Source: Ferrimonas kyonanensis DSM 18153 (GTDB lineage Bacteria > Pseudomonadota > Gammaproteobacteria > Enterobacterales > Shewanellaceae). From it: DNA of 64,000 bases. Shown here piece by piece: positions 1-64,000 of this stretch; the stretch's first letter is position 1; each line of letters begins with the position of its first letter. Below the pieces are notes generated by a model that did no database searches, was not told the origin of the DNA, and was given only the letters and a program-made list of their open reading frames with translations. The position numbers were made by a program, and so were the translations under genes. The stretch is taken from positions 205,594 to 269,593 of the forward strand of contig NZ_KE384365.1 in the NCBI RefSeq assembly GCF_000425405.1, in the 5' to 3' direction.

Positions 1-1014
1 CGCCGGGAGCCCGGCCACCCTCGGGTGCTGATCCTGACCCCGACCCGGGAGCTGGCCACCCAGGTCAAAGAGTACGCCGACAAGCTGATCGGCGATCTGG
101 GCATTACTACCGGCACCCTGACCGGCGGTGTCGACTTCGATCAAGACAACCAGATGCTGGCCAAGAACCTGGATCTGCTGGTGGCCACCCCGGGGCGGTT
201 GCTGGACTACATCGAGAAAGAGAAGGTGGCCTGCCGCGACATCGAGATTCTGATCATCGATGAAGCCGACCGCATGCTGGACATGGGCTTTGGCCCCAAT
301 GTGGACCGCATCGCCGCCGAAGCCCGCTGGCGGAAGCAATCGATGCTGTTCTCCGCCACCCTGGAAGGCAAAGGGATCGAGGGCTTTGCCCGCGAACTGC
401 TGGACGAACCGATGCGAGTCGACGCCGAACCGTCGCGCCGAGAACGCAAGAAGATCATCCAGTACTACTACCGCGCCGACGATGCCCAGCACAAGCTGGC
501 GCTGCTAAAGCGGCTGCTGGCGGATGAAGAGTGCACCAAGGCAGTGGTGTTTGTTCGCACTCGGGAACGGGTCGAAAAGCTGGTGGCACAGATGGATCGG
601 GCCAAAATCCGCACCAACTGCCTCAAGGGTGAAATGCCCCAGGCCAAACGCGACGCCGCCGTGGCTCGCTTCAAAGACGGCGGCATTCGCGTGCTGATCG
701 CCACCGACGTCGCCGCCCGGGGGCTGGACATCAATGGCATCACCCATGTGTTCAACTACGATCTGCCCCGCCACGCCGACACCTACGTGCACCGCATCGG
801 CCGCACCGCCCGCGCCGGCGCCAAAGGCTGTGCCATTTCGTTGGTGGAGGCCCACGATCACCCTTACCTGGGTAAGATCGAGCGCTACGTTGGCGAGCCC
901 ATTCGCCGCCGGGTGATTCAGGATCTGAAGCCTCAGACCAAAGAGCCCAGCGCACCGAAGAAGAAAAAGCCGGCCACCAAGGCGAAGAAAGCCAAAAAAG
1001 CCAAGAAAAAATAA
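1..1014 (+). CDS. srmB: ATP-dependent RNA helicase SrmB (5' truncated by window edge)
   Basis: DEAD-box RNA helicase, known to help early 50S ribosome assembly. The reading frame is open from the first base, so the N-terminus (Q motif, Walker A) lies outside the window. Visible motifs in order are Ia (PTRELATQ), GG, Ib (TPGR), II (DEAD within IDEADRMLDMGF), III (SAT), then the helicase C domain with ATDVAARGLD and HRIGRTARAG. The tail is lysine-rich (KKKKPATKAKKAKKAKKK), typical of an RNA-binding extension. Wording such as ETRWRKQ-like ARWRKQ before the SAT motif and RRERKKI after it matches SrmB better than RhlE or DeaD. The next gene starts 46 nt downstream in the same direction. Confidence 0.9.
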   Translation, partial: RREPGHPRVLILTPTRELATQVKEYADKLIGDLGITTGTLTGGVDFDQDNQMLAKNLDLLVATPGRLLDYIEKEKVACRDIEILIIDEADRMLDMGFGPNVDRIAAEARWRKQSMLFSATLEGKGIEGFARELLDEPMRVDAEPSRRERKKIIQYYYRADDAQHKLALLKRLLADEECTKAVVFVRTRERVEKLVAQMDRAKIRTNCLKGEMPQAKRDAAVARFKDGGIRVLIATDVAARGLDINGITHVFNYDLPRHADTYVHRIGRTARAGAKGCAISLVEAHDHPYLGKIERYVGEPIRRRVIQDLKPQTKEPSAPKKKKPATKAKKAKKAKKK

Positions 1015-1026
1015 TGTCCCATCGTT

Positions 1027-1048
1027 GTCGCCCACCCCGGTGGGCGAC
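1027..1048 (+). other. intercistronic hairpin
   Basis: A perfect 10-bp inverted repeat (GTCGCCCACC / GGTGGGCGAC) lies between srmB and the radical SAM gene. It has no T-run, so it may be an mRNA processing or stability element rather than a strong terminator. It ends 12 nt before the next start codon, just upstream of the GAGGT ribosome binding site. Confidence 0.5.
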
Positions 1049-1060
1049 TGAGGTCCTGCC

Positions 1061-1657
1061 ATGAGCCAATTGGTCTACGACATTCGCAACAGCCGCTACA
1101 TCAACCTGACCGGCCGCTGCACCCTGAGATGCCAGTTCTGCCCCAAGCACAACGGCAGCACCGAGGTGCATCAGTATCAGCTGAAGCTGGATAAACAGCC
1201 GACAGCGGAGGAGATCATCCCCCTGCTCGGCACAGTGACCGACTTCGACGAGATTGTGTTCTGCGGCTACGGTGAGCCCACCCTCAACCTGGCACCGCTG
1301 CTGGCCATCGCCCGCCACGTCAAGGCCCAGGGCGGCAACACCCGCATCAACACCGATGGCCTGGGCAACCTGTTCCACCGGCGCAACATCCTGCCGGAAC
1401 TGGGAGAGTGCATCGACAGCCTGTCGATCTCCCTCAACGCCCAGGATCAGGCCACCTATGAACGTCATTGCCAGCCCAAACTCAAAGGCAGCTACGACGC
1501 CGTCCGTGAGTTTATTCGCCTGGCGCCGAGCTACATCGATTCGGTTTCGGTGTCCGCCATTGACGGCCTCGAAGGCGTGGATATCGCCGCCTGCCAGCGC
1601 ATCTGTGACGACGCCGGTGTGGAATTCAAACACCGCCACCTGGACGTGGTCGGTTAG
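1061..1657 (+). CDS. radical SAM protein, TatD-associated type
   Basis: A small (198 aa) radical SAM protein. The 4Fe-4S motif CTLRCQFC (CxxxCxxC) sits at about residues 21-28 and is followed by a conserved PKHNG segment. DEIVFCGYGEPTLN contains the GE motif that contacts SAM. Length and wording fit the family that often neighbours or is linked to TatD nucleases, whose reaction is not known to me. No TatD gene is visible in this window. The start is an ATG preceded by GAGGT. There is only a hairpin between it and srmB, so the two may be co-transcribed. Confidence 0.75.
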   Translation: MSQLVYDIRNSRYINLTGRCTLRCQFCPKHNGSTEVHQYQLKLDKQPTAEEIIPLLGTVTDFDEIVFCGYGEPTLNLAPLLAIARHVKAQGGNTRINTDGLGNLFHRRNILPELGECIDSLSISLNAQDQATYERHCQPKLKGSYDAVREFIRLAPSYIDSVSVSAIDGLEGVDIAACQRICDDAGVEFKHRHLDVVG

Positions 1658-1729
1658 CGCCCCAGGCTCCATAGCCGACGGCACCTTCTGGTGATACAGT
1701 GAGCTACCTTCAGTGAATAACACGCAACG

Positions 1730-3829
1730 ATGAACCATAAGCTGACCACCTTTCTGGACTCGATGCCGGAACTGCGCGGCTCCAACCGCAAGTTCGACAT
1801 GCTCTGGCCACAGATTGCGATCATCATCTGTCTGACCGCAGTCGCCTTGGGCTGGGCCTTTGGCGTCAACCTCAAGCTTCAGAAAGAGCAGCTGGGTAAC
1901 CACCGTTTTTCCGAGATTCAGTTGTACAGTGATCGCATCACCGATCGTTTGCTGTCACTGCAGAGCCGCGGCCAGGTCATCTCGCAGATCGGCGTGCTGC
2001 GGTTCCTGCTCAATGCGCCGGAACTGGACACCGAACAGCTACAGAGCTATCTGCAGGGGTTGACCGACAAACTGGAAGCGATAGAACGCATCGAGCTGTA
2101 CGACAGCAACAACCAGGTGGTGGCCAGTACCCTCACGCCCTCGCCGCACTATGAAGGCCAGGCAGACAATCGGGAAACCCAGGGAGAGGGCCAGGCCCGC
2201 TACTCACCGCTGCTGATCGACACCGGCCAGCACCGGGTCTCTCACTGGCAGCGAGTGCCCGTACCCGCCAACCCCCATGGGGTCAAATACTCCGCCATTT
2301 ATGCCGATCTGACTCCGGTGCTCAGCGCCTTCTATCGTGTCGACCAGATGGGAGAGATTCCGCTGATGCTGTTCGATATCGAGGGCAAAGCCTTTAAGCT
2401 CAGCCACACCGGTGGCAACGACCGCCTCAGCGAGCAAGATCAGCAGCGGATGGCCGCCCTGTGGCCGCAGATTCAGGGGCAGGAGTTCGGTCAGCTCAAC
2501 ATTGAAGACCGCAACTTTTTGTTCCTGCGGGTCAAGGCTGGCCATTTTGAACCCTTCTATCTGGTCAGCTACTTCGATGACCATGAACTGCTGTTGCTGG
2601 CCCGGGATCATCGCCGCATCGTCGGCTCCCTGGGACTGGTGCTGATTCTGTTCCTGTGCTGGCTCACCATTCAAAAGCACGGACTACAGAAACAGCAGGG
2701 CCACTTCCAACTGGCGATGGATGTGGCAGAGCAGCTGTATCAACACGCCGGCAGCACGCTGCTGTTCTCCCCCTCGGGCAAGCTGATTCTGGCCAACCCG
2801 TCGGCCCATCGCCTACTGGGCCTGAAAGCCAGCGGCAACCAGGGATTGTGGTTCCACCAGTTATTTGGCAGCGATCGTGCTCAGCGCGGCTGGGAGCACA
2901 CCCTGGAGAAGGGCCAATGGCAGGGGCAGTTGTCGCCAGGCGGTCAGGACCGCTCTCTGGCGATAGAGCTGCGTCACAGCAGCAGCAACAACCTGTTCCC
3001 ACTGGTGATCGCCAACCTGCAGCCGGTTACCGATGATGAGAATGCCTACCGCTCCCTGACCCAGTCCCAGGTCGGGCTGGCACTGATGGACAATGAACTG
3101 AATCTGCAACTGTGCAATGCCAGCCTGAGGGAGTGGCTGGGGCGGGATGCGGATGACAACCGGCCGCTGCCACTCGACCGGCTGATCAGCCTGCCGGAGG
3201 GAATGGAGTTCAGCGATCTGCAGCAAAGTGTCGCTCGCGACGGTCTGTGGCAACAGCCGGTATGGCTCAAGACTCATCACCACGGCATGCAGCCGCGCCT
3301 GGCCAGCGTCAACCAGGGGGACGATAAGAGTCAGTGGATACTCACCCTGCAAGATCGGCAGGGCAGCGATGACGCCAGCAATCCGCCACTGGCCGGGTTC
3401 CGGGAGATGCAGTTGATGCATCAGGACGCCAGCGGGCCGGAAGCGTTGTTGAACCTACGCCAGTTCCGCGCCCGCCATCAGCAGCCGCAAAGCTGGGCCA
3501 TCAACCAACGCATCGTGGTGCAGCACCTCAAGGAGTTGGCCCCCCGTCATAGCTGCATTGCCCAGTTTGGCGAAGAGTTGGTGGTACTGCTGAGCCAGAG
3601 CAGCACCAGTCAGGCAGAAACCCTGGCGCAGGGGCTCAATGAGCGCTTCGAGGACACCCCGGTGGAGCTGCGCATCAGCGCCACCTGGCTGGCGACGGGC
3701 CGCTCCCTGCGGGAAGGGTTGGCCCAATTGGATGACGCCAACAAGCGACTGCCCAGCGGCCACCCCATCAGTTGGGTGGGGGACCGCCAGCCGCCCAATG
3801 ACGCTAGAACTTATACAGCAGAGTCATAG
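1730..3829 (+). CDS. membrane PAS-domain protein with degenerate GGDEF-like C-terminus
   Basis: A 699 aa inner membrane signalling-type protein. One membrane segment lies near residues 25-45 and a second near 298-316, enclosing a periplasmic sensor region. Two PAS-like segments follow, at about 325-430 and 440-545. The C-terminus (about 565-690) has the layout of a GGDEF domain, but the signature is replaced by QFGEELVVLL and the family's late D-x-ALYxAK region by LDDANKRL. Cyclic di-GMP synthesis is therefore unlikely, and a sensory or scaffolding role is inferred. The gene overlaps the convergent DUF481 gene by 26 bp at their 3' ends. No direct homologue recognised. Confidence 0.7.
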   Translation: MNHKLTTFLDSMPELRGSNRKFDMLWPQIAIIICLTAVALGWAFGVNLKLQKEQLGNHRFSEIQLYSDRITDRLLSLQSRGQVISQIGVLRFLLNAPELDTEQLQSYLQGLTDKLEAIERIELYDSNNQVVASTLTPSPHYEGQADNRETQGEGQARYSPLLIDTGQHRVSHWQRVPVPANPHGVKYSAIYADLTPVLSAFYRVDQMGEIPLMLFDIEGKAFKLSHTGGNDRLSEQDQQRMAALWPQIQGQEFGQLNIEDRNFLFLRVKAGHFEPFYLVSYFDDHELLLLARDHRRIVGSLGLVLILFLCWLTIQKHGLQKQQGHFQLAMDVAEQLYQHAGSTLLFSPSGKLILANPSAHRLLGLKASGNQGLWFHQLFGSDRAQRGWEHTLEKGQWQGQLSPGGQDRSLAIELRHSSSNNLFPLVIANLQPVTDDENAYRSLTQSQVGLALMDNELNLQLCNASLREWLGRDADDNRPLPLDRLISLPEGMEFSDLQQSVARDGLWQQPVWLKTHHHGMQPRLASVNQGDDKSQWILTLQDRQGSDDASNPPLAGFREMQLMHQDASGPEALLNLRQFRARHQQPQSWAINQRIVVQHLKELAPRHSCIAQFGEELVVLLSQSSTSQAETLAQGLNERFEDTPVELRISATWLATGRSLREGLAQLDDANKRLPSGHPISWVGDRQPPNDARTYTAES

Positions 3830-4532
3830 AGGTTTCGGTATCCAGAGACTCTTTGTCGTCTACTGGCTTGGTGGTGTGTTTGATATTAAATGCAAACTTC
3901 ATCGCCAGCGCCCCTACCAGGTTGGCGGTAATTGACGATTCCGCCTTGCTGATGGTGGCGTTGCCGGACAGGCTCACGTCCGACGACAGTTTCTGTCGAA
4001 ACTCGGCATTGTCGGAAAACGCCCACCAGAAATCCAGGTTGGCACGGGCGATGACCGAGGACTCGTTGTCCGCATCCGGGGCCTGGGCCGTATCCACCCG
4101 CTTGTAGCTGTAACCCGGGCCAAGTTCACCATCCAGGTGCATCTTATCGCCCTGGTAGAGACGATGACCGTAACCGGCGGCGACGGTCGCCACGTAACGG
4201 TAGCCGGAGAACTTATCGATGTCGTTAGACAGGAAGCCAAACAGGTAAGAGGTTTCGCTGAAGCGGTTGTTGGTTTGCGCCTCACCGTAATAGCGCTCTT
4301 TGGAGACCTGGTCCTCATCTTCGGTGTACAGGGTTTCCAGAAGGTAGCGGTTTTCAAACTGCCCCAGCCAATGGGTGTACTCGGCTTTGCCTTTTACCGT
4401 GGTGACTTCACTGTTCCCGGTGGTGCTGGAAAAACCAAACTCGACGTTTCCTGACGGCGCAATGGCCTCATCGGCGGCGCAGACACCGCAAGACACGGCC
4501 GCCATTGCGGTGGCCAAAAATAGCTGTTTCAT
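3804..4532 (-). CDS. DUF481 family outer membrane beta-barrel protein
   Basis: A secreted protein of about 242 aa. Residues 1-19 form a signal peptide (MKQLFLATAMAAVSCGVCA). The rest is alternating aromatic/polar beta strands, rich in Y, W and F, ending in LLYKF. A terminal aromatic residue is typical of outer membrane barrels. Phrases such as FGFSSTTGNSEVTTVKGKAEY resemble the DUF481/YdiY family, whose function is unknown but which is sometimes salt-induced. The start was placed at the ATG beginning the signal peptide because AAGGA lies just upstream; the frame stays open further upstream without a plausible leader. Convergent with the upstream PAS gene and overlapping its stop by 26 bp. Confidence 0.8.
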   Translation of the reverse strand: MKQLFLATAMAAVSCGVCAADEAIAPSGNVEFGFSSTTGNSEVTTVKGKAEYTHWLGQFENRYLLETLYTEDEDQVSKERYYGEAQTNNRFSETSYLFGFLSNDIDKFSGYRYVATVAAGYGHRLYQGDKMHLDGELGPGYSYKRVDTAQAPDADNESSVIARANLDFWWAFSDNAEFRQKLSSDVSLSGNATISKAESSITANLVGALAMKFAFNIKHTTKPVDDKESLDTETSMTLLYKF

Positions 4533-4671
4533 CACGCATTCCTTTTTTACTGCTTCCCTAAATACGAGGCCGAACGTGTCCACCGGCCTCAATGGCAACA
4601 AATTTATCACAACTTGGGGCAAACGCCTCGGCAAATGATGGCTTTGTCGGCGCCTTTTCTGATTGCGGCAT

Positions 4672-4701
4672 AAAAAAAAGCGCCCTGCCAGGCAGGACGC
4701 T
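4672..4701 (-). terminator. intrinsic terminator of fba
   Basis: Read on the minus strand, a GC-rich stem (GCGTCCTGCC / GGCAGGGCGC, one mismatch) is followed by eight T residues, 25 bp beyond the fba stop codon. This is the likely end of the epd-pgk-fba transcript. Confidence 0.85.
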
Positions 4702-4725
4702 TCTTCAATCGAGTCGTTCAGAGAC

Positions 4726-5793
4726 TTAGATGTGGACTTTAGGGTCCAGCTCACCGGTCTGGTAGCGCTTGTACATCGCCTGCAGCGACAGTGGCTTCAT
4801 CTTGGAACCCTGGCCGGCACAGCCAAAGGCTTCGAAGCGATCGGTACAAATCTGCGCCATCGCCTCCATGGACGCCTTCAGGAATTTGCGCGGGTCAAAC
4901 TCAGACGGGTTTTCCGCCAGGAACTTACGCACCGCACCGGTAGAGGCCAGGCGCAGGTCGGTATCGATGTTGACCTTGCGTACGCCGTGCTTAATGCCTT
5001 CAACAATCTCTTCCACCGGTACCCCGTAGGTTTCCGGAATGGCACCGCCGTACATGTTGATCACTTCCAGCCACTCCTGAGGAACCGAGGAGGAGCCGTG
5101 CATCACCAGGTGAGTGTCAGGAATGCGGGCGTGAATCTCCTTGATGCGGTCGATGCGCAGCACGTCACCGGTCGGCTTCTTGGAGAACTTGTAGGCACCG
5201 TGGCTGGTGCCGATGGCGATGGCCAGGGCGTCCACCTTGGTGGCAGCCACAAAGCGCGCCGCTTCTTCCGGATCGGTCAGCAGTTGGTCGTGGCTCAGAA
5301 TGCCCTCGGCACCGACACCGTCCTCTTCACCGGCCATGCCGGTTTCCAGGCTGCCCAGGCAACCGATTTCCCCTTCGACAGACACACCACAGGCGTGTGC
5401 GAAGGCGACGGTACGCTGAGTCACCTGAACGTTGTAACCGTAGTCCGCCGGAGTTTTACCGTCTTCCCGCAGGGAGCCGTCCATCATTACCGAGCTGAAG
5501 CCCATCTGAATGGAGCGCTGACACACGTCCGGAGAGGTACCGTGATCCTGGTGAATGCACACAGGCACGTCCGGGTACTGCTCCAGTGCTGCGTTCATCA
5601 GGTAACGCAGGAACTGAGGACGGGCGTACTTACGGGCACCGGCAGACGCCTGCACAATCACCGGGCTGTCGGTGGCTTCAGCGGCCTGCATGATGGCACG
5701 CATCTGCTCCAGGTTGTTAACGTTAAAGGCAGGCACACCGTAGTTGTGTTCGGCGGCGTGATCCAGCATTTGGCGCAAAGAGATTAGTGCCAT
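4726..5793 (-). CDS. fba: class II fructose-bisphosphate aldolase
   Basis: Zinc-dependent aldolase interconverting fructose 1,6-bisphosphate with dihydroxyacetone phosphate and glyceraldehyde 3-phosphate. At 355 aa it has the length of the Calvin-type class II (IIB) subfamily. The metal-ligand region CIHQDHGTS, the VEGEIGCLG segment and the MHGSSSVPQ phosphate-binding loop are visible. It is the last gene of an epd-pgk-fba operon, the order known from E. coli. An intercistronic hairpin separates it from pgk, and a strong terminator follows it. Confidence 0.95.
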
Positions 5794-5828
5794 GGAAGGG
5801 CTCCTGTTATAGATGTAAGGTTTTTAAA

Positions 5829-5848
5829 GGCGCGCGTTCCTGCGCGCC
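5829..5848 (-). other. pgk-fba intercistronic hairpin
   Basis: A 7-bp GC stem (GGCGCGC / GCGCGCC) lies in the 86-nt gap between pgk and fba. On the minus strand it is followed by TTTAAAAA, a weak T-run at best. It could be a partial terminator or an RNA processing site that sets the fba:pgk ratio; inference only. Confidence 0.45.
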
Positions 5849-5879
5849 TGATTATATTTATTGTATGGCAGCGGCGAGA

Positions 5880-7058
5880 TTACGCTTTCGCCCGCTGCTC
5901 CAGCATGGCAACCGCCGGCAGGGTCTTGCCTTCCAGGAACTCCAGGAAAGCACCGCCACCGGTAGAGATGTAGGACACCTGATCGGCAATGCCGTACTTG
6001 TCGACCGCCGCCAGGGTGTCGCCACCGCCGGCAATGGAGAATGCCTTGGACTCGGCGATGGCACGAGCAATGGCTTCGGTGCCCTTACCGAACTGATCGA
6101 ACTCGAATACCCCTACCGGGCCGTTCCAGACGATGGTACCGGCAGACTTCAGAATCTCCGCCAGGGCCGCGGCACTGTCGGGGCCGATATCGAAAATCAT
6201 GTCTTCGTCGGAGACCTCGGCCACCGGCTTCAGGGTCGCGGTGGCGTCTTCGGCAAACTTGTCGGCACACACCACGTCGGTCGGTACCGGAATGTCACCG
6301 CCACGGCTCTGGGCTTCGCTGGTCAGCTTCTTGGCTTCCTCGACCAGATCCGCCTCAAACAGCGATTTGCCTACCGGGTGACCGGCGGCAGCGATGAAGG
6401 TATTGGCGATGCCGCCCCCCACCACCAGCTGGTCAACGATGCCGGCCAGGGATTCCAGAACCGTCAGCTTGGTAGACACCTTGGAGCCACCAACAATGGC
6501 CACCATCGGCCGGGCCGGGTTGTCCAGGGCCTTGCCCAGGGCTTCCAGTTCACCGGCCAGCAGTGGGCCGGCGCAGGCAACCGGGGCGTACTTAGCCACA
6601 CCATGGGTAGACGCCTGGGCGCGGTGGGCGGTACCAAAGGCGTCCATCACGAACACGTCACACAAAGCCGCGTAGGCCTTGGACAGCGTCTCGTCGTCTT
6701 TCTTTTCGCCTGGGTTAAAACGAACGTTTTCCAGGATCACCAGCTCGCCTTCGGCAACCTCAACCCCATCCAGGTAGTCGACGGCCAGACGCACCGGACA
6801 ATCCAGCTCGGCCTTGAGGTAATCCACCACAGGTTGCAGGGAGAATTCGGCGGCAAACTCGCCTTCGGTGGGACGACCCAGGTGAGACATCACCATCACC
6901 TTGGCACCCTGCTCCAGGGCCAGCTTGATGGTCGGCAGAGACGCGCGAATGCGGGCGTCCGAGGTCACTTTACCCTCTTTCACCGGCACATTCAGATCTT
7001 GGCGAATCAGAACTCGTTTGCCGGCCAGGGCCAGCTCTTTCATCTTGATAACGCTCAT
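5880..7058 (-). CDS. pgk: phosphoglycerate kinase
   Basis: Cytoplasmic glycolytic enzyme transferring phosphate between 1,3-bisphosphoglycerate and ADP. The N-terminal substrate-binding signature [19 protein letters not shown] is at about residues 19-37, and the SHLGRPT motif is near residue 60. The C-terminal nucleotide-binding segments NGPVGVFE and [13 protein letters not shown] are present. The 392 aa length is typical. It starts 31 nt after the epd stop codon and is followed by fba, so all three are probably one operon. Confidence 0.96.
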
Positions 7059-7089
7059 TTTATTTCCTCGTAAAGTTCATAATCAAAAT

Positions 7090-8103
7090 CTACTTCTGTG
7101 CCGACATTGCCAGGCAGGTGTCCAGCATTCGATTGGCAAACCCCCACTCGTTGTCGCACCAGAGCAACAACTTCACCAGATGGCCATCGGCCACCCGGGT
7201 CTGGGTGCCATCGACGATGCTGGAGTGCGCATCGTGATTAAAATCACTGGAGACCAATGGCGATTCAGTATAGTCCAGAATCCCCCGTAATCTGCCGCTG
7301 GCGGCTTCGGCCAGGGTACGGTTAATGGTCGCTATGTCGACTCGCTGCTTTAAGGTCAGCGACAGGTCCATCGCCGTTACGTTGATGGTGGGAACGCGAA
7401 CGGCAATGGCCTCAAATTTGTCTGCCAGATGCGGCAGGATGCGCTCAATGCCCCGGGCCAGTTTGGTGTCCACCGGAATGATGGATTGACTGGCGGCACG
7501 GGTGCGGCGCAAATCACTGTGGTAGGCGTCGATCACCTGTTGATCGTGCATCGCCGAATGGATGGTGGTCAGTGCGCCACGTTCTATGCCAAAGGCTTCA
7601 TCCAACAGGGTAATCACCGGCACCGAACAGTTGGTGGTGCAGGAGGCGTTCGACACAATCCGGTGTTCAGGCCGAAGGCTGGATTCGTTGATGCCAAACA
7701 CCACGGTGGCGTCCACATCCGGTGCCGCCGGATGGGAAAACAGCACCTTGCCGGCGCCGGCATTCAGATGCAATCCGGCGTCGTCGCGGCTGCTGAGCTT
7801 GCCGGTACATTCCAGCACAATGTCTACCGCCAGTTGCCGCCAGGGCAAGGCGGCCGGGTCGTCGCAGTGATACAGCGCGATGCAATCGGCCCCCACATGG
7901 AGGCAGTCCTGCCCCAGACTGACGCGCTGGCCGAAACGGCCGTGGGTCGTATCAAACTGAGTCAAGTGGGCGATGGCTTCCGGCGAGGCCAACTCATTGA
8001 TGGCCACAACCTCGATCTGTTCACGTAAACCGCTCTCGTAGAGCGCTCGCAAGGTGGAACGGCCGATGCGGCCAAACCCGTTAATGGCGACCCGTATTGT
8101 CAT
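7090..8103 (-). CDS. epd: D-erythrose-4-phosphate dehydrogenase
   Basis: GAPDH-family enzyme oxidising erythrose 4-phosphate to 4-phosphoerythronate, an early step of pyridoxal phosphate synthesis. The Rossmann motif [10 protein letters not shown] is at the N-terminus and the catalytic cysteine is in SNASCTTNC. The loop [14 protein letters not shown] and the epd-pgk-fba gene order distinguish Epd from glycolytic GAPDH. It is the first gene of the operon; its promoter must lie in the 286-bp gap shared with the end of the phosphoketolase gene. Confidence 0.92.
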
Positions 8104-8389
8104 TATTCACTTAATGTTGATGCTGAGCGGACGCCATTTTAGCTCAGAACCGCCCCGCACCCAAAGGCTTAAGCGGCTCCCGGCACTCAGACCGCCGCCA
8201 TCCGACCCAAAATCAAGAAACCCGGCACCAGTTTACCCCAGCAAAACGAAAGGCAATAACACCAAATCGCCATAACGGGTCGACAGTCTCAACATCAGCC
8301 ATCAAATTCGTAATAAAAAAACAAAATAGTAGTACAGCGAAAATAAAAAAAGAGGGCCCTCGGGGCCCTCTCTGTGCATCAAACCGGGA
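8104..8389. other. intergenic region epd / xfp
   Basis: This 286-bp gap holds the upstream region of epd (minus strand, near 8104) and the terminator of the phosphoketolase gene (8346-8372). The middle is AT-rich with several A-runs. No small gene or clear operator was recognised. Confidence 0.5.
8346..8372 (-). terminator. intrinsic terminator of phosphoketolase gene
   Basis: On the minus strand, a 9-bp stem (AGAGGGCCC / GGGCCCTCT) is followed by seven T residues, 17 bp beyond the stop codon. Confidence 0.88.
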
Positions 8390-10756
8390 TTAGCGAGACC
8401 AAACCCAATCGGTGATTTCCTTAGGATCCACACCGAACTCTTTGATGTAGTTGCGATGGTCAACCAGGCGCTGCAGCATGTCGGTAGTGATCTCGACGTG
8501 TTGAGCATCGGTGATCACGCCCTGCTGGAAGGCCTTGTACGCCATGTCGATCACCAGGTGGTAACGGGAAGTACCGTTACGAACACCCATATCGAATGGA
8601 GTGGTGGTGGAACCCTCTTCCACGTAGCCCTTAACGCGGCAACGCTGAATGCCTGGGTAGTTGAACAGCAACTTGTGGATGGTGTTCGGGTAGCCGTGGT
8701 AGTTGATGACCACACCCTTATCGGCGGTGAAGTACTCATCCAGCAGAGTCGGGTTCTGACCGTACTTCAGGCTACCGATGCCGTCCGAAGTCAGCTCGGA
8801 GATGTTCACGAAACGAATCTTCAGGGTAGGCAGCAGCTCACGAGTAATAACCAGAGCAGCCATACACTCCTGGGTCACGTAGTCACCGCAAGACGCCAGA
8901 ACCACATCCGGGTTTTCGTCAGAGGCGAAGTCCCAGGTCATGATGCCTTCGTCACACTGCTTCTTGGCTTCATCCAGAGTCAGCCACTGAGGCAGATCTT
9001 TCTTACCGGCCACAATCACGTTCAGCTTGTCGCGATCGTCAAACGCCTTCTCGGTGTAGCACAGGGTGCTGTTGCCGTCGGCAGGCAGGTATGCCGAGAT
9101 GATGGTCGGGTGCTTCTCCAGCATCGCGCCCAGCAGGGACGGGTTCTGGTGAGAGTAACCGTTGTGATCCTGACGCTCCAACAGCGAAGACAGTACCACG
9201 TTGCACGCCGGTACCGGCTTGCGGAACGGTACACCCTGAGAGGCGTACACGTACTTACAGTACTGGTCACACATAGAGGACACGACTTGCGCGAACGCTT
9301 CGTAGGTCGGGAACATGCCGTGACGGCCGGTCACGGTGTAGCCGTGCAGCATACCGAACAGCAGGTTCTCGGACAGCAGTTCCATGACGCGGCCATCGCG
9401 GCTCATGTCCTGGTCCCACTCTTTGATAGGCCACTGCCAGGCACGGCTGGTTTCTTCGAATACCGCCTGCAGCTGGTTGGAGTAGGTCTCATCCGGGGAG
9501 AAGATACGCAGGTTCTTCTGCTCGGCGTTGAGGCGGAAGGCATCACGCATCCACTGACCCATCTTCTGCATGGACACACCACGCTGACCACGAGGGGTCT
9601 CGGAGCCGTAGCTCAGGGCTTTCAGGTCAGGTTTGTTCAGCGGACGAACCACCTCACCACCGTAAGACAGAATCTGACGACCGATGCGCAGATCTTCACG
9701 TGGGATCAGGCCTTCGATTTCCGCGTCAAACTTGAGGGCGCCATCTTCGCCGATGCTGTACAGCTCGTCGAATTCGTAGCTGGCCAGCCACTCGTTCAGC
9801 ATGCTCAGATGCTTAGGATCTTTGGCGCAGTTGTTGATGATTACCTGGTGCGAGTCGCAGTTGCCTTCCAGCTTCTTGCCATCGGCTTCTTTGGTACCGG
9901 TCCAGCCTTTGGCAGTGCGCATGGCGATAACAGGCCAACGCGGCTTGCACACGTCTTCGCCGTTGCGAGCGCGGGTCTGAATGTCGGTGATGATCTCGTA
10001 GGCACGATCCATGGCATCGGCCATCTGCTCGTACACGTCCTGCTCTTTCTCGTCATCGACAAACAGCACTTCGTAGCCCAGGCCGGTGAACTCCATGCGA
10101 ATCTCTTCGTCGTCCATACGACCCAGACGGGTAGGACCGGAGATCTTGTAGCCGTTGATGTGCAGAATCGGCAGTACCGCACCGGAGCTCTTAGGATCGA
10201 TCAGGCGGTTGGCGTACCAGGAAGCCGCCAGAGGGCCGGTTTCGGACTCACCGTCACCCACCAGAACCACGTTGATCAGGTCTGGGTTATCCAGGGCGGC
10301 ACCGTAGCCGACAGCCAGGGAGTAACCCAGCTCACCACCTTCCAGAATCTGGCCAGGGGCTTCAGGGTTAGCGTGGGATGGGTAGCCGTAAGCGGCAGAG
10401 AACTTCTCACAAATCTGCTTCATGCCCGCTTCTTTGTACGGGATGGTGTCAGGGTAGAAGTGAGACAGGGAACCTTCGATAAACAGGTTGGCTTGTACGG
10501 CAGGGAAGCCGTGGCCAGGGCCGACCAGGTACAGGAATGGGCGGTTGTGTTTACAGATAAGACGGTTGATGTGGGCGTAAACAAACGCGATGCCCGGGCA
10601 GGTACCCCAGTGACCCAGCAGACGAGGCTTAATGTCGTCGTGTTGCAGGTCACGTTGAAGCAGAACGTTCTGCTTCAGGTAAATTTGTGCTACAGACAGA
10701 AAGTTGCTTGCGCGCACCAGTTTTTTTAGTGCACCAATTTCTTTCTTAGTTGCCAT
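8390..10756 (-). CDS. xfp: phosphoketolase (xylulose-5-P / fructose-6-P)
   Basis: Thiamine-diphosphate enzyme cleaving xylulose 5-phosphate (and often fructose 6-phosphate) with phosphate to acetyl phosphate plus glyceraldehyde 3-phosphate or erythrose 4-phosphate. The 788 aa length fits the family. The N-terminal half has LLGHWGTCPG, the phosphoketolase segment SHFYPDTIPYKEAGMKQI and the ThDP motif GDGESETGP. The C-terminal half has HNGYSHQNPSLL. A good ribosome binding site (AGGGAG) precedes the ATG. The gene lies between epd and transketolase, whose products or substrates it shares, and has its own terminator. No acetate kinase or phosphotransacetylase gene is nearby. Confidence 0.93.
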   Translation of the reverse strand: MATKKEIGALKKLVRASNFLSVAQIYLKQNVLLQRDLQHDDIKPRLLGHWGTCPGIAFVYAHINRLICKHNRPFLYLVGPGHGFPAVQANLFIEGSLSHFYPDTIPYKEAGMKQICEKFSAAYGYPSHANPEAPGQILEGGELGYSLAVGYGAALDNPDLINVVLVGDGESETGPLAASWYANRLIDPKSSGAVLPILHINGYKISGPTRLGRMDDEEIRMEFTGLGYEVLFVDDEKEQDVYEQMADAMDRAYEIITDIQTRARNGEDVCKPRWPVIAMRTAKGWTGTKEADGKKLEGNCDSHQVIINNCAKDPKHLSMLNEWLASYEFDELYSIGEDGALKFDAEIEGLIPREDLRIGRQILSYGGEVVRPLNKPDLKALSYGSETPRGQRGVSMQKMGQWMRDAFRLNAEQKNLRIFSPDETYSNQLQAVFEETSRAWQWPIKEWDQDMSRDGRVMELLSENLLFGMLHGYTVTGRHGMFPTYEAFAQVVSSMCDQYCKYVYASQGVPFRKPVPACNVVLSSLLERQDHNGYSHQNPSLLGAMLEKHPTIISAYLPADGNSTLCYTEKAFDDRDKLNVIVAGKKDLPQWLTLDEAKKQCDEGIMTWDFASDENPDVVLASCGDYVTQECMAALVITRELLPTLKIRFVNISELTSDGIGSLKYGQNPTLLDEYFTADKGVVINYHGYPNTIHKLLFNYPGIQRCRVKGYVEEGSTTTPFDMGVRNGTSRYHLVIDMAYKAFQQGVITDAQHVEITTDMLQRLVDHRNYIKEFGVDPKEITDWVWSR

Positions 10757-10949
10757 GTTTCGTTGCTCCCTTACAAGTGATGCTTAAAGTTACACCGACA
10801 AGCGGACGAATTTTGTGACACAGAGCATGCTTTTGTGAAATTAAATTACAAAACAAGCCAAAAATGTAGAGGACTTTGAATTTCAAGTTTGCTGAATAAG
10901 AGTAGCCCATCTGGTAAAGTTAGCGGGATTAGATTTGCGGACCTCAAAG

Positions 10950-11426
10950 ATGAAATACAGCGACTTCAGCCTCTACCCCTACCTATGGGTTTTCAAACGC
11001 GACGACATGGGCGTGGACCCCGTGGATATGGACCAGATCAAGCCGCTCACCCCCAGGGCGGCGGACGAGCTCTGGCAAGCGCAAATCAGTAAAAATGGCA
11101 ACCACTGCACCGACCTGAGAAAAGGCGACTGGGCCAAAAACCAGAACACCTGGACCACCGAGACCCGGTGGGACAGTGCCTTTGAGGCCGACGACCACGC
11201 CCTGCCCGAGGCGGTCGACGAGCAGCTGGAGTGGGATCCCAATACCGTGGTGTGGATCTGTTACGGCAGCGACCACGTGCTGGAAACCAACTGGCGGGTG
11301 TTCCGCCGCAACTGGAAGTGCTTCCTGTTTGCCGACGAAGCGGCGCTGGTGATCGGCAAGCGCCGCCAGCAGGCGCTGTTCTTTGTCGACGACACCCTGC
11401 TGCGCATCGGCAACCGCCCCAGCTAG
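10950..11426 (+). CDS. DUF2947 family protein
   Basis: A small soluble protein (158 aa) of unknown function. Its composition and phrases (YPYLWVFKRDDM, DQIKPLTP, VVWICYGSDHVLETNW, RRNWKCFLF) resemble the DUF2947 family, which I recall from Vibrio and Shewanella. No signal peptide, membrane segment or catalytic motif is apparent. The ATG was chosen because homologues begin near MKY; an in-frame TTG 15 nt upstream is the alternative. It is divergent from phosphoketolase and convergent with tkt, sharing a bidirectional terminator. Confidence 0.7.
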   Translation: MKYSDFSLYPYLWVFKRDDMGVDPVDMDQIKPLTPRAADELWQAQISKNGNHCTDLRKGDWAKNQNTWTTETRWDSAFEADDHALPEAVDEQLEWDPNTVVWICYGSDHVLETNWRVFRRNWKCFLFADEAALVIGKRRQQALFFVDDTLLRIGNRPS

Positions 11427-11448
11427 GACGCTGCCGACAGTCAGACAC

Positions 11449-11475
11449 AAAAAAACCGGCCGAGGCCGGTTTTTT
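11449..11475. terminator. bidirectional terminator DUF2947 / tkt
   Basis: A stem AAAAAACCGGCC / GGCCGGTTTTTT has A/T runs on both sides, so it can end the plus-strand DUF2947 transcript and the minus-strand tkt transcript. Confidence 0.88.
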
Positions 11476-11493
11476 CTTAGCTGACGCTCACCG

Positions 11494-13485
11494 TTACAGT
11501 GAGTTGGCCACCTCAACCACATTGGCGACGGTAAAGCCAAACATCTCAAACAGCTGATCCGCAGGCGCCGACTCACCAAAGGTGGTCATGCCCACAACCT
11601 TGCCGTTCAGGCCCACGTACTTGTACCAGTAGTCGGCGATGCCGGCTTCGATGGCCACTCGCTTGGTCACTGCCGCAGGCAGTACCGACTCTTTGTATTC
11701 GGCGCTCTGGGCTTCGAACACGTCGGTGGCCGGCAGCGACACCACCCGTACCGCTTTGCCCTGGGCTTCCAGTTCGGCGGCGGCGTTCATGGCCAGCTCC
11801 ACTTCGGAGCCAGTGGCAATCAGGATCAGCTCTGGCGCACCGGCGCTGTCCTTCAGCACGTAACCGCCCTTGGCGACATTGGCCAACTGCTCGGCATCGC
11901 GAGCCATCGGCGCCAGTCCCTGACGGGAGAACACCAACGCGGTCGGGCCATCTTTACGCTCGGCGGCGTGCTTCCAGGCGTAGGCGGACTCCACCGAGTC
12001 ACAAGGGCGCCAGGTGCTCAGGTTCGGGGTCAGACGCATGGAGGCAATCTGCTCAACCGGCTGGTGAGTCGGGCCATCTTCACCCAGACCGATGGAGTCG
12101 TGGGTGTAGACAAAGATGGAAGGCTGCTTCATCAGCGCCGCCATACGCACCGCGTTACGAGCGTACTCCATGAACATCAGGAAGGTGGCACCGTAAGGCT
12201 TGAAACCGCCGTGCAGGGTGACGCCGTTCATGATGGCACTCATGCCGAACTCGCGCACACCGTAGTGAACGTAGTTGCCGGAGGCGTCATCAGGGGTGAT
12301 GGACTTGGAACCACTCCAGATGGTCAGGTTGGACGGTGCCAGGTCGGCAGAGCCACCCAGGAATTCCGGCAGCATCGGGCCGAAGGCATTCAGGCAGTTC
12401 TGAGACGCTTTACGGGTCGCCACCTTGGTGGAGTTGGCCTGCAGGTCGGCGATGTACTCGGCCACCTTGGCATCCCAGTCGGCGGGCATGTCGCCGGCCA
12501 GGCGGCGCTTGAGCTCGGCGGCCAGCTCAGGGTGAGCGGCGGCGTAAGCGTCGAAACGGCTGTTCCAGTCGGACTCACGGGCACTGCCCACTTCGTTGGC
12601 ATCCCAGGCTTGCTTCACTTCGGCCGGAATCTCGAACGGCGCGTGTGGCCAGTTCAGGAACTCGCGGGCGGCGGCGATTTCGGCGTCGCCCAGAGGGGCA
12701 CCGTGGCAGTCGTGAGAACCGGACTTGTTTGGCGAACCAAAGCCGATGATGGTGCGGGTGCAGATCAGGGTCGGCTTGTCGCTTTCCGCCTTGGCCGCTT
12801 CGATGGCGGTCTTGATCTGCTCCGGGTTGTGACCGTCGACGTCACGAATCACGTGCCAGCCGTAGGCTTCGAAACGGGCAGCGGTGTCGTCGGTGAACCA
12901 GCCTTCCACTTCGCCGTCGATGGAGATGCCGTTGTCATCCCAGAACGCCACCAGCTTACCCAGCTTCAGGGTGCCAGCCAGGGAGCAGGCTTCGTGGGAG
13001 ATGCCTTCCATCAGGCAGCCGTCGCCCATGAACACGTAGGTGTGGTGATCGACGATGTCGTGACCGGTACGGTTAAACTGCGACGCCAGCACCTTTTCGG
13101 CCAGGGCCATGCCCACGCCGTTGGTGATGCCCTGACCCAGCGGGCCAGTGGTGGTCTCAACGCCAGGGGCATAACCGTACTCAGGGTGGCCCGGAGTCTT
13201 GGAGTGCAGCTGACGGAAGTTCTTCAGATCGTCGATGGACAGATCATAACCGCTGAGGTTCAGCAGAGAGTACAGCAGCATGGAGCCATGGCCATTGGAC
13301 AGCACGAAGCGGTCACGATCGGCCCATTCAGGGTTGCCTGGATTGTGCTTCAGAAAATCACGCCACAGTACTTCGGCAATGTCTGCCATCCCCATAGGGG
13401 CACCGGGGTGGCCGGAATTGGCTTTCTGTACAGCATCCATGGAGAGGGCACGGATAGCATTAGCTAGCTCTTTACGAGATGACAT
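11494..13485 (-). CDS. tkt: transketolase
   Basis: ThDP- and Mg-dependent enzyme of the pentose phosphate pathway moving two-carbon units between ketose and aldose phosphates. The 663 aa length is normal. Visible are the N-terminal [29 protein letters not shown], the ThDP/Mg motif MGDGCLMEG and, in the pyrimidine-binding domain, [22 protein letters not shown] lies upstream of the ATG. It is transcribed alone; the terminator upstream of it belongs to speA. Confidence 0.95.
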
Positions 13486-13576
13486 CTTGGCTCCAACTTC
13501 TATCTAGGTGGTTATGCTCTGTAATTCTGGGGGCATATTTTCGCCATTTGTGACCGCCTTAGCAAATCATTCCCAT

Positions 13577-13601
13577 AAAAAAACGGCCTTTCGGCCGTTT
13601 A
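13577..13601 (-). terminator. intrinsic terminator of speA
   Basis: On the minus strand the stem ACGGCC / GGCCGT around an AAA loop is followed by a run of seven T residues, about 37 bp past the speA stop codon. Confidence 0.85.
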
Positions 13602-13637
13602 TAGTGCTATTTCAGCGAGTCACTCGAGCAAATTCAC

Positions 13638-15536
13638 TCAGGATTCCAGATAGGTATAGCCAATCAGCCCCTGTTCCAGCTCCATAAGCGCCTGCTCACG
13701 CACGTCCTCGGCAAGCCGACACTGCTCCAGTCGCTGCTGATAGCGGGTCAACATCCACTGGGGATCCAGGTTGACGTACTCCAGCACCTCATTGACCTGG
13801 GTGCCCTGCAGGTACTCCACCACCTCGGCATTGCCCTGCTCATCCAGTTTGATGTCCACCACGTCGGTATCGGCAAACAGGTTATGCATGTCCCCCAGGA
13901 TCTCCTGGTAGGCCCCCACCATGAAAAACGCCACGTGGTACGGGTGCTCGGCACTCCAGGTGGGCATCGGCAGAGTGGTTTCAATCCCCTGACCATCCAC
14001 ATACTGATCGATGGTGCCATCGGAATCACAGGTGATGTCCAGTATCACCGCCCGCCGGTCCGGCTTGGTGTCCAGCCCCGACAGCGGCAACACCGGAAAC
14101 ACCTGGTCGATACCCCAGGCATCCGGCAACGACTGAAACAGGGAAAAGTTAACGAAGAACTTATCCGCCAGCTTCTCGTTCAGCTCGTCGATGATCGGCC
14201 GGTGAGAGCGGTTCTTGGGCGACAACTCCCGCGACACCTGATAGCACACCTGCAGGTGCACCTGCTCCGCCCACGCCCGCTGGGACAGATCCAGCAGCCC
14301 GTAGTTGTACTTGGCGTGCACATCCGCCAGATCATTCACCGTATCGTGGTAAATCTCCCCCAGGGCCCGAGCATCGGTGTGCTCACGAACGTCCTCCAGG
14401 GTCTGCCACATGTTCTTCAGCACCAGCGGTGCGCCGGTACCCGGCGCTGGCAGCGTCTCCGGCTCATAGGCCTCGACCCCGATCACATCGGCAATCAGCA
14501 CCGCATGGTGCGCGGTCATGGCCCGGCCGGACTCGGAGATCAGCCTGGGGTGTGGCAGATGGTACTGGCGGCAGACGTCGCCGATGGCGTACACCACGTT
14601 GTTGGCGTACTCCTGCAGCGAGTAGTTCACCGAGCAGTTGCTCTGGCTGCGAGTTCCTTCGTAATCCACCCCGAGGCCGCCACCCACGTCCACCGTGGTG
14701 ATCGGCGCCCCCAGTTTGCGCAGCTCCATATAGAAGCGGCCGCACTCGGTCAGCCCCTTCTGAATGTCGCGAATGCTGGCAATCTGAGAGCCGAGATGGA
14801 AGTGCAGCAACTGCAGGCAATCGAGGCGATTGGCCTCACGCAGGGTCTCCACCAGCTTCAGAATCTGCGCCGCCGACAGGCCGAACTTGGACTTTTCGCC
14901 CCCGGACGCCTGCCACTTGCCCTTGCCCTGGGACGCCAGGCGGGCCCGCACCCCCAGCAGCGGAGTCACCCCCAGCTCGCGGGCTTCCTCCAGCACCAGC
15001 TTCAGCTCCGACATCTTCTCGATCACCAGGAACACCTGGTAACCCAACTGCTGTCCGCGCAAGGCCAGGCGCACGTATTCGCGGTCCTTGTAACCGTTAC
15101 AGACGATCACCTGGGCGCTGTCCTGGGCCATCGCCAGCACCGCCAGCAACTCCGGTTTGGAACCGGCTTCCAGCCCCAGAGACTGGCCACCACCGGCCAG
15201 CAGCCCCTGCACCACGGTGCGCTGCTGATTCACCTTGATCGGGTACACCGCCAGATAATGGCCCTGATAGCCATAATCGTCGATGGCGGTGGTAAAGGCA
15301 CTGCACAACCCCTGCACCTGGGAGTGCAGAATCTGCGGAAAACGCACCAGCATCGGCAACTGAGCGCCACGCTCCGTCGCCAGCTGCTCCGCCAATCGGG
15401 TCAGCGCTACCTTACACTCGGGTTCGGCGGGGTTGGGGCGCACCTCAACCTGTCCGTCGTCGTTTATCTGAAAATAACCACGCCCCCAATAGGGCACATT
15501 ATAAAGATGCTGCGCATCTTGGACGCTCCAGCTCAC
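13638..15536 (-). CDS. speA: biosynthetic arginine decarboxylase
   Basis: PLP enzyme making agmatine from arginine for putrescine and spermidine synthesis. The 632 aa length matches the family. The PLP lysine lies in YPIKVNQQ (near residue 80), followed by [23 protein letters not shown] and HFHLGSQ. The frame stays open upstream, but homology begins at [13 protein letters not shown] therefore chose the GTG at 15536, which has GGAG 8 nt upstream; no suitable ATG exists there. It starts 13 nt after the speE stop codon, forming a speE-speA operon, and ends before a terminator. Confidence 0.93.
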
Positions 15537-15549
15537 GGGCGCTCTCCAA

Positions 15550-16410
15550 CTAACTGACTTTAGCCAGACGGTCGACCAGGTATTGTGGCAGTGCAAAGCT
15601 GCCCACATGAATGGCCGGGTTGTAGTAACGGGTGTCGAGCTTCGCCGCCGCAAATCGCTGGCTCAGAACCTCCACATCCACCTGCCGGGCCGCGGCATTG
15701 TCGCTGGCCCAGGCAAAACTCATGGCGCCACCGATGTAGGTGGGCACCGCCGCCACGTAGAAGTGACGATCCGCAAAATAGGGCGCCAGGCGCTGGTAGG
15801 TGGTCTCGGCTTCGCCCTGTTGCATAAAGGGCACGCCGTTCTGAGCCACAAAAATGCCGCCTTCGGTCAGGCACTGCTTACAGCCTTTATAGAAATCGGA
15901 CTCAAACAATGCTTCGCCGGGACCGATGGGATCGGTGCAGTCGGAGATGATCACGTCGAACTGTTCCTGGCAGCCCAGCACGAACGCCTTGCCGTCATCG
16001 ATAACGATCTCCACCCGAGGATCGTCAAACGCGCCCTGGCTGTGGTTAGGCAGGTGCTGCTTGCACATCTCGATTACCGTATGATCGATCTCCACCTGCA
16101 CCACTCGCTCCACCGCCTGGTGTTTGATCACCTCGCGCAACATGCCGCCATCGCCGCCGCCGATGATCAGCACCTTCTTGGCACTGCCATGGGCCAGAAT
16201 CGGCACATGGGTCAGCATCTCGTGATAGATAAACTCATCGGCTTCGGTGGTCTGAATGATGCCGTCCAGCGCCATCACCCGACCAAAGCGTTCATTATCA
16301 AAGATGATCAACTCTTGGTGCTCAGTCGGCGCACGGAACAACACCGTGTCCATAGCAAACTGTTGGCCATACCCCGGGTACAGGGTCTCTAGGTATTGGG
16401 TGTCACTCAT
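15550..16410 (-). CDS. speE: spermidine synthase
   Basis: Transfers the aminopropyl group of decarboxylated SAM to putrescine. The 286 aa protein has the SAM-fold loop [14 protein letters not shown] (about residue 81), the acidic EIDHTVI and the catalytic region [15 protein letters not shown]. The start is the ATG before SDTQYLETL with GAGAG upstream; a longer in-frame leader looks non-coding. First gene of speE-speA. metK, which makes its SAM precursor, is divergent from it. Confidence 0.93.
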
Positions 16411-16961
16411 GACGCTCTCTCCGAACCAGATAACATCCATGCTCCCACGCCGGGGCACAGAAACAAAGACAGTGTAGATACAACAGAGGTGACGGGTCGC
16501 GAGCGGGCCGGAACAGGCCCTGAAACAGGGGAGATGATCATAGATGTATTCCTATCCTACGGGATGCCGCTTCAACGCCAATCAGGGTTGAGCGGCTTAC
16601 GCCACGAGAACCATAAAACCTCAGTCAGTTAATCGTAAGTATTGGGGCTGTTGCCACTGAGCGCTTTATACTCCCATTTTTCCATTTGCACCATACCCCG
16701 CCCGGCAATTTTTCCGGCCCTCATCGAGCCCCATCGAACCGGGCCACAACCCCGGCCAATTCGGCACAACTGGCAAGTTAAACTGACAAGCCCACCAAGA
16801 TTCGGCAAAAAATATGCTGTACTTCACTGGATTTTGAAATCCAAACACATAAAATAGCCGTCTAGATGTAGATGCGTCTAATGTTGCGAGCTTGAAACCA
16901 AGGCGTCGCAACGTCACTTTCCAGCATCTGCCCCCTGTTTCTAATTTGAGAGTTGATTGCC
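16411..16961. other. divergent regulatory region speE / metK
   Basis: This 551-bp gap separates divergent speE and metK, so it must carry both promoters. Tandem MetJ-box-like 8-mers lie 83-106 bp before the metK start. No riboswitch-like fold or small gene was recognised in the rest. The metK leader of about 80 nt after the boxes has no obvious hairpin. Confidence 0.55.
16856..16879 (+). promoter_or_regulatory. tandem MetJ box-like operator upstream of metK
   Basis: Three adjacent 8-mers read AGCCGTCT, AGATGTAG and ATGCGTCT. Against the MetJ consensus AGACGTCT they match at 7, 5 and 6 of 8 positions. Tandem, phase-exact 8-bp boxes upstream of metK are the classical architecture for repression by MetJ with SAM as corepressor. 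metJ itself is not in the window. Confidence 0.7.
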
Positions 16962-18116
16962 ATGGCACGTCACCTATTTACCTCAGAGTCTGTCTCTGAA
17001 GGCCATCCGGATAAAATCGCGGACCAGATCTCTGATGCCGTATTGGATGCCATCCTGGCTCAGGACGCCAAAGCGCGCGTCGCCTGCGAAACCTATGTTA
17101 AAACCGGCATGGTCATGGTGGGTGGCGAGATCACCACGTCTGCCTGGGTTGATATCGAAGAAGTGACCCGTCAGACCATCCGTGACATCGGCTACACCCA
17201 TTCCGATATGGGTTTCGACGCCAACTCCTGTGCGGTGCTGTCTGCCATCGGTAAACAGTCGCCAGACATCAACCAAGGTGTTGATAAAGCTGACCCACGT
17301 GAGCAGGGTGCCGGTGATCAGGGCCTGATGTTCGGCTACGCCAGCAACGAAACTGACGTACTGATGCCAGCGCCTATCACCTACTCTCACCGTCTGGTGA
17401 AGCGCCAGGCCGAAGTTCGCAAGAACGGCACTCTGCCTTGGTTGCGTCCTGACGCCAAATCCCAGGTGACCTTCGCCTACAACGCCGACGGCACTGTAGC
17501 TGGCATCGATGCCGTAGTACTGTCTACTCAGCACTGCGACAGCGTTTCCACTGCCGATCTGCGTGACGGGGTGATGGACACCATCATCAAGCCCGTTCTG
17601 CCTACCGAGTGGATCACCAAAGACACCAAGTTCCACATCAACCCAACCGGCCGTTTCGTTATCGGTGGCCCCATGGGTGACTGTGGCCTGACTGGTCGTA
17701 AGATCATCGTCGATACCTACGGCGGCATGGCGCGTCACGGTGGCGGTGCCTTCTCCGGTAAAGATCCATCCAAGGTAGACCGTTCTGCTGCTTACGCCAC
17801 TCGCTATGTGGCCAAGAACATCGTTGCCGCTGGCCTGGCCGATCGCTGCGAAATTCAGGTGTCCTACGCCATCGGTGTGGCAGAGCCCACCTCCATCAGC
17901 ATCGAAACCTTCGGCACTGGCAAGCTGCCAGAAGAGAAGCTGATCGAGCTGGTTCGTCGCCACTTCGACCTGCGCCCATACGGCCTGATCGAGATGCTGA
18001 AGCTGGAGCGTCCTATCTACGCGCCGACCGCAGCCTACGGTCACTTCGGCCGTGTCGAGTTCCCTTGGGAGCAAACCGACAAAGCGGAAGCCCTGCGCGC
18101 CGACGCCGGCCTGTAA
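16962..18116 (+). CDS. metK: S-adenosylmethionine synthetase
   Basis: Forms SAM from methionine and ATP. The 384 aa protein shows the N-terminal ATP motif [14 protein letters not shown], the hexapeptide GAGDQG within [12 protein letters not shown], and the P-loop-like [16 protein letters not shown]. The ATG in front of ARHLFTSE matches the family start; an in-frame TTG 9 nt upstream was rejected. It is preceded by tandem MetJ-like boxes and followed by an intrinsic terminator, so it is monocistronic. Confidence 0.96.
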
Positions 18117-18134
18117 TCCGCCCCGACAAACAAC

Positions 18135-18161
18135 AAGCCCCGGCCACAGCCGGGGCTTTTT
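18135..18161 (+). terminator. intrinsic terminator of metK
   Basis: A perfect 10-bp stem (AAGCCCCGGC / GCCGGGGCTT) with a CACA loop and trailing T residues, 18 bp after the metK stop codon. Confidence 0.9.
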
Positions 18162-18223
18162 CGTTTTCAGGGCAAACTAGGATACCCTTACTGCTCAGTT
18201 CTCACCCCGACACGGAGTCCCCA

Positions 18224-19369
18224 ATGCGCCTGCTCACCACCCTGCTGACCCTCTGCACCAGCCTGCCCTTGTCTGCCCTGCCCCTGGATGTAGAGGAGCA
18301 ACGAGTGGCCGATGTGGCCCAACAGCTGCCGCAGCTATTAACGCCACTGGCGACCAGCTTGGATGCCGGCGTGGTACAACACCGCAGCAGCCGCAACGAA
18401 GCCAGCCTGAGCCAGGCGGCAGCCGACTCCGGCCAGAGGTTGTGGCGACAGGCGGTAACACTGGTGCAGTCCGGCCACATGGATGACCGGCCCCTGTACT
18501 GGAGCCGGTTGCAACTTCGCAGGGACATCAAGCAGCAAGCGCCGGCCTTCCGCGCCAGCGACGCCCAAACGCAGGCGGCAATCGACGGCTTTGAGCGCAG
18601 CTCCCGAGGCTTCGGCGACATCCACTTCGACGACGACGCCGAGGTAAAAATCCTGGTGACCGGCTTCGATCCCTTTTTCCTCGACCGCCACCTGAATCAG
18701 TCCAACCCCTCCGGCCTGGCAGCGCTGGCGCTGGATGGCCGCACCCTGACGCTCAACGGCCGTAAGGCACAGATTCAGACGGCGATGATTCCGGTACGGT
18801 TCGAGGACTTCGACCAGGGCATGATCGAATCGCTGCTGACCCCCTATCTGCGCCACCCGCACGTCGACATGGTGGCCACGGTCTCCATGGGCCGGGACGA
18901 TTTCGATCTTGAGCGCTTTCCCGGTCGCAACCGCAGTGCCGCCGCGCCGGGCAACCGCAATGTGCTCACCGGCGCCACTAAAGAGGCACCGTTGCCGCCA
19001 CGGCTGTTGGACCAGCCGCTGAACGGACCGGAATTTGTGGAGTTCTCCCTGCCGGTCAGCGCCATGCAAAAAGCCGACGGCCCCTGGGCCATCAACGACA
19101 ATCGCCACATCGCCACCCTGGAGAAAGGCCAGTGGCAACCGGACTCCCTGGCGCAACTGGATGGCCAAACCTCAGTGTCCGGTTCCGGTGGCGGCTACCT
19201 GTCCAATGAGATCAGCTACCGCGCCGTGTTACTGGCCAATCAACTGGGCAGCCCGACGCGTGTGGGCCACATCCACACCCCGCGCATCGCCAAGTACGAC
19301 CGGGAAACCGAAACCGCCATCGTCCGCCAAATTGAGGCGATGCTAACCCAGGCCATTGCCGCCCTTTAA
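18224..19369 (+). CDS. secreted pyroglutamyl-peptidase-like (C15 fold) protein, catalytic Cys replaced by Ser
   Basis: A 381 aa protein with a short signal-like N-terminus (MRLLTTLLTLCTSLPLSALP). An extra domain of about 120 residues precedes the C15-like core. The core begins VTGFDPFFLDRHLNQSNPSG, matching the VTGFxPF...NPS signature of pyrrolidone carboxyl peptidase. The Cys-containing motif of that family (xGxxxCN) appears here as GGYLSNEISYR, with serine in place of cysteine. The histidine motif is kept as GHIHTPRI. Cysteine peptidase activity is therefore doubtful. GGAG precedes the ATG. The channel gene follows 19 nt later. Confidence 0.7.
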   Translation: MRLLTTLLTLCTSLPLSALPLDVEEQRVADVAQQLPQLLTPLATSLDAGVVQHRSSRNEASLSQAAADSGQRLWRQAVTLVQSGHMDDRPLYWSRLQLRRDIKQQAPAFRASDAQTQAAIDGFERSSRGFGDIHFDDDAEVKILVTGFDPFFLDRHLNQSNPSGLAALALDGRTLTLNGRKAQIQTAMIPVRFEDFDQGMIESLLTPYLRHPHVDMVATVSMGRDDFDLERFPGRNRSAAAPGNRNVLTGATKEAPLPPRLLDQPLNGPEFVEFSLPVSAMQKADGPWAINDNRHIATLEKGQWQPDSLAQLDGQTSVSGSGGGYLSNEISYRAVLLANQLGSPTRVGHIHTPRIAKYDRETETAIVRQIEAMLTQAIAAL

Positions 19370-19388
19370 CCTTGAGACCCCCTGTTCC

Positions 19389-20207
19389 ATGCAATACAAC
19401 AGCTTAAAAGAGCGAGTCTTCGACGTCATCTTCGGCACCGACACCCCGGCGGGCAAGCGCTTCGACATAGCGCTGCTGCTGACCATCGGCCTGAGCGTGG
19501 TGGTGGTGATGCTCGACTCCATCGATGCCCTCAAGGCCCAGTGGGGCCCCTGGTTCCGCTATGCCGAGTGGGGCTTCACCCTGCTGTTCTCCTTCGAGTA
19601 CCTGCTGCGATTGTGGGCCTCGCCGAAACCCGGCCACTACGCCAAGAGCTTCTACGGCATCATCGATCTGCTGGCGATTCTGCCCAGCTACCTGCAACTG
19701 CTGCTGCCTGGCAGTCAGTACCTGCTGGTGCTGAGGCTGCTGCGGGTGATGCGGGTGTTTCGAATCATCAAGGCGATTCGCTATCTGGCGGAAGCCAACA
19801 TGCTGTGGCGTTCCATCAAGGCCTCGCTGAGAAAGATCACCGTCTTTTTCACCTTCGTGCTGCTGTTGGCCTGCATCATGGGCTCGATCATGTACGCCCT
19901 CGAAGGCCCGGCCAGTGGCTTTACCAGCATCCCAAAAGGGGTGTACTGGGCCATCGTTACCATCACCACCGTCGGCTATGGCGACATCAGCCCGCAAACG
20001 CCCCTGGGTCAGTTCATCGCCTCGGTAACCATGATCATCGGTTACTCGGTGATCGCCGTCCCCACCGGCATCTTTACCGCCCAGATCAGCCAGGAGATGA
20101 ACCTGCACCGGGATCTGCGCCGCTGTGAAAACTGCGACCGCAGCGGCCATGACAACGATGCCCTGTTCTGCAACCACTGCGGCACCCAACTGGAAGAGCA
20201 GGTCTGA
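19389..20207 (+). CDS. voltage-gated potassium channel with C-terminal zinc ribbon
   Basis: A 272 aa inner membrane ion channel with six predicted membrane segments. The S4-like helix has arginines every third residue (LRLLRVMRVFRIIKAIR), and the selectivity filter is TTVGYGD. The last 28 residues form a CxxC...CxxC ribbon (CENCDRSGHDNDALFCNHCG), probably zinc-binding and cytoplasmic. The ATG at 19389 fits the family N-terminus. Its stop overlaps the sprT start (TGATG), so the two are translationally coupled. Confidence 0.85.
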   Translation: MQYNSLKERVFDVIFGTDTPAGKRFDIALLLTIGLSVVVVMLDSIDALKAQWGPWFRYAEWGFTLLFSFEYLLRLWASPKPGHYAKSFYGIIDLLAILPSYLQLLLPGSQYLLVLRLLRVMRVFRIIKAIRYLAEANMLWRSIKASLRKITVFFTFVLLLACIMGSIMYALEGPASGFTSIPKGVYWAIVTITTVGYGDISPQTPLGQFIASVTMIIGYSVIAVPTGIFTAQISQEMNLHRDLRRCENCDRSGHDNDALFCNHCGTQLEEQV

Positions 20208-20686
20208 TGGAGGCACTGACCCAGGCAATCGACGCCAAGCTGCAGTGGTGCTATCGCCAGGCCGAAGCCCGCCTTGGCCGCCGCTTCCCCTACCCCGAGG
20301 TCGGCTTCACCCTGCGGGGGATGAGCGCCGGGGCCGCTCACCTGGCCGACAACCGGCTGCGCTTTAACCCGGTGCTGCTGCAGGAAAACCCCCAGGCCTT
20401 TGTCGACGAAGTGGTGCCCCACGAGGTGGCGCACCTGCTGGTGTGGCAACTGCATGGCCGGGTTCGCCCCCATGGCCCGCAGTGGCAACGGCTGATGGCC
20501 GAGGTGTTTGACTGCCCACCCCGAACCCGCCACAGCTTCGACGTCAGTTCGGTAAAGCCGGCCACCTTTGCCTACCGCTGTGGCTGCCAGAGCCACCCAC
20601 TGACCCTGAGGCGCCACAACAAGGTGCAGCGGGGCCAGGCCAACTACCAGTGTCGCCGCTGCGGCCAGACGTTGACCCCGGCCTGA
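20207..20686 (+). CDS. sprT: SprT-family zinc metalloprotease-like protein
   Basis: A 159 aa cytoplasmic protein with the metalloprotease motif HEVAH (about residue 73) in [16 protein letters not shown]-terminal zinc ribbon follows: RCGCQ paired with CRRCG. This is the domain order of SprT proteins, relatives of the DNA-protein crosslink protease SPRTN; the bacterial substrate is unknown. The start overlaps the stop of the K+ channel gene by one base. Both proteins end in a zinc ribbon. Confidence 0.85.
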
Positions 20687-20750
20687 TCGTTGCCCCGTCG
20701 TCACCAACGGATTACCATCGCTCACTCCCGCTCGTATAAGAAAAAAAGTA

Positions 20751-21428
20751 ATGAAAAAACTGCTCCTGTTGCTGTTAATCAGCCACACTGCCCTGGCTGC
20801 CCCCAGCAGCTTTCGGGCCGCCAAAAAACAACTGGTTACCCTCTATGCCAACCTGCCGGCTCAGACCTTCTATTGCGGCTGCGACTATCAGCAGAACGGC
20901 AAGAAACTGATCCCCTCCCTGGCCAGTTGCGGCTACCAGGTGCGTAAACAGGCGCCCCGGGCCCAGCGCATCGAATGGGAGCACGTGATGCCCGCCTGGG
21001 CCTTTGGTCACCAGCTGCAGTGCTGGCAGCAAGGCGGCCGCAAACACTGCCGCAAAGATCCGACCTTTAAACGAATGGAAGCGGATCTGCACAACCTGGT
21101 GCCGGCCATCGGCGAGGTCAACGGGGACCGCTCCAACTACCGCTTCTCCGACATGGGCCAGACCCCCTATCAATATGGTCAATGCCAGATGGTGGTGGAT
21201 TTCAAAGCCAAGCAGGTGCAGCCGCCCAATCGCGCCCGTGGTGCCATCGCCCGCACTTACCTCTATATGCAGCAGCAATATCAGGTTAAGCTATCCCGAT
21301 CTCAGTTACAGTTAATGCAAAGCTGGAACCGCCTCTACCCGGTCACCGAACTGGAATGCCAGCGGCACCGGCAGGTGAGTCAGCTGCAAGGGTGGCCCAA
21401 CCCCTACGTGGCCCAGCAATGTCAATAA
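20751..21428 (+). CDS. endA: periplasmic/extracellular endonuclease I
   Basis: Non-specific DNase of the EndA/Dns/Vvn family, exported by a signal peptide (residues 1-16, [16 protein letters not shown]). The His-metal-finger active site is in [32 protein letters not shown] carries the Mg-binding asparagine. Eight cysteines in the mature part would form the disulfides typical of the family. The 225 aa length is normal. It is followed after 10 nt by rsmE; endA-rsmE-gshB is a common order in Shewanella-like genomes. Confidence 0.92.
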
Positions 21429-21438
21429 ACGGAGCCTC

Positions 21439-22170
21439 ATGCGAGTCCCAAGAATCTATCAGCCCGGTCCTCTAGCGGCCGGCACCACCGTGGCGCTGGA
21501 CGCCGACGGTGCCAATCACGTTGGCCGGGTGCTGCGAATGCAGGCCGGCCAGGCACTGGAGATGTTCAACGGCGACGGCAGCCAATTCGACGCCATCATT
21601 CGTGACAGCGGCAAGAAACAGGTGCTGGTGGAGCTGCTGACCCAACAGCAGATCAGCCGGGAATCGCCACTGAATCTGCACCTGGGACAGGTGATCTCCC
21701 GCGGCGACAAGATGGAGTTCACCATTCAGAAATCGGTGGAACTGGGCGTCAACACCATCACCCCGCTGTGGTCGGAGCGCTGCGGCGTCAAGCTGCAGGG
21801 GGATCGGCTGGATAAGAAGCTGGCTCAGTGGCAGAAGATTGCCATCAGTGCCTGCGAGCAGTGTGGCCGCAACCGCGTACCGCTGATTCGGCCGGTAATG
21901 AAACTGCAGCAATGGATGGGTGAAGCCACCGAGGCCACCAAGCTCAACCTGCACCCCAGGGCCGATTACAGCATTCAGACCCTGCCGCAGCCCATGACCC
22001 GAGCCCGACTGTTGATCGGTCCCGAAGGTGGCCTCAGCGGCGACGAGATTGCCGCCGCCCGCGACCACCATTTTGTCGACATACTGTTGGGGCCCAGGGT
22101 ACTGCGTACCGAAACCGCTTCCCTGACCGCCATTACCGCCCTGCAAACCCGCTTCGGCGATCTGGGCTAA
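21439..22170 (+). CDS. rsmE: 16S rRNA m3U1498 methyltransferase
   Basis: SPOUT-class methyltransferase modifying U1498 of 16S rRNA. The 243 aa protein starts [12 protein letters not shown] with an N-terminal PUA-like domain. The SAM knot has [12 protein letters not shown] and [11 protein letters not shown], both family hallmarks. GGAG lies 6 nt before the ATG. gshB follows after 12 nt, likely in the same transcript. Confidence 0.94.
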
Positions 22171-22182
22171 AAGGAGAAACCC

Positions 22183-23133
22183 GTGATCAAACTCGGCATC
22201 GTAATGGATCCCATCGAGTCCATTAACATAAAAAAAGACAGCAGCTTTGCCATGCTCATGGCCGCTCAGCAGCGCGGCTATGAGCTGCACTACATGGAGA
22301 TGAGCGATCTCTATATGGAACAGGGCCAGGCCATGGCCCGCATGCAGCCTCTGACGGTGCGCAACGAGGCGGGCAACCACTTCACCCTGGCAGAGCCGCA
22401 GGAGCGGCCGCTGGCGGATCTGGACGTGGTGCTGATGCGCAAAGACCCACCGTTTGACACCGAATACATCTACGCCACCTACATGCTGGAGCGGGCCGAG
22501 GAACTCGGCACCCTGATCGTCAACAAGCCCCAGAGCCTGCGGGACTGCAACGAAAAGCTGTTCACCGCCTGGTTCAGCGACTACACCGCCAATACCCTGG
22601 TGACCCGTCGGGCCGACAAGATCCGCGAGTTCCACCGCCAGCACGGTGACATCATCATCAAGCCGCTGGACGGCATGGGCGGCGCTTCCATCTTTCGGGT
22701 CAAGGCCGATGGCGACAACCTGGGGGTGATCATCGAAACCCTCACCAACCTCGGCAACCAGTACACCATGGTTCAGGACTACCTGCCGGCGATCAAACAG
22801 GGTGACAAGCGCATCCTGATCATCGACGGCGAACCGGTGCCCTACTGCCTGGCCCGAATTCCCCAGGGAGGCGAGACCCGCGGCAACCTGGCCGCCGGCG
22901 GCCGTGGCGAAGCCCGGCCCCTGTCTGACAGCGATTGGGCCATCGCCCGGGCCATCGGTCCGGAGCTGAAACGCCGCGGCCTGATCTTCGTTGGCCTGGA
23001 TGTCATCGGCGACAAGGTCACCGAGATCAACGTCACCAGCCCTACCTGCATTCGCGAGATCGAAGCCGAGTTCGAGGTGGACATCACCGCCATGCTGTAC
23101 GACGCCATCGAGGCCCGCTTGGCCAGGGCGTAA
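22183..23133 (+). CDS. gshB: glutathione synthetase
   Basis: ATP-grasp ligase joining gamma-glutamylcysteine and glycine. The 316 aa length is typical. N-terminal GIVMDPIESINIKKDSSFAM, the ATP-binding region IIKPLDGMGGASIFRV and the metal-binding end GLDVIGDKVTEINVTSPTC are clear. The start codon is GTG with a strong AAGGAG upstream. It ends before a long perfect hairpin shared with the convergent GGDEF/EAL gene. Confidence 0.95.
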   Translation: MIKLGIVMDPIESINIKKDSSFAMLMAAQQRGYELHYMEMSDLYMEQGQAMARMQPLTVRNEAGNHFTLAEPQERPLADLDVVLMRKDPPFDTEYIYATYMLERAEELGTLIVNKPQSLRDCNEKLFTAWFSDYTANTLVTRRADKIREFHRQHGDIIIKPLDGMGGASIFRVKADGDNLGVIIETLTNLGNQYTMVQDYLPAIKQGDKRILIIDGEPVPYCLARIPQGGETRGNLAAGGRGEARPLSDSDWAIARAIGPELKRRGLIFVGLDVIGDKVTEINVTSPTCIREIEAEFEVDITAMLYDAIEARLARA

Positions 23134-23137
23134 ACCG

Positions 23138-23183
23138 CCCATAACCACACAGGCCGCCCCAGGGCGGCCTGTGTGGTTATGGG
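23138..23183. terminator. long perfect hairpin between gshB and GGDEF/EAL gene
   Basis: A perfect inverted repeat with 21-bp arms (CCCATAACCACACAGGCCGCC and its complement) and a 4-nt centre lies between two convergent genes. There is no T-run on either side. It probably serves as a bidirectional transcript end or stabiliser, but it is much longer than the other terminators here. Confidence 0.6.
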
Positions 23184-23193
23184 TCAGCAAACC

Positions 23194-25653
23194 TTAGCTG
23201 CGATTGCCACTTAAGGGGTGGAACACCGCCTGCAACGACTCGATGTTGGCCCACTCCAGCTGCGGCCCCATCTGCCGTATCAACTCCATCACCTGCTGCT
23301 CGTCCAGAGCCGGCGAAAACAGGTAGCCCTGGGCATGATCACAACCAGACTTGATCAGGTACTGCAGCTGGTCATGACTCTCTACCCCTTCGGCGATCAC
23401 CGTGCGACGCAGGTTGTGAGCCAGATCGATCACCGAACTGACGATGTTGCGGTCGACGTCGGAACTGTCCAGATCACGAACAAAACTGCGGTCGATCTTG
23501 AGGATGTCGAACGGCAACTGTTTCAGGTAGCTCAGCGATGAGTAGCCGGTACCGAAGTCATCGATGGCGATCTTCACCCCCATCCCCTTGAGGCGCTCCA
23601 TGGTGCTGAGCGCCTGGTCCAGGTTCTTAATCAGGCTCTCCTCGGTAAGCTCCAGCAACAATCGGTTCGGCGGCACCTGCAGCTCATTCAGCAACTGCTC
23701 AATGCGATGCCCCAGGCTGGCATGCAGGTACTGGTGCGGCGACAGGTTCACCGCGATGTAAAACTCCTGATTGCCTGCCAGCTTGCTCAGCTTCAGCATC
23801 AACTGCATGCTTTTCTGAATCACCCAGTCGCTGAGGGCCAGAATCTCGCTGCTGCCCTCCAGGTCATTAATAAACTCCGACGGCATCAACAAACCACGGC
23901 TGGGGTGGTACCAGCGCACCAGCGACTCGAACCCCACCACCCGCTGATCTTTAATGGACAGAATCGGCTGCAGGCTGATGGCGATCTGCCCCTCCTCCAG
24001 CGCCACCCGAAGATCCGCCTCCAGCATCAGCTTACGACTGGCCAGTTCCAGCATCTGCTCATCAAACACCCGGTAGTTGGAACGGCCCGCCTGTTTGGCC
24101 TGGTACATGGCCAGGTCCGCCCGCTTCAGCAACTCCTCCGGTCGCAGCATCGGGTTATCACAGAACACCACCCCGATGCTGGTGGTGACGATCAGGGTAT
24201 GGCGTCCCAGCTGCACCGGTTGCTGCAGCGACACAAAGATCTGATGGATGATGCGGTGAATGTTGGTGCCTTCCCCCAGACCACGGATGATGATGGTGAA
24301 CTCATCGCCGCCAAGGCGGCAGACGGTATCCATGGAGCGGACGCTCTTCTTCAAGCGGTTGGCTACGGTCTTGAGCAACTCGTCGCCGACATCGTGGCCC
24401 AGGGTGTCATTGATGCGCTTAAACTCATCCAGATCCAGGAACAGCAGGGCAATCTTGTCATCGGTGCGCCCCAGGCTGCTGAGAGACTTGCTCAGTTCAT
24501 GGTGCATCATGGTGCGGTTGGGCAGACCGGTTAGGGTGTCCATCATCGCCAGCCGCTCCAGCTCATGGGTATAGCGATCCACCTCTTCGTGCAACTGCTC
24601 CAGCTGATTGGCGGCATCCTCGGCCGCCTGTTCCAGTTGATCCACCTCATCGGGAAAGCCGATATGCGGTCGTTTCAGTTGCGCTTTGAGCTGGGAAAAC
24701 TCCCGGCTTGGCAACAGCGGCAGCAGTTTCTGCAGTTGCTGAATCCGCCCCAGAGGCCGCCAGAACAGCACCCCACCCACCAGCCCGGCCACCACGATGC
24801 AGATAAACACCAGCCCGGCCAGATCCCTCAGGTAAGCCTGTTGGCCCTGCTCCAGCTCAGTGACATCGGAAAACAGCAGCAGGCTGTGAAACGGATCAAC
24901 CGGCCACACCACAAAGCTCCAGTGGCGGTCGCCCAGGGCCACCGCCTGCGGCCCCTGCAGCATCTGCTCGAACTCCAGTTGCCCGGAGGCCGCCAGCAGC
25001 CTCGGGTAGTTGGCATCACGGTTGGTCAGGCTCAGGATCGAGCGTCCCCAGGGGTTGAGGTTACTAGGCTGGACCTGGCCGAGAATCGCCATCTCCGAAT
25101 CATGGTGTTCATTGATGATGGTCAGCACCTCTTCCAGCGGCGTTACCAGCACCAGCAGGTGCAACTGGCCACCGAGCACCACAGGAAACGCCGCATCCAG
25201 CACGCAGCTCTGGCGGCAGCGTTGTCGACTCAGGCGCTGCTCCGGCGTTTCAATGGCCGCCAGCCAACCGTCGGCGGGCAGCGGGTGGCTGCCGACCCGG
25301 GCCACCGCATTCAGCTCCATGTCGTACAGCGACAGCCCGGCCAGTCCCCACAGCGGTTTCAATTCCACCCACTGGGCCCGCAACGAGGACTCCAGCGGCT
25401 GTCCCGCAGACCCATTCAAGCTCTGGGCCAGCTCCTGAGCCACCACCCCCAGCCGCCGCTCGATGATGCTCAGGGTCTCCTCGTAATCCTGTTTTAAAAA
25501 CTCCGCCCGCTGCACCAGCATGGCATCCATCTGGCGATCGAAGCGCTGCAACGCCAGATGGCCGAGGAAGCCACTGAGCACCACCATCATCACCATCAAG
25601 GCCATGACAAACTTCCAGCGCAAGCTGACAAAAGGCAAAGGGAGTGACGCCAT
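23194..25653 (-). CDS. membrane GGDEF/EAL cyclic di-GMP protein
   Basis: An 819 aa bifunctional-type protein. A membrane helix near residues 11-30 and another near 280-300 flank a periplasmic sensor domain. A coiled-coil linker leads to a GGDEF domain with RLGGDEF and an upstream RSMD matching the RxxD inhibitory site. The EAL domain has ESLVRW in place of EALLRW, LLELTEESLI, the metal-site DDFGTGYSSLSYL and VIAEGVES. Both activities look possible; the ESL variant occurs in some active enzymes. The start is the ATG before ASLPLPF with a G-rich ribosome binding site; the frame is open 93 nt further upstream. Confidence 0.85.
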   Translation of the reverse strand: MASLPLPFVSLRWKFVMALMVMMVVLSGFLGHLALQRFDRQMDAMLVQRAEFLKQDYEETLSIIERRLGVVAQELAQSLNGSAGQPLESSLRAQWVELKPLWGLAGLSLYDMELNAVARVGSHPLPADGWLAAIETPEQRLSRQRCRQSCVLDAAFPVVLGGQLHLLVLVTPLEEVLTIINEHHDSEMAILGQVQPSNLNPWGRSILSLTNRDANYPRLLAASGQLEFEQMLQGPQAVALGDRHWSFVVWPVDPFHSLLLFSDVTELEQGQQAYLRDLAGLVFICIVVAGLVGGVLFWRPLGRIQQLQKLLPLLPSREFSQLKAQLKRPHIGFPDEVDQLEQAAEDAANQLEQLHEEVDRYTHELERLAMMDTLTGLPNRTMMHHELSKSLSSLGRTDDKIALLFLDLDEFKRINDTLGHDVGDELLKTVANRLKKSVRSMDTVCRLGGDEFTIIIRGLGEGTNIHRIIHQIFVSLQQPVQLGRHTLIVTTSIGVVFCDNPMLRPEELLKRADLAMYQAKQAGRSNYRVFDEQMLELASRKLMLEADLRVALEEGQIAISLQPILSIKDQRVVGFESLVRWYHPSRGLLMPSEFINDLEGSSEILALSDWVIQKSMQLMLKLSKLAGNQEFYIAVNLSPHQYLHASLGHRIEQLLNELQVPPNRLLLELTEESLIKNLDQALSTMERLKGMGVKIAIDDFGTGYSSLSYLKQLPFDILKIDRSFVRDLDSSDVDRNIVSSVIDLAHNLRRTVIAEGVESHDQLQYLIKSGCDHAQGYLFSPALDEQQVMELIRQMGPQLEWANIESLQAVFHPLSGNRS

Positions 25654-25865
25654 CACCGTCCCCCCGGAAAAAGTAGACCCATTCCCAGCCCAGCTCGCAG
25701 GCTTTTTCGCTGTTCCATAACTGTACCTGCAATTGAAAACGTCCAAGTCACTTCAAGTGTAGAACAGCTGAGACCCGACACCGGATCGATCGACGCGAAT
25801 GGGAAAGTTGGTCAAGGGCTTGCCGGGATTGGTATACTGCCAGCATCGCTTTTTGGACCCCTGCC

Positions 25866-26888
25866 ATGACTCTGACCAACCCCAGCCGCTTAATTCGTAA
25901 GTACGCCGACGACTTCGGCCACCGCCTGTTGATTGTAAACCCCATGGCCGACGGCCTGATCCCCGAGCTGAATCGCGACGGCATCGAGGTCATCGCCTGC
26001 AGTCACGACTACCTGGTGCAGCGCCACCTGCAACAGTTGCAGGTGTCACCGCTGCATTTTGGTTGCCAGCCTCAACTCGGCGACCTGAGTCGAATCGACG
26101 CCGCCATCCTGGTGCTGCCCCAGGCCAAGGCCCTGGCCGCTCACCTGATGCAATGGCTGGCCAGCGTGCTGCCCGCTCACACCCCCACCTACCTGGTGGG
26201 CGACAACAAGGGCGGCATCAAAAGCGCCACCAAGGCGATGGCGGTGCAGTTCGATCAGGTGAGTAAATTTGCCAGTGGCGCCCATTGCCAGATGATCGCC
26301 GGCCTAAGCCAACCGTGCGAGGCACCGGCCCTGACCGCTGACCAGCCTCGGGTCATCGATACCCAGCTGGGCCAGTTGCCCCTGTGCGCCCTGCCGGGCG
26401 TCTTCAGCCAGGGCGAACTGGACGCCGGTACCGAACTGCTGCTTCAGCACCTGCCGCCGTTAACCGGCCGAGTGCTGGACTTTGGTTGTGGCGCCGGCGT
26501 GATCGGCGCCCTGATTAAACAGCGGGCGCCACAGACAAAGGTGGAGATGGTGGACATCAACGCCTTTGCCCTGGCCTGCACCCAGGCCACTCTGGCCGCC
26601 AGCAACCTGGAAGCCAAGGTCTACCCGTCCGACGGTTTCAGCGACATCGACGGTGAATTCGACCTGATTGTGTCCAACCCGCCGTTCCACCACGCCGGCA
26701 AACAGACCTTCGCCACCGCCGAGCATTTCATTGCCCACGCCCGTCGCCACCTGAAGCCCGGCGGCCAACTGGTGTTTGTCGCCAATCATCATCTGCCCTA
26801 TGGCGATGCGCTGCAGGCGGCCTTTGGCCGGGTCAACATCGTTGCCCAGGACAAAAAGTTCAAAATCTACGCGGATCGCAGAGTTTAA
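25866..26888 (+). CDS. rsmC: 16S rRNA m2G1207 methyltransferase
   Basis: Methylates G1207 of 16S rRNA. The 340 aa protein has the RsmC two-domain build. The N-terminal half is a degenerate methyltransferase-like domain (VLPQAKALAAHL). The C-terminal half has the SAM motif VLDFGCGAGVIGALI and the catalytic NPPF in VSNPPFHHAGKQTF. It ends FKIYADRRV. It is divergent from the GGDEF/EAL gene across a 212-bp gap and followed by a tRNA operon promoter. Confidence 0.92.
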   Translation: MTLTNPSRLIRKYADDFGHRLLIVNPMADGLIPELNRDGIEVIACSHDYLVQRHLQQLQVSPLHFGCQPQLGDLSRIDAAILVLPQAKALAAHLMQWLASVLPAHTPTYLVGDNKGGIKSATKAMAVQFDQVSKFASGAHCQMIAGLSQPCEAPALTADQPRVIDTQLGQLPLCALPGVFSQGELDAGTELLLQHLPPLTGRVLDFGCGAGVIGALIKQRAPQTKVEMVDINAFALACTQATLAASNLEAKVYPSDGFSDIDGEFDLIVSNPPFHHAGKQTFATAEHFIAHARRHLKPGGQLVFVANHHLPYGDALQAAFGRVNIVAQDKKFKIYADRRV

Positions 26889-26930
26889 GCTTAAATTTTG
26901 GCCGAACGGAAAATGATTTGAATATTGCTG

Positions 26931-26958
26931 TTGACGGCCAACGGAATCTCTCTATAAT
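26931..26958 (+). promoter_or_regulatory. sigma-70 promoter of tRNA-Leu cluster
   Basis: TTGACG, a 16-bp spacer and TATAAT, followed at once by a GC-rich discriminator (GCGCCCCC). This is the typical stringently controlled stable-RNA promoter. The first tRNA begins 30 bp after the -10 element. Confidence 0.85.
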
Positions 26959-26987
26959 GCGCCCCCGTACCAATGAGTAAATGCAGA

Positions 26988-27074
26988 GCAGATGTGGCGG
27001 AATTGGTAGACGCGCTAGCTTCAGGTGCTAGTGTCCGCAAGGACGTGAGAGTTCAAGTCTCTCCATCTGCACCA
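26988..27074 (+). tRNA. leuT: tRNA-Leu(CAG), copy 1
   Basis: An 87-nt class II tRNA including encoded CCA. The acceptor GCAGATG pairs with CATCTGC. The D-arm contains GCGGAATTGGTAGACGC, the anticodon loop TTCAGGT gives CAG, the long variable arm is GTGTCCGCAAGGAC, and the T-loop is GTTCAAG. Confidence 0.95.
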
Positions 27075-27091
27075 CTCATTGATGTCACGAT

Positions 27092-27178
27092 GCAGAAGTG
27101 GCGGAATTGGTAGACGCGCTAGCTTCAGGTGCTAGTGTCCGCAAGGACGTGAGAGTTCAAGTCTCTCTTTCTGCACCA
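27092..27178 (+). tRNA. tRNA-Leu(CAG), copy 2
   Basis: Same 87-nt structure and anticodon CAG as copy 1, 17 bp downstream. The acceptor stem differs in one compensated pair region (GCAGAAG / CTTTCTGC). CCA is encoded, followed by ACCACTC-TTTTTT-GAGTGGT, a small hairpin overlapping the CCA end. Confidence 0.95.
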
Positions 27179-27220
27179 CTCTTTTTTGAGTGGTTAATAG
27201 GCCCACCGAAGTCTTAATTC

Positions 27221-27258
27221 GGTATCGCAACCGGTGAGAGTTCAGCTATGATCTCTGA
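27221..27258 (+). pseudogene. possible tRNA-Leu remnant in spacer
   Basis: The spacer between copies 2 and 3 carries GGTATCGCAACCGGTGAGAG followed by TTCA and later ATCTCT. It shares the 11-mer GTGAGAGTTCA and a CGCAA loop, in the same order, with the variable arm and T-arm of the flanking tRNAs. The anticodon arm and acceptor stem are not recognisable. Tentative. Confidence 0.35.
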
Positions 27259-27280
27259 CAGCGAGCAAAAAATGTAATAC

Positions 27281-27367
27281 GCAGATGTGGCGGAATTGGT
27301 AGACGCGCTAGCTTCAGGTGCTAGTGTCCGCAAGGACGTGAGAGTTCAAGTCTCTCCATCTGCACCA
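27281..27367 (+). tRNA. tRNA-Leu(CAG), copy 3
   Basis: Identical in sequence to copy 1 over the 87 nt. It lies 102 bp after copy 2, and that spacer contains a possible decayed tRNA. An intrinsic terminator follows 8 bp downstream. Confidence 0.95.
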
Positions 27368-27374
27368 AATTTCG

Positions 27375-27403
27375 AAGCCCTGACCTTTTGGTCGGGGCTT
27401 TTT
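27375..27403 (+). terminator. intrinsic terminator of tRNA-Leu cluster
   Basis: Stem AAGCCCTGACC / GGTCGGGGCTT (one G-T pair), loop TTTT, then five T residues. Confidence 0.88.
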
Positions 27404-27471
27404 GCTATTCCCGTTTTAATTCAATCCGGTATACTCCCTAGACTCGCCAAATAATCATAAGTACCGGCGCG

Positions 27472-29136
27472 ATGATAGCAACCGATTTACTCTATTTTGA
27501 TCATGAGCATCAACTGCTGTGCGTGGACTTGATTCCCGAACGTCACGCGCTGGTTGAGTTGCATGAACTGCAGCAGCTGCACCTCTCATCCCAGTACCGC
27601 GAATTCGCGTTTCTGGACCACGACGTGCGCAAAGCCCTGCAGCTGCTCAAGCATCAGGCCAAAGGCGCCAACAAGGGCCAGTCGCAGCGAATCCCCATCG
27701 CCCAACAGATTGACGGCAGCTGTCAGCTGAGCCTGTCCACCGACAAGATGCAGGTCACCGCCACCCTCACCTGCCCTCAGGGCGGCAGCAAAATCGGCTT
27801 CGCCGAACTGGTACAGGAACTGCAGCGCCTGGCAATCAAAAACGGTCTTCTGAGCAACAACATCAATGCGCTACTGGCCAAAGCCGAGCACGGCACCCCG
27901 GGCGAGAGCATCAGTGCCACCATTGCCAAGGGCAAACCGCCGGTTCACGGCAAAGACGCCAAACTGGAGCGGCTGGTCAAGCTGTCACGGGAACGGCTGC
28001 TCAAACCCAAGGTGCTCGACAACGGCAAGGTCAACATGCGCGATCTGGGCGAGATCATCACCGTCAGCAACGGCGATGAAGTGATGCGCAAACACGAACC
28101 CCGCCCGGGCGTTGACGGCTACAACGTCATCGGCGAAGTACTCAAAGCCAAACCCGGCAAAGACCGTAAACTCAAAGCCGGCAAAGGCACCATCGCCGCC
28201 CAGCAGGATCACAACCTGCTGCTGGCCACCACCGACGGCCAGCCCAAAGAAACCAAAGACGGGTTGGAGATTGTCGAAGTACTGACCCTGAAAAACGTCG
28301 ACGTCGGCACCGGCCACATCCAATACCACGGCGCCATCGTCATTCAGGGCAACATCGAAGAAGACATGGAAGTGACCGCCGGTGGCGACATCACCGTCAA
28401 TGGTTTTGTCGACAACGCCACCCTCAAAGCCGGTGGCGACATCATCGTCGCCAAAGGGGTCATCGGCCGTCAGCGCCCGGATGAGTCCCTGACCACCACC
28501 CTGGAAGCCCAAGGGCAGATTCACGTCAGCTTCGCCCAGTACGCCACCCTGAAATCGGCCGGCGACATCCACGTCCAGACCCAGCTGATTCATTGCCACA
28601 CCCACTGTGGTGACAACCTCACCGTCGGCGTGGCCAATGGCAAGAAAGGGGATCTGGTGGGCGGGCGCGCCGTGGTGATTCACTCCCTCAGCAGCATCAA
28701 CCTCGGCTCCCGGGCCGCCACTCAGAGCAGCGTTCGCGCCGGTGCCGGCATCACCCGCCTGCGCCACGCCGCCAAAGAGTATCAGCAACGCGAACAGGCA
28801 CTGCTGGCCCAGAGTTACAAGCTCAGGCAGGCGATCAACAAGGCCACCATGGCCAACGACAAGAGCGACGAAGAGCGCAAAAAGCTGGTGGAGCAGTTTA
28901 CCCTGGCCCAGCAGCAAAACAGCGCCAAACTCAGCGAAGCCCAATTGCTGCTGGCGGAAACCGAGGAGCGCATCGAGTCATTTTTCTCTCGGGTCAGCAT
29001 CAGTGCCAGCCACAGTCTGTTCCCGCAAGTGGAGATGGAGATCGGCCTGCAGAGCCTGACCACCGATCGGGAGTACGGCCCCTCTAAGGTCAGCAACGAT
29101 GGCAACCATCTGAAAATCGACGCCATTACCAGCTAG
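27472..29136 (+). CDS. FapA / DUF342 family protein
   Basis: A 554 aa cytoplasmic protein. A variable N-terminal domain (about 1-130) is followed by the FapA core with GTPGESI, RPGVDGYNVIGEVL and LTLKNVDVGTGHIQYHGAIV. A repetitive beta-helix then carries recurring GGDI turns (AGGDITVNGFVDNATLKAGG). A C-terminal coiled coil lies around residues 430-510. In Vibrio vulnificus a FapA protein links the sugar phosphotransferase state to flagellar assembly; that role is not shown here, and no flagellar gene is near. The start ATG is 69 bp after the tRNA terminator. Confidence 0.82.
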   Translation: MIATDLLYFDHEHQLLCVDLIPERHALVELHELQQLHLSSQYREFAFLDHDVRKALQLLKHQAKGANKGQSQRIPIAQQIDGSCQLSLSTDKMQVTATLTCPQGGSKIGFAELVQELQRLAIKNGLLSNNINALLAKAEHGTPGESISATIAKGKPPVHGKDAKLERLVKLSRERLLKPKVLDNGKVNMRDLGEIITVSNGDEVMRKHEPRPGVDGYNVIGEVLKAKPGKDRKLKAGKGTIAAQQDHNLLLATTDGQPKETKDGLEIVEVLTLKNVDVGTGHIQYHGAIVIQGNIEEDMEVTAGGDITVNGFVDNATLKAGGDIIVAKGVIGRQRPDESLTTTLEAQGQIHVSFAQYATLKSAGDIHVQTQLIHCHTHCGDNLTVGVANGKKGDLVGGRAVVIHSLSSINLGSRAATQSSVRAGAGITRLRHAAKEYQQREQALLAQSYKLRQAINKATMANDKSDEERKKLVEQFTLAQQQNSAKLSEAQLLLAETEERIESFFSRVSISASHSLFPQVEMEIGLQSLTTDREYGPSKVSNDGNHLKIDAITS

Positions 29137-29244
29137 CCAAGAAGCTAGGCCTCAGTTCCGGTGTGACGGTTTTCAGCTGGCACCGGAATTGCTTTACACT
29201 GGTATCGATCCACTCCGCCAAAATTTCGACACAAGGACCCTGAC

Positions 29245-29853
29245 ATGGGAAGCCGCAACACCCTGCTTCACTCGCCAACCCGATTCGCCTCGAGCCACAC
29301 CCTGGCCTTATGGCTGCTGATCACCAGTTGCGCCCTGTTGTGGTTACCCCTGAACCTGGCCCAGTCGCTGTTTCTGCAACAGTGGATAAGCAGCTACGCC
29401 TCCTGGATTGGCCTGACCGCCGTCGCCAGTGGTGCCTACCTGGCCACCCTGGGACTGCGACTGGTGTTCGGTCAGGTACTCAACCAGCGCTATCAGGGAC
29501 AGATTCGACAGAAAGTGGCGGAGAAAATCCTCACCCTGGACAACACCGAACGGGCCATCCTGCGTGAGTTCGTCCTGCAAGGAAAAGGCAGCATTGCCAT
29601 GCCGCTGAACCATCACGGCGTCAACGAGTTGATCGAATCTGGCATTCTCACCCGGGCGGGTGCAGTAGAAGAGTACGCCATCGAAGGACCGGTGGCTCCG
29701 CTGAAGATCACCGCGGCGGCACGCACCAAGTTGACCCGCAAAGTACTGCGGCTACCGGAAGGGCAGTTGAGCGACCAGCAGCGGGAACGGCTGCTGGCCA
29801 GTCGACCGGAATTTGCGGCGAACCTCAATCGCAGTGGCCGCCACGCCGCTTAA
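29245..29853 (+). CDS. SieB-like inner membrane protein
   Basis: A 202 aa protein with two predicted membrane helices (about 21-45 and 52-74), then a cytoplasmic domain of about 125 residues. The domain contains LDNTERAILREFVLQGKGSI and ELIESGILTRAG, wording that resembles the superinfection-exclusion protein B (SieB) family. Chromosomal members are widespread and their function is unknown. No phage genes are visible nearby. The stop overlaps the convergent TetR-type gene by 4 bp at a palindromic TTAA. Confidence 0.5.
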   Translation: MGSRNTLLHSPTRFASSHTLALWLLITSCALLWLPLNLAQSLFLQQWISSYASWIGLTAVASGAYLATLGLRLVFGQVLNQRYQGQIRQKVAEKILTLDNTERAILREFVLQGKGSIAMPLNHHGVNELIESGILTRAGAVEEYAIEGPVAPLKITAAARTKLTRKVLRLPEGQLSDQQRERLLASRPEFAANLNRSGRHAA

Positions 29854-30614
29854 AAGGCTGCGGCCAGTTCATGCTCCTGTTCCAGCGCCAATAGCTGCTC
29901 TTCCACCGCCTTGATGACCCGCTCTCGGGACTCGCTGGTCAAGCCGACCCGCCAGTTCAAGGTGTTGGTGATCAGAGCCAGACTCTGATACAGCTTCGCC
30001 ATCTCATCAAAATTCAGATTCTTGGCGATCATTGGATTGTTGATCATGGTGGTCGCACCGCGCTGACAGGCCACCATGGTGGCATGGGCCACCTCGATTT
30101 CCGAATCGTCGGACACCAGTTGCCCTTCGATTCGCGCCGCTTCCACTACTCGTTTCGCCGTCGAGCACGCTTGCTCAACGAACATCTGCATCTCCTGCAG
30201 CCGATAGTCACTGACCTTATCGACAATGCCGTGCGCCCCAGCCAGCGCATTGAACCCCAGGGTCCAGCTGGTTTGTTTGACGGCCATGGCACCGTACAGG
30301 TGCATCGCCAGCCAACGCTCGGCATGGTTGAGGTCGGCACTCATCAGCTCGGGCTGACGCTCTGTTAACAACTCAACGTGCTTGGCGAAGATCGCCACCA
30401 GCAAATCTTCTTTGCAGTTGAAATGTTTGTACAGAGTGCCGGCACTGCATCCCGCGCGGGGTGCCAATTCGGAGAAACGAAATGAAACAATGCCCTGTTC
30501 TTTAACCAGGCTTTCTCCCAATCTCAGCAGTGCCTGGTCCCGTTGCCGGAAACGCGCATGCACAGGCGAAGCCCAATGGCTCGAGTTAAGCCCTGACTTG
30601 GCTTCCTGCTCCAT
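29850..30614 (-). CDS. TetR/AcrR family transcriptional regulator
   Basis: A 254 aa one-component regulator. The N-terminal helix-turn-helix (about residues 25-75) contains FRFSELAPRAGCSAGTLYKHF, the family pattern with LYKHF. The C-terminal ligand domain is unassigned. AAGGAG lies 10 nt before the ATG. It has no adjacent co-directional target: upstream is a 654-bp gap and downstream the SieB-like gene converges on it. It may regulate itself or a distant gene. Confidence 0.85.
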   Translation of the reverse strand: MEQEAKSGLNSSHWASPVHARFRQRDQALLRLGESLVKEQGIVSFRFSELAPRAGCSAGTLYKHFNCKEDLLVAIFAKHVELLTERQPELMSADLNHAERWLAMHLYGAMAVKQTSWTLGFNALAGAHGIVDKVSDYRLQEMQMFVEQACSTAKRVVEAARIEGQLVSDDSEIEVAHATMVACQRGATTMINNPMIAKNLNFDEMAKLYQSLALITNTLNWRVGLTSESRERVIKAVEEQLLALEQEHELAAAF

Positions 30615-31268
30615 ATACTAGAACTCCTTAATTTTTGAATCTAAAGCAACTGTACGCCTCTAAACTGAAACCGAATGTTAGCTACACCACGTTTAATGAA
30701 AGCCAGTAACGAAAATTTTGAAGGCCCGCACATTCAATAACAACAATTCGCCCTCAACGACAAAATGAAACCGCCGAAGGGCAACCGACTCAGCCCCGCC
30801 ATCCGCCGCCTGGCGCCGCTTTGCGGGCCCGAAACGGGGCCACGTCACATCCCACTCAGACACCGGCATGCGGTCGATCCCAGTCTGCGACCACCGGCCA
30901 GGGGCCTGCCACTGCGGTGGCCGAGAGACGGTGAAAATAGGAAATAACCGCAGTCATTAACAATTTTTCCCGTTTCTTAACCAAGAGCAAAACTAATTAT
31001 CTGCAATTATCAAATGACAACCAATTTGTTTTTTTCGGCCAGATTCAGGCGCTCGCTTTTATTCTCACAATGATTAATTACTGTATTACGAGGATAATTC
31101 GACAACTTGTCCAGTGTCGCTGGCAATAATATATCGGCGACAGTGCACGCTCCTCCGCCGCCCTCGCCCGCCCCGACAAATCGTGACCAAATTGTGATAA
31201 ATCCGTGAAACCTTGTTGAGATCCCCCTCCTAGACTGGAGTGAACCTTAACCCAGGAGACGGAAAACC
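30615..31268. other. intergenic region TetR gene / spondin gene
   Basis: This 654-bp gap between divergent genes is AT-rich at both ends, with a GC-rich patch at about 30770-30945. No convincing coding region, RNA fold or tandem operator was recognised. It must carry the TetR gene promoter near 30640 and the spondin operon promoter near 31200. A TTGTGA hexamer near 31191 could be part of the latter but has no clear -10 partner. Confidence 0.4.
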
Positions 31269-31964
31269 ATGACCCTCAAACCCCTCGCATTGGCCGCCCT
31301 GCTGGCCGTACCGGCCGCCGGCGCCCAGACCGTCAACGTTGAAATCACCAACCTGACTCAGGGCATCTACTTTACCCCACTGCTCGTCAGTGCCCACGAC
31401 GCCCAATACCACCTGTTTCAATCCGGTACCGACGCCTCTGCCGAGTTGACCGCCATGGCCGAGGGCGGAGACATTACCGGACTGGTGACCCTGGCCGACA
31501 GCATCGGCGCCGTTTCCGCGGCCAATCCGGCTCAGGGCCTGCTGGCGCCGGCGGCCAGCACCAATGCCAGCCTGGAGGTGGACAGCGGCATGGTGCTGTC
31601 GGTCACCGCCATGATCCTGCCCAGCAACGACGGCTTTGTCGGCCTGGACAGCTGGCCGATTCCCTCCGAGCCCGGCACCTACACCATCAACCTCAACGCC
31701 TACGATGCCGGTACCGAAGCCAATGATGAGGTGCTGGTCGCCGGCGCCGGTGGCGCACCCGGCACACCGGGAATGCCCGCCATTCCCGGCACCAATGGCG
31801 GCAGCGGTGCCAGCGGCGTCACCACCGAAGAACCCAACACCAAGGTGCACATTCACCGCGGCAACCTCGGTGACAGCAATGCCAGTGGTGGCATCAGCGA
31901 CGTCGACAGCCGCATTCATCGCTGGCTGAACCCCGTCGCCCGCATCACTGTTACCGTACAGTAA
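31269..31964 (+). CDS. secreted spondin-domain protein with collagen-like segment
   Basis: A 231 aa exported protein with a signal peptide at residues 1-19 (ending AAGA). A spondin N-type domain runs from about 20 to 155: VNVEITNLTQGIYFTPLLVSAH and LDSWPIPSEPGTYTINLNAYDAGTEAN. Next comes a short collagen-like stretch (GAPGTPGMPAIPGTNGGSG) and a histidine-containing end (KVHIHRGNLGD). Ligand and function are unknown. It is first of a tandem pair with the following lipoprotein and is followed by a two-component system. Confidence 0.8.
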   Translation: MTLKPLALAALLAVPAAGAQTVNVEITNLTQGIYFTPLLVSAHDAQYHLFQSGTDASAELTAMAEGGDITGLVTLADSIGAVSAANPAQGLLAPAASTNASLEVDSGMVLSVTAMILPSNDGFVGLDSWPIPSEPGTYTINLNAYDAGTEANDEVLVAGAGGAPGTPGMPAIPGTNGGSGASGVTTEEPNTKVHIHRGNLGDSNASGGISDVDSRIHRWLNPVARITVTVQ

Positions 31965-31974
31965 GGAGGTCGGC

Positions 31975-32685
31975 ATGAATCGCTCGCTCCCCATCCTCAC
32001 CCTGACCGCCGCCAGCCTGCTGGCCGGTTGCAGCGACAATGACAGCAACGCCATCATTCCCGAGCCGCAGGAGCCCGAGATGGCCACCTTCGAGGTCACG
32101 GTGATCAACCTGACCGCGGCTCAACCGATGTCGCCGGTGGCCGCCTACCTGCACAACGGCACCGCCAGTGGCTGGCGCTTCGGTCAAGCCGCCAGCGTCG
32201 AACTGGAGCAACTGGCGGAAGCCGGTGACGGCAGTGGTTGGCTCAGCCGTGCCACTGACAACGGCGCCTTCGCCACGGCCAGCGGTGACGGCATCCTGAT
32301 GCCCGGGGCCAGCCAGACCCTGAGCCTGACCCTGGAGACCGGCAACACCCTGATGCTGACCAGCGCCACCATGCTGGTTAATACCAATGATGCCTTTGCC
32401 GGCATCAACGGCTGGGACCTCACCGATCTGGCGGTGGGTGACAGCATGACCGTCACCCTGCCGGTGTACGACGCCGGCACCGAAGCCAACTCGGAATTGG
32501 CGGCCACCATTCCCGGTCCGGCAGGCGGTGGCGCCGGGTTCGACAGCAGCCGCGATGACGTCGACTTCGTCGCCCGTCACCCCGGCGTGGTCGGTAATCA
32601 GGACGGCGCCGCCGACTCGGCTCTGGACGGCCGCCATAGCTTCGACGCCCCGGTAGCAAGATTGACTGTAATGCGAAGCCAGTAA
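31975..32685 (+). CDS. spondin-domain lipoprotein
   Basis: A 236 aa lipoprotein with lipobox LLAGC (Cys at about residue 19), so probably anchored in the outer membrane. The spondin-like domain is paralogous to the preceding gene, sharing VTVINLTAAQPMSPVAAYLH-type and VYDAGTEANSE wording. The tail is Gly/Asp-rich. It starts 10 nt after the previous stop with AGGAGG upstream, so the pair is co-transcribed. Confidence 0.8.
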   Translation: MNRSLPILTLTAASLLAGCSDNDSNAIIPEPQEPEMATFEVTVINLTAAQPMSPVAAYLHNGTASGWRFGQAASVELEQLAEAGDGSGWLSRATDNGAFATASGDGILMPGASQTLSLTLETGNTLMLTSATMLVNTNDAFAGINGWDLTDLAVGDSMTVTLPVYDAGTEANSELAATIPGPAGGGAGFDSSRDDVDFVARHPGVVGNQDGAADSALDGRHSFDAPVARLTVMRSQ

Positions 32686-32756
32686 CCCCGGTCTACTCTG
32701 CTGTTGCCCCGGCGCCGCGCCCGGGGCAACGGCAACCGACTGGCAAGGGAGGCCGT

Positions 32757-33455
32757 ATGGCACGATTACTGGTGATTGAAGACGATGCCGACATCAACGC
32801 ATTGGTGTCCCTGCATCTGCAAGCGCTGAATCACGATATCCACCGCTGTCACGATGGCCACGACGGCTATCAGCAAGCCCGCCGTGGCGATTTCGACCTG
32901 ATTGTTCTGGACCTGATGTTACCGGGGATGGACGGTCTGACCCTGTGTCAAACCCTGCGCCGGGAAGGCTGCAACACCCCGATCCTGATGCTGACCGCCC
33001 GCAACAGCGAGACCGACCGGGTGGTGGGGCTGGAGAGCGGCGCCGACGACTACCTCAGCAAGCCCTTCAGCGTTCGCGAGCTGCAGGCCCGGGTCAAATC
33101 CCACCTGAGGCGGGCCCAACTGACCCAGGCGCCCCCCAGCACCAGCCTGGTCAACCACGGCGATCTGCAGCTGGATCCGGAGCGGCGCGAACTGCAGTTG
33201 CAAGGTAAGCCGGTGGATCTCACCAGCACCGAATTTGACCTGCTGTGGTACCTGGCGCAACACCCGGGCCGGGTATACCGCCGGGATCAGTTGCTGGAAG
33301 CGGTCTGGGGCTATCAGCACAACGGCTATCAGCACACCGTCAACTCCCACATCAACCGACTCAGGGCCAAGCTGGAGCACGATCCCGGCAACCCCAGGTA
33401 CGTCCTCACCGTGTGGGGCATAGGGTACAAATTCAATGACAGGCTTTCGATTTAA
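32757..33455 (+). CDS. OmpR-family response regulator
   Basis: A 232 aa DNA-binding regulator. The receiver domain has the acidic pair EDD at 8-10, the phospho-acceptor Asp near residue 52 (VLDLMLPG) and the conserved Lys in YLSKPF. The winged helix C-domain has LTSTEFDLLWYLAQHPGRVY and a YxVRTVWGIGYKF-type ending (YVLTVWGIGYKF). AGGGAGG lies upstream of the ATG. Its stop overlaps the kinase start by 20 bp. Its position after two spondin genes suggests these are targets or signal partners. Confidence 0.92.
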   Translation: MARLLVIEDDADINALVSLHLQALNHDIHRCHDGHDGYQQARRGDFDLIVLDLMLPGMDGLTLCQTLRREGCNTPILMLTARNSETDRVVGLESGADDYLSKPFSVRELQARVKSHLRRAQLTQAPPSTSLVNHGDLQLDPERRELQLQGKPVDLTSTEFDLLWYLAQHPGRVYRRDQLLEAVWGYQHNGYQHTVNSHINRLRAKLEHDPGNPRYVLTVWGIGYKFNDRLSI

Positions 33456-34911
33456 CTCGCTGTTTTCCCGACTGGCACTGGTACTGCTGAGCAGTTTCCT
33501 GCTGCTGGCGCTGATGCTGGTATGGTTCAGCCGCCAGTTGGACAACAACTTTCAGGATGAGGTTACCCAAAGGCTGCACTTCTCCCTGTCCGAACACATT
33601 GTCCATGAAGGGCCGCTGTTTAAAGGCGATGAGCCGGACCCGGTGGCGGTGGAAAAGGCGTTCCACAACATGATGATTCTCGGCAAGGGGTTTGAGTTCT
33701 ACCTGCTTTCTCCCAGCGGAAAGGTGCTGAACTACTCGGCCCCCAAGGAGAAGATTCAACGCTTTACCCTACCGATGACCGCCATTCATGAGGCGCTGTC
33801 CGGCCAGGCCAGGTTGCCGCTGCGGGGACCGGATCCCCGCTCTGGCGATCGCAACAAGATCTTTTCGGTGGCGCCGGTGGTGATGGACGAGCGCCTGCAG
33901 GGCTACCTGTACATCATCATCAACGGCGAGATCTACGATTCGCTGGCCTCGGAGGTGGAAGCCAGTGGCTGGCTGCCACTGGCAATGCTGATGCTGATCA
34001 GCGGTGCCCTGTTTCTGCTGCTGACCACCCTGGGGCTGTTTGCCTGGCTGACCCGGCCCCTGAGTCGGCTCAGTGGCGCCATCAGCCAGCTGCAGCGCCA
34101 GGGCTTCCACGCCCCGGCGCTGCAGCTGGACAGCCGCGCCCCGGCGCGGGAGATTCAGCAACTGGAACAGGCGTTCAATACCCTGTCGCAGCGACTGCAG
34201 AAACAATATAAGAAGGTCAAAAGCGTCGATGAGATGCGGCGGGAATTGCTGGCCCACGTCAGCCACGATCTGCGCACGCCGCTGGCATCGCTGCAGGGCT
34301 ACCTGGAAACCTGGATGATGCAGCACCGACAGGGCCAACAGCCCGATCCCACCTACATCGATATCGCCCACCAGAATGCCGGTAAGATCCATAAGATGGT
34401 GGACCAACTGATGGAGCTGGCGCGACTGGAAAGCGACCAGGTACCGATGCAGATGGAGTCCGTCGGCATCGCCGAGCTGGTTCAGGATGTGCTGCAGAAA
34501 TACCGCCCCGCCGCCGAGGCCAAACAGGTGCTGCTGGATCTGCACCCCAAGGATCCCGGCCTGCAGGTGGTGGCCGACATCGAAAAGCTGGAGCGAGTAT
34601 TCACCAATCTGGTGGATAACGCCTTGCGCCACTGCCAGGCCGGCGACACCATCACCGTCCGCTTTGTGGCCGCCAGCGACGCCCTGGAGGTGTCGGTCAG
34701 CGACAGCGGCATCGGCATCCCCGCCTCAGACCTGCCCCACATCTTCGATGCCCACTACAAAGCCGCCAACAGCATTCGCGGCGACAGCGCCCACAGTGGC
34801 CTGGGACTGGCCATTACCAAGCGACTGCTGGCCCTGCACCGCAGCCAGATTGAGGTTTCCAGTCAGGTACAGCAGGGCACCGAATTCCGCTTCCAGCTGC
34901 AATGGGCCTAG
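33436..34911 (+). CDS. sensor histidine kinase
   Basis: A 491 aa inner membrane kinase partnered with the preceding regulator. Membrane helices lie near residues 12-31 and 178-200, enclosing a periplasmic sensor. HAMP follows, then the phospho-His in AHVSHDLRTPLASLQGY (about residue 276). N box LVDNALRHC, G1 DSGIGIPASDLPHIFD and G2 HSGLGLAITKRLL are intact, so it should be active. Its stop overlaps the convergent lipoprotein gene by 4 bp (CTAG). Confidence 0.92.
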   Translation: MTGFRFNSLFSRLALVLLSSFLLLALMLVWFSRQLDNNFQDEVTQRLHFSLSEHIVHEGPLFKGDEPDPVAVEKAFHNMMILGKGFEFYLLSPSGKVLNYSAPKEKIQRFTLPMTAIHEALSGQARLPLRGPDPRSGDRNKIFSVAPVVMDERLQGYLYIIINGEIYDSLASEVEASGWLPLAMLMLISGALFLLLTTLGLFAWLTRPLSRLSGAISQLQRQGFHAPALQLDSRAPAREIQQLEQAFNTLSQRLQKQYKKVKSVDEMRRELLAHVSHDLRTPLASLQGYLETWMMQHRQGQQPDPTYIDIAHQNAGKIHKMVDQLMELARLESDQVPMQMESVGIAELVQDVLQKYRPAAEAKQVLLDLHPKDPGLQVVADIEKLERVFTNLVDNALRHCQAGDTITVRFVAASDALEVSVSDSGIGIPASDLPHIFDAHYKAANSIRGDSAHSGLGLAITKRLLALHRSQIEVSSQVQQGTEFRFQLQWA

Positions 34912-35411
34912 GGCGCTGACTCTGGGCACCAGCGGCCGCTGCCGAACGGCTGCGCCAGCCCTTCGGCCAGCAACAGCGGCCCGAGCTGGTGGCCATCGAG
35001 GTGGGCCTGAGCCAGCACGCTGCGATCGCCACTGCGGCGCTGCTGGCTCAGCACCAGCCGAGCGCCCTGGTCCAACTGCTGCTGCAGCCAGTAGCTCAGT
35101 CCCCGGGCCAGATTCCTCTCCAGCGGACAGCGGTCACTGAGCCCGGGCAAGTCCACATCCGTCAGAGTCACCCACTGCTCCGTCGCCGATGACGCCAGCT
35201 GCAACCGCATCTGCCGCTGCGGTGTCATCCCCAACACGGCCACCACCTGCACCTCTCCGGCCTCGGCACGAGTCTGCGACAACGGCTCGGGCGGCGGTTC
35301 CGCGGCCGAAGCCGCAACCGACTCCGGCTGCGCATAGGGGCGATTAAAGGTGGTATTGAGGTTGCTGCATCCCGCCAACAGCAATGCCCCCCAGATAAGG
35401 GCTGTCTTCAT
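34908..35411 (-). CDS. predicted lipoprotein, function unknown
   Basis: A 167 aa lipoprotein with lipobox LLLAGC (Cys 15). A Pro/Ala/Glu-rich linker precedes a globular part ending GHQLGPLLLAEGLAQPF. That ending recalls the last helix region of staphylococcal-nuclease-like folds, but no catalytic residues can be assigned. The frame is open far upstream on the minus strand; the ATG was chosen because it begins the lipoprotein signal and is preceded by GGGAA. Confidence 0.6.
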   Translation of the reverse strand: MKTALIWGALLLAGCSNLNTTFNRPYAQPESVAASAAEPPPEPLSQTRAEAGEVQVVAVLGMTPQRQMRLQLASSATEQWVTLTDVDLPGLSDRCPLERNLARGLSYWLQQQLDQGARLVLSQQRRSGDRSVLAQAHLDGHQLGPLLLAEGLAQPFGSGRWCPESAP

Positions 35412-35483
35412 GTCGCGATTCCCTGCTGGTGAAAACTTCACCATAGCCGAATCCCGGGCTGACGTCCTGCTCAATTCAATTTT

Positions 35484-35541
35484 TGTTGCTAATGAAACAA
35501 AATCTGCTATCCTTACTGCCAATATTGTTGCAGGTGAAACA
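35484..35541 (+). promoter_or_regulatory. efflux operon promoter with two MarR-type operators
   Basis: Two near-identical imperfect palindromes, TGTTGCTAATGAAACA (35484-35499) and TGTTGCAGGTGAAACA (35526-35541), are spaced 42 bp start to start, about four helical turns. The first overlaps a possible -35 (TTGCTA) paired with TATCCT at 35508-35513, spacer 16. The second overlaps the ribosome binding site of the HlyD gene. They are the natural binding sites for the MarR regulator encoded at the end of this operon; inference from sequence and position. Confidence 0.65.
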
Positions 35542-35543
35542 TA

Positions 35544-36593
35544 ATGAGCAAATACATCTATCAATGGGGCCTGTACCTGGTGCTGGGGAGCGCCCTGACT
35601 TTTTCGCTGTTTCTGATCAGCTCCGATAACCAGGCTCCCTTTACCACACAGGCAGAAGTCCGAAAATCCATCGCCGAAATCGCCCCGGAAGTGTCGGCGG
35701 AGATCACCGCCATCGCAGTCAACAACGGTGACCATGTCCACCAGGGCCAGTTGCTGATGCAGCTCGATGACAGCCGCTACCAACTGGCCTTCAAGCAAGC
35801 CCAGGCCGAGCTGAAGCAGGCTCGCCAGGATCATCAGGCCAAATTTGAAGAACTGCACGTCGCCGAAGCCACCCTGGTGCAGAAGCAGCAACAGGCCAGT
35901 AATGCCCACCTGAAACTGGATCGTCACCAGACTCTGGTCACCCAGGGCCTGGTCACTCAAGAAAGTGTCGACGACAGCCTTAACGCGGCTGCGGTGGCCG
36001 ACTCGGCCGTGGTCGCCGCACAGGCTGACATTCAGCGGCTGCGGGTACAGCTGGCCGAACACGACGGCAACGCCGCCGTTGCCCTGGCCGAAGCCAAACT
36101 TGAAACTGCCCGGCTGGACCTGATCCGCACCCGCATCACCGCCCCCACCGATGGCACCATCACCAACCTGCAGTTGCGCCCGGGCACCTACGTCGGCAGC
36201 GGCACCGCGGTGCTGTTTCTGGTTAACGACAACGACAGCTGGATCAACGCCGACTTCAACGAGAAAGGCCTGGCGTTGCTGCAACCGGGGGCCAAAGTGC
36301 TGGTGGCCTTCGATGCCATTCCCGGGAAACTGTTTGAAGGGGCCATCACCAGCCGCGAACAGGCCATCTACGACGCCTCTTCCGAGACCAGTGGCCTGGC
36401 AAACATCACCAACGACAGCCGCTGGATCCGCGAACAACAGAAGGTGCGCACCCGCATCCAGGTGCCACAGCTGGATCCGCGCCTGTTCTCCGGCTCCCGA
36501 GCCAGCATTATGATTCATCGCTCCGACAGCCTGTGGGGAAGCGGCGCCCGGCTGTGGATGCAAGTAGTCAGCAATTTGCGCTATCTGTACTAA
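35544..36593 (+). CDS. HlyD-family membrane fusion protein
   Basis: A 349 aa periplasmic adaptor anchored by one N-terminal membrane helix (about 8-26). The lipoyl/barrel-sandwich halves are EVSAEITAIAVNNGDHVHQGQLL and RITAPTDGTITNLQLRPGTYV, separated by an alpha-helical hairpin of about 100 residues. It resembles EmrA/YibH-type proteins. It starts an operon with the DUF2955 permease and a MarR regulator. Confidence 0.88.
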   Translation: MSKYIYQWGLYLVLGSALTFSLFLISSDNQAPFTTQAEVRKSIAEIAPEVSAEITAIAVNNGDHVHQGQLLMQLDDSRYQLAFKQAQAELKQARQDHQAKFEELHVAEATLVQKQQQASNAHLKLDRHQTLVTQGLVTQESVDDSLNAAAVADSAVVAAQADIQRLRVQLAEHDGNAAVALAEAKLETARLDLIRTRITAPTDGTITNLQLRPGTYVGSGTAVLFLVNDNDSWINADFNEKGLALLQPGAKVLVAFDAIPGKLFEGAITSREQAIYDASSETSGLANITNDSRWIREQQKVRTRIQVPQLDPRLFSGSRASIMIHRSDSLWGSGARLWMQVVSNLRYLY

Positions 36594-36605
36594 GGGGAGC
36601 CCCGA

Positions 36606-37622
36606 ATGAAACGCACTACCGACTGGAACGAAGTGGGCCGCATTGCCGGTACGGTCACCCTGTGTATGCTGGCCGGCCGCTACCTGCACCTGAGCTCTCC
36701 GGTGTACCTGGCCCTGTTTCCGATCCTGTCGGTGACCAAGGCCCGCGATTACCGTTGGTCCGGTTTGATCAAGATGTTTCTGCCGGTGGTGGTTGCCGCC
36801 ACCCTGGCCCTGTTGACCGTAGAGCTGTTCAGCGATCACCCCTTCATCGTCTGGAGCCTGAGCCTGGTGGGGTTCGATCAGCTTCGGCGCCGGGCCACCA
36901 CCCCGGCCAAGCTCGGCGGCCTGATTCTGCCGACCTTTAACTGGATGATGATCGTGGTCTTTGCTCAGCAGCCCAGCTTCGTCATGGCGGATCGAATTCG
37001 AGAGATCGCCCTGAGCCTGGTGATCACCATAGTGGTGATGAAAGCGATGAACGGCCTGTTTCCCCGCACCAGCCAAGCGGCCGCTTGCGCACCGCCGCCG
37101 CAGCCGGTCAGCTATCGGGATCGACTCTGGTACCTGCTGTTACTGGGAGCCGGGCTGGCGTTTCTGATGATTGTCGATCTGATCTCGGCCACCTTCTGCA
37201 TGGTGCCGGTGATCATCGCCGCCGCCCAGACCCGCAAGCCTGGCTACCTGGCGGTGATTCGGGCCCGCTTCACCGCCCAGGTTGGAGGCTGCGCCCTGGC
37301 CATGCTGTTTCAGCTGCTGCTGTTGTGGCACCAACAACTGGTGCTGTTTTACAGCCTGAGCGTTTTTCTGCTGGTGTTGGCCCTGGCCTGGCTCATCGGC
37401 CGCAGCCAAGGCGCAGAAAAAGATCTTCACGGCGACGCCCTGCTTGGGATAGCCTTACCCATTCAGCTGTACATGGGCACCTCCGACATCGGCCTGCAGG
37501 ACACCTTCCTGCGCGGCTGGCAATTGTCGGTGACCCTGTTTTTGCTACTGGCCCTCAGCGGGCTGATTTACGGACGCACACACCATGACACAGAGCATCA
37601 CCTCAATCACCGCGCTGGATAA
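36606..37622 (+). CDS. DUF2955 family membrane protein (efflux component)
   Basis: A 338 aa protein with about eight to ten hydrophobic helices. It is related to the FUSC/aromatic-acid exporter group by its pattern of YLALFPILSVTKA near the N-terminus and paired helical bundles. DUF2955 proteins regularly follow an HlyD-type gene, and together they are thought to export small molecules; the substrate is unknown. It starts 12 nt after the HlyD stop and overlaps the MarR gene by 38 bp. Confidence 0.8.
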   Translation: MKRTTDWNEVGRIAGTVTLCMLAGRYLHLSSPVYLALFPILSVTKARDYRWSGLIKMFLPVVVAATLALLTVELFSDHPFIVWSLSLVGFDQLRRRATTPAKLGGLILPTFNWMMIVVFAQQPSFVMADRIREIALSLVITIVVMKAMNGLFPRTSQAAACAPPPQPVSYRDRLWYLLLLGAGLAFLMIVDLISATFCMVPVIIAAAQTRKPGYLAVIRARFTAQVGGCALAMLFQLLLLWHQQLVLFYSLSVFLLVLALAWLIGRSQGAEKDLHGDALLGIALPIQLYMGTSDIGLQDTFLRGWQLSVTLFLLLALSGLIYGRTHHDTEHHLNHRAG

Positions 37623-38040
37623 CAGCATGACCTTTCTGATGAGCCTGGCCCAGAAGCAATACCGGGCCCTGTGCACTCAGCGACTGATGGCGGAATTCGA
37701 TATTAGCCTGGAGATGGTAGGGGCAATGCGGGCGCTGCAACAGCTGGGCTGCATTCCTCAGCAACAGTTGGCAGACGTACTGAAGCGCAACCGCTCGGTG
37801 GCCAAACGGTTGGTGGACAATGGCATTAAACGAGGGTTGATTGAAGCCAGTAAGAGCGACACCAACAAGAAGGCGCGCATGCTATCGCTGACCGCCGAGG
37901 GTCATCGTATCAATGAGGCTTGTACCCCGGTGATTCAGGCGATGTCAGAGGAGTTCTTTGCCGGCGTCACTCCGCAGGAACAGCAGCAATTAATGGGGAT
38001 ACTGAAAAAGCTGGTGCGTGACGACGTCAGGGTGGATTGA
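37585..38040 (+). CDS. MarR-family transcriptional regulator
   Basis: A 151 aa winged-helix regulator. The DNA-binding region (about residues 45-100) contains QQQLADVLKRNRSVAKRLVDNGIKRGLIE and the wing KKARMLSLTAEG. The gene begins inside the DUF2955 gene, so it belongs to the efflux operon. It most likely represses the two palindromic sites upstream of the first gene. Confidence 0.88.
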   Translation: MTQSITSITALDNSMTFLMSLAQKQYRALCTQRLMAEFDISLEMVGAMRALQQLGCIPQQQLADVLKRNRSVAKRLVDNGIKRGLIEASKSDTNKKARMLSLTAEGHRINEACTPVIQAMSEEFFAGVTPQEQQQLMGILKKLVRDDVRVD

Positions 38041-38079
38041 TCGGCCGGCACCGTCCTGGTGCCAACCGATCGGGGAGAG

Positions 38080-38538
38080 TTAGAAGCTCAGGCTGACCCG
38101 CTTCAGTTTGGCGTCGCCCTTGGCCAGGCCACCGCTGATGATCTTATTGTCGTGACTGTGGCTGCCACAGCACTTGTGCGACGACGACTTGGGTTTGCAG
38201 GGGCGGCCCTGAGACGCCTCGGTCAGGGTCGAGACCGACACCGCTCCGGCCAGCACGTCAGACACCGTCGCCCGGCCGCGGACACTGTCCACCTGAATGC
38301 CGGCGCCCAGCAGTCTGGCCAGGGAACGTTCACCGATGTTCTTCAGTACCACCCGGGACACCCCCAGGTGACGAAACTGCGCCATCATCTTTTTCTTCTG
38401 CTGACAGCCGCTGGCGTTGGCGTCGTTATCCAGAGTGTCCACCAGGGCGCCGCTGGCGTCGTAAATGGCGAACCCGGGGGCCTTGGCAAAGTGGCCGGCA
38501 ACCCGGAAATCCGGGGTTACAGCAATCGCTAGAGTCAT
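38080..38538 (-). CDS. NifX/NifB-type (dinitrogenase cofactor domain) protein with Cys/His tail
   Basis: A 152 aa protein of the dinitrogenase iron-molybdenum cofactor-binding fold: IAVTPDFRVAGHFAKAPGFAIYD and VSRVVLKNIGERSLARLLGAGI. The C-terminal tail (KPKSSSHKCCGSHSHDNKI) is Cys/His-rich and probably metal-binding. No nitrogenase genes are present, so a role in metal or Fe-S handling is inferred. The ATG at 38538 has GAGGAA upstream, 1 nt after the DUF134 stop; an alternative start lies 12 nt upstream. Confidence 0.75.
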   Translation of the reverse strand: MTLAIAVTPDFRVAGHFAKAPGFAIYDASGALVDTLDNDANASGCQQKKKMMAQFRHLGVSRVVLKNIGERSLARLLGAGIQVDSVRGRATVSDVLAGAVSVSTLTEASQGRPCKPKSSSHKCCGSHSHDNKIISGGLAKGDAKLKRVSLSF

Positions 38539-38539
38539 G

Positions 38540-38848
38540 TTATTCCTCACTTGAATCTTGTGGGTAGGGCAACGACGACTCCATCTCCAGGGCGTGACCC
38601 TGCACCAGGGCGCAGACCACTTTCTTTCTCGCTGAAGCCAGTATGTTGCCTAACGTTTGTCGTGAAACGCCCATCTCGTTGGCGGCCTGCTGTTGACTCA
38701 TCCCCTCCATGTCCGCCAGTCGCATCGCTTCCAGCTCATCGGCACCCAGATCGATTTTCTGCAGCTGCTTACCGGGAACGCCGTTGGGCTTATACAGGCT
38801 GTAGGGAGCACGGCAACGCACATTGCGGGTCAGTTTTGGTCTTGGCAT
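38540..38848 (-). CDS. DUF134 family DNA-binding protein
   Basis: A 102 aa helix-turn-helix protein. MPRPKLTRNVRC starts it, followed by IDLGADELEAMRLADMEGMSQQQAANEMGVSRQTLGNIL, a sigma-70 region 4-like helix-turn-helix typical of DUF134. DUF134 and NifX/NifB-type proteins are often adjacent. The ATG with GAGGTGG upstream was chosen. Two perfect palindromes sit just upstream, so autoregulation is likely. Confidence 0.82.
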   Translation of the reverse strand: MPRPKLTRNVRCRAPYSLYKPNGVPGKQLQKIDLGADELEAMRLADMEGMSQQQAANEMGVSRQTLGNILASARKKVVCALVQGHALEMESSLPYPQDSSEE

Positions 38849-38861
38849 AACCACCTCGTAG

Positions 38862-38907
38862 TTGGCATTTGCCAATTACTCTACGCCCAGTTATTGGCAT
38901 ATGCCAG
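38862..38907 (-). promoter_or_regulatory. twin palindromic operator of the DUF134 gene
   Basis: TTGGCATTTGCCAA (38862-38875) and TTGGCATATGCCAG (38894-38907) are near-identical palindromes 32 bp apart, three helical turns. They lie 14-59 bp before the DUF134 start codon. No other gene starts in this gap, so they belong to the DUF134/NifX-like operon. Confidence 0.7.
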
Positions 38908-38968
38908 TTATAAAGTGAGTTTAGTGATCGCCGCCACGAACCTGGCTCAGCGCCGGGCCATTGCGATC

Positions 38969-39682
38969 TCAGGAAGTGGGGTGAATGTGCAGCTGATTGT
39001 GGCTGTGTTGATAGGGGTGACGGTGCAACACCCCTTCGGTCAGGGTGCCCTCCTGCAGCAACACCGCCCGGGTCGCCAGGGTACCGATGACGCCGGAGTC
39101 GTGAGACACCAGAATCATCGCCTGGGGCAGGCTCAGCAGGTGGGCCAGCAACCGTTGGCGGGCGTTGTCGTCCAGGCCATTGGTGGGCTCATCCAGCAGC
39201 AGCACCTTAGGCTGCATCGCCAGCACCGAGGCCAGGGCCACCAGGCGTTTCTCGCCACCGGAGAGGCGGTGAGTAATGCGCATGGCGAAAGCTTCCATCC
39301 CCAGGCTGGCCAGGGTGCGCATCGCCACCGCCTTGGCCTGGGTCTCATCCAGGCCCTGATTCAGCGGCCCGAAGGCCACATCTTCCAGCACCGTCGGGCA
39401 GAACAACTGATCATCGGAATCCTGAAACAGCAGCCCCACCTGGCCACGCATCGGCTGAAACTCCGCTTCGCTGCTGCAGCGCTGCCCCAGCAGCTGTACC
39501 GAACCGAAACTGGGCTGACGCAGCCCCACCATCAACTCCAGCAAAGTCGACTTGCCGGCGCCGTTACCACCCACCAGTGCCAGTCGCTCCCCGGCCTGCA
39601 GGCTCAGGTTCACGCCGGAGAAAACCGGCCGTCCGGCGTAACCAAAGGCGATCTCCTCAAGTTGGATCAACGGCTCGCTCAT
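38969..39682 (-). CDS. nikO: nickel ECF transporter ATPase
   Basis: A 237 aa ABC ATPase. Walker A is GGNGAGKST, the signature RLSGGEKRLVALA, Walker B VLLLDEPTNGLD and the H-loop VSHDSG. It is like CbiO/NikO of energy-coupling-factor transporters. The last 18 residues (HRHPYQHSHNQLHIHPTS) hold six histidines, consistent with metal storage or sensing. It is the last of five genes; its ATG overlaps the nikQ stop (ATGA). Confidence 0.88.
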   Translation of the reverse strand: MSEPLIQLEEIAFGYAGRPVFSGVNLSLQAGERLALVGGNGAGKSTLLELMVGLRQPSFGSVQLLGQRCSSEAEFQPMRGQVGLLFQDSDDQLFCPTVLEDVAFGPLNQGLDETQAKAVAMRTLASLGMEAFAMRITHRLSGGEKRLVALASVLAMQPKVLLLDEPTNGLDDNARQRLLAHLLSLPQAMILVSHDSGVIGTLATRAVLLQEGTLTEGVLHRHPYQHSHNQLHIHPTS

Positions 39683-40440
39683 AACAGGTACTCCAGCAAC
39701 AGCGGCAGCGACATCAGGCCACCAAAGGACAACAACAATCCGGTCTCAGCCGGGCACCAGGATTGCGGATTCAGCAGGTAAAACCGGCCCTTGAAGCCAC
39801 GACACTTCATCGCCTGAGTGACTCGCTGCGACCGCTCCATCGAGCGCACCAACAGCATGCCCACCAACCATCCCAGGCTGCGCCAGCTATGGCGATTGGA
39901 TCGGGCCACAAACCCGCGCGCCCGCATCGCCGTACGCAGGCGCCGATACTCCTCCTGCAGTACCACCAGGTAACGAGCAGTAAACAGAAACAGGTGCACC
40001 AGTTTATCCGGCAACCGCAGTCGACCCAGAGCATGACCGAGCTGCTCCGGCGCCAATGCCCCCAGCAACACCACCATGGCGATCACCACAATGTTGGCCC
40101 GCAAGGCCACCACCGCCGCCCGTTCCAGCCCTTGCAGACTCAGCGTCAGGCTGTGCCATTGCCACAGCGGGTCGCCAGGCACGGTAAATGGCAGCGTCAG
40201 CAGCAGCATGATCATCAAGCCTTCCAGCGCCAACAGCCGCCGTCCCAGAGTGCGCCAGTTGGTGCCCAGCAGGGCGGCCAGGGCCAGCATCAACGCCAAC
40301 TGCAACAGCAGCGCTGGCAACTGGCTCAGACACACGGCGGTAACCGCCGCCAGCAGCGCGCACAGGGTCGGCAGGCGCGGATCCCGCGCCGCGGCCCAGG
40401 CGGGCCAGCTCGATGCCCCGGTCGCGGGCAGCAGACTCAT
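39679..40440 (-). CDS. nikQ: nickel ECF transporter transmembrane protein
   Basis: A 253 aa T-component (CbiQ/NikQ type) with four to six membrane helices. It has the cytoplasmic coupling motif AMRARGF and a second A-x-x-x-RGF-type motif, AMKCRGFKG, which dock on the ATPase. The start is the ATG overlapping the nikL stop by 4 bp; a longer in-frame leader was rejected. Confidence 0.85.
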   Translation of the reverse strand: MSLLPATGASSWPAWAAARDPRLPTLCALLAAVTAVCLSQLPALLLQLALMLALAALLGTNWRTLGRRLLALEGLMIMLLLTLPFTVPGDPLWQWHSLTLSLQGLERAAVVALRANIVVIAMVVLLGALAPEQLGHALGRLRLPDKLVHLFLFTARYLVVLQEEYRRLRTAMRARGFVARSNRHSWRSLGWLVGMLLVRSMERSQRVTQAMKCRGFKGRFYLLNPQSWCPAETGLLLSFGGLMSLPLLLEYLL

Positions 40441-40973
40441 CGGCGCCCGCGCCACCACATCAGGCCAAAGGCGATGCCAAAGATCATTCCCAGGCCGCCG
40501 ACAATGTCAGACAGACGCGCCCGGGCCTCACTGGCCTGCAACTCCTGGCGCAGCGGCCCCACCTGGCGGGCGACGGCCTGCTCCACCAACTTGGCCAACG
40601 CATCCGCATCCAGGGCCGCATTCACCGGGGTCACAGGTTGTGGCGCCGACACCGTCGGCGCCGCAGTCCGCTGCAATGGCCAGCGAGCCTGATGGCCATC
40701 ACCAATCACCGCCACCACTTCGGTGACCTCGGCGGGCAACGACATCTGGGCAAACTCACCGTTGGCATCGGGCACCAGTGTCGCCACCGACTCACCGCTG
40801 CCATTATGCAGTTCAATGCGGGCGCCGGTGGCCGGGCCGCCGCCGGCAAAATAGGCGTTGCCGTGCAGGGCCTCGCCCTCCACGTAGGCAAACACCTTCA
40901 GCAGGTGGGCCTGACAGGCACCACTGACCAGCATCAACAGTGCGGCCATCATCGAAATTCGTCGTTTCATCAT
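40437..40973 (-). CDS. nikL: nickel transporter accessory protein NikL
   Basis: A 178 aa protein with a signal peptide ending near CQA, leaving a mature N-terminus HLLKVFAYVEGEALHGNAYF. A beta-domain follows, then a C-terminal membrane helix (SDIVGGLGMIFGIAFGLMWW). N-terminal histidine, soluble domain and one anchor match NikL. Start and stop overlap nikM and nikQ by 4 bp each. Confidence 0.8.
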   Translation of the reverse strand: MMKRRISMMAALLMLVSGACQAHLLKVFAYVEGEALHGNAYFAGGGPATGARIELHNGSGESVATLVPDANGEFAQMSLPAEVTEVVAVIGDGHQARWPLQRTAAPTVSAPQPVTPVNAALDADALAKLVEQAVARQVGPLRQELQASEARARLSDIVGGLGMIFGIAFGLMWWRGRR

Positions 40974-41581
40974 ACTCTCCCAGCCAGCAGCAACTCAGGT
41001 GCTACCCGCTGCATAAAACTCAGCGCCGCCGCGGTCACCGCCGCCTCGGCCACCATCAACGGCAGATAGGTGAGCGCCACCACCTTGCCTGCCGGCAGGT
41101 ATTCCGGTCCGCTGAGCAGCAGCGACAGGCTCACCATCACCGCGGTCAGGGCCACCGCCAGCCCTCCGGCCAGCGCCCCCCACATCAGGGTGGCCCGGCC
41201 TTCGCTGGCGTGCAACCTGGGCGCGATCAGCGCCCCGCACAACAGCGCCGGCAGGGCGATGTTGGCGGTATTGACCCCCAACACCATCAGGCCGCCATAA
41301 CCAAAGAACATCGCCTGCATCAACAGCGCAATCAGCACCGCCGGCACCGCCGCCCAGCCCAGCAGCACCCCCATCAGGCCATTCAAGATCAGGTGCACAC
41401 TGGAGGGCCCCACCGGCACCGTGACCAGCGACGCCACGAAAAACGCCGCCGCCAACACCGCCGCCTGAGGAATGCGATCGTAATCCATGCGCCGGGTCGC
41501 CACCGCCACCGTGGCTGCGGTCACTACCGCACCGGTGATCAGCACCGGCAGCGACAACACTCCGTCAGGGATGTGTGCCAT
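40970..41581 (-). CDS. nikM: nickel ECF transporter substrate-binding membrane protein
   Basis: A 203 aa multi-helix S-component of the CbiM/NikM family. These proteins bind metal through an N-terminal M-H-I sequence. Here the N-terminus is MAHIPDGVLSLP; removal of the first Met, expected before Ala, would again leave His as residue 2. VGPSSVHLILNGLMG carries the second metal-site histidine region. It starts 9 nt after the nikK stop. Confidence 0.88.
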   Translation of the reverse strand: MAHIPDGVLSLPVLITGAVVTAATVAVATRRMDYDRIPQAAVLAAAFFVASLVTVPVGPSSVHLILNGLMGVLLGWAAVPAVLIALLMQAMFFGYGGLMVLGVNTANIALPALLCGALIAPRLHASEGRATLMWGALAGGLAVALTAVMVSLSLLLSGPEYLPAGKVVALTYLPLMVAEAAVTAAALSFMQRVAPELLLAGRV

Positions 41582-41590
41582 GGTTTGCTC

Positions 41591-42358
41591 CTACTTCATG
41601 TCACGGGCATTGACCCAGATCAGCGCCCCCAGTTCCACCGGTACCTTATCCCCTTCCGGGTTGGTCATCGGTGTTTCGGATTCCAGCAAGGCAGCAAAGC
41701 CCCACCAGCCGCCACGAGGCATGGCGTAACTGAATAGGCCATTGGCGTCGGCACGAATCACCTGGGTCACAAAGGCGTCGGCCGGGGCCTCAACGCTGCC
41801 GTCGTTTTTCCACTCCACCTCAACCTCGGCGAACGGCACCGGCTGGCCATCCTGCTTGACGATGCCCTGGAACAGGTTGCCGGTCCACAACCCGAACGGC
41901 CGCACCAGGGGCTCAATCTCCACCGGGAAACCCACGTCGGCGTCCCAGCCCTCCTGATAGCCATAGGCATCGACCACCACCTTGGTGTAATGGACGATCA
42001 TCTTGCCCTCACCCGGCTCCCAGTAAGGCGCCGGCTCGACATAGAACAGGTAGTCACCGGGGCGGGTAACCCGGTAGCGGGCCAGGTAGTTAGGTTGACC
42101 GTCGACCTGGTGCGGCACCAGCCGATCACGCAGGTCCTGATGCCCTGCCGGACCCAGTACGCCGAACTGCACCGGCTGGCCCATGGCCATGGCCGGGCCA
42201 CGCTCCATCGGGTGGGTAAAGGTCAGGGCCAGCTCCAACTCAGCCGGTCCCTGGTCGGTGACCAGGCTCGACGAGGGAATCAGCTCCTGAAAATGGGCCG
42301 AAGTAGAACAAGAGATCAGCGCCAGCGCGGCCAGCAGGGTACGAGAAAAGCGGTTCAT
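41591..42358 (-). CDS. nikK: periplasmic nickel-binding protein, DUF4198 family
   Basis: A 255 aa exported protein. The signal peptide (residues 1-22) ends at SA, giving a mature start [12 protein letters not shown] with histidine first, as expected for NikK. DUF4198 features include [13 protein letters not shown] and a C-terminal Ig-like region ([21 protein letters not shown]). First gene of nikKMLQO, which assigns the whole operon to nickel rather than cobalt. The ATG was chosen over upstream GTG/TTG codons. Confidence 0.82.
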
Positions 42359-42711
42359 CAACACAATCCAGTATCAGGGTTACTGGAGAAAATATTACTC
42401 TTACGAAAATCTTCATACAATTTAATGGCGCAGTTTCTGCACAGGCTTATGTCGAATCTGTGACCTGAAGCATGAGTTAGATTCAGGCTTCACCCGTACC
42501 CGACGAAGACCTGCCACCGCTTCGAAACCGCATTCTAACGCCGCAGAGTACCAATCAACGCACAACCGAGGGCAACAAGCGCCACCTTAATCGGCGATAT
42601 CGATATGATATTTATTGTGAAACTGATTCATGCTGCGACAAGCTTCACTTCAATACAATTTGTGTTAGCTTGCAAAATAACCACTGTCCCCAAGGAGTCG
42701 GAGCACAGCCT
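42359..42711. other. divergent regulatory region nikK / gltS
   Basis: This 353-bp gap must hold both promoters. I looked for a NikR-type GTATGA-N16-TCATAC palindrome and found only an isolated TCATAC near 42411. The right part (about 42590-42665) is AT-rich and probably contains the gltS promoter. No small gene was recognised. Confidence 0.4.
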
Positions 42712-43938
42712 ATGGATCTCATTCTGGACAACAACGTCCTGACCATCAGCCCATTTTTTACCATCACCATAGGCATTTTTGTGCTGTTTCTGGGGCGACG
42801 CCTCAACGCCAGCGTCGGTTTTTTGCGGGAGTTCAGCATTCCCGAGCCGGTAACCGGCGGCCTGCTGGTCTCTCTGCTGCTGACCCTGGTGTACCTGCTG
42901 ACCGCCGTCGAGATCGAGTTTACCCTCAACGCCCGCGACGTGTTGCTGGTGTACTTTTTCACCACCATCGGCATCAACGCCAGCCTGGGCGATCTGCTTA
43001 AAGGCGGAAAACCACTGCTGATTCTGCTGGCGGTGACCATCGGCTACATGGTGCTGCAGAACCTCACCGGCATCGGCGTCGCCGGCCTGTTTGATTTAGG
43101 CACCCCGGTTGGCCTGCTGGGCGGCAGCGTCTCTCTGATCGGTGGCCACGGCACCGCCATCGCCTGGGCCCCCTCCATTGGCGAACAGTTCGGCATCAGC
43201 AACGCCATGGAGATCGGCATCGCCAGCGCCACCTTTGGCCTGATCCTCGCCAGCCTGATGGGCGGCCCCATCGCCAAGTATCTGATCAACAAGCATGACC
43301 TTAAGCCAGCCAAACATGATCAACCCAATGTCGGCCTGGCCAACGACGACGACAGCACCATCAACGCCTTCGATTTTCTGGACGCCATCTTCGCCATCCA
43401 CATGTGCATCATCGTCGGTTTCCTGCTCAACGAAGGGGTTGAGCAACTGGGTCTGCAGCTGCCTCTGTTTGTCACTTGCCTGTTTGCCGGCATCCTGATC
43501 ACCAACATCATGCCCAACGGCTTTCCCCGCATCACCGGAACTCAGTGGCCGGCGCGCAAGCCCGCCCTGGCGCTGATCGCCGACATCTCTCTGGGCACCT
43601 TCCTAGCGATGTCGCTGATGAGCATGCAGTTGTGGACACTGGTGGATCTGGCCGGGCCGATCTTCGCCATTCTGAGCGCGCAGTTCCTGGTGGCCATCGC
43701 CATCAACCTGCTGGTGGTGTTCCCCGCCATGGGCAAAAACTACGACGCCGCGGTGGTGTGTGCCGGCTTCGGCGGCATCTCGCTGGGCTCCACCCCCACC
43801 GCCATGGCCAACATGTCGGCGGTGTCGCACAAGTACGGCAACTCGCAACTGGCCTTCATTGTGGTACCGCTGGTGTGCGCCTTCTTCATCGATCTGGCCA
43901 ACGCACTGATGATTCCCTATTTCTTGAGCAATTTTTAA
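42712..43938 (+). CDS. gltS: sodium/glutamate symporter
   Basis: A 408 aa inner membrane carrier with about ten helices in two repeats. The paired re-entrant loop motifs are present: LLGGSVSLIGGHGTAIAWAP and CAGFGGISLGSTPTAMANM. Both contain the GG/STPTA signatures of GltS. The ATG in MDLILDNN is preceded by GGAG 8 nt upstream. Monocistronic, followed by the tRNA-Leu(CAA) gene on the other strand. Confidence 0.93.
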   Translation: MDLILDNNVLTISPFFTITIGIFVLFLGRRLNASVGFLREFSIPEPVTGGLLVSLLLTLVYLLTAVEIEFTLNARDVLLVYFFTTIGINASLGDLLKGGKPLLILLAVTIGYMVLQNLTGIGVAGLFDLGTPVGLLGGSVSLIGGHGTAIAWAPSIGEQFGISNAMEIGIASATFGLILASLMGGPIAKYLINKHDLKPAKHDQPNVGLANDDDSTINAFDFLDAIFAIHMCIIVGFLLNEGVEQLGLQLPLFVTCLFAGILITNIMPNGFPRITGTQWPARKPALALIADISLGTFLAMSLMSMQLWTLVDLAGPIFAILSAQFLVAIAINLLVVFPAMGKNYDAAVVCAGFGGISLGSTPTAMANMSAVSHKYGNSQLAFIVVPLVCAFFIDLANALMIPYFLSNF

Positions 43939-44037
43939 CGGCTTGATGAAAACAGGGGGCAAACAGGAAGGAGTGTGTCAAAGGTGTCGCCGCTAGGGAG
44001 AAGCGTCGCCCGCCTAGCGGCACAAATGCCACAAACG

Positions 44038-44069
44038 AAAAAGGCCCAGTCTTTCGACTGGGCCTTTCT
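44038..44069. terminator. bidirectional terminator gltS / tRNA-Leu(CAA)
   Basis: Stem AAAGGCCCAGT / ACTGGGCCTTT with a CTTTCG loop. On the minus strand it is followed by five T residues (end of the tRNA transcript), and on the plus strand by TTTCTCTT. Confidence 0.82.
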
Positions 44070-44076
44070 CTTAATT

Positions 44077-44163
44077 TGGTACCGAGAGAGGGACTTGAAC
44101 CCTCAAGGTGTCACCACCGGCGGATTTTGAATCCGCTGCGTCTACCAATTCCGCCACCTCGGC
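44077..44163 (-). tRNA. tRNA-Leu(CAA)
   Basis: An 87-nt class II tRNA on the minus strand including CCA. The acceptor is GCCGAGG, the D-arm GCGGAATTGGTAGACGC, the anticodon loop TTCAAAA (CAA), the variable arm GGTGGTGACACC and the T-loop GTTCAAG. Confidence 0.94.
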
Positions 44164-44269
44164 TTAGTGGAGTTGCATTATAGACAGCTCAGCGTTGAGC
44201 GCAACCCCTTGCTGATTCAATTGCATAGAAATCCGCCGAACCGGGGCCAACGCCCCGGTCCTGTCGGCA

Positions 44270-45946
44270 TTAAACCTTGAACTGACCCACCAACTGCCGC
44301 AGCTGATTGCCGGAGTGACCCAGCTGCTCGGAGATCTGCGCCGACTCTTCACTGGCGTGCACCAGTTCAGTCACGATGTCGCGGATGGAAACCATGTTGC
44401 GGTTGATCTCCTCGGTCACCGAGCTCTGCTCGGTGGCCGCCGTGGCGATCTGGCTGGTCATGTCGTTGATCTCAGTCACCGCCCCGGACACCGCGTTCAG
44501 GCTGGTGGTGATCTCCGACGACGACTGCACCGTGGTTTCGCAGTTGGACTGGCTGTTGCCCATGGTTACCACCGCCTTGGACACCGACTGATGCAGCTCA
44601 TCCAGCATCTCTTTAATTTCGTGGGTGCTGGTCTGGGTGCGACTGGCGAGGCCACGCACCTCATCGGCCACCACCGCGAAGCCACGGCCCTGATCGCCGG
44701 CGCGGGCCGCTTCGATGGCGGCGTTCAGCGCCAGCAGGTTGGTCTGATCGGCAATGTCGCCAATCACCCCAAGCACACTGTGAATCTTGGACGACTGCTC
44801 GCTGAGGCGGTCGATATGCTGAGCCGCCAGGTCCACTTCACCCACCAGCTCGTTGATGGAGTTGACCGAGTTGCCCAGCTTGTCCTGGGCGGTGTTGGCG
44901 TCATCGGTGGCAGCCTGGGTGGCATCGGCCACCTGGTTGGCGTTGCCGGCAATCTGTGCCGCCGCCGTGCTCATCTCGGTGACCGCGGTCACCACCTGCT
45001 CGGTTTCGTCGTTGTGCACCGCCAACTGCTGAGTAATGGTGGAGGTCTGGCTGTTGATGTTGTCCACCGCCATGCCCACCTGCTCGGTGGCATCGGCCAC
45101 CTGGCTGATGGTCTCCTGCAGCTTGGAGGTAAACTGGTTGAAGGCCTGCCCCAACTGGGCAATCTCATCCTCACCGGTCACTACCAGCCGCTTGGTCAGA
45201 TCCCCTTCACCCTGGGCAATCTCCTGCAGGTTCTCCAGCATGTCGTTCACCGGCCGCACGGTGCGGCGGGAGATGATGATGATGCCCACCACCGCCAGCG
45301 CCATGATCACGATGGACACCAGGATGTTGGTGGTGGTCTCTTTCTGAGCCATGGCTTCGGCATCGGACTTGAATGACGCCACCGCGGCATCGATTTCATC
45401 CACGTAAACACCGGTGCCCAGCCACCAGCCGAATTCATCCAGCGGTTTCACGTAGCTGATCTTCTCAACCAGGTTGGCAACGCCGGGCTTCTGATAGAAA
45501 TAGGAGGAGGTGCCACCGCCACGCTTGGCGGCGTTGATCAGATCCACAATAAAGGCGGTGCCGTTGGGATCTTTAAGGTGGATGAGGTTCTTACCTTCCA
45601 CCTCCGGCTTGAGGCCATGGAACAGGTTGGTCCCGGCCATGTCGTACACAAAGAAATAGCCGCCATCACCAAACTCAATTTTGGCCAGGGTTTCGCTCAC
45701 CACTTCCAGCGGATCACGACCGGGCTGAGCGGCAATCTGGTTGCGGACCACGCCAACGGCGATGGTCACCGCATCTTCCACCTGCTTGATCTTCTGGTCG
45801 CGAAGATCCTGGGTGAAAGTGGCGACCTGCTCTTCCAGCGTCTGAGTCTTGAAGTACACCGAGCTGCCCGAAACGACCACGATGGTCATGATTAACGGCA
45901 ACGCCGCCAATAACAACATCTTGCCCATTAATCCGAGTCGTTTCAT
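44270..45946 (-). CDS. methyl-accepting chemotaxis protein (Cache-type sensor)
   Basis: A 558 aa chemoreceptor. Membrane helices lie near residues 11-30 and 205-225. The periplasmic part is a single Cache_2-type domain ([37 protein letters not shown]) that usually binds small organic acids. HAMP and a long cytoplasmic coiled coil follow, with the hairpin tip [37 protein letters not shown] split around residue 400. There is no C-terminal CheR-tether pentapeptide. Ligand unknown. Confidence 0.92.
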
Positions 45947-46520
45947 ACACTTTCTCCATTAACCACATAGTTATGTTGTGCGGGTCTACGCCCTTAGATG
46001 GCAACCATTGCCCCTCCCCGATCACAAAAACGTGTTCGAGGTGACTGAACTTCACAACCTTGTGATTCTGACGCCCGGATCTCCTGCCCCGGTTATAGCC
46101 CTGTTATCGGCTGGCAAGCACTGAACTTGATACAGATTCGGCCTGTTCGACCGTAAACGGCTGCCCGGTTCCTGGTCAGCATCGCCGATTAAAACTCAAT
46201 ACATTGATAATAAAGAAATAAATCCCAGATCACCGATTCGAGTCAAGTACGACTAAAAGACTCAAAAAAATGGCCATAAGAAGCTATCTACTTCTCAAAG
46301 CGACCCGAAACCGAAGCGAGTGTAATTTGTCACAAAACAGCCACCTACTGAAGCGAATCTCTCAAAATCACCAGTGACTTGTAACCCTACTCACAGAACC
46401 TTGGCGTTCTGTGCTTTCGGCGCACACCAGATTGCCAGTCCGCGTGATCGGCGCCACAACTTCAGCCTCCGCCTCTATCTCTGATACACTGCTGCCAATT
46501 CAGTAATAAGGAAGTTGTTC
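45947..46520. other. intergenic region chemoreceptor / RDD gene
   Basis: This 574-bp gap lies between divergent genes. No coding region, tRNA, repeat or riboswitch fold was recognised. TGATACACT near 46483 could include the -10 of the RDD gene. The A-rich segment 46200-46290 probably lies in the chemoreceptor promoter region. Confidence 0.4.
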
Positions 46521-47018
46521 ATGCACCCTCACGCCAATGCCCCCCGGGCCAGCCTAAAGCGTCGACTGGCCACCTTGCTCTACGACAGCCTGCTGGGCCT
46601 GGCGGTGTACATGGCCTTTGGGGCGGTGTTCTTTATGCTGTTCGGTGCCCTGGTGTCACAGGGGATCATCAGCAATCCCGAGCAGCAGCATGCCATCGAT
46701 ATCCTACAGAGCAGCCCCGGCTGGACTCTGGCCAACGAAGGCTTCAAATGGGGTGGTGTGATGTTGTTTTTCAGCTACTTCTGGCAGAAAAGCGGCCAGA
46801 CCATCGGCATGCGTGCCTGGCGGCTGAAACTGCAGAACATCGACGGCAGTTTGATCAGCTGGCACCAGGCACTGATCCGCCTCATCACCTCCGGCTTCGG
46901 GCTGATGGCCCTGACCATGGTCTTCAGCGACGACAAGCGCAGCCTGCACGATAAGTGGAGCCACACCGAGCTGGTGGAGCTGAGCATCGAGCAGAACCGC
47001 GCCCGCCTGGGGCAGTAA
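46521..47018 (+). CDS. RDD family membrane protein
   Basis: A 165 aa inner membrane protein with three helices. The RDD signature residues occur as RRLATLLYDSLLG near the N-terminus and in GMRAWRLKLQNIDG and DDKRSLHDKWSHT. Some RDD proteins act in Na+/H+ exchange or stress; the role here is unknown. The ATG is preceded by AAGGAAG. Confidence 0.82.
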   Translation: MHPHANAPRASLKRRLATLLYDSLLGLAVYMAFGAVFFMLFGALVSQGIISNPEQQHAIDILQSSPGWTLANEGFKWGGVMLFFSYFWQKSGQTIGMRAWRLKLQNIDGSLISWHQALIRLITSGFGLMALTMVFSDDKRSLHDKWSHTELVELSIEQNRARLGQ

Positions 47019-47101
47019 CCCAACGCCACAATTTCCCGCTTGCCCTGACGCCACTCGGCTACGCTTAGTGTTGGAAAATCAACGCAAAGAGGCAAAACAC
47101 C

Positions 47102-47347
47102 ATGGGCATACTGACCTGGATTGTGCTGGGATTGGCGGTGGGAATTCTGGCCAAATGGATCATGCCGGGCAAAGACGGCGGCGGCTTTATCATGACTACT
47201 CTGCTGGGGATCGTCGGCGCCGTGGTCGGCGGCTACCTGGCGACCCTGATGGGTTTTGGCGCCGTCACCGGCTTCAACATCAGCAGCCTGGTGGTGGCCA
47301 CCCTGGGGGCCTTGCTGGTGCTGTTTATCTACAACAAAATGAAGTAG
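47102..47347 (+). CDS. GlsB/YeaQ/YmgE family membrane protein
   Basis: An 81 aa protein with three short glycine-rich membrane helices (ILTWIVLGLAVGILAKWIMP, TTLLGIVGAVVGGYLATLMG, LVVATLGALLVLFIY). It matches the transglycosylase-associated, stress-induced small membrane protein family of unknown mechanism. AGAGG lies upstream of the ATG, and a strong terminator follows. Confidence 0.88.
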   Translation: MGILTWIVLGLAVGILAKWIMPGKDGGGFIMTTLLGIVGAVVGGYLATLMGFGAVTGFNISSLVVATLGALLVLFIYNKMK

Positions 47348-47352
47348 ACCAT

Positions 47353-47388
47353 CATCAAAAAAGGCGCCTCAGGGCGCCTTTTTTGATG
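47353..47388. terminator. bidirectional terminator GlsB-type gene / lptG
   Basis: A perfect 16-bp stem (CATCAAAAAAGGCGCC / GGCGCCTTTTTTGATG) with a TCAG loop. A and T runs lie within the stem on both sides, so it serves both convergent genes. Confidence 0.9.
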
Positions 47389-47398
47389 GACCATACAG

Positions 47399-48463
47399 CT
47401 AGCGTTTCTGCAGCAAATAGATGGCCACCGCCGCGAACAGCATCGCCGGCAGGAAGGCCCCCAAAAACGGCGGCAGGTTGGCCACCAGGCTCATGGGGCC
47501 GAAGATCTCACTGGTCAGGTAGAATCCAAAACCGGTGATCACCCCCAGCAGAATCCGGGCGCCCATGGTCACGGAGCGCAGCGGACCGAAGATAAACGAC
47601 AACGCCAACAGCATCATCACCGCCACCGTCACCGGCTGCCCCACCTTGCGCCACAGCGCCAGCTCGTAGCGGGTCGGGTCCTGCTGATTTACCTTGAGGT
47701 AATCCAGGTAATCCAGCAGGCCGCTGATGGACAACGATTCCGGATGCACCGTCACCACCTGCAGTTTGTCTGGGGTCAAAGTCGACTTCCAGCGGCCCTG
47801 TTCGCGATGGGTCACGGTCACCTGCGGCTTGGTCAGCCGAGTATCTGTGATGTCGATGATGCGCCAGGCATCGCCGTCAAACACCGCCTGCTTGGCGAAG
47901 GTCACCTCATCCAGGTGCTTGTCTTTGCCGAAGTGGTAGATGGTGATGTTGGCCAGATGGCCGGTGTCCTGAACCCGGCCGATGTTGACGAAGCTGTCGC
48001 CGTCTTTGGCCCAGGAGCCCCGGGCACCGCCAATCAGATCACCGCCGGAGATCTTCTGCGCCTTCATCTCACGGGCGGTGGCCTCTGACGCCGGCGCCAC
48101 ATACTCACCCACCAGCATGATGGTCAGCATCAGCGGAATGGCGGTCTTCATCACCGACATGGTGATCTCAAACTTGGACATTCCCGCCGCCTGCATCACC
48201 ACCAGCTCGGAGCTGGAGGCCAGCATACCAACGCCGATCAGCGCCCCCAGCATGGCGGCAATGGGGAAGAACATCTCGATGTCTCGCGGCACCAGGAACA
48301 GCACGTACAGGCCGACATCGAAGATGTCGAAATCACCACGGCCGACGTAGCGCAACTGGTCGACAAACTTGATCAAACCGGACAGCCCGGTCAGCACCAA
48401 CAGGCACAGGGCCGAGGTACTGATGATGGTACGGCCAATGTAGAGGTCGAGGATCTTCAGCAT
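47399..48463 (-). CDS. lptG: LPS export permease LptG
   Basis: A 354 aa inner membrane half of the LptB2FG transporter, which extracts lipopolysaccharide and drives it to the outer membrane. Six helices in two groups flank a periplasmic beta-jellyroll. The N-terminus LDLYIGRTIISTSALCLLVLTGL and the segment AASSELVVMQAAGMS-like SSSELVVMQAAGMSKFEI are typical. The ATG was chosen; it overlaps the lptF stop (TGATG), so the two are coupled. Confidence 0.94.
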   Translation of the reverse strand: MLKILDLYIGRTIISTSALCLLVLTGLSGLIKFVDQLRYVGRGDFDIFDVGLYVLFLVPRDIEMFFPIAAMLGALIGVGMLASSSELVVMQAAGMSKFEITMSVMKTAIPLMLTIMLVGEYVAPASEATAREMKAQKISGGDLIGGARGSWAKDGDSFVNIGRVQDTGHLANITIYHFGKDKHLDEVTFAKQAVFDGDAWRIIDITDTRLTKPQVTVTHREQGRWKSTLTPDKLQVVTVHPESLSISGLLDYLDYLKVNQQDPTRYELALWRKVGQPVTVAVMMLLALSFIFGPLRSVTMGARILLGVITGFGFYLTSEIFGPMSLVANLPPFLGAFLPAMLFAAVAIYLLQKR

Positions 48464-49563
48464 CACTTGGTCCTCACCAGTTTGGCGGCAATCTTCTTAC
48501 CGGTTGGGCGTCCCTTACCGACGAGAATGACCCCGATCACCAGCGCCGCCAGATGGATGCCCCACATGCCGAAGGTGGCGGGAATCACCTCATCTTCGAT
48601 GGCCTTACGCCCGGCCATCATCAGGGCAAAGTACCCCAGATACATCAGGATCGCCGGCATCATCTTGGCAAACTTACCCTGACGCACATTGGTTCGGGCC
48701 ATGGGCACCGCGATCAACGTCAGCAGTGGAATCGCCAGCGGCACCGCCAGTCGCCAGTGGATCTCCGCCCAGGCGTGGGGGGTGCCCTCTTCCAGCAACT
48801 GAGTCATGGAATAGGCCGACAGCTTGCGCCGTTTCTTGTCCACCTCCTGCTCTTTGATCTCCATCTGGTAGGTATCAAAGGTGATCTGGTTGGACTCCGG
48901 CGTGCCCGAGAACATGTTGTAGCGGGTGCCCTGGCTTAGCTGCAGCCGCTGCGAACCATTGCGCTCCTCCACCATGGAACCGGCCTCGGCGATCACGATG
49001 GAAGTTTCACTGTCGGGCTTGTCGTTCGGCGGCAGCATGGCCACGAACACGTTCTCCAGCTTGCCCTTGGACAGGCCTTCGACGTAGATCACCGCCTTGC
49101 CGTTGGACGCCTGCTGGAACCGGCCCTGAACCAGTGCCGCCAGCCCCGCTTCCGATTCCGCCTTCTCCAACACCTGGTATTCGGTCTCTTTGGCCCAGGG
49201 CGCCACGTTAATGGCGATCACTCCGGAGAGTATGGCCATGATCACCGCCAGCACCAGGGTCACCCGAGTCACGTACCACTCGGACACCCCCACCGCGTGC
49301 AGCACGGTCATCTCGCTGTCGGCGTACAAACGCCCATGAGCGAGCAAAATGCCCAAAAACAGCGATAAAGGCAGGATTAATGACAACAATTCAGGCATGT
49401 TTAAGGCCACCAGAGTAGCGATCAGCTTCCCTGGCAACTGGCCTTCGGCGGCATCCGCCAGAATGCGGACAAATTGTTGACTAACAAAAATGGAAACCAG
49501 CACAGCCAATACGGCAATCTGTGCTCTAAACGCTTCCTTCAACAAGTAGCGAAAGATAATCAA
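48463..49563 (-). CDS. lptF: LPS export permease LptF
   Basis: The 366 aa partner of LptG. It begins MIIFRYLLKEAF, matching E. coli LptF, but the start codon is TTG. SEMTVLHAVGVSEW is the coupling-helix region for LptB. A periplasmic domain (about 130-250) lies between membrane bundles. It is divergent from pepA across a 237-bp gap, the usual order in gammaproteobacteria. Confidence 0.93.
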   Translation of the reverse strand: MIIFRYLLKEAFRAQIAVLAVLVSIFVSQQFVRILADAAEGQLPGKLIATLVALNMPELLSLILPLSLFLGILLAHGRLYADSEMTVLHAVGVSEWYVTRVTLVLAVIMAILSGVIAINVAPWAKETEYQVLEKAESEAGLAALVQGRFQQASNGKAVIYVEGLSKGKLENVFVAMLPPNDKPDSETSIVIAEAGSMVEERNGSQRLQLSQGTRYNMFSGTPESNQITFDTYQMEIKEQEVDKKRRKLSAYSMTQLLEEGTPHAWAEIHWRLAVPLAIPLLTLIAVPMARTNVRQGKFAKMMPAILMYLGYFALMMAGRKAIEDEVIPATFGMWGIHLAALVIGVILVGKGRPTGKKIAAKLVRTK

Positions 49564-49800
49564 AGTCGGAGCTCAACTTGCAAACTTGTAATTTCTCTGG
49601 AAACGAGAAGTTATTTAAGTAAACTGGTTACTTTCAGATGTTTTTGTAACCAGCCCGGGCCTTCTGATCCCAGTGAAGGGAACAAGCAATACCGCAGGGA
49701 GTTTAGCAAAACCCACCTTGCAATGAAGCTTTCAGAAGCCGATAAAGGGACCATTATCTAACAATTAACACGCTTTGTCTTTACGAAACCGGGAGATGGC

Positions 49801-51306
49801 ATGGAGTTCAGTGTAAAAAGCGGTAGCCCAGAGAAGCAACGTAGCGCGTGCATCGTCGTAGGCGTATTTGAACCGCGCAGGTTGTCCGCCGTAGGTGAGC
49901 AGCTGGATCGCATCAGCGACGGCTACATCAGCAACCTGCTGCGTCGGGGCGACCTGGAGGGAAAACCCGGTCAGATGCTGCTGTTGCATCATGTACCTAA
50001 TGTGCTGTCCGAGCGGGTCTTGTTGGTTGGCTGTGGCAAGGAGCGGGAGCTGGACGAGCGCCAGTACAAGCAGATCATCGCAAAAACCATCAACACCCTC
50101 AACGAGACCGGCTCCATGGAAGCGGTGTGCTTCCTGACCGAACTGCACGTTAAGGGCCGCGACACCTACTGGAAGGTGCGCCAGGCGATTGAGACCACTC
50201 AGTCCACCCTGTACACCTTTGACGCTCTGAAGAGCAAAAAGGACGAAACCCGTCGGCCCCTGCGCAAGATGGTATTCAACGTACCAACCCGCCGCGAGCT
50301 GACCATCGGCGAAAAGGCGATCACCCATGGTTTGGGTGTGGCCGCCGGCAGCAAGATGTGCCGCGACGTGGCCAACATGCCACCGAACATCTGCAACCCG
50401 GCCTACCTGGCCAGCCAGGCCCGCCAACTGGCGGAGCAATACGACCGCCTGCGGGTGGAAGTGATCGGCGAAGAGCAGATGGCCGAACTGGGCATGAACA
50501 GCTACCTGGCCGTGGGCCGTGGCAGTGAAAACGAATCGCTGATGACCGTGTGTCACTACCGCGGCGGCAGCGACGAACAGCGCCCCATCGTGCTGGTGGG
50601 CAAAGGCCTGACCTTCGATTCCGGCGGTATCTCCCTGAAACCCGGGGAAGGCATGGATGAGATGAAGTACGACATGGGCGGCGCCGCCGGTGTCCTGGGC
50701 ACCATGAAGGCAGTGTGCGCACTGGGCCTGAACATCAACATCGTGTTCGTACTGGCCGGCTGCGAAAACATGCCCGACGGCAAGAGCTATCGCCCCGGTG
50801 ACATCCTCACCACCATGTCCGGCCAGACCGTGGAGGTGCTCAACACCGACGCCGAAGGCCGCCTGGTATTGTGTGATGCCCTCACCTACGTCGAGCGCTT
50901 CGACCCTGAGCTGGTGATCGACACCGCCACCCTCACCGGTGCCTGCGTCATCGCCCTGGGTAAGCATGCTTCCGGCCTGCTGTCCAACCAGAACTCCCTG
51001 GCCCACGACCTGCAACACGCCGGCGATCAAGCCGGTGACCGCTGCTGGCGCATGCCGCTGTGGGACGACTACCAGGAGCAGCTGAAGAGCCCGTTTGCCG
51101 ACATGACCAACCTGGGTGGCCGCCCGGCCGGTACCATTACCGCCGCCGCGTTCCTGTCCCGCTTTACCAAGAAGTACAGCTGGGCTCACCTGGACATCGC
51201 CGGTACGGCCTGGGAAAGTGGCGCCAACAAGGGGTCTACCGGTCGTCCGGTACCGCTGTTGACCCAGTTCCTGCTGTCCAAGGCAGGCGAACTCGACGCC
51301 GAGTAA
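49801..51306 (+). CDS. pepA: leucyl aminopeptidase (cytosol aminopeptidase PepA)
   Basis: A 501 aa di-metal M17 aminopeptidase, in E. coli also a DNA-binding architectural protein. The N-terminus [20 protein letters not shown] matches E. coli PepA. The metal site is in [16 protein letters not shown] and the family signature [14 protein letters not shown] is intact. An intrinsic terminator follows, then holC and valS. Confidence 0.96.
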
Positions 51307-51325
51307 TTGGTCTCGACACCGAATC

Positions 51326-51351
51326 AGGGCGCCGTTGGGCGCCCTTTTTTT
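51326..51351 (+). terminator. intrinsic terminator of pepA
   Basis: Stem AGGGCGCC / GGCGCCCT with a GTTG loop and a run of seven T residues, 20 bp after the stop codon. Confidence 0.9.
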
Positions 51352-51441
51352 ATCGCCACACCACCCCGGTGCGACTGCCTGTCCCTGGCCGCATGAACCG
51401 GGTAGAATAACGCCTTCACCACCAGAGGAAGCCCCGCGAAC

Positions 51442-51891
51442 ATGGCCAATGCCACCTTCTATGTAATGGCGCCCGACGCCGAGCCGGATCACCTGACCCT
51501 GGCCTGCCTGCTGGCATCCGACTGCTACCGCCGCGGCCAGCCGGTGTACATTCACTGCCAGGATCAAGGCCAGAGCCATGAGATCGACGAGAAGTTATGG
51601 CAATTTGACCCACAGCGATTCGTGCCCCACAACCTGGTTGGCGAGGGCCCCAGGGGTGGCGCTCCGGTGGAAATCGGTCATAATGACCAGTTCAGCTCAA
51701 AAAAACGGCCAGTTTTAATAAACCTGTCCGCCACTGTGCCGCAATTTGCGGTAGAATTTGCCCAAATTTTCGATTTTGTGCCGGCTGCAGACGATGCCAA
51801 GGTTCAGGCTCGGGAGCGCTTTCGCGCCTACCGACAGCTTAAGGTGGCCCTAACCACCCATGACCTGGCCAAGCAGCCGCTTTCGTTTTAA
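51442..51891 (+). CDS. holC: DNA polymerase III chi subunit
   Basis: A 149 aa clamp-loader accessory protein that binds single-stranded-DNA-binding protein. N-terminal [30 protein letters not shown] is family-typical, as are [17 protein letters not shown] and PVEIGH. AGAGGAAG precedes the ATG. It is 17 nt upstream of valS, the conserved holC-valS pair. Confidence 0.9.
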
Positions 51892-51908
51892 CTGATTTCG
51901 GAACACCC

Positions 51909-54755
51909 ATGGATAAGACTTACAATCCTAACTCGATTGAACAGCGCCATTATCAGCGTTGGGAAGATGCGGGTTACTTCAAGCCTCACGGCGACACCAG
52001 CAAAGACGCCTACAGCATCATGATCCCGCCGCCGAACGTCACCGGCAGCCTGCACATGGGTCACGCCTTCCAGGACACCATCATGGACACCATGATTCGG
52101 TTCCAGCGGATGCAGGGCAAAAACACCCTGTGGCAGGTAGGTACCGACCACGCCGGCATCGCCACCCAGATGGTGGTAGAGCGCCAACTGGCTGCTCAGG
52201 GCCAGACTCGCCAGCAGCTGGGTCGTGACGCCTTCATCGACAAGGTGTGGGATTGGAAAGCCGAGTCCGGCGGCACCATCACCAAGCAGCTGCGTCGCCT
52301 CGGCGCCTCTGTGGACTGGGATCGTGAGCGCTTCACCATGGACGAAGGCCTGTCCAAAGCAGTTCAGGAAGTGTTCGTGCGCCTGTACGAAGACGACTTG
52401 ATCTACCGCGGCAAGCGCCTGGTTAACTGGGATCCGAAACTGCACACCGCCATCTCTGACCTTGAAGTGGAAAACAAGGAAAAGAAAGGCTTCATGTGGC
52501 ACTTCCGCTACCCGCTGGCCGACGGCGTTACAACCGCCGATGGCAAAGACTACATCGTGGTAGCCACCACCCGTCCGGAAACCATGCTGGGCGACACCGG
52601 TGTGGCGGTGAATCCGGAAGATCCGCGCTACAAAGATCTGATCGGCAAAGAGCTGCTACTGCCCATCGTTGGCCGTCGCATCCCGATTGTCGCCGACGAA
52701 CACGCCGACATGGAAAAGGGCACCGGTTGTGTGAAGATCACCCCGGCCCACGACTTCAACGATTACGAAGTGGGTAAGCGCAACAAGCTGCCGATGATCA
52801 ACATCCTGACCTTCAACGGCGACATTCGTGACGCCGCCGAAGTGTTCGACTTCAACGGTGAAGCCTCCGACGTCTACAGCGACGAGCTGCCGGCCAAATA
52901 CCACGGCATGGAGCGCTTTGCCGCCCGCCGCGCCGTGGTTGCCGAGTTTGAAGAGCTGGGTCTGCTGGAAGAGATCAAAGACCACGTGCTGCAGGTGCCT
53001 TACGGCGACCGTGGCGGTGTGGTGATCGAACCGATGCTGACCGACCAATGGTACGTGCGCGCCGCGCCGCTGGCCAAAACCGCCACCGAAGCGGTGGAGA
53101 ACGGCGACATCGAGTTCGTGCCAAAACAGTACGAAAACATGTACTTCAGCTGGATGCGCGACATTCAGGACTGGTGCATCTCCCGCCAGCTGTGGTGGGG
53201 CCACCGCATTCCGGCCTGGTACGACGAATCCGGTAAGGTGTACGTCGGCCGCAACGAAGCCGAAGTGCGTGCCAACAACGACATCGCCGCCGACGCCGTG
53301 CTGCGCCAGGACGACGACGTGCTGGATACCTGGTTCTCCTCCGCCCTGTGGACCTTCTCCACCCTGGGTTGGCCGGACAACCTGGAAGATCTGAAGACCT
53401 TCCACCCCACCGACGTGCTGGTCACCGGTTTCGACATCATCTTCTTCTGGGTTGCCCGGATGATCATGATGACCATGCACTTCATCAAAGATGAAGACGG
53501 CAAGCCTCAGGTTCCATTCAAAACCGTGTACGTCACCGGTCTGATCCGCGACGAGAACGGCGACAAGATGTCCAAGTCCAAGGGCAACGTCCTGGACCCG
53601 CTGGACATGATCGACGGCATCGATCTGGAAGCCCTGGTTGAAAAGCGCACCGGCAACATGATGCAGCCGCAACTGGCCGCCAAGATTGAGAAGAGCACCC
53701 GCAAGCAGTTCCCTGACGGCATCGCCCCTCACGGCACCGACGCCCTGCGCTTCACCCTGGCCGCCATGGCCTCTACCGGTCGTGACATCAACTGGGACAT
53801 GAACCGCCTGGAAGGTTACCGCAACTTCGCTAACAAGCTGTGGAACGCCAGCCGCTACGTGCTGATGAACACCGAAGAGCACGACTGTGGCTTTGGCGGT
53901 GGCGAACTGGAGCTGTCTCTGGCGGATCGCTGGATCCTGGCCCAGTACAACGACACCGTGAAAAACATCCGCGAAGCGATGGAAGGCTACCGCTTCGACA
54001 TCGCCGCCAACATCGCCTACGAGTTCACCTGGAACCAGTTCTGTGACTGGTACCTGGAGCTGACCAAGCCGGTTCTGAGCTCCGGCAGCGACGCCCAGCA
54101 GCGTGGCACCCGCCACACTCTGCTGACCGTTCTGGAAGGGATGCTGCGGATGCTGCACCCACTGATGCCGTACATCACCGAAGAGATCTGGCTGACCGTC
54201 TCTAAGCTGGTGGGCATCGAGGCCGACACCATCATGCTGCAGGAATTCCCAAGCTTCGACGCCGCCCTGGTGGACGCCGACGCGCAAGCGGACCTGGAGT
54301 GGGTGAAGCAGTTCATCGTCGCGGTTCGTAACATCCGCGGTGAACTGAACGTGGCCCCCTCCAAGCCGCTGAACGTGCTGCTGAAGCACGCCAGCGAGCA
54401 GGATCTGGCCCGAGTGGAAACCAACCGCACCTTCCTCAACCGTCTGGCGAACCTGGAGTCCATCGAGGTGCTGTCCGGCGACGCGCCGATGTGCACCACC
54501 CAGCTGATTGGCGAAATGGAGCTGTTGATCCCCATGGCCGGCCTCATCGACGTGGCTGCCGAAGTGGCCCGCATCGACAAGCAGATCGCCAAGCTGGCCC
54601 AGGACGCCGAGCGAGTGGAGAAGAAACTCTCCAACCAGGGCTTCCTGGCCAAGGCACCGGAAGCGGTGGTGGCCAAGGAACAAGCCAAGCTGGATGAAGC
54701 CAAGCGCGACATCAGCAAGCTGGAAGAGCAGAAAGAGCAGCTCAAAGCGCTGTAA
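51909..54755 (+). CDS. valS: valyl-tRNA synthetase
   Basis: A 948 aa class I synthetase. It starts [24 protein letters not shown] appears as HMGH in [11 protein letters not shown], and the editing (CP1) domain lies around residues 190-330. KMSKS occurs as [15 protein letters not shown]. The anticodon-binding domain and the C-terminal coiled coil (about 885-948, ending [10 protein letters not shown]) are complete. A terminator follows, then the repeat array. Confidence 0.96.
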
Positions 54756-54773
54756 ACTCTGACTGCAGAGACC

Positions 54774-54803
54774 AAAAAGCCACCGCATGCGGTGGCTTTT
54801 TTT
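54774..54803 (+). terminator. intrinsic terminator of valS
   Basis: Symmetric stem AAAAAGCCACC / GGTGGCTTTTT around GCATGC with a long T-run, 18 bp past the valS stop codon. The repeat array begins immediately after. Confidence 0.9.
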
Positions 54804-54810
54804 GTGCCCG

Positions 54811-56185
54811 CTCCTCCGTCGTGCCCGCGGGTATCCAGTGGCTGTGCCTCTCGTCATTCTTGCGCAAGCGAGAATCCAGCGGCTTTAACGCCTTAAAACC
54901 TAAGACACTGGCCCCTCGCGTTCGCAAGGGCGACGGTGCGAATTGGATGAATTGGTAGTAAACCTGCAGTTATTCCGGTTTCGGCAGAGCTCGGTGTTGA
55001 TCGTTACCCACGTACCTCAACCATCCCTCCGTCGTGCCCGCGCACGCGGGTACCCAGTGGCTTTGTTGCTCCAACCCAAAACCAAAGACACTGGCCCCTC
55101 GCGTTCGCAAGGGCGACGGTGCTCATGGGCAGGGTTGGTGCTAAATGAGCTGTTATTGCGGTTTCGGCAAAGCACGGTACTGATGGTTACCCACGTACCC
55201 CAACCATCCCTTCCGTCGTGCCCGCGCACGAGGGTACCCAGTGGCTTTGTTGCACCCAACCCAAAACCGAAGACACTGGCCCCTCGCCTTCGCAAGGGCG
55301 ACAGTGCTCATGGGCAGGGCTGGTGCTAACTGAACAGTTATTGCGGTATCGGCAGAGCTCGGTGCAGTTCGTTACCCACGTGCCCCAACCATCCCTCCGT
55401 CGTGCCCGCGCACGCGGGTACCCAGCGGCTTTGTTGCACTAAACCAGAACCAAAGACACTGGGCCCTCGCGTTCGCAAGGGCGACGGGATGAAGACACTG
55501 AGCCCTCGCGTTCGCAAGGGCGACGGGATGAAGACACTGGGCCCTCACGTTCGTAAGGGCGACAGTGCTCATCGGCAGGGTTTCTGCTAAGTAAGCAGTT
55601 CTTGCAGTATCGGTAGCGCTCGGTGCTGACCGATACCCACGTACCCCAACCATCCCTCCGTCGTGCCCGCGCACGCGGGTACCCAGTGGCTTTGTTGCGC
55701 CCAACCAAAACCAAAGACACTGGCCCCTCGCGTTCGCAAGGGCGACGGTGCTCATGGGCAGGGCTGGTACTAACTGAGCAGTTATTGCGGTTTCGGCAGA
55801 GTTCGGCGCTTATCGTTACCCACGTACCCCAACCATCCCTCCGTCGTGCCCGCGCACGCGAGTATCCAGTGGCTTTGTTGCGCCCAACCCAAAACCGAAG
55901 ACACTGGACCCTCGCGTTCGCAAGGGCGACGGGATGAAGACACTGGCCCCTCGCGTTCGCAAGGGCGACGGTGCTCATGGGCAGGGCTGGTACTAACTGA
56001 GCAGTTATTGCGGTTTCGGCAGCGCTCGGTGTTGACGTTACCCACGTACTCCAACCATCCCTCCGTCGTGCCCGCGTACGCGGGTACCCAGTTGCTTTGT
56101 TACTCCAACCCAAAACCAAAGTCACTGGACCCTCGCGTTCGCAAGGGCGACGGGGTGGAGACACTGACCTCTCGCATCCGCAATC
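54811..56185. repeat. tandem array of hairpin repeats upstream of parM-like gene
   Basis: A 1.4-kb non-coding array. The motif GTCGTGCCCGCG starts at 55031, 55216, 55399, 55660, 55843 and 56065, giving spacings of 185, 183, 261, 183 and 222 bp. The last two long values equal 183 plus two or one extra 39-bp sub-units. Each unit holds hairpin alpha (CCCGCGCACGCGGG), hairpin beta (CCCTCGCGTTCGCAAGGG, one mismatch) and a linker of about 100 bp. Ten clear beta copies and one decayed copy at the right edge are present. A diverged unit at 54816-54936 forms the left edge. Possible centromere or dispersed hairpin repeat that expanded locally. Confidence 0.92.
55453..55569. repeat. three head-to-tail 39-bp beta sub-units
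   Basis: AAGACACTGG-GCCCTCGCG-type sub-units begin at 55453, 55492 and 55531, exactly 39 bp apart and joined by GGGATG. A two-copy version begins at 55898 and 55937. This shows the 39-bp beta sub-unit can expand independently of the 183-bp unit. Confidence 0.9.
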
Positions 56186-56259
56186 AGCCCTCTTCTCCGG
56201 CGCATCAACCTCACTTTTTTCAAAATTCGATTTAAGTTTGTGGATTCAGGGGTCGCATT

Positions 56260-56283
56260 AGCCCACGGTAGTGGGCTTTTTTT
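56260..56283 (+). terminator. terminator-like hairpin directly before the parM-like gene
   Basis: Stem AGCCCAC / GTGGGCT, loop GGTA, then seven T residues, ending 12 nt before the start codon. It is followed at once by the ribosome binding site AGGAA. It would stop transcripts coming from the array, and would act as an attenuator for any promoter further upstream. Confidence 0.75.
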
Positions 56284-56295
56284 ACAGGAACTGGG

Positions 56296-57309
56296 ATGCA
56301 GTCAGCCAACATGAAATTCGCCATCGATGATGGCTCCACCAACGTTAAAATCAGCTGGATCGAAAAGGGCCTGGTGCGCAGTGTCACCTCCCCCAACTCC
56401 TTTAGAAAAGACTGGAAAAGCGCCGCGCTGCTGAGCGACCGCAAGGTCTTCAACTACCAGATTGGTGCCACCAAATACACCTACGACGCCACCTCCGACA
56501 AAGCCCTGTCCACCACTCACGTGGCCTTTCAGTACGACGATCTGAACCTGCTGTCGGTACACCACGCTCTGCTGCAAACCGGCGTAAAACCCGGCCCGGT
56601 CAGCATTCTGGTGACCCTGCCAATCACCGAGTACTACAAAGCTGATGATTGTCAGAAGAACGAAGACAACATCGCTCGTAAGAAAGCCAACCTGATGCGC
56701 GACATCAGCCTCAACAAGGGCGAGCTGTTTGAAATTGTCGACGTCGAAGTGCTGCCAGAAAGCCTGCCGGCGGTACTGACCACCCTGATGGATTCCGGCG
56801 TCAACGAATTCACCAAATCACTGGTCATCGACTGCGGCGGCACCACCCTGGACATGGGCGTGATCGTCGGTGAATTCGATGACGTGTCGGCGGTGTACGG
56901 CAATGCCGAAATTGGCGTGTCCATGGTCACCAATGCCGCCCGTAAGGCACTGGCCGCCGCCGACAGCGACGCCAGTTACCTGGTCGCCAACGAACTGATT
57001 AAGCGCCGCCACGACCGCGACTTCGTCAACGAGGTGATCAACGACCTGTCCAAAGTTGACTGGGTACTGGAGCGCATCGAAGACAAGATCACCGAACTGG
57101 GCGCCGCCGTTGCTTACGAAGCCAAAACCTTCACCCGCAACCCCAACCGCATCTACCTGGTGGGCGGTGGCGCCATGCTGATCGAAACCGCCATTCGCGC
57201 CGCCTACCCGACCCTGGGCGACAAGATTGTGCTGGTTCAGGAGCCGCAGGAAGCCCTGTCTCGGGAGATCTGCTGCTACCACGCCGCCGAGCCGGCCGAA
57301 GCGGTTTAA
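56296..57309 (+). CDS. parM: ParM-like actin ATPase (plasmid-segregation type, chromosomal)
   Basis: A 337 aa actin-fold protein closely resembling ParM of plasmid R1. Shared wording includes FAIDDGSTNVK (phosphate 1 loop, residues 8-18), SPNSF, KVFNY, VHHALL, LPITEYY and NIARKKAN. Phosphate 2 is IDCGGTTLDMG (178-188), and the adenosine loop is LVGGGAML (288-295). All nucleotide-site residues look intact, so ATP-driven filaments are expected. R1 ParM polymerises to push plasmid copies apart through ParR bound at parC. AGGAA lies 6 nt before the ATG. The partner gene follows after 12 nt. It lies between valS and GGDEF genes, with no replication or mobility gene in sight. Confidence 0.9.
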   Translation: MQSANMKFAIDDGSTNVKISWIEKGLVRSVTSPNSFRKDWKSAALLSDRKVFNYQIGATKYTYDATSDKALSTTHVAFQYDDLNLLSVHHALLQTGVKPGPVSILVTLPITEYYKADDCQKNEDNIARKKANLMRDISLNKGELFEIVDVEVLPESLPAVLTTLMDSGVNEFTKSLVIDCGGTTLDMGVIVGEFDDVSAVYGNAEIGVSMVTNAARKALAAADSDASYLVANELIKRRHDRDFVNEVINDLSKVDWVLERIEDKITELGAAVAYEAKTFTRNPNRIYLVGGGAMLIETAIRAAYPTLGDKIVLVQEPQEALSREICCYHAAEPAEAV

Positions 57310-57321
57310 TAAGGGCAGCCC

Positions 57322-58074
57322 ATGCGCATTCGATGCAGCTTTACCCTGGAACCTGAGCTCCACGGCTCACACCAGTACGCCGTGGATACCCTGCGCCAAT
57401 GGCAGCAGCAGGAGAAGGGGCGCGGCGACAGCAATGAGGTGGCACAGCTGCGCCGCAATGGCTTCCATCGCGACCTGTATCTGTCTGGCCTGTTTCTGCA
57501 GCAGTTGTCGCCGCAGTTGCCGGCGATGCTGGCCCAGGCGTTGGTGGAAGAGCGGTTGCAGGGGCAGACCCTGACTCAACTGCTGGCCGCCAGCGGCGTC
57601 AGTGTCGATAGCGACAGCGGCGCCGGCCTGTCTGAGGGCCAGTGGACCAAGCTGACCTCGATGCTCAAGACCTCCATGGCGGCCCCCAAGGCCAGCGCCG
57701 AGGTCAACCTGGCACCGCTGCAGCAACAGCTGGAGCAGCTGGTTAACCGGCCGCAACCGGCACAATCCGGCAGCGACCTGTCCGGCGCACTGGCCCAGTT
57801 GGAGCAGCAACAGCAGCAGATTCTGGCCCAGCTACAGCAGTTGGCCAGCCAGAGTAACAACACACCGACGGCTCAACCGGATGCGCATGTCGACCTTGGC
57901 AGCCAGTTTGTGGCACTGAAGCAGGGGCAGGATAAGTTGATGACCCAACTGAAAGCACTGCGCAGCCAGATCAGCAGTGGCAGCTCGGCATCGGTGCAAG
58001 CCGATGCCGAGGCGCCCAGCCTGGATACCCAACTGGCGCTGGCCAGTAAAGTGAAATCGAAAGGAATCTGGTAA
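57322..58074 (+). CDS. ParR-like adaptor with long Gln-rich extension
   Basis: A 250 aa protein in the operon position of parR. The N-terminal 90 residues recall ParR: a short beta strand (IRCSFTLEP), then helices ending RRNGFHRDLYLSGLFLQQLSPQLPAML, which could be a ribbon-helix-helix DNA-binding fold. About 160 further residues are Gln/Ser/Ala-rich with coiled-coil potential (LAQLEQQQQQILAQLQQLAS), a region R1 ParR (about 117 aa) lacks. The last residues, KVKSKGIW, are basic. AAGGG precedes the ATG. Assignment rests mainly on position and weak N-terminal similarity. It ends 5 nt from the convergent GGDEF gene. Confidence 0.6.
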   Translation: MRIRCSFTLEPELHGSHQYAVDTLRQWQQQEKGRGDSNEVAQLRRNGFHRDLYLSGLFLQQLSPQLPAMLAQALVEERLQGQTLTQLLAASGVSVDSDSGAGLSEGQWTKLTSMLKTSMAAPKASAEVNLAPLQQQLEQLVNRPQPAQSGSDLSGALAQLEQQQQQILAQLQQLASQSNNTPTAQPDAHVDLGSQFVALKQGQDKLMTQLKALRSQISSGSSASVQADAEAPSLDTQLALASKVKSKGIW

Positions 58075-58079
58075 CGCGA

Positions 58080-59321
58080 CTACACCAGCCGCTTTTCGCC
58101 GCCGATGGTGACCCAAGGCACCGGCTTGCCATCGTCCACCACCAGACAGTTGCGGCCGCGACTTTTACCCCGATACAGCGCCTTATCGGCCCGAGCCAGC
58201 ACCGCATCGACGCTGTCGTCCTGAGGGCTGTGCTGAGCCAGACCGATGGTGACGGTAATCTGCTGGGGCTGCAACGGCGTCGCCGCTTGCTGCGCTGGCG
58301 CATTCAGCGGCTGGCGCACCGTAAACGGATAATGGGCCACCATCTCCCGCACCGCCTGCAGCGCGCCGATACAGGCGTTACGGTCACGGCTGACGAACAC
58401 CACCACGAACTCCTCACCGCCGAGACGAAACACCTTGCCGCCAGCACCAACTCGCTCCAGCACCTTGGCCACCGCCCGCAGCACCTCGTCCCCGACGTCG
58501 TGACCAAAGGCGTCGTTGAAGTGTTTGAAATGATCAATGTCGACCATCGCCAGGTGGTAGCCTTTCGGATGGTCCAGCAGCATGCTTAACAGGCTGCGGC
58601 GGTTGCGCAAACCGGTGAGCGGATCGAAAAATGCCAATCGGTAACTGTGCAGCACCTGCATGGTGACCACCATCAGGGCAAACAAGCCGAAGCTGACCTC
58701 GGGCCCACACTCGGTATTAAAACCACAGAAGCCAAACCCCATGCTCAGCAACGCCAGCAGCGCCACGCCGTCACTGGTTTCCTGGCGGCGAATCAGCGAC
58801 AACCCGGTGACCAGCAAGTACAGGGTCAGCAGCAGCAGTGGCACCACCGGGGGCATGCCCGGCTCCAACGCCAGCAGTTGTTGCATCCAGTACGAGGTTT
58901 GCTGCGGAAACTGCTGCAACAGGTTGAGAGACACCACCCCGATGGTGGCGATGATCAGGTAACACTGCCAGTTATTGGCTTCACCGGTCATCTCCTCCGG
59001 CAGCCAGCTGAATACCATGATCAACAGCGGCCCCAGCAGGCACAACAACCAGAATGCCACCTCAGTATTGATCGCCAGCTCAGGGTGCAGCCGCTGACTT
59101 TGCAACAATGAGTAGGTCAACAGACTGATGAGAATGAGAAAACTGACTTTAGGTTGGCGGTACAGGCGACTGACCACCCAAGCGATGGGCAGCAGCAGCC
59201 ACGGCAGCAGTAGCACCCCCTGATGCACCAGCGGCTGTGCCTGAGCCACCAGCGCCGGCAAAAGCGCCGCCAATGCACCCAACAGCACAGGCAACAGCAG
59301 CTGCACTGAACGAAAAACCAT
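58080..59321 (-). CDS. membrane diguanylate cyclase (GGEEF), paralogue A
   Basis: A 413 aa protein with about six to seven N-terminal membrane helices (residues 1-225, MASE-like) and no separate periplasmic domain. A GGDEF domain follows: FFDPLTGLRNRRS, VDIDHFKHFNDAFGHDVGDEVL and an intact RLGGEEF. The usual RxxD inhibitory site is absent (GAGG at that position). An insert of about 15 residues (PLNAPAQQAATPLQP) precedes the last strand. It shares layout and wording with the next gene. Confidence 0.88.
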   Translation of the reverse strand: MVFRSVQLLLPVLLGALAALLPALVAQAQPLVHQGVLLLPWLLLPIAWVVSRLYRQPKVSFLILISLLTYSLLQSQRLHPELAINTEVAFWLLCLLGPLLIMVFSWLPEEMTGEANNWQCYLIIATIGVVSLNLLQQFPQQTSYWMQQLLALEPGMPPVVPLLLLTLYLLVTGLSLIRRQETSDGVALLALLSMGFGFCGFNTECGPEVSFGLFALMVVTMQVLHSYRLAFFDPLTGLRNRRSLLSMLLDHPKGYHLAMVDIDHFKHFNDAFGHDVGDEVLRAVAKVLERVGAGGKVFRLGGEEFVVVFVSRDRNACIGALQAVREMVAHYPFTVRQPLNAPAQQAATPLQPQQITVTIGLAQHSPQDDSVDAVLARADKALYRGKSRGRNCLVVDDGKPVPWVTIGGEKRLV

Positions 59322-59441
59322 AAGGACATCCTATCCGATTGTCGCGGTTCTGATGGGCCGCGTTTTGTATCCAATCAGTAAAGGGTAGTCGACTATCGCC
59401 TAAGGAGTAGGCAAAGGCATATAAAAATCAGGGGTAATGGC

Positions 59442-60689
59442 TTACGCCGCCACCCGGCGACGGCTGGGACGCCGGTTGAGCAGGCGATCGGCCTTGATGC
59501 AGTTGCGACCGGCTTGCTTGGCCTGGTATAAGGCCTCGTCGGCGCGCTTCACCACCTGGTCGACACTGGCATCGTCGGCCCGGGGCTGTGCCAGCCCCAT
59601 GCTAACGGTGATGGTTTGCGGTGCCACCTTAGGCGCCTGGCTGCGGCCTCGGCGGGCCACCCCGGCACTTTGCGGGCTGCGCACGTAAAACGGGTAGGCG
59701 GCAATCTCTTCACGAATGGCGTCCAGCGCCGCCAGGCAGCGTTTGCGCTCGCGGCTGCGGAACACGATGGTGAACTCCTCGCCGCCATAGCGGTAAACGG
59801 TGCCGCCAGCCTTTACTCGAGTCAGCATCTGCGCCACCAGTCGCAATACGTCATCGCCGACGTCGTGGCCAAAGGTGTCGTTGAATTTCTTGAAGTGGTC
59901 GATATCGACCATCGCCAGTTGATAACGGCCGGACAACCCCTGCATCAGCGCATCCAGGCTGCGGCGGTTGCGCACCCCGGTCAGCAAGTCGAAGAACGCC
60001 AGCCGGTAGCTGTGCAGTACCAGCAACACCAGCAGGCACAGCCCCAAAATGGTGAACATGGAGGAGGACACCCCAGGGGTGTCGAACTGATAGCAGGTCA
60101 GGCCCAGTGCCATCAGGCACAGCAGCGCCGCCGAGTCGCCTTTATCGCGGCGGCGGGTCTGAATCAGGGTGGAGATGACAAAATAGCAGGCCATCATCAG
60201 GGTCAGCACCCAGGGCAGCGGGTAGCCACCCAGCGCCGTTACCCAGGACGCCAGCCATTGGTGAGTGGCCTCGGCACTGGAGCTGAGCAGCATCGAGAAC
60301 AGGGCAACCGGAGCCAGCAGCAGTGCGTAAGCGAAACCGTTATGACCGGTGGCGATCCACTTCTCCGGCATCACATCAAACAGGAACACCAGCAGCGGCG
60401 CCAGCAGGCACAGGCCCCAGAAAATAAGCTCGGTGTTGCCCTGCGGCAGCGGCACCTGCAGCTTCCACTGGATCACCAAATAACTGGCCAGCGACACCAG
60501 CACCATGAAGCTGAGTTTTTGCAGGCGATAGATGCGACTGACGATCCAGGCACTGGTCAGCAGCACCCAGGGCAGGTTTTGCATCAACCATTGAATTTCA
60601 TTGCTGGACGACACCAGCCAGGAGGGTAGAAACAGCACACTGGCCGCCAGAAACAGCGCCAGACTCAACTGGATCAGGCGATGCGACAT
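59442..60689 (-). CDS. membrane diguanylate cyclase (GGEEF), paralogue B
   Basis: A 415 aa protein with the same design as its neighbour: a multi-helix N-terminus (1-225), then FFDLLTGVRNRRS, VDIDHFKKFNDTFGHDVGDDVL and RYGGEEF. The inhibitory RxxD is absent (KAGG). An insert of similar size sits before the TVSMGLAQ strand. The two are clearly tandem duplicates. AAGGA lies upstream of the ATG. The 120-bp gap to paralogue A has no terminator, so co-transcription is possible. Confidence 0.88.
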   Translation of the reverse strand: MSHRLIQLSLALFLAASVLFLPSWLVSSSNEIQWLMQNLPWVLLTSAWIVSRIYRLQKLSFMVLVSLASYLVIQWKLQVPLPQGNTELIFWGLCLLAPLLVFLFDVMPEKWIATGHNGFAYALLLAPVALFSMLLSSSAEATHQWLASWVTALGGYPLPWVLTLMMACYFVISTLIQTRRRDKGDSAALLCLMALGLTCYQFDTPGVSSSMFTILGLCLLVLLVLHSYRLAFFDLLTGVRNRRSLDALMQGLSGRYQLAMVDIDHFKKFNDTFGHDVGDDVLRLVAQMLTRVKAGGTVYRYGGEEFTIVFRSRERKRCLAALDAIREEIAAYPFYVRSPQSAGVARRGRSQAPKVAPQTITVSMGLAQPRADDASVDQVVKRADEALYQAKQAGRNCIKADRLLNRRPSRRRVAA

Positions 60690-60793
60690 ACCATGAGTCC
60701 TTGTAATCTCCGCCTCAAATAAACTGCCTTTTCAAAAACCTATTGTGACACCCACCTAAAATACCGCATCCGGTAATGGGATCTCCAGCAATA

Positions 60794-60835
60794 GTTGGCT
60801 TAAAGCGACCCCGAAAAGGCAAACTTTAAGCCAAC
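60794..60835. repeat. 12-bp perfect inverted repeat
   Basis: GTTGGCTTAAAG (60794-60805) and CTTTAAGCCAAC (60824-60835) are separated by 18 bp. They lie between the nucleoside hydrolase stop and paralogue B. There is no T-run, so it may be a weak terminator of the hydrolase transcript or an operator for paralogue B. Confidence 0.5.
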
Positions 60836-60853
60836 CGATTCTATCGCACGAAT

Positions 60854-61816
60854 TTACGCCAGCGAGTTGATGCTGTCTTGGTACATCTGCAGCAGACGCT
60901 GGTTGTCGACCTCGACGCACACCTGCTGCGCCCGGAAGCAAGACCACTCGTCGTGATGGTAGAAACGCTCGTCGCTCTTCTGGATGGTCATGCCGATGGC
61001 CGGACCTTCGGTGACCACCCGTACCGGGCCTTTGCGCACCCCGAACAGGCTCGGATCGGCCACGTAGGCCACCGCCGATGGATCGTGCACATGGCAGCCA
61101 TCGACGCCCACTTTCTCGGAGTAGAACTTGAGGTAGAAGCGGCTCACCTGCCAGATGAACTCCCCCACCTCGCCGGCACTGTGGCGCAGCTTATCCAGGT
61201 AGTCGCCGGTAAAGAAGGTCTGGTGGGTTACGTCCAGACCGACAATGGTCACCGGCCAGTCGGCGCAGAACACCTGATCGGCGGCGTGAGGGTCGTCGTG
61301 AATGTTGGCCTCGGCCACCGGTGACACGTTACCGCGATGGCCGCCTTCGCCAAAGGCCGCCCCCATGATCACCACCTCTTTAACGTTGTTGACGATCTCC
61401 GGGTCGTGCTGCAGCGCCAGCGCCAGGTTGGTCAGCGGACCCACCGCCACCAGGGTGATCTCACCGGGGTTCTCGCGAGCCATATCGCACATGTATTCGT
61501 GGGCCGGGCGAGGGTCGATGTTGATGGGGTAATCCAGCGGCACCTCCACCGTACCCAGGCCATGCTCACCGTGCACCACCACCGTAGGGCCAACTGGCTC
61601 GCGGGTCAGCGGACCAGCCGCGCCCTGCACCACCGTGGCGCCCATGTTAAAGGTGTCGTTGATGTAACAGGCATTACGGGTGCAATCTTCGATAACGCCG
61701 TTGCCGTACACCGTGGTGATCGCCACCATATCGACGTTGTCGTGGGCGTGGGCAAACAGCAGGGCCATGGCATCATCGATGCCCGGATCGGTATCAAAAA
61801 TAATCTTTTGCGACAT
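60854..61816 (-). CDS. inosine-uridine preferring nucleoside hydrolase
   Basis: A 320 aa N-ribohydrolase that splits ribonucleosides into base and ribose. The calcium-binding signature FDTDPGIDDAMAL is at residues 6-18. VAVGPLTNLALAL and the C-terminal HDPSAVAY with its calcium-ligand Asp are present. The exact substrate (RihA, RihB or RihC type) cannot be told from sequence alone. The ATG before SQKIIFDTDPG was chosen; the upstream in-frame residues look non-coding. Divergent from the MFS gene. Confidence 0.9.
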   Translation of the reverse strand: MSQKIIFDTDPGIDDAMALLFAHAHDNVDMVAITTVYGNGVIEDCTRNACYINDTFNMGATVVQGAAGPLTREPVGPTVVVHGEHGLGTVEVPLDYPINIDPRPAHEYMCDMARENPGEITLVAVGPLTNLALALQHDPEIVNNVKEVVIMGAAFGEGGHRGNVSPVAEANIHDDPHAADQVFCADWPVTIVGLDVTHQTFFTGDYLDKLRHSAGEVGEFIWQVSRFYLKFYSEKVGVDGCHVHDPSAVAYVADPSLFGVRKGPVRVVTEGPAIGMTIQKSDERFYHHDEWSCFRAQQVCVEVDNQRLLQMYQDSINSLA

Positions 61817-62018
61817 AGTAGACTCGTTTTTTATTCTTCTGCCCGAAGGCAATACCACAGAGATGACGCCATTATCGGCAACCCTCAGCAGGATTTCTGC
61901 GCGCTCTACCGCGTTTACCGGATAAGGTCAAATCTAAGACTTCATTGATGATTTGTATTATTCCACACTCTGAAACGAGAGTATTCTGTGGACACTGACA
62001 GCACAGAGTAACCCATAG

Positions 62019-63212
62019 ATGGCAACCCTCGCCGGCCGCAACTACCTCAAAGCCCTGACCGCCCTCACCCTGGCGGCGATGGTGGTGTTCTGCAACCTGT
62101 ACGTGGCACAGCCAATGCTGCCGATGCTGGCCGAAGCCTTTGAGCTGGACGCCGCCACCGCCAACTGGCTGCACGCCGGGGCGCCGCTGGCGCTGGCAAT
62201 ATTCCTGATCCCCTGGGCCATGGTCTCCGACGCCATCGGTCGCCGCCCCATTATGCTGTTGTCGCTCACCAGCCTGCCGCTGATCAACCTGGCGCTGCTC
62301 AACACCAGCAGCGTCGAGTGGTTCATTGTGCTGCGCATTGTTCACGGCATTATGCTGGCCGGCTTTGTGGCGGTGGCCGCCGCCTGGATGTCGGAAGAGA
62401 TTGGCGCCCAGCGCCTGCCCGCCGCCATGGGCAGCTACGTGGCCGCCAACGCCATCGGTGGCCTTAGCGGCCGGTTGATCGGCGGCATGGCCAGCTACTT
62501 CGACGACTGGCAGGTGCCGTTTATTACCCTGGTGGTGCTCAGCTGCGCTGCCGCACTGATGCTCAGTACAATGCTGCCGCAACAACGCAACTTTCAGCCC
62601 AGCACCACCTCGCTGCGCCACGCCGCCAAGGGGCTGATAGCCCACCTGAAAAACCCGCAGCTGCAACCGGCGTTCCTGATTGCCGGGCTGACCTTCGGCA
62701 CCTTCGTTAACCTGTTTACCGTGCTGACGTTCCAGCTGTCTCAGACCCCGTGGAGCCTGACCACCTTTCAGCTGTCACTGCTGTTTTTGACCTACCTGGC
62801 CGGCAGCATCTCGGCCCAGCTGTCGGGCCGCTGGCTGCGCTACTACACCGCCCCGGCGGGGATGCAGACCGGCGCCCTGTTCCTGATCATGGGCACGGTG
62901 ATCACCCTGTCGGCGGACCTGCGCATCATCATTGTTGGCTTGCTGTTGTGTTCGGTGGGTTTTTTCCAGATTCACAGCCTGGCCTACAGCTGGGTGGGCA
63001 AAAACGCGGTCAAAGAGCGGGCCAAGGCCAGCTCCCTGTATTTGGTGCATTACTACCTGGGCGCCAGCCTCGGTGGCTTTGTGCTGTTGCCGATTTGGGA
63101 ATACGGCGGCTGGCACCTGGTGGTGGCCACCAGCCTCGGCTGCTACGCGCTGATCGTGCTGCTGGCACACAAGCTGCAACTGGTAACTCGGGTCGCGCGC
63201 ACCGCCTCCTGA
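62019..63212 (+). CDS. MFS transporter, YnfM-like
   Basis: A 397 aa inner membrane carrier with twelve predicted helices. NLYVAQPMLPMLAEAF in helix 1 and the loop 2-3 motif DAIGRRPIML are typical of the major facilitator family. It resembles the YnfM drug/arabinose-efflux-like group; the substrate is unknown. Its position opposite a nucleoside hydrolase could suggest nucleoside or base transport, but nothing in the sequence proves that. Confidence 0.85.
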   Translation: MATLAGRNYLKALTALTLAAMVVFCNLYVAQPMLPMLAEAFELDAATANWLHAGAPLALAIFLIPWAMVSDAIGRRPIMLLSLTSLPLINLALLNTSSVEWFIVLRIVHGIMLAGFVAVAAAWMSEEIGAQRLPAAMGSYVAANAIGGLSGRLIGGMASYFDDWQVPFITLVVLSCAAALMLSTMLPQQRNFQPSTTSLRHAAKGLIAHLKNPQLQPAFLIAGLTFGTFVNLFTVLTFQLSQTPWSLTTFQLSLLFLTYLAGSISAQLSGRWLRYYTAPAGMQTGALFLIMGTVITLSADLRIIIVGLLLCSVGFFQIHSLAYSWVGKNAVKERAKASSLYLVHYYLGASLGGFVLLPIWEYGGWHLVVATSLGCYALIVLLAHKLQLVTRVARTAS

Positions 63213-63270
63213 GCCGACACCCCAGCCCCTGAACCAATGCTCTAACCGCTTACTGAGCCAGCACCGGCCG

Positions 63271-63714
63271 TTACTCTTTGCTACGCACCGTCAGCACGTC
63301 GCAGTCGACGCTGTGCAGCACCCGGTTGGCGGTGGAGCCCAGCAGCCGCTGCAGGCCGGAGTGGCCATGGGTGCCCATCACAACCAGGTCGATGCCCAGC
63401 TCGGTGACCGTGGCCTCAATCGCCTTGGCAGCCTTGCCTTCTCGCACCAGCACGTGGTCGTCGTCCAGTTGCATATCCTTAGCCAGTGCCCGCATTCGCT
63501 GCTGCGACTCCTGGCAGATCTCCTGCTTAAACCCCTTCAGGTGGCCACTGAAACTGGCCGACTCAAACAGGTAGCGCTCCGCCAGCGTCTCATCCACATG
63601 CAGCAGAAACAATTCGGCGCCATGATCGGCCGCCACCTTCATGCCCTTGGCAACGATCCACTCATTGTCACCATGAAAATCGAGCGGTATTAAAACCTTG
63701 CTGTAAACGCTCAT
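63271..63714 (-). CDS. universal stress protein (UspA family)
   Basis: A 147 aa cytoplasmic protein. It starts with a VLIPLDF strand and ends with the ATP-binding pattern G-x2-G-x9-G-S in MGTHGHSGLQRLLGSTANRVL, so it is probably a nucleotide-binding Usp. An inserted helix of about 30 residues (ERYLFESASFSGHLKGFKQE) lies after the second strand. Convergent with the MFS gene. Confidence 0.92.
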   Translation of the reverse strand: MSVYSKVLIPLDFHGDNEWIVAKGMKVAADHGAELFLLHVDETLAERYLFESASFSGHLKGFKQEICQESQQRMRALAKDMQLDDDHVLVREGKAAKAIEATVTELGIDLVVMGTHGHSGLQRLLGSTANRVLHSVDCDVLTVRSKE

Positions 63715-64000
63715 TTCAAACCTCCCGCGATGGCTGGCTTCGGCGGCGCCAGTGTCGGCTTTGGCCAGACAACAGCCCTAGCCTGACCACGGCAACAGCG
63801 AAAACCCTGTTAATCCCCATTAATTGTAGGTGATTGAATCGACAGCGGCGCAATCAACAAACAAAGGGGATTGAGAAAACAGCCTTAGATGGCGGCAAAC
63901 CGGTGGCGCTAAAGGGGCCGAGAGCCAACGCCCACTTCCCCTGCCATTCACCGCCGAATCCGCGCTCGAAGCGCGCCTGACGCTTACTCTTTAATGCGCA
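63715..64000. other. terminal intergenic stretch
   Basis: No coding region or RNA was recognised in the last 286 bases. The part nearest 63715 should carry the universal stress gene promoter. Confidence 0.4.

Follow-up and report, generated by a model that had tools for sequence, protein, structure and literature searches.

The closest described systems are the ParMRC modules of plasmids R1 and pB171 (type II partition) and the cParMR pairs reported from the chromosomes of Desulfitobacterium, Clostridium, and others (Ali et al. 2025, PMC12270681). The examples in section 4 of that paper comprise Firmicutes plus one Burkholderia, its section 13 states the role of chromosomal ParMs as open, and its main text contains no mention of flagell-, Shewanella, Ferrimonas, Enterobacter, or Vibrio. 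The lateral (flag-2) flagellar locus of Enterobacterales, with lafS-lafT-lafU, was described in a paper whose main text mentions neither ParM, nor segregation, nor actin (De Maayer et al. 2020, PMC6993521).

Here, we discuss a parM-parR pair in a 64,000-nucleotide stretch of Ferrimonas kyonanensis DSM 18153 (hereafter, the window; Table 1), which, judging from sequence comparisons, is probably (roughly three chances in four) a chromosomal ParM filament module of the lateral flagellar system or regulon. To our knowledge, it is an open question how lateral flagella are positioned and divided among daughter cells, and we know of no ParM-type filament with a job outside DNA partition. A role in lateral flagella, if true, would be a new job for a ParM-type protein filament, apparently in many marine and gut-related bacteria, and the tracking of lateral flagella by parMR makes two questions testable, namely the placement and sharing of these flagella and the role of chromosomal ParMs.

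Results

Table 1. Features in and around the parM-parR operon, numbered from the first base of the window.
Feature	Position	Strand	Basis or remark
Bystander array of the dispersed 183-bp/39-bp repeat, lying between valS and parM	54811..56152	.	Genome-wide matches
Predicted lateral sigma-28 (LafS-type) promoter of parM, TTTAAGTTT-N12-GTCGCATTA	56231..56260	+	Matrix and exact pattern
Inverted repeat AGCCCAC-N4-GTGGGCT, then T run	56260..56277	+	Immediately 3' of promoter; candidate operator or hairpin of the 5' UTR
parM	56296-57309	+	Actin-like ATPase, chromosomal lateral-flagella clade
ParR-like gene	57322-58074	+	Adjoins parM
parR N-terminal domain, residues ~1-95	57322..57606	+	ParR fold
parR linker: variable, helical, Gln-rich	57607..58053	+	Alignment of 38 proteins
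parR C-terminal tip KSKGIW and stop, conserved; presumed ParM-binding end	58054..58074	+	Function inferred
GGDEF protein	59442..60689	-	PF00990, 108 bits
Another lateral-type promoter-like site, TAAAGTTT-N11-GTCGCTTTA, preceding the GGDEF gene	60801..60828	-	Pattern search

Both genes of the pair are intact and chromosomal, and they share with R1 and pB171 ParMRC the ParM nucleotide motifs, homology over the full length of ParM, the ParR-type N-terminal fold, and the order parM-parR. They differ from these plasmid systems in their chromosomal location, the lateral flagellar type of the promoter, the long variable linker of ParR, and the lack of detectable parC iterons in 21 upstream regions. 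In a tree, the window ParM also fell into a clade separate from the plasmid ParMs included; the plasmid-type controls were six plasmid records and one phage record, taken from at least 5000 plasmid and 16 phage matches, and locus L081, where parM is broken, was omitted from the tree and the motif counts. The gene occurred in 13 of the 14 genomes of the genus, and its neighbors in the window are housekeeping genes. The sequence-only reading had proposed a resident chromosomal ParM/ParR pair, which these genomes bear out; the first of its refuting cases, a mobile island in one strain, therefore fails. Plasmid carriage, the mark of plasmid-type ParMRC, was not seen for the pair within the genus and the best 5000 plasmid matches to ParM: the highest identity there was 72.8%, on a 2.1-Mb Photobacterium replicon, and the remaining 4999 were below 60% (best among those listed, 56%). 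The pair thus resembles cParMR as described in PMC12270681 in being a chromosomal ParM-ParR conserved within a genus, but the abstract and sections 4 and 13 of that paper draw no regulon or flagellar link for cParMR, unlike what is seen for the window pair.

Within the 64-kb window, the promoter predicted upstream of parM scored highest against a matrix for lateral flgM promoters (22.3 bits; runner-up, 14.5). This matrix was built from 14 of 16 flgM sites (15 fetched loci and our own), which were chosen by eye; those of G049 (11-base spacer) and G130 were omitted. The exact 14-base pattern (TTTAAGTTT-N12-GTCGC) occurred three times in the genome: at parM, at lateral flgM, and upstream of lateral fliD. 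For 17 of the 22 parM upstream regions scored with the matrix, no more than 3 of 275 controls reached the same score. Of 25 upstream regions, 6 had escaped an earlier pattern; the matrix recovered four of these (L037, L038, L054, L055). Lateral flagellin genes carry a related yet distinct site, GGCGC.

The placement of parMR points in the same direction. The pair lies in an operon fliI-parM-parR-x-flgA in L130 (L131 is alike), next to lafK/motY and followed by fliM-fliN in L077 and L132, and beside flhB-fliP within the lateral locus of Vibrio xiamenensis. In 12 Enterobacteriaceae loci, the arrangement is lafS-motA-motB-nlpC-parMR, adjoining the same kind of flag-2 locus as that described in PMC6993521. 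In seven single-contig genomes (G002, G012, G059, G086, G215, G285, G263), parMR lies 0.7-2.1 Mb from the lateral locus, and therefore linkage alone cannot explain the association; in most such unlinked cases tested, parM has a promoter resembling the one at flgM, the lateral anti-sigma gene. The pair is thus marked by a lateral sigma-28 type promoter or by a location in a lateral operon, except in two Moritella-like genomes (G217, G263), where the matrix scan of upstream regions found no such promoter; in G007, the promoter is weak. LafK-like matches in Shewanella L037, L039-L042, and L080 and a MotY match in L036 were set aside, from place and length, as probably unrelated sigma-54 activators or OmpA-type proteins rather than flagellar neighbors.

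Across Ferrimonas, Shewanella, Moritella, an Aeromonas-like genus, and Enterobacteriaceae, parMR tracks lateral flagella. In a family sample of 152 genomes, all 33 with a near full-length parM had two FliF genes, as compared with at least two in 36 of the 119 others (Fisher p 2e-14; the tests take genomes as independent, and p-values overstate this independence because the genomes share ancestry). In an order sample, at least two FliF genes were present in 21 of 23 genomes with a clade parM versus 35 of 371 others, the latter including G459, whose parM is broken. Counting FliF genes does not in itself demonstrate a lateral system. Similarity comparisons, made for 35 of the 51 parM genomes of both samples, gave a lateral-type FliF in all 35, although it is broken in G066 and cut by a contig end in G297, and the call in G307 and G354 was by a small margin (266 and 256 bits vs 219 and 215).

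In these two samples, parM was found only alongside lateral flagellar genes, with no clear exception. Regarding the two apparent exceptions in the order sample, the single FliF of G255 is of the lateral type with parM 3 kb off, and the truncated lateral FliF of G297 stands beside lateral flhA, flhB, fliP, lafK, and fliE. G010, the sole genome of the genus without parM, has one FliF; G066, one of the 33, has an internal stop in parM as well as its broken lateral FliF; and parM remnants persist in the single-FliF genomes G047 and G459. In the Aeromonas-like genus (g38), all 11 listed genomes with two FliF genes carried parM, as did 1 of 10 with a single FliF, namely G297. Conversely, 36 of the 69 family genomes with at least two FliF genes lack parM, and therefore a second flagellar system exists without it.

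The ParR adjoining parM has a ribbon-helix-helix-type N-terminal domain that resembles pB171 ParR, with a basic N-terminal strand in many members. Among 38 aligned proteins, 24 matched PF10784, and whole lengths ranged from 167 to 329 aa, whereas six of the seven plasmid or phage controls had only 112-133 aa and one had 223 aa. The end of ParR fitted [KR].KG[LI][WF] in 47 of 47 proteins tested (L081 omitted), and two g15 ParRs outside this set end in KAKKIF and KSKKLF. This tip is presumably the ParM-binding end.

Discussion

The tie to lateral flagella was not foreseen by the sequence-only reading, and it makes service to a second flagellar system a likelier role than the positioning of a chromosomal locus. 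We suppose that parMR would be turned on late by the lateral sigma factor, during the building of lateral flagella. ParM would then form ATP-driven filaments whose ends may be held by ParR through its conserved tip, and the N-terminal domain and variable linker of ParR could couple the filament to a cargo. As to this cargo, our leading guess, at somewhat less than even odds, points to the lateral flagella or the sites where they are assembled, which would be spread or shared along the cell. A more specific version is more tentative still: ParR-capped ParM filaments might move or share out flagellar basal bodies, that is, protein and not DNA, in a role comparable to that of FlhF/FlhG at the pole. 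Should flagella be what ParM acts on, this would be the first ParM-type filament known to us to work outside DNA partition; the literature searched, which took in only a minority of subscription journals, contained no report of ParM in lateral flagella.

Chromosomal DNA is the second candidate for the cargo, and an unlikely one. Under lateral control, ParR would bind one or more distant chromosomal sites, and the filaments would pull or push them in elongated, multi-nucleoid, surface-moving cells. The lateral promoter and the pB171-like fold of ParR agree with this, but no iterons were found nearby, and the long linker is missing in most of the seven plasmid or phage ParRs; the retained DNA-binding-type fold in itself suits DNA and protein cargo equally. 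Comparably improbable, and third in our order, is that ParMR changes the shape of surface-moving cells or stops them from dividing, without acting on flagella. Such a role would draw on the same regulon evidence and on ParM being an actin-like polymer, but it leaves the parMR genes inside the basal-body operons of G255 and G371 unexplained.

We consider it improbable that an ex-plasmid pair has simply travelled with the lateral flagellar loci without functioning in them. Its patchy presence among genomes with two or more FliF genes would suit such carriage, as would the fact that flag-2 loci are known to gather cargo genes (PMC6993521). However, the association persists over separations of 0.7-2.1 Mb with a promoter type in common, parM and the lateral FliF are both broken in G066, and the single-FliF genomes G047 and G459 retain parM only as remnants. 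Moreover, protein identity to five Shewanella and one Moritella is 84-93%, with 25-42% identity at fourfold sites.

Least probable is the view of the sequence-only reading that the array is an enlarged parC centromere of a ParMRC-type partition system positioning a chromosomal locus, since its repeat has 177 matches scattered across the genome and therefore is no dedicated centromere. The array is real, it sits at the expected parC position, and the ParR fold and, in many members, the basic strand are kept; yet relatives that keep parMR have a missing or different array, the order valS-array-parM is not fixed (other Ferrimonas and Shewanella have parMR at different places), and only ~30-90 bp separate nlpC from parM in Enterobacteriaceae loci (by eye). 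Iterons, tested as 10-mers upstream of parM, exceeded shuffles in none of 21 chromosomal loci (20 relatives and the window), as compared with 4 of 7 plasmid or phage controls, which indicates moderate sensitivity. Nor does a centromere predict the link with lateral flagella. Of that reading, the resident chromosomal pair thus stands, and the array as its parC is rejected.

Between the array and parM, an Rfam search for a riboswitch gave four weak matches, none reaching the gathering score. The hairpin just before parM was set aside as a terminator and treated as a possible operator because it overlaps the expected transcription start; a similar palindrome lies at the same position in several Ferrimonas and is imperfect in Shewanella (by eye). 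The neighboring GGDEF gene is possibly a co-member of the lateral regulon: the 12-spacer matrix did not return its promoter-like site in the window, and in L043 and L045 it did find sites 5' of that gene. Sigma-54-like sites were seen by eye in front of parM in loci of Photobacterium and Vibrio.

Results and discussion

A scan with one genome per species returned 47 loci with a relative of the window's ParM, at 71–99% identity over the best segment, in Ferrimonas, Shewanella, Moritella, Aeromonas, Vibrio, Photobacterium, Hafnia, and Enterobacteriaceae, as well as in one record titled Marinobacter. Flagellar genes adjoin parM and parR (together parMR) in 14 of the 47 loci. The order in 12 loci of Enterobacteriaceae is lafS, motA, motB, an NlpC/P60 gene, and then parM–parR; in Vibrio xiamenensis, parMR adjoins flhB–fliP, and in an uncultured Ferrimonas it lies within a flagellar cluster, flanked by fliF, fliE, and lafK and, across from these, by the stretch from fliM to flhA. 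parMR follows fliI in two genomes of genus g15, in one of which flgA was confirmed two genes further on. A 342-aa protein gene follows parR in g15 loci L130 (2590–3618, −) and L131 (8587–9615); the L130 protein, encoded ahead of flgA, had no Pfam match.

Because parMR adjoins flagellar genes in several lineages, we then counted flagellar systems in the same 152 genomes of the family sample, using FliF (PF08345) as a marker. Two FliF copies were found in all 33 genomes with a near full-length parM, and at least two in 36 of the other 119 (Fisher's p = 2e-14, too small a value because the sampled genomes are related). The sole genome of its genus without parM (G010) has one FliF, as does G047, where only 51 residues of parM remain; in G066, one of the 33, parM contains a stop and the lateral FliF is broken. 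In the order sample (394 genomes), the parM clade occurred in 23 genomes (identity ≥63%), of which 21 had two FliF, versus 35 of the 371 others; G459, whose parM is split into three pieces, has one FliF. Both exceptions dissolve, since both carry lateral-type flagellar genes: in G255 a lateral-type FliF lies 3 kb away from parM, whereas G297 carries lateral flhA, flhB, fliP, lafK, and fliE, with FliF cut by a contig end. Among the genomes listed for genus g38, with those lacking FliF listed in part, parM was present in 11 of 11 two-FliF genomes and in 1 of the 10 that have a single FliF, G297; g38 is Aeromonas-like, in that of the three g38 ParMs in the tree, one clusters with A. simiae. The contrast repeats inside Ferrimonas, g38, and the family. 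Counting against this reading, lateral-type FliF (51–55% identity) also occurs in the 13 parM-free two-FliF genomes queried, which makes parM an accessory rather than a core component of the lateral system.

This tie is not mere linkage, because long distances separate parM from the lateral FliF in seven single-contig genomes (computed from gene positions and, for some genomes, the length of the contig; Table). In the window's genome, parM is on contig C5 and the lateral locus on C19 (26.9–59.7 kb, flhA to motB), where lafS, lafK, FlgM, FliD, FliF, MotA, and MotB were confirmed with Pfam.

The two loci in this genome also have a promoter-like site in common: TTTAAGTTT-N12-GTCGC precedes both the lateral flgM and parM (at 56231). 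Upstream of the polar flagellin and flaG genes, the site is a different one, of GCCGAT type; two other flagellin genes, on contig C3, have a related site (GGCGC) and are candidates for the lateral filament. The exact 14-base pattern, picked after sight of the parM, flgM, and fliD sites, occurs three times in the whole genome, once ahead of each of parM, lateral flgM, and lateral fliD; allowing up to one mismatch gave 5 matches for the pattern and 5 for its reversed control, which leaves only the exact matches informative. As a fairer test, we built a promoter matrix from lateral flgM sites (14, taken from several genomes), leaving out the tested genome but not its near relatives, and applied it to 22 parM upstream regions and 275 control upstream regions. 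At most 3 of the 275 controls reached the parM score in 17 of the 22 regions, and 1 did so for the window's site; in the other five, 5 (G001), 9 (G135), 38 (G007), 165 (G217), and 165 (G263) controls scored as high. Across the 64-kb window, the parM site scored 22.3 and the next best 14.5, and the best score in the polar locus was 13.0. Right after the predicted promoter lies a palindrome, AGCCCAC-N4-GTGGGCT with a T run, also seen in several Ferrimonas and a possible operator. By eye, the parM upstream regions of L062, L069, and L070 (Photobacterium, Vibrio) have sigma-54-like GG-N10-GC sites, not the lateral sigma-28 site. The GGDEF gene near parMR has lateral-type promoter-like sites in the window and at L043 10425 (−) and L045 10514 (−); given these three Ferrimonas loci, this c-di-GMP gene may share the lateral regulon.

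Table. Window features and parM–lateral FliF distances in sampled genomes (G)
Feature	Position or distance	Strand	Remark
Dispersed 183-bp/39-bp repeat family	54811–56152		window; large; 177 matches to one piece
Palindrome after parM promoter	56260–56277		window
Lateral-type promoter-like site of GGDEF gene	site 60801–60828, gene 59442–60689	−	window
Tandem 104-bp copies	26988–27181		window
parM to lateral FliF, far apart	G002 1.57 Mb; G012 ~2.1 Mb; G059 0.80 Mb; G086 ~1.05 Mb; G215 ~1.95 Mb; G285 ~1.95 Mb; G263 0.69 Mb
parM to lateral FliF, near	G307 31 kb; G006 ~3 kb

The sequence-only reading noted that the direct repeats, which lie between valS and parM, occupy the place of a plasmid parC centromere. 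The array does exist, but it belongs to a dispersed genome-wide repeat rather than a dedicated centromere, a 191-bp piece having 177 matches across many contigs of the window's genome. Nor does the array accompany parMR: relatives retain the genes with another repeat or none, and in F. aestuarii (L043) valS ends ~200 bp ahead of parM. Several matches to the repeat sit near the starts of contigs C1, C10, C11, C19, C31, and C36 (numbering as given), a pattern suggesting that the genome assembly breaks at this repeat. We found 10-mer iterons above shuffled sequences in none of 21 chromosomal regions (the 250 bp ahead of parM in each of 20 relatives, and 140 bp in the window) and in 4 of 7 plasmid or phage upstream regions, so the sensitivity of this test is only moderate.

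Among the best 5000 plasmid matches to ParM, one reached 72.8% identity (a 2.1-Mb Photobacterium replicon) and 4999 were below 60%. In a 61-row tree, a 100/100 branch split 54 chromosomal ParMs from 7 plasmid or phage ParMs, with a program warning that the plasmid branches are long and their positions unsure. The ParM of L050, the record titled Marinobacter nauticus DP3N21-5, was placed within the Ferrimonas balearica group, and the record name is therefore probably wrong. An Enterobacter parM query (blastn sensitivity) against 5426 E. coli genomes gave no chromosomal match and three plasmid matches. The window's ParM had 84–93% protein identity to its counterparts in five Shewanella and one Moritella, at 25–42% fourfold-site identity; for ParR, the nearest species gave 89% identity, and three other relatives (two Ferrimonas, one Shewanella) gave 48–53%. 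ParM is thus old and strongly constrained, and its partner ParR drifts. The N-terminal domain of ParR is conserved and its linker variable, and the C-terminal tip, [KR].KG[LI][WF], was present in all 47 ParRs tested; both g15 ParRs, outside that set, have slightly different C-terminal ends.

The sequence data show the gene content and its conservation, the separate clade, the co-occurrence with lateral flagellar genes, the placement in operons, and the likeness of the promoters. In the working that we propose, parMR would be expressed late, together with the lateral system, ParM would form ATP-driven filaments, and ParR would be the adaptor binding filament ends. What the filaments would carry is a guess. 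DNA is a possible cargo given the retained ParR fold. The lack of iterons and the length of the ParR linker mildly favor a non-DNA cargo, and the position of parMR in basal-body operons speaks mildly for the flagellum itself. Chromosomal ParMs were described in 2025, with their role given as unknown (PMC12270681); the main text of that paper had no match for "flagell", and that of a survey of lateral (flag-2) flagella (PMC6993521) had none for ParM, segregation, or actin. Our literature search, judged from titles and abstract starts, found no report linking ParM with lateral flagella.

Elsewhere in the window, a tandem repeat finder detected two near-identical 104-bp copies that look like putative leucine tRNA genes (Table).
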